Assembly: GCA_030616165.1 (NCBI GenBank)
Contig: JAUWXV010000147.1
Coordinates: 1 to 9,406, forward strand
Source: a bacterium
GTDB taxonomy: Bacteria; SM23-31; JAUVVT01
Length of the DNA stretch: 9,406 nt
Reading direction: 5' to 3'
Made by a program: the position numbers and the translations under genes. The notes beneath the pieces are model-generated. The model was given only the letters and a program-made list of their open reading frames with translations. It ran no database searches and was not told the DNA's origin. This document shows positions 1 through 9,406 of the stretch, piece by piece (position 1 is the first letter of the stretch; each line of letters opens with the position of its first letter).

Positions 1-20
1 AAAAAATACTTTTAAAAATC

Positions 21-49
21 TTGACATTTATTTATATTATTATTAATAT
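21..49 (+). promoter_or_regulatory. Probable sigma-70-type promoter of the HU gene
   Basis: A perfect -35 hexamer TTGACA (21-26) is followed after 17 bp by TAATAT (44-49), which matches TATAAT at 4 of 6 positions. The spacing is ideal and the next plus-strand gene is the HU gene at 207. This implies a 5' untranslated leader of about 150 nt. The surrounding sequence is so AT-rich that the exact -10 is uncertain; TATTAA-like alternatives overlap. Confidence 0.5.
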
Positions 50-71
50 TGCAAAAATAAAAATAATAATA

Positions 72-108
72 TTAACATTTTAATCCTAAAACATTACGAG
101 AATGTTAA
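72..108 (+). promoter_or_regulatory. Competing hairpins in the HU 5' leader
   Basis: The segment AATGTT (101-106) can pair with AACATT at 90-95 (6 bp stem, 5-nt loop ACGAG). It can also pair, as AATGTTAA (101-108), with TTAACATT at 72-79 (8 bp stem, 21-nt loop). The two foldings share one arm and exclude each other. Both are AT-rich and could be chance pairings in a low-GC leader. No known riboswitch is recognised. Confidence 0.25.
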
Positions 109-159
109 AATCTATTATTAGAAATGGTGGAAAAGTTAAATCATGCGGGGGATGATCAG

Positions 160-210
160 ATGATAGAGGTATCAATGATATTTCATTTAAACAGGAGGAA
201 AAAATCATGA
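160..210 (+). CDS. Possible 16-codon leader peptide overlapping the HU start
   Basis: An ATG at 160 opens a frame reading MIEVSMIFHLNRRKKS and ends with TGA at 208-210. That stop overlaps the HU start codon in an ATGA arrangement. A G-rich run (GCGGGGG, 145-151) lies 8 nt upstream and could act as a weak Shine-Dalgarno. The Arg-Arg codons AGG AGG near its end are themselves the Shine-Dalgarno of HU, so leader translation would directly affect HU initiation. No homologue is recognised and a chance ORF of this length is quite possible. Confidence 0.25.
   Translation: MIEVSMIFHLNRRKKS
193..198 (+). promoter_or_regulatory. Ribosome binding site of HU
   Basis: AGGAGG lies 8 nt before the ATG at 207. 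It is the strongest Shine-Dalgarno in the window, as expected for a highly expressed nucleoid protein, and it fixes the HU start. Confidence 0.85.
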
Positions 211-458
211 ACAAAGGACAATTAATTTCAGAAGTAGCAAAGAAGACCCGTTTAACTAAAAAAGATACCGCAAATGCTGTAAATGCTATTGTTGAGACCA
301 TTAAGAAAAACGTAAAAAATGGCGTAACATTAGTTGGATTTGGAACTTTTAAAGTTTCGAGAAGAAAAGCAAGAACTGGCAGGAATCCTCAAACAGGTGA
401 AAAGATTAAGATTAAGGCAAAGAATGTTGTTAAGTTTAAACCTGGAAAAGGGCTTTAA
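207..458 (+). CDS. hup: HU-family DNA-binding protein
   Basis: HU/IHF-family histone-like protein. As a dimer it binds and bends DNA and compacts the nucleoid. The 83 residues show the full fold. The N-terminal helices include the typical start MNKGQLISEVA. The family signature follows: GFGTF at 44-48, then RKARTGRNPQTGE at about 53-65, which contains the RNP (59-61) of the DNA-embracing arm with its intercalating proline P61. It ends AKNVVKFKPGKGL, whereas typical HU proteins of about 90 residues continue with a short final helix after KPGK; here that helix is nearly absent. I see no continuation in another frame after the stop, so this looks like a natural end and not a frameshift. HU homodimer is more likely than IHF on overall sequence. 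It has its own promoter and strong RBS and appears monocistronic. Confidence 0.95.
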   Translation: MNKGQLISEVAKKTRLTKKDTANAVNAIVETIKKNVKNGVTLVGFGTFKVSRRKARTGRNPQTGEKIKIKAKNVVKFKPGKGL

Positions 459-470
459 TCTATTTTAAGT

Positions 471-505
471 TGTGTTTTAAAAATGGTGAAAATTTTTAAA
501 ACATA
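471..505 (+). terminator. AT-rich hairpin after HU, possible transcript end
   Basis: Starting 12 nt after the HU stop, GTTTTAAAAAT (474-484) pairs perfectly with ATTTTTAAAAC (492-502) around a 7-nt loop. The stem extends by three more pairs, one a G-U wobble. The position suits an mRNA 3' end, but the stem is poor in GC and no clean T-tract follows, so a classical intrinsic terminator is not proven. Confidence 0.4.
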
Positions 506-532
506 ATAAATGAAAATTGCAATGCGAAAAAA

Positions 533-565
533 TGTCACTGCGAGTTCCGAGGACTCGCAGTGACA
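533..565. repeat. REP-like perfect hairpin
   Basis: TGTCACTGCGAGT (533-545) and ACTCGCAGTGACA (553-565) form a perfect 13 bp stem with a 7-nt loop. The TGTCA...TGACA ends and the GCGAG core belong to the widespread REP-type palindromes with TGTCATT/AATGACA ends, of which three more loci occur in this window. It lies between HU and the MBL-fold gene. It lacks a T-tract, so repeat is a better description than terminator, although it would fold in RNA. Confidence 0.75.
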
Positions 566-649
566 AACAAGCAATATTATATATTAATGATTCTATTTGA
601 ATAACTTTTTGTTTACATATAGTTTAAAAATTATATCGCAATTTTTTAT

Positions 650-655
650 GGAGAT
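650..655 (+). promoter_or_regulatory. Ribosome binding site of the MBL-fold gene
   Basis: GGAGAT lies 5 nt before the ATG at 661 and supports that start, which is also the one that gives a complete signal peptide. Confidence 0.6.
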
Positions 656-660
656 ATAAA

Positions 661-1398
661 ATGTACAAATTATCAATTTTAGTTAATGTTTTCATTTTGG
701 TTTTTACCTTTGTGTCTTTTGCCCAAGGAAAATATGAGACGGATATTATTAAAACCTCTGCCGGAGAGTTGAAGATTACATTTATAGGTCATGGTACTCT
801 GATGTTTACCTTTGGCAGTAAAATTATCCATGCTGACCCTGTGGGCGGATATGCAGATTATGCTAAACTTCCGAAAGCAGACATCATCCTAATAACCCAT
901 GAACACGGCGACCATCTTGACCAAAAAGTATTAGAGATTCTCCGCACTGAGAAAACTGCACTTGTTTTGACCGAAACCTGCGCAGAAAAGGTAAAGGGCG
1001 GAATTGTAATGAAAAATGGAGATGTCAAAACCGTTGAAGGATTGAAAATAGAAGCAGTGCCTGCATATAATATAGTCCACATGCGCAGTAAAGGGAATCC
1101 ATACCATCCAAAAGGGATTGGCAATGGCTACATAATCACATTTGGCGACAAGAGAGTTTATGTTGCTGGTGACACGGAAAATACTCCAGAAATGAAAAGA
1201 TTAGAGAATATAGACGTTGCGTTTTTGCCGATGAACCTGCCCTATACTATGACCCCCGAGATGGCAGCAGATGCCGCAAGGGCTTTAAAGGTGAAAATTC
1301 TTTATCCTTATCACTTTGGTAACACAGATACGTCTGAACTTGTTAATTTGCTGAAGGGGAACAAGGAGATTGAGGTTCGAATACGAAATATGAGATAA
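661..1398 (+). CDS. Secreted MBL-fold metallo-hydrolase (UlaG-like)
   Basis: Metallo-beta-lactamase-fold hydrolase of the broad UlaG-like/lactamase_B_3 group; the substrate cannot be deduced. Residues 1-21 form a Sec signal peptide (short basic start with K3, hydrophobic stretch, likely cleavage after SFA-21), so the enzyme is exported. There is no lipobox cysteine. The mature chain starts the fold with FIGHGTLMF (41-49). The metal-binding motif HEHGDH is intact (H80, H82, D84, H85). A further ligand-type aspartate lies in AGDTE (D171) and a late histidine in YPYHFG (H218), the usual position of the last ligand. At 245 residues it is full length for the family. The metal ligands suggest an active hydrolase, perhaps on a phosphoester, lactone or similar ester in the periplasm. 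It stands alone between a REP hairpin and a gene remnant, so context gives no clue to substrate. Confidence 0.88.
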   Translation: MYKLSILVNVFILVFTFVSFAQGKYETDIIKTSAGELKITFIGHGTLMFTFGSKIIHADPVGGYADYAKLPKADIILITHEHGDHLDQKVLEILRTEKTALVLTETCAEKVKGGIVMKNGDVKTVEGLKIEAVPAYNIVHMRSKGNPYHPKGIGNGYIITFGDKRVYVAGDTENTPEMKRLENIDVAFLPMNLPYTMTPEMAADAARALKVKILYPYHFGNTDTSELVNLLKGNKEIEVRIRNMR

Positions 1399-1425
1399 TT
1401 AATCTAAACGAGAAGGGAAAATTAA

Positions 1426-1509
1426 CCGCAGAGGCGCAGAGAGACAAAGAGAGAAAATATTTTAACAGAAAAAATTATCGGTGCAGTTATTGAAGTGCAT
1501 GAAACATAA
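1426..1509 (+). pseudogene. Remnant of a GxxExxY-family gene
   Basis: The frame beginning at 1426 reads PQRRRETKRENI and then LTEKIIGAVIEVHET before a stop at 1507-1509. The part LTEKIIGAVIEVH matches the conserved start of GxxExxY-family proteins, small proteins of unknown function that normally continue after EVH with a glycine- and leucine-rich segment and about 100 more residues. The preceding RRR-ET-RE run matches their usual charged N-terminus, often encoded by an accgcagaggcgcagag-type sequence. Here there is no start codon in frame (TAA at 1423-1425) and everything after EVH is gone. I infer a decayed gene of which only the first ~28 codons survive. Recognition is from memory of the family, not from a search. 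Confidence 0.6.
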
Positions 1510-1562
1510 AAATTTGAATAAGGGTAAAAATTAATATATTTAAGAACAACAAGGGAAAGATT

Positions 1563-2327
1563 ATGGAGACAATTAAAATCATGCCCTGCCTTGATATGAA
1601 AGAGGGGAGGGTTGTTAAGGGTATTCATTTCGTGGATTTGAAAGATGTCGGTGACCCAGTAGAAAATACCGAACTTTATCAGGAGGAGGGTGCCGATGAA
1701 CTGGCTATGTTAGATATAGCAGCCACTGTTGAAAATCGAAAAACCAGACTTGAATGGGTTAAAAATGTATCTTCAGTAATTACTATACCGCTGACGGTTG
1801 GTGGAGGTATTTCCAGTTTAGAAGACATTGAATCAGTCCTCGAGGCTGGTGCCGATAAAATATCGATGAATAGTGCCGCCATCAAAAATCCCGACCTCAT
1901 CAGGAGGGCATCCGAGAAGTTCGGTACTGAGAAGATTACCATTGCGATAGACGGAAGGAGAAATAAAGAGATGCCATCGGGATTTGAACTTGTAGTTTCT
2001 GGTGGGACCAGGCCGGTTGGGAAAGATGCCATAGCCTGGGCTAAAGAGTGTCAGGAACTGGGTGCCGGTGTGATTCTCCCCACCAGTATGGATGGTGATG
2101 GTACCCAGGCTGGCTACGACTTAGAATTTACAGGGGCTATCTCAGATGTTGTTGATTTACCGGTGGTGGCTTCCGGTGGCGCTGGAAGGCTGGAACATTT
2201 TTATGAGGCAGTAGTCCAGGGCGGAGCACAGATTTTATTAGCGGCTTCGGTTTTTCACTTTCGCATCCACAGCATTAGAGAAGTTAAAGAGTACCTGCGG
2301 GACAAGGGTCTGAAGGTAAATCTTTAA
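1563..2327 (+). CDS. hisF: HisF-type imidazole glycerol phosphate synthase cyclase subunit
   Basis: HisF is a (beta/alpha)8 barrel that, with ammonia from HisH, converts PRFAR to imidazole glycerol phosphate and AICAR in histidine synthesis. The two catalytic aspartates are present (D11 in PCLD, D130 in AID), as are K19 and the phosphate loops VGGG (79-82) and SGGAG (204-208). The 254-residue length is normal. Compared with Thermotoga maritima HisF as I remember it, two of the four ammonia-gate residues differ: R5 is K5 and E167 is V170, while E46 and K99 are kept. The following motif reads PTSMDGDG instead of LTSIDRDG. No hisH, hisA, hisI or other his gene is in the window. A weak AAGGGA (1551-1556) precedes the ATG. 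The gene looks richer in G+C than its neighbours. It is a HisF homologue with confidence; whether it serves histidine synthesis is less certain. Confidence 0.88.
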   Translation: METIKIMPCLDMKEGRVVKGIHFVDLKDVGDPVENTELYQEEGADELAMLDIAATVENRKTRLEWVKNVSSVITIPLTVGGGISSLEDIESVLEAGADKISMNSAAIKNPDLIRRASEKFGTEKITIAIDGRRNKEMPSGFELVVSGGTRPVGKDAIAWAKECQELGAGVILPTSMDGDGTQAGYDLEFTGAISDVVDLPVVASGGAGRLEHFYEAVVQGGAQILLAASVFHFRIHSIREVKEYLRDKGLKVNL

Positions 2328-2612
2328 CCTTCAAGATATGACGCACCGATACAGAATGAATAATCTATAAAAAGTTCCTTATAATAACTAATTTATTGAT
2401 ATATTAAGATTGCCATAATACTCCTCATCTTATAATCGGTTTTCTACAGATTCTGATAAAAGATGCCTAAGATTTTAAATTTTACGAAAATTTTATTAAA
2501 TTTAATAGATAATTTTTGAAAGAGTTATTTCATAATAATAGTCTTATTAATGAGTGAAATATAAATTAAAAATTAATAAAAGCATCAATAATACAAATTT
2601 AACGGCAAACTT
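2328..2612. other. Non-coding AT-rich spacer
   Basis: These 285 bases between hisF and the permease gene hold no convincing ORF and no ATPase gene. One possible promoter is TTGCCA (2410-2415) and a perfect TATAAT (2431-2436), but the 15 bp spacing is short. AAATTTT at 2477-2483 pairs with AAAATTT at 2487-2493, and a 12-bp palindrome ATTAAATTTAAT lies at 2495-2506. Such structures are expected by chance in sequence this AT-rich. I see no intrinsic terminator for hisF. Confidence 0.5.
2410..2436 (+). promoter_or_regulatory. Weak candidate promoter of the permease-fusion gene
   Basis: TTGCCA and TATAAT are separated by 15 bp, in the gap upstream of the permease gene. The -10 is perfect, the -35 matches 4 of 6 positions, and the spacing is shorter than the usual 16-18. 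The start codon lies about 175 nt downstream. Confidence 0.25.
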
Positions 2613-5600
2613 ATGGAAATTTTAGAAATAGCAAAATATGAATTTATGCTTTTGAGGCGCAGTATGCGCTTTAAGATAATGACTTTGCTCTATATAGCTG
2701 TAATCGGCGTAGTTAATGTAGTAATAGCCTTTTTTAATCGAAATGGCGTAAGTCCTATGATAACATCACTTTCCTCTTTCCCTTCGTATATTTCAAGTTA
2801 TCTATTCTCTTTTATTTCTGCAGTGACTATTCCATTTATAATCGGGAATTTTCTAATCGATGATAGAAAGATAAGAGTAGATGGAGTGATTTACTCCAAA
2901 CCGGCTTCAAGTTTAAAGTATATAATCGGAAAATTTATCGGTTCCGTATCGACTTTGATAACTATATCTCTGATTATAATGTTTATCTCTTCAGTTATCC
3001 AGATAACTATTGCAGTTAGACCATATAGAATTGTTCCGTATATCACTTCGTTTCTTCTTATTTGTTTACCAACTATTATTTTTCTCTCAGGGCTTGTATT
3101 TGCTTTAAATTTCATATTAAAAAACAGGCTTATAGTTTTTTTAATTGTGGTTGGATTTTCAATCTTTTCTATATTCATTATAGGTGAAAGAGGTTTTAGA
3201 CTTTTAGATTTTCCTGCCATTACACTCCCCCTTAATCCATCCGATATTATGGGTTATGGGAATATTAATAACGAAATTATCCAGAGAACTGCGTACATAT
3301 TTACCGGTTTATCCCTGGTTTTACTATCTGCTGTATTTCCTTATCGGCTTTCAGAAAGAAAATTTTTAAGCCTGAAAATGCTTATTATTTCTATTATTAT
3401 TGCTTTTATTCCTGTTTTTCTTTTTAAAAGCATCATAAATAATTTATATAAAGATAAAGAAAAAAGAATAAATACCTTAACAGCGCAAGATAAGTACTCA
3501 GGATTTCCACTTGTTAAAATTGACCATTATGATATGAATGTTGAATTATTTCCGTCAAAACACAGCCTGAAAGCGGATGTGAAGATGGATTTATCCACAC
3601 AACAAGAAAACAACCTGGACAAAGCAGTTTTCCTTTTAAATTCCGGCTTAAAGATAACCAGACTCACCGATGAAAATAATAATGACATTCCATACGAGCG
3701 GGAATATTCCATTCTGGCAATAGATTTTGAAAATTCAAGTACTCCACCAAAACAGATAAATATCTCCTATGAAGGAGAGATAAATGAAAACAGTTTTTAT
3801 CTCCTTGACAAGAGAAAAGGGAAAAAGATGTTGGATTTTGCAGGCTTAAAAACCCCAGAATTAAGATGGAATTTCGGGGAATGCTCAACCTGGCTCGGCA
3901 GGGGATGTATATTTCTTATTCCCGAATCGAAATGGTATCCTGTGCCGGGTGTTGACTACAAAGAAAACATAAGAATATCAAAAGAGTCAAACTTTGCAAC
4001 ATCGGAGATTTCCGTTACTGTTCCTGAAAAATACAAAGCGGTTACCCAGGGTTCTCTAATCAATACAGAAAAAGAAAAGAATAAAGCAATATATATATAT
4101 AAATCGGATAATCCTGTTCCACAGTTTTCGATAAATGCCGGGGAATATATAGTAAAGCATATCGAAGTTGACAGTATAGATTTTTATGCATATTACAGTT
4201 CTGTTCACAGGAAATATGCCGAATTTTTTTCAGATTCCACTGCAATACAGGATGGTATCAAAGAGTTAAAGGATTGGATAACAGACGAAACTTTGTTGAA
4301 TTATCCCTATTCTTCATTTTCTCTCGTTGAGATTCCGCTCGATTTCAGAGCATATAACGAAACTTATGAAGATTTTAATCCCATGGTACAGCCGGGAGTC
4401 ATAATGATATACGAGAACAATATTAATCTTGCAGATGTACAGTATCTCATGTATCATAGAAATAATGAAAATCAGGCAAAAAATAGAGGAGAGCATTTTG
4501 ATTCATATAACAGGAAGAAAGAATATTTTAAAAGATACATTGCCTCAAATCTTGCCTTCAGTTATAGGTTCGGCGGAAGGGATCAATCCAACGGAGATTG
4601 GGGGAGTAATTTTTTAAATGTTATGACTGAATACTGGGGATTTCAAATAGGCAGTAAAGAGAGGCAGTCAAGTTTGATAAGGAAAGGTATTAACAGGCAG
4701 ATTCCGTTTTTATTGGGGGGACAAAATGATGCAGTATTTCTATACAACAAATCACAGTTATATGATGCTGTTGAGACAAAACCGCTTATAGAATTCTCAC
4801 CCGAGGAAGACGACATCTTATATGACCGCGCTATGCAGTTAAAATGTCCTGCTATTATGAGTTCCCTATGCTATGAAATCGGGGAAGATAAATATAAAGA
4901 GATTATATCCGGGTTTCTTGAAAAATATAGATATAAGAACCCATCTCTTGAAGATTTTAAAATTTTTGCTGAAGAAACTTCAGGTAAAAACTTAGATTCC
5001 TTTTTCGAGCAATGGCTCGAGACTCCTCTTCTTGCAGGATATACCATAACAAAAGCAGAGGCATATCCTCTAATAACAAAGGAGATAAAAATCCAGTATC
5101 AGATGAAGGTCAGGGTGAGAAACTGGGAGGAAGGTCATGGAAATATCAGAGTCCGCTTTATAACCGAAAAAGACAACATTGATAGATATGTTCCTTTTGA
5201 ATCGTTCGAAGAAAAAGAGATAGGGGTTGTTGTTCCAGATAAACCGAGGTCGGTTGAAGTTAACACAATATTTTCCAAAAACTGGACATCGCCAAGATTT
5301 ATTTATACACTGCCGGAAAAACCGATGAATGCTCCTCCGTTTGATGGAGCAAAAACCGTTGAACCTGAGGAATCTGAAGAAATTATCGTTGATGACCAGG
5401 ACGAAGGTTTTTCAATTGTCAATCTAAAAAAAGACCGATTCAGGATTTTTGGACAAGAAGAAAATGGTTCAAATATTAGGGAAGGAGTGGATGGTGCATC
5501 TCTTTCAATAGATAGAATTGGCAATTGGACAAGATTTTATCACTGGCTATCTTTCGGAAAATTCAGGAATTCTATGATTGTAAAAAATAAGGGAAAAGGC

Positions 5601-5906
5601 AACACATACGCTGTCTGGAAGACTATAATACCTGAAGATGATTTTTATGAAACATACATTTTTATTAACAATTATACCAGAAACACACAATTTGTCGGAG
5701 AAAGAATAGGAAGTGTTTTTTATATTACAGTTGTTCACAGTGCCGGTGAAGAGAACGTTGAAATAAAAACATCCCGTGATATGGATGGATGGCATTATCT
5801 CGGTGCGTTTGAATATAATAAAGGAGATACAGCGGAGATAAGGCTTTCTGATAGATGTGATGGTGCGGTGATTGCCGATGCAGTCAAGTGGGTTCCTGCA
5901 GATTAG
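2613..5906 (+). CDS. ABC-2-type permease fused to an inactive M1-like peptidase and a golvesin-type domain
   Basis: Membrane protein of 1097 residues. Residues 1-275 resemble an ABC-2-type permease, with about seven hydrophobic segments (roughly 22-41, 59-81, 105-130, 143-168, 172-191, 226-243, 256-275). Basic residues in the alternate loops put the N-terminus inside and everything after segment 7 outside. Residues ~300-820 follow the M1 aminopeptidase plan: beta-rich start KIDHYDMNVELFP, YPYSSFSLVEIP (564-575) before the expected GAMEN site, and FFEQWLETP (797-805). The catalytic motifs are lost: the GAMEN region is replaced (about 576-595) and the HEXXH position reads SNLAF (645-649). Residues ~920-1097 resemble the golvesin/xanthan-lyase C-terminal domain (VWKT...GWHYLGAF...IADAVKWV). 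Permease-M1 fusions are known, usually beside an ATPase gene; none is here. Likely role: an outward sensing or binding module on a transporter (inference). No Shine-Dalgarno is visible before the ATG. Confidence 0.85.
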   Translation: MEILEIAKYEFMLLRRSMRFKIMTLLYIAVIGVVNVVIAFFNRNGVSPMITSLSSFPSYISSYLFSFISAVTIPFIIGNFLIDDRKIRVDGVIYSKPASSLKYIIGKFIGSVSTLITISLIIMFISSVIQITIAVRPYRIVPYITSFLLICLPTIIFLSGLVFALNFILKNRLIVFLIVVGFSIFSIFIIGERGFRLLDFPAITLPLNPSDIMGYGNINNEIIQRTAYIFTGLSLVLLSAVFPYRLSERKFLSLKMLIISIIIAFIPVFLFKSIINNLYKDKEKRINTLTAQDKYSGFPLVKIDHYDMNVELFPSKHSLKADVKMDLSTQQENNLDKAVFLLNSGLKITRLTDENNNDIPYEREYSILAIDFENSSTPPKQINISYEGEINENSFYLLDKRKGKKMLDFAGLKTPELRWNFGECSTWLGRGCIFLIPESKWYPVPGVDYKENIRISKESNFATSEISVTVPEKYKAVTQGSLINTEKEKNKAIYIYKSDNPVPQFSINAGEYIVKHIEVDSIDFYAYYSSVHRKYAEFFSDSTAIQDGIKELKDWITDETLLNYPYSSFSLVEIPLDFRAYNETYEDFNPMVQPGVIMIYENNINLADVQYLMYHRNNENQAKNRGEHFDSYNRKKEYFKRYIASNLAFSYRFGGRDQSNGDWGSNFLNVMTEYWGFQIGSKERQSSLIRKGINRQIPFLLGGQNDAVFLYNKSQLYDAVETKPLIEFSPEEDDILYDRAMQLKCPAIMSSLCYEIGEDKYKEIISGFLEKYRYKNPSLEDFKIFAEETSGKNLDSFFEQWLETPLLAGYTITKAEAYPLITKEIKIQYQMKVRVRNWEEGHGNIRVRFITEKDNIDRYVPFESFEEKEIGVVVPDKPRSVEVNTIFSKNWTSPRFIYTLPEKPMNAPPFDGAKTVEPEESEEIIVDDQDEGFSIVNLKKDRFRIFGQEENGSNIREGVDGASLSIDRIGNWTRFYHWLSFGKFRNSMIVKNKGKGNTYAVWKTIIPEDDFYETYIFINNYTRNTQFVGERIGSVFYITVVHSAGEENVEIKTSRDMDGWHYLGAFEYNKGDTAEIRLSDRCDGAVIADAVKWVPAD

Positions 5907-5971
5907 ATATGTATAAAAATAAATATTTTTACCAAAAACTCTGGCAATTTTCAGGATTAGAAGCTAAAAAT

Positions 5972-6007
5972 AAAAAAGCAGTATATTTAAAATATACTGC
6001 TTTTTTT
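5972..6007. terminator. Bidirectional Rho-independent terminator
   Basis: GCAGTATATT (5978-5987) pairs perfectly with AATATACTGC (5991-6000) around a 3-nt loop. Six A precede and seven T follow (6001-6007), so the structure is an intrinsic terminator read from either side. It lies 65 nt after the permease-fusion stop and serves the convergent arrangement with the rhomboid gene. Confidence 0.9.
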
Positions 6008-6045
6008 GGAGGCACTACTTTGGCTATTGGTGAGTTCCCTCCAAA
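6005..6045. repeat. Inverted repeat overlapping the terminator T-tract
   Basis: TTTGGAGG (6005-6012) and CCTCCAAA (6038-6045) are perfect complements with 25 nt between. The left arm uses the last Ts of the terminator, so the two foldings partly compete. No function is recognised. Confidence 0.45.
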
Positions 6046-6175
6046 TTTATAAGTAAAATAATCCTAACTTTACAGCATTTTTTTGTAAAATAGTTCAATT
6101 GATTATAATATTCCTATTCATAGTATCGGCTTATATTTGATTTTCTTTAATATTTTTTTAAAATTTTTTAAAAAA

Positions 6176-6856
6176 TCATTTCAAGACTTTATACGACCCA
6201 ATTCTGCCCTTTTCAAAGAACTTAATTAAAATAAATCCTACAGCAAATCCCCCTATATGAGCAAACCAGGCAACTCCACCCCCCCCTAAACCAGCACTGT
6301 AAATCTGAAGTATAAACCAAAGTCCCAAAACAATAATTGATGGAATCCAGACTGTTCGTATAAAGATTAAAAGCCAGATAAGAACAAGAACCTTTGCCCT
6401 TGGATAAAGCATTAGATATGCCCCTAAAATCCCTGCAATAGCTCCACTTGCCCCTACCATAGGTATAAGAGAATTTATATTCAATATTATATGTGTGAAA
6501 CTTGCCGCCATGCCACATAAGAGGTAAAAAATAACAAAACGATAATGACCTACCGAATCCTCAATATCATTACCGAAAATCCACAGATAAAGCATATTCC
6601 CGAGAAGGTGAAAAATATCTCCGTGAATAAACATAGAAGTAAAAATTGATAATTGAACCGGAAATGGACTGTAAGGTGGTCTATCTGTAAAATGTGTTAT
6701 TTCATAAGGAACTGCACCCATCCTGAAAATAAATCTCTCTACTTCTATTCCCAGTGAAAACTGGTAAACAAAAACAATCCCATTTACCGCTATCAAAAAA
6801 ATTGTTATATAGGGAAACTTCAGGGTTGGATTATCATCTTTTAAGGGTATAAACAT
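6176..6856 (-). CDS. Rhomboid family intramembrane serine protease
   Basis: Polytopic membrane protease that cuts transmembrane substrates inside the bilayer. Counting from the ATG at 6856 (226 residues), the catalytic serine is S137 in GASG and the histidine is H200 in AHIGGF. The oxyanion-side motif HLLGN supplies H83 and N87. Six hydrophobic segments are visible, the usual bacterial core, followed by a short basic tail. The frame stays open upstream to an ATG at 6946, which would add 30 residues (MSLRGAKRR...). That stretch is a translated REP palindrome and matches no rhomboid, so I prefer MFIPLKDDNP, a typical rhomboid beginning. Neither start has a good Shine-Dalgarno. The gene converges on the permease-fusion gene and probably ends at the shared terminator. 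Substrates cannot be inferred. Confidence 0.9.
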   Translation of the reverse strand: MFIPLKDDNPTLKFPYITIFLIAVNGIVFVYQFSLGIEVERFIFRMGAVPYEITHFTDRPPYSPFPVQLSIFTSMFIHGDIFHLLGNMLYLWIFGNDIEDSVGHYRFVIFYLLCGMAASFTHIILNINSLIPMVGASGAIAGILGAYLMLYPRAKVLVLIWLLIFIRTVWIPSIIVLGLWFILQIYSAGLGGGGVAWFAHIGGFAVGFILIKFFEKGRIGSYKVLK

Positions 6857-6897
6857 AGTTTTTTTAAAATTTTTACTATTCAGAAACTGCTGAAAAA

Positions 6898-6945
6898 GTA
6901 GATTACCACGCCTGCGCAGGCGTCGCTTCGCTCCTCGTAATGACA
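6898..6945 (-). repeat. REP element upstream of the rhomboid gene
   Basis: Read on the minus strand this begins TGTCATTACGAGGAGCGAAG and ends in GTGGTAATCT, a layout of the widespread REP type. In its centre is a perfect 16-bp palindrome ACGCCTGCGCAGGCGT (6908-6923). It is translated in the open frame upstream of the rhomboid start. Confidence 0.75.
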
Positions 6946-6956
6946 TGTATGACTGT

Positions 6957-7040
6957 TGTCATTACCCCCGAAACATCGGGGGAATCCAGTAATTTTAGGG
7001 GCTAAACAACGCATGGATTCCCGTTTTCACGGGAATGACA
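6957..7040. repeat. REPIN-like element: two inverted REP palindromes
   Basis: An 84-bp unit bounded by TGTCATT (6957-6963) and AATGACA (7034-7040). The left arm contains the hairpin CCCCCGA/TCGGGGG (6965-6971/6976-6982). The right arm contains ATTCCCGT/ACGGGAAT (7017-7024/7029-7036). GGAATCCA (6981-6988) and TGGATTCC (7014-7021) also pair, so the whole unit is an inverted pair of REPs with a short AT-rich middle. Such elements are usually non-autonomous and moved by a transposase encoded elsewhere; none is seen here. Confidence 0.75.
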
Positions 7041-7152
7041 TCTTGTGTTAATGATGTTTTGATTATTTCTAAAAAAGTATTTTTGTGAAATCCTATATAA
7101 ATTTCAGTAAAGAATCAGCGATAAAAATTTTTATAAATCTTTTTTATTCTCT

Positions 7153-8886
7153 TCATTTCAACTTCAATCCTATAACTTCATACAAAAACCATCTTAAAAA
7201 ACCAACATCAAATATTGATAAATCAAACTCTGTTCTCAGTTTACCTGCATAATTCTTATCTGTTTTTAACACTTCAAAATAATATTCTTTAATTACTCCC
7301 GACATTTCACTTTTTTTTATCCTGAATTTTCTCATCAAGTTCTTTGCTTCGGTTATTTTTTTACTTTTCAAATTAAAAATTATAAGTTCTTTTACAGAAT
7401 CTACATATTGCGTTCTGTTAAGATTAAATGCCTCTGCAATATTCAAACACTTAAGCATTTTATTTTCTTCAAAATTTTTATTATAATAGTCTTTGACCCT
7501 TTCCATAAATTGTTCATCTTTAATAATTGAGTCTTTTATAGGAAATTTATCCATCAAAATAAAGATATTATCGAAATCATTGTTTTTTGCCCATTCATAA
7601 ATTATCTCTAAAACATCTTTTCTCACTGAATCAAAATTAAATGAAAATTCCATATAAGTTTTAATTACTGTTTGAATCTCTTTTCTTTTCAAAGCAAAAA
7701 TAAATATCTTCTCTGCAACAATATCGGTTTTTTCATAATCCAAAACATTTAATGCTCTTAAAGATTTTAAAAGTTCATAGTATTCCATACTACTATTATA
7801 ATCGATTACTTCTCTATCAATATTTTTAGTAAGTTTTTCAGATTGTATAGTTACATTTTTAAAAATGTGGGGGAAAAGATGGTCATTATTAAGGGCATAA
7901 TCTTTTATCAGGTTGATAGCAAGATAAGTTTTTGATTTTAATCCAATACCGGCATATAATTTCCCGTCCGCAAGAAATTCAAAAATCTCATAAACTATCT
8001 CGGCAATTTTTCTCACTAAATTATATTCCTTACTATTTTTTTCTATCTTAACATCATATACACCGAATTCGGTAAGAATTTTTCTGGCTTTGAAAAAAGG
8101 GTCATTAACATCAATTTTTTTCCAGTTTTTGTATATTCCTTTCTCAAGATTTTTTCTGAAGCGCTCAATTTCTTTCTTAAAAGCCTCATAAGCTGCTTTT
8201 TTTATAGCTGCATCACCAAGTTTCAGATTTTTGCTTATCAACGCTGCTGTGTAAAACGTTTTTACATTGAAATTGAAGTTGTACTCCTCTATCGCTTTTT
8301 GAAAGGTAACATTTTTCGGGAGTTCGAATAATTTATTAATATTAAAGGCATCACTGTAGTCTCTCACAAGATTCTCTTTCTTAAAACTCATACTTCTTTT
8401 ATATGCCTTTTCCAAGACTTCAATTATAGGTTTATCATTCATTATGAATTTATTATATCTATTCCATATATTAACAGCCTTTTCATATTTTTTGCTTAAA
8501 ATCAGGTTTTTTATGAGTTCAACTAATGGCTTTATTAATGACTTGTCTGTTAAATTGAAATTTTCTACTATATAGAGCATTACATTATAATTTTTCTGCT
8601 TTTCAGCAAAAAGAAATGCGAGTCCAACCACTTCAGTTACTTCATCTTCTTCTAATGAGAACACATTCTTCAATCTATCGATTTCGCTAACTTTTAATAG
8701 AAACAAACCTTTAATTAACGATAAATAAACAAATTTTAAATTTTTTTTCTGTTCGTCTTTAGCTCTAAATGCTTCTGAGACAAACTCCTTCCCAGCATCC
8801 GGATCTTCTATGATTCTCTTTATTAGTGGTTTATCAGGATACTTACCAATTAACTCTTCTTTAAGTTCAGAGATTACTATTTTCAT
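7153..8886 (-). CDS. Uncharacterised all-helical solenoid (TPR/PPR-like) protein
   Basis: I do not recognise this 577-residue protein. It has no signal peptide and no membrane segment, is rich in Lys, Glu, Ile, Leu and Phe, and is almost wholly helical, so it is probably cytoplasmic. It shows degenerate repeats of about 35 residues: F76-N109, F110-K146, F416-I450 and F487-I522. Each has a hydrophobic helix, a basic turn such as SKKYEKA or SKKITEA, and a second helix. The 110 and 487 copies share about 11 of 35 positions. This layout fits a helix-hairpin solenoid of the TPR/PPR/clathrin-repeat kind, a scaffold for protein or RNA contacts. No catalytic motif is visible. ATG at 8886 is chosen because a good promoter lies about 40 nt upstream; the Shine-Dalgarno is weak. 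It is read in the same direction as rhomboid but separated by repeats, so an operon is unlikely. Confidence 0.8.
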   Translation of the reverse strand: MKIVISELKEELIGKYPDKPLIKRIIEDPDAGKEFVSEAFRAKDEQKKNLKFVYLSLIKGLFLLKVSEIDRLKNVFSLEEDEVTEVVGLAFLFAEKQKNYNVMLYIVENFNLTDKSLIKPLVELIKNLILSKKYEKAVNIWNRYNKFIMNDKPIIEVLEKAYKRSMSFKKENLVRDYSDAFNINKLFELPKNVTFQKAIEEYNFNFNVKTFYTAALISKNLKLGDAAIKKAAYEAFKKEIERFRKNLEKGIYKNWKKIDVNDPFFKARKILTEFGVYDVKIEKNSKEYNLVRKIAEIVYEIFEFLADGKLYAGIGLKSKTYLAINLIKDYALNNDHLFPHIFKNVTIQSEKLTKNIDREVIDYNSSMEYYELLKSLRALNVLDYEKTDIVAEKIFIFALKRKEIQTVIKTYMEFSFNFDSVRKDVLEIIYEWAKNNDFDNIFILMDKFPIKDSIIKDEQFMERVKDYYNKNFEENKMLKCLNIAEAFNLNRTQYVDSVKELIIFNLKSKKITEAKNLMRKFRIKKSEMSGVIKEYYFEVLKTDKNYAGKLRTEFDLSIFDVGFLRWFLYEVIGLKLK

Positions 8887-8925
8887 CTTAACAGACTCTT
8901 CAATTTAACTCTGCATTGTTATTAG

Positions 8926-8954
8926 AATATATTCAATATAATTGTTAATTTCAA
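8926..8954 (-). promoter_or_regulatory. Promoter of the helical-repeat gene
   Basis: On the minus strand, TTGAAA (8954-8949, 5 of 6 matches) is followed after exactly 17 bp by TATATT (8931-8926, 5 of 6 matches). The start codon lies 39 nt further on, so the leader would be about 30 nt. Confidence 0.55.
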
Positions 8955-8961
8955 TTATATT

Positions 8962-9034
8962 AGTGGATAAAATTTTTTTAACCAGCAGTGTTTCAAGAAA
9001 ATTATGCTATAAATGAAATAGTTAATGTGGATAA
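8962..9034. other. Two DnaA-box-like 9-mers
   Basis: TGTGGATAA (9026-9034) is the exact complement of the consensus DnaA box TTATCCACA. AGTGGATAA (8962-8970) matches 8 of 9 positions in the same orientation. They lie in an AT-rich intergenic region. Two sites are too few to call an origin, and a third perfect match occurs inside the permease gene, where chance is the likely cause. Confidence 0.25.
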
Positions 9035-9054
9035 TGAATTTTATTTTCTTGAAA
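8991..9054. repeat. 12-bp inverted repeat with 40-nt spacer
   Basis: TTTCAAGAAAAT (8991-9002) and ATTTTCTTGAAA (9043-9054) are perfect complements. The spacer contains one of the DnaA-box-like sequences. It could be an operator-like site, or the ends of a small decayed element. Confidence 0.5.
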
Positions 9055-9088
9055 ACTTATATCCATAATCAATAGGCCGTATTATTTC

Positions 9089-9119
9089 TGGATTCCCCCG
9101 AGTACTCGGGGGAATGACA
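9089..9119. repeat. REP palindrome
   Basis: Between TGGATTC and GAATGACA lies a perfect palindrome with arms ATTCCCCCGAGT (9092-9103) and ACTCGGGGGAAT (9104-9115). It is the same orientation and type as the right arm of the REPIN-like unit at 6957-7040, with a longer stem and no loop, here as a single copy. Confidence 0.8.
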
Positions 9120-9271
9120 TGTCGGGTGTTTTTTATTTCTCATAACTTAATTTATTTTTTTAACCAAATGATATTTATTTATAGTTCTATTTATGTATCA
9201 TTGCACTAGTGAGGTGATTTCTTAACCATTTAACTAATAATTCTTCTATATTAATAGAAAATAGAATATTT

Positions 9272-9406
9272 AATGTCAAATGTCAAAATCCAAATGTCAA
9301 ATCAAGCTCTCCTCCAAAGGCGGATTAGGAAAAAAATCCAAATATCAAAATAACTATAAATACACAAGTTTTGACATTTAGTCATTTGGATTTTATTTGG
9401 CATTTG
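9272..9406. repeat. MITE-like element with ATGTCAAA units, cut by the window end
   Basis: ATGTCAAA occurs at 9273-9280 and 9294-9301, TGTCAAA at 9281-9287, and the variant ATATCAAA at 9342-9349. The complementary TTTGACAT is at 9370-9377. AAAATCCAAATG (9285-9296) and CATTTGGATTTT (9383-9394) are perfect 12-bp inverted repeats. In the middle, TCCTCC-AAA-GGCGGA (about 9309-9323) is a near-perfect short palindrome. The layout suggests a non-autonomous element with inverted ends; the right end may continue past the window. Confidence 0.6.

Follow-up and report, generated by a model that had tools for sequence, protein, structure and literature searches.

A seven-helix ABC-2-type permease combining an M1-peptidase fold devoid of catalytic residues with a Golvesin_C domain: a possible export permease outside its operon

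The window, i.e., the whole stretch of 9,406 nucleotides analysed here, contains on its forward strand a real gene, the open reading frame 2613-5906, which encodes a protein of 1097 amino acids (P0001) successively composed of a 7-TM ABC-2-type permease part, an M1-aminopeptidase fold without catalytic residues, and a Golvesin_C domain. Genes for HU, a metallo-hydrolase and HisF occur upstream, and a terminator-like hairpin followed by a rhomboid gene on the opposite strand occurs downstream. This rhomboid-family membrane protein (6176-6946, minus strand) resembles the rhombosortase model TIGR03902, although below its threshold. Farther on, the minus strand encodes a 577-aa protein (7153-8886) devoid of any Pfam or NCBIfam match; the genome encodes two very diverged paralogues of it (22-24% identical), one of which lies within about 6 kb of the permease gene of contig C265, and a single relative occurs in another genome, G001. 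The features of the permease gene and its 3' flank are distributed as follows:

2613..3437, plus strand: ABC-2-type transmembrane part, residues 1-275, about seven helices, N-in/C-out (hydropathy, Lys/Arg distribution, profile match)
2628..2681, plus strand: N-terminal amphipathic 'elbow', residues 6-23 (column counts)
2859..2945, plus strand: cytosolic TM2-TM3 loop, residues 83-111, with conserved D84, K96, G106, K107 and G110 (column counts)
3480..5312, plus strand: M1-aminopeptidase-fold ectodomain, residues 290-900 (hhalign; sub-cut-off Pfam matches)
4377..4391, plus strand: NPMVQ, residues 589-593, aligned with GAMEN and preceding P594 and E601, both conserved in the family (profile alignment)
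4545..4559, plus strand: SNLAF, residues 645-649, within a family-specific insertion and outside the HEXXH column
4614..4628, plus strand: LNVMT, residues 668-672, at the HEXXH position (profile alignment)
4683..4685, plus strand: K691, aligned with the third zinc ligand, the distal Glu (profile alignment)
4836..4838, plus strand: Q742, aligned with the catalytic Tyr of M1 enzymes, with K744 kept two residues on (profile alignment)
5547..5891, plus strand: Golvesin_C (PF25275), residues 979-1093 (Pfam E 6.5e-11, 42.8 bits for a cut-off of 31.6)
5972..6006, no strand assigned: hairpin, a near-perfect palindrome with T-runs on both strands, located between convergent genes 65 bases past the P0001 stop and probably serving as a bidirectional terminator

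Three full-length paralogues of P0001 are encoded in the same genome, on contigs C265 (66% identity), C24 (64%) and C228 (31-36%). Towards the two closer ones, the substitution rates of P0001 amount to 0.16-0.27 for dN and 0.8-1.8 for dS.

The transmembrane helices of P0001, delineated from the family-averaged hydropathy and the sequence, lie near residues 22-40, 64-82, 115-133, 147-165, 173-191, 228-246 and 257-275, the sixth being placed by eye. Stretches rich in Lys and Arg occur ahead of TM1, in the TM2-TM3 loop and ahead of TM7, and this enrichment of the loops on the N-terminal side, combined with the odd number of helices, is consistent with an N-in/C-out topology, so that the M1-fold and Golvesin_C ectodomains are extracytoplasmic, as the original prediction had proposed. 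The direct match of P0001 to the Pfam model ABC2_membrane_3 is insignificant (E 0.55). The profile of the family transmembrane part matches the transmembrane parts of ABC-2/M1 fusion proteins with a probability of 97.9% (E 3.5e-13), and the ABC2_membrane_2 match of these fusions passes the Pfam cut-off; judging from these profiles, the transmembrane part of P0001 is of the ABC-2 type. Residues E10, R16 and F20 of the elbow are invariant both in the members of the family encoded in operons and in the clade of operon-less, orphan copies to which P0001 belongs and, by analogy with ABC-2 exporters, this segment would contact the ATPase. The cytosolic loop 83-111 is probably the ATPase-coupling loop.

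Taken alone, P0001 matches Peptidase_M1 over residues 717-801 with 27.5 bits, just under the cut-off of 27.7, and its Peptidase_M1_N match (residues 304-395) also falls under the cut-off; of the two domains expected from a profile search, only Golvesin_C was thus recovered at the Pfam threshold. Since the single-sequence M1 matches were borderline, relatives were collected for profile construction. Compared by hhalign to 33 HEXXH-bearing M1-like proteins, the family ectodomain profile aligns over 478 columns with a probability of 100 and an E-value of 2.5e-40, a resemblance well beyond chance which bears out the claim that the region retains the overall plan of M1 enzymes. The M1 domains of the ABC-2/M1 fusions match the family as well (99.6%, E 2.9e-24). 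According to these profile alignments, the ectodomain has a complete M1 fold, comprising the N-terminal beta saddle and the thermolysin-like domain. Structure models built from the window sequence without homologues were of low confidence (mean pLDDT of 38.5 and 35.4).

With respect to the catalytic site, the ExxHQWWG stretch of M1 enzymes aligns to N669-VMT-EYWG of P0001 in the profile-profile comparison, the first His column of HEXXH, at the edge of an insertion, being placed by continuity. The HEXXH position consequently corresponds to LNVMT and not, as originally read, to SNLAF. Neither HEXXH nor HxxEH occurs anywhere in the cleft region of the 71 full-length sequences of the family (0/71 for both), none of which possesses the H668+E669 pair or H672, or a Glu or Asp at column 691 (0/71). 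The GAMEN motif (GXMEN) is similarly absent from P0001 and from some 70 full-length homologues distributed over several phyla, and the column of the catalytic Tyr is variably occupied by D, K, E, Q, R or N. The disappearance of both motifs noticed in P0001 is therefore real, but it is shared by the whole family instead of being peculiar to this gene and, since the HEXXH and zinc-ligand residues are missing in all 71 sequences, the catalytic loss is ancestral to the sampled family. A survey of the alignment columns in the same 71 sequences ruled out alternative zinc motifs in the cleft. The family possesses its own conserved set of residues, namely H532, E573, Q593 (67/71), P594 (70/71), E601 (71/71) and K744, which suggests that a non-catalytic pocket has been retained.

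The C-terminal domain was correctly recognized from the outset as golvesin-like, the Golvesin_C match standing above the Pfam cut-off. Among solved structures, the C-terminus of the Paenibacillus xanthan lyase 6f2p is the closest to it, matched by the family profile with an E-value of 1.1e-10. Golvesin and xanthan lyase are included in the CBM6-CBM35-CBM36_like_2 group, a family of carbohydrate-binding domains in which two lectins have been described (PMC9166713). By this kinship, the Golvesin_C domain of P0001 is predicted to be of the sugar-binding type.

Among the genomes searched, the family is present in 5 of 6 from the source phylum, in 31 of 64 and 43 of 82 from two further phyla, and in a single genome out of 68 from yet another. 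Peptide-pattern scans of genome contigs and viral contigs retrieved no relatives, the family being too divergent for this method. Most members belong to a standard operon, in which a DrrA/GldA-like ATPase gene precedes the pseudo-M1 permease gene, followed by genes for TolC, a membrane-fusion protein (MFP) and an RND pump. Counted over the 64 non-orphan genes, and for the upstream side over those loci with a flank of at least 900 nt, the ATPase gene lies upstream on the same strand in 57 of 59 loci; a 58th (locus L099) was recovered by tblastn, which leaves L169 as the sole non-orphan locus with upstream sequence but without an ATPase gene. At L169 (genome G422), a FdhD/NarQ-family gene (4261-5220) occupies the ATPase slot, and MFP and RND genes follow. 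On the downstream side, TolC or the MFP is the product of the next gene at 58 of the 60 non-orphan loci whose flank is long enough, and an AcrB-type RND gene comes thereafter wherever the sequence reaches. The C228 copy, from the same genome as P0001, is itself located in such a TolC/MFP/RND operon. The best-scoring models are GldA and DrrA for the operon ATPases and multidrug RND models for the RND partners, all of them below the curated cut-offs. At locus L039 (2183-5438, contig C9 of G005), a homologue is interrupted, through either a frameshift or a faulty assembly, and reads as two frames; the ATPase gene beside it is intact.

No ATPase, TolC, MFP or RND genes were found near P0001 or near the C265, C24 and G001 copies, the upstream flank being short for C24 and the G001 copy being cut by the contig end. 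In a tree built by a quick method and containing several long branches, these four copies are grouped in one clade (support 100), and a second clade is made up of the four orphans of genome G392; by this tree, the orphan status arose at least twice, since the two clades are separate. The G392 orphans (L163-L166, from another phylum) stand beside one operonic copy. The loci of the C265 (L035), C24 (L036) and G001 (L038, contig C42) orphans are situated amid glycan-catabolism genes, coding for DUF5060/apiosidase-like proteins, GH42, GH2, a 3-keto-disaccharide hydrolase and a Gfo/Idh oxidoreductase. Within less than 5 kb of two orphans, DUF5060/apiosidase-like genes account for three matches in G000 and four in G001; as a conserved orphan neighbourhood, this candidate is weak, with 27% identity and a different arrangement.

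Within the P0001 clade, the transmembrane part has diverged less rapidly than the M1 part (dN of 0.16-0.20 and 0.21-0.27, respectively, for a dS of 0.8-1.8; identities of 67-72% and 61-68%) and is still under purifying selection. It keeps E10, R16, F20, G106, K107, D199 and R225, which are invariant or nearly so in the operonic members. Compared to the operonic C228 copy, in contrast, the transmembrane part of the clade is less conserved than the M1 part (26-27% versus 31-34%). Owing to its slower evolution and to the kept residues, and with the reservation introduced by the C228 comparison, P0001 is likely still an export permease, and probably borrows an ATPase from another locus of the genome. 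Most of the further ATPases examined in this genome are accompanied by partner genes of their own; the one closest to the C228 ATPase, encoded on contig C190 (44% identical), is not an obvious free partner since it sits among RND genes.

Taken together, we favour, with a probability of roughly 45%, the reading of P0001 as an orphan, duplicated half-size ABC-2 export permease with a non-cutting periplasmic binding or docking module, energized by an ATPase from elsewhere. Permeases of the ABC-2 type associated with DrrA/GldA-type ATPases are exporters. The permease would dimerise and pair with two ATPase subunits to remove from the cytoplasm or the inner leaflet a substrate, perhaps a compound linked to a lipid, a peptide or a sugar. 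Outside, the pseudo-M1/Golvesin module would bind the exported substrate or attach itself to the MFP/RND pump; in operonic members, the tripartite RND-TolC channel would then receive the substrate uncut. In the P0001 lineage, with its gene outside the operon and in three copies, export would proceed with the ATPase encoded elsewhere. This sequence of export, outside binding or docking, and hand-over is proposed on the precedent of DrrABC/MmpL7 and the lectin kinship of Golvesin_C. Extended to the whole family, it becomes a two-stage exporter, in which an ABC-2 permease with a non-cutting M1 receptor and a lectin-like tip feeds RND-TolC, and whose permease module has escaped the operon twice and multiplied, a scheme that we consider speculative and rather unlikely in its entirety.

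A possible though doubtful alternative is that P0001 and the C265, C24 and G001 copies have lost transport altogether and become membrane-anchored periplasmic receptors or lectins, the transmembrane part acting as a mere anchor. The lack of an ATPase gene alongside any orphan speaks for it, as do the location of some orphan loci amid glycoside hydrolase genes, the lower conservation of the transmembrane part towards C228, and the independent set of four orphans in G392, in which the transmembrane part is under looser constraint than the ectodomain (its identity minus that of the M1 part goes down to -13, for an average of +6 in operonic pairs of similar divergence). However, the transmembrane part of the P0001 clade is more conserved than the M1 part among the orphans themselves and keeps the invariant residues of its cytosolic face, and the receptor role may fit the G392 orphans better than P0001.

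A less plausible role for the protein is mechanical or assembly-related, in the manner of MacB or FtsX: it would transmit an ATP-driven motion through the pseudo-M1 domain to MFP/RND/TolC or to envelope enzymes without being a substrate conduit. MacB does operate by mechanotransmission, and the linkage of the family to MFP, TolC and RND genes is strict. A review attributes to MacB a distinct ABC mechanism, in which it acts together with MacA and TolC (PMC5985334). Against it, the transmembrane parts of ABC-2 proteins are normally true conduits, and nothing in the present data indicates a contact with the MFP. The capture of peptides or glycopeptides for uptake, as originally proposed, is suggested by the fusion of a permease to a periplasmic binding-type module but is very improbable, because ABC-2 permeases with DrrA/GldA-like ATPases export and the family has its place in efflux operons of the TolC/MFP/RND kind; in the loci examined, genes for importers or solute-binding proteins were not seen. 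What stands of the proposal is the permease with a non-catalytic M1-fold ectodomain and a Golvesin_C domain. Equally remote is a persisting metallopeptidase with zinc held by other residues: H532, E573 and E601 are indeed invariant in the ectodomain, the latter two flanking the GAMEN position in the sequence, but the columns of HEXXH and of the third ligand contain no conserved His, Glu or Asp, that of the catalytic Tyr varies, and H532 makes no replacement zinc site since it aligns to a His of an active fusion.

By associating a silenced peptidase with a sugar-binding-type domain and an operon-fixed RND pump, the family dissociates binding by the M1 fold from cutting, and it makes it possible to test whether an ABC exporter and a tripartite RND pump act as one pathway. 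The orphan copies represent a natural experiment on the fate of a permease after the loss of its ATPase gene. If true, the two-stage ABC-2/RND-TolC export machine would be widespread and undescribed.

Among the systems to which the family can be compared, xanthan lyase 6f2p and the Cbeg4/5 lectins (PMC9166713) share the same family of C-terminal domain but are secreted lyases or lectins, whereas P0001 is a membrane permease. Another non-catalytic use of the M1 fold is known from eukaryotes. The M1 domain of TAF2 has lost its catalytic residues. As a component of TFIID, TAF2 uses its M1-homology domain as a binding platform, for which DNA contacts have been reported (PMC6220335); it differs in being a eukaryotic nuclear protein and not a transporter. 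MacAB-TolC resembles the present family by an ABC permease with a periplasmic domain, partnered by an MFP and TolC, but the fold of MacB is not of the ABC-2 type, its periplasmic domain is not an M1 fold, and the RND partner is absent. In the case of PDIM, export requires MmpL7, an RND protein, as well as DrrABC (PMC11539658), a DrrA-type ATPase, ABC-2 permeases and an RND protein thus serving one and the same export, as is proposed here; DrrB and DrrC, however, have no pseudo-peptidase or Golvesin_C ectodomain, and DrrABC/MmpL7 operates without TolC and MFP.

A close counterpart is the ABC-2/M1 fusion exporter Q1D520 from Myxococcus xanthus (TC 3.A.1.145.1), made of 13 TM and a zinc M1 domain, which was described in 2013 with a substrate merely guessed (PMC3924187). 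This account of the active fusion was the sole match in the open-access literature on golvesin and on M1/ABC-2 fusions, in keeping with the suspicion that the present domain combination is under-described. Large ABC-2 proteins with an intact M1 site (HEAAHQWWGN...LSEG) occur in the G033 group and match the published Q1D520; they keep HEXXH but are devoid of Golvesin_C, in 28 of 31 loci the gene directly preceding theirs encodes an ATPase, and these ATPases are 40-45% identical to that of C228. Both families thus consist of an ABC-2 transmembrane part followed by an extracytoplasmic M1 domain, with an odd number of helices and, in operonic members, a neighbouring ATPase of the same type. Unlike the 13-TM zinc peptidases of TC 3.A.1.145, however, the window family possesses 7 TM, lacks HEXXH and GAMEN, and has both a Golvesin_C domain and an RND operon. 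The active form presumably came first, catalysis being the general state of M1 proteins. Our preferred reading of the P0001 family is that of a half-size relative of the TC 3.A.1.145 fusions, silenced catalytically and equipped with Golvesin_C.
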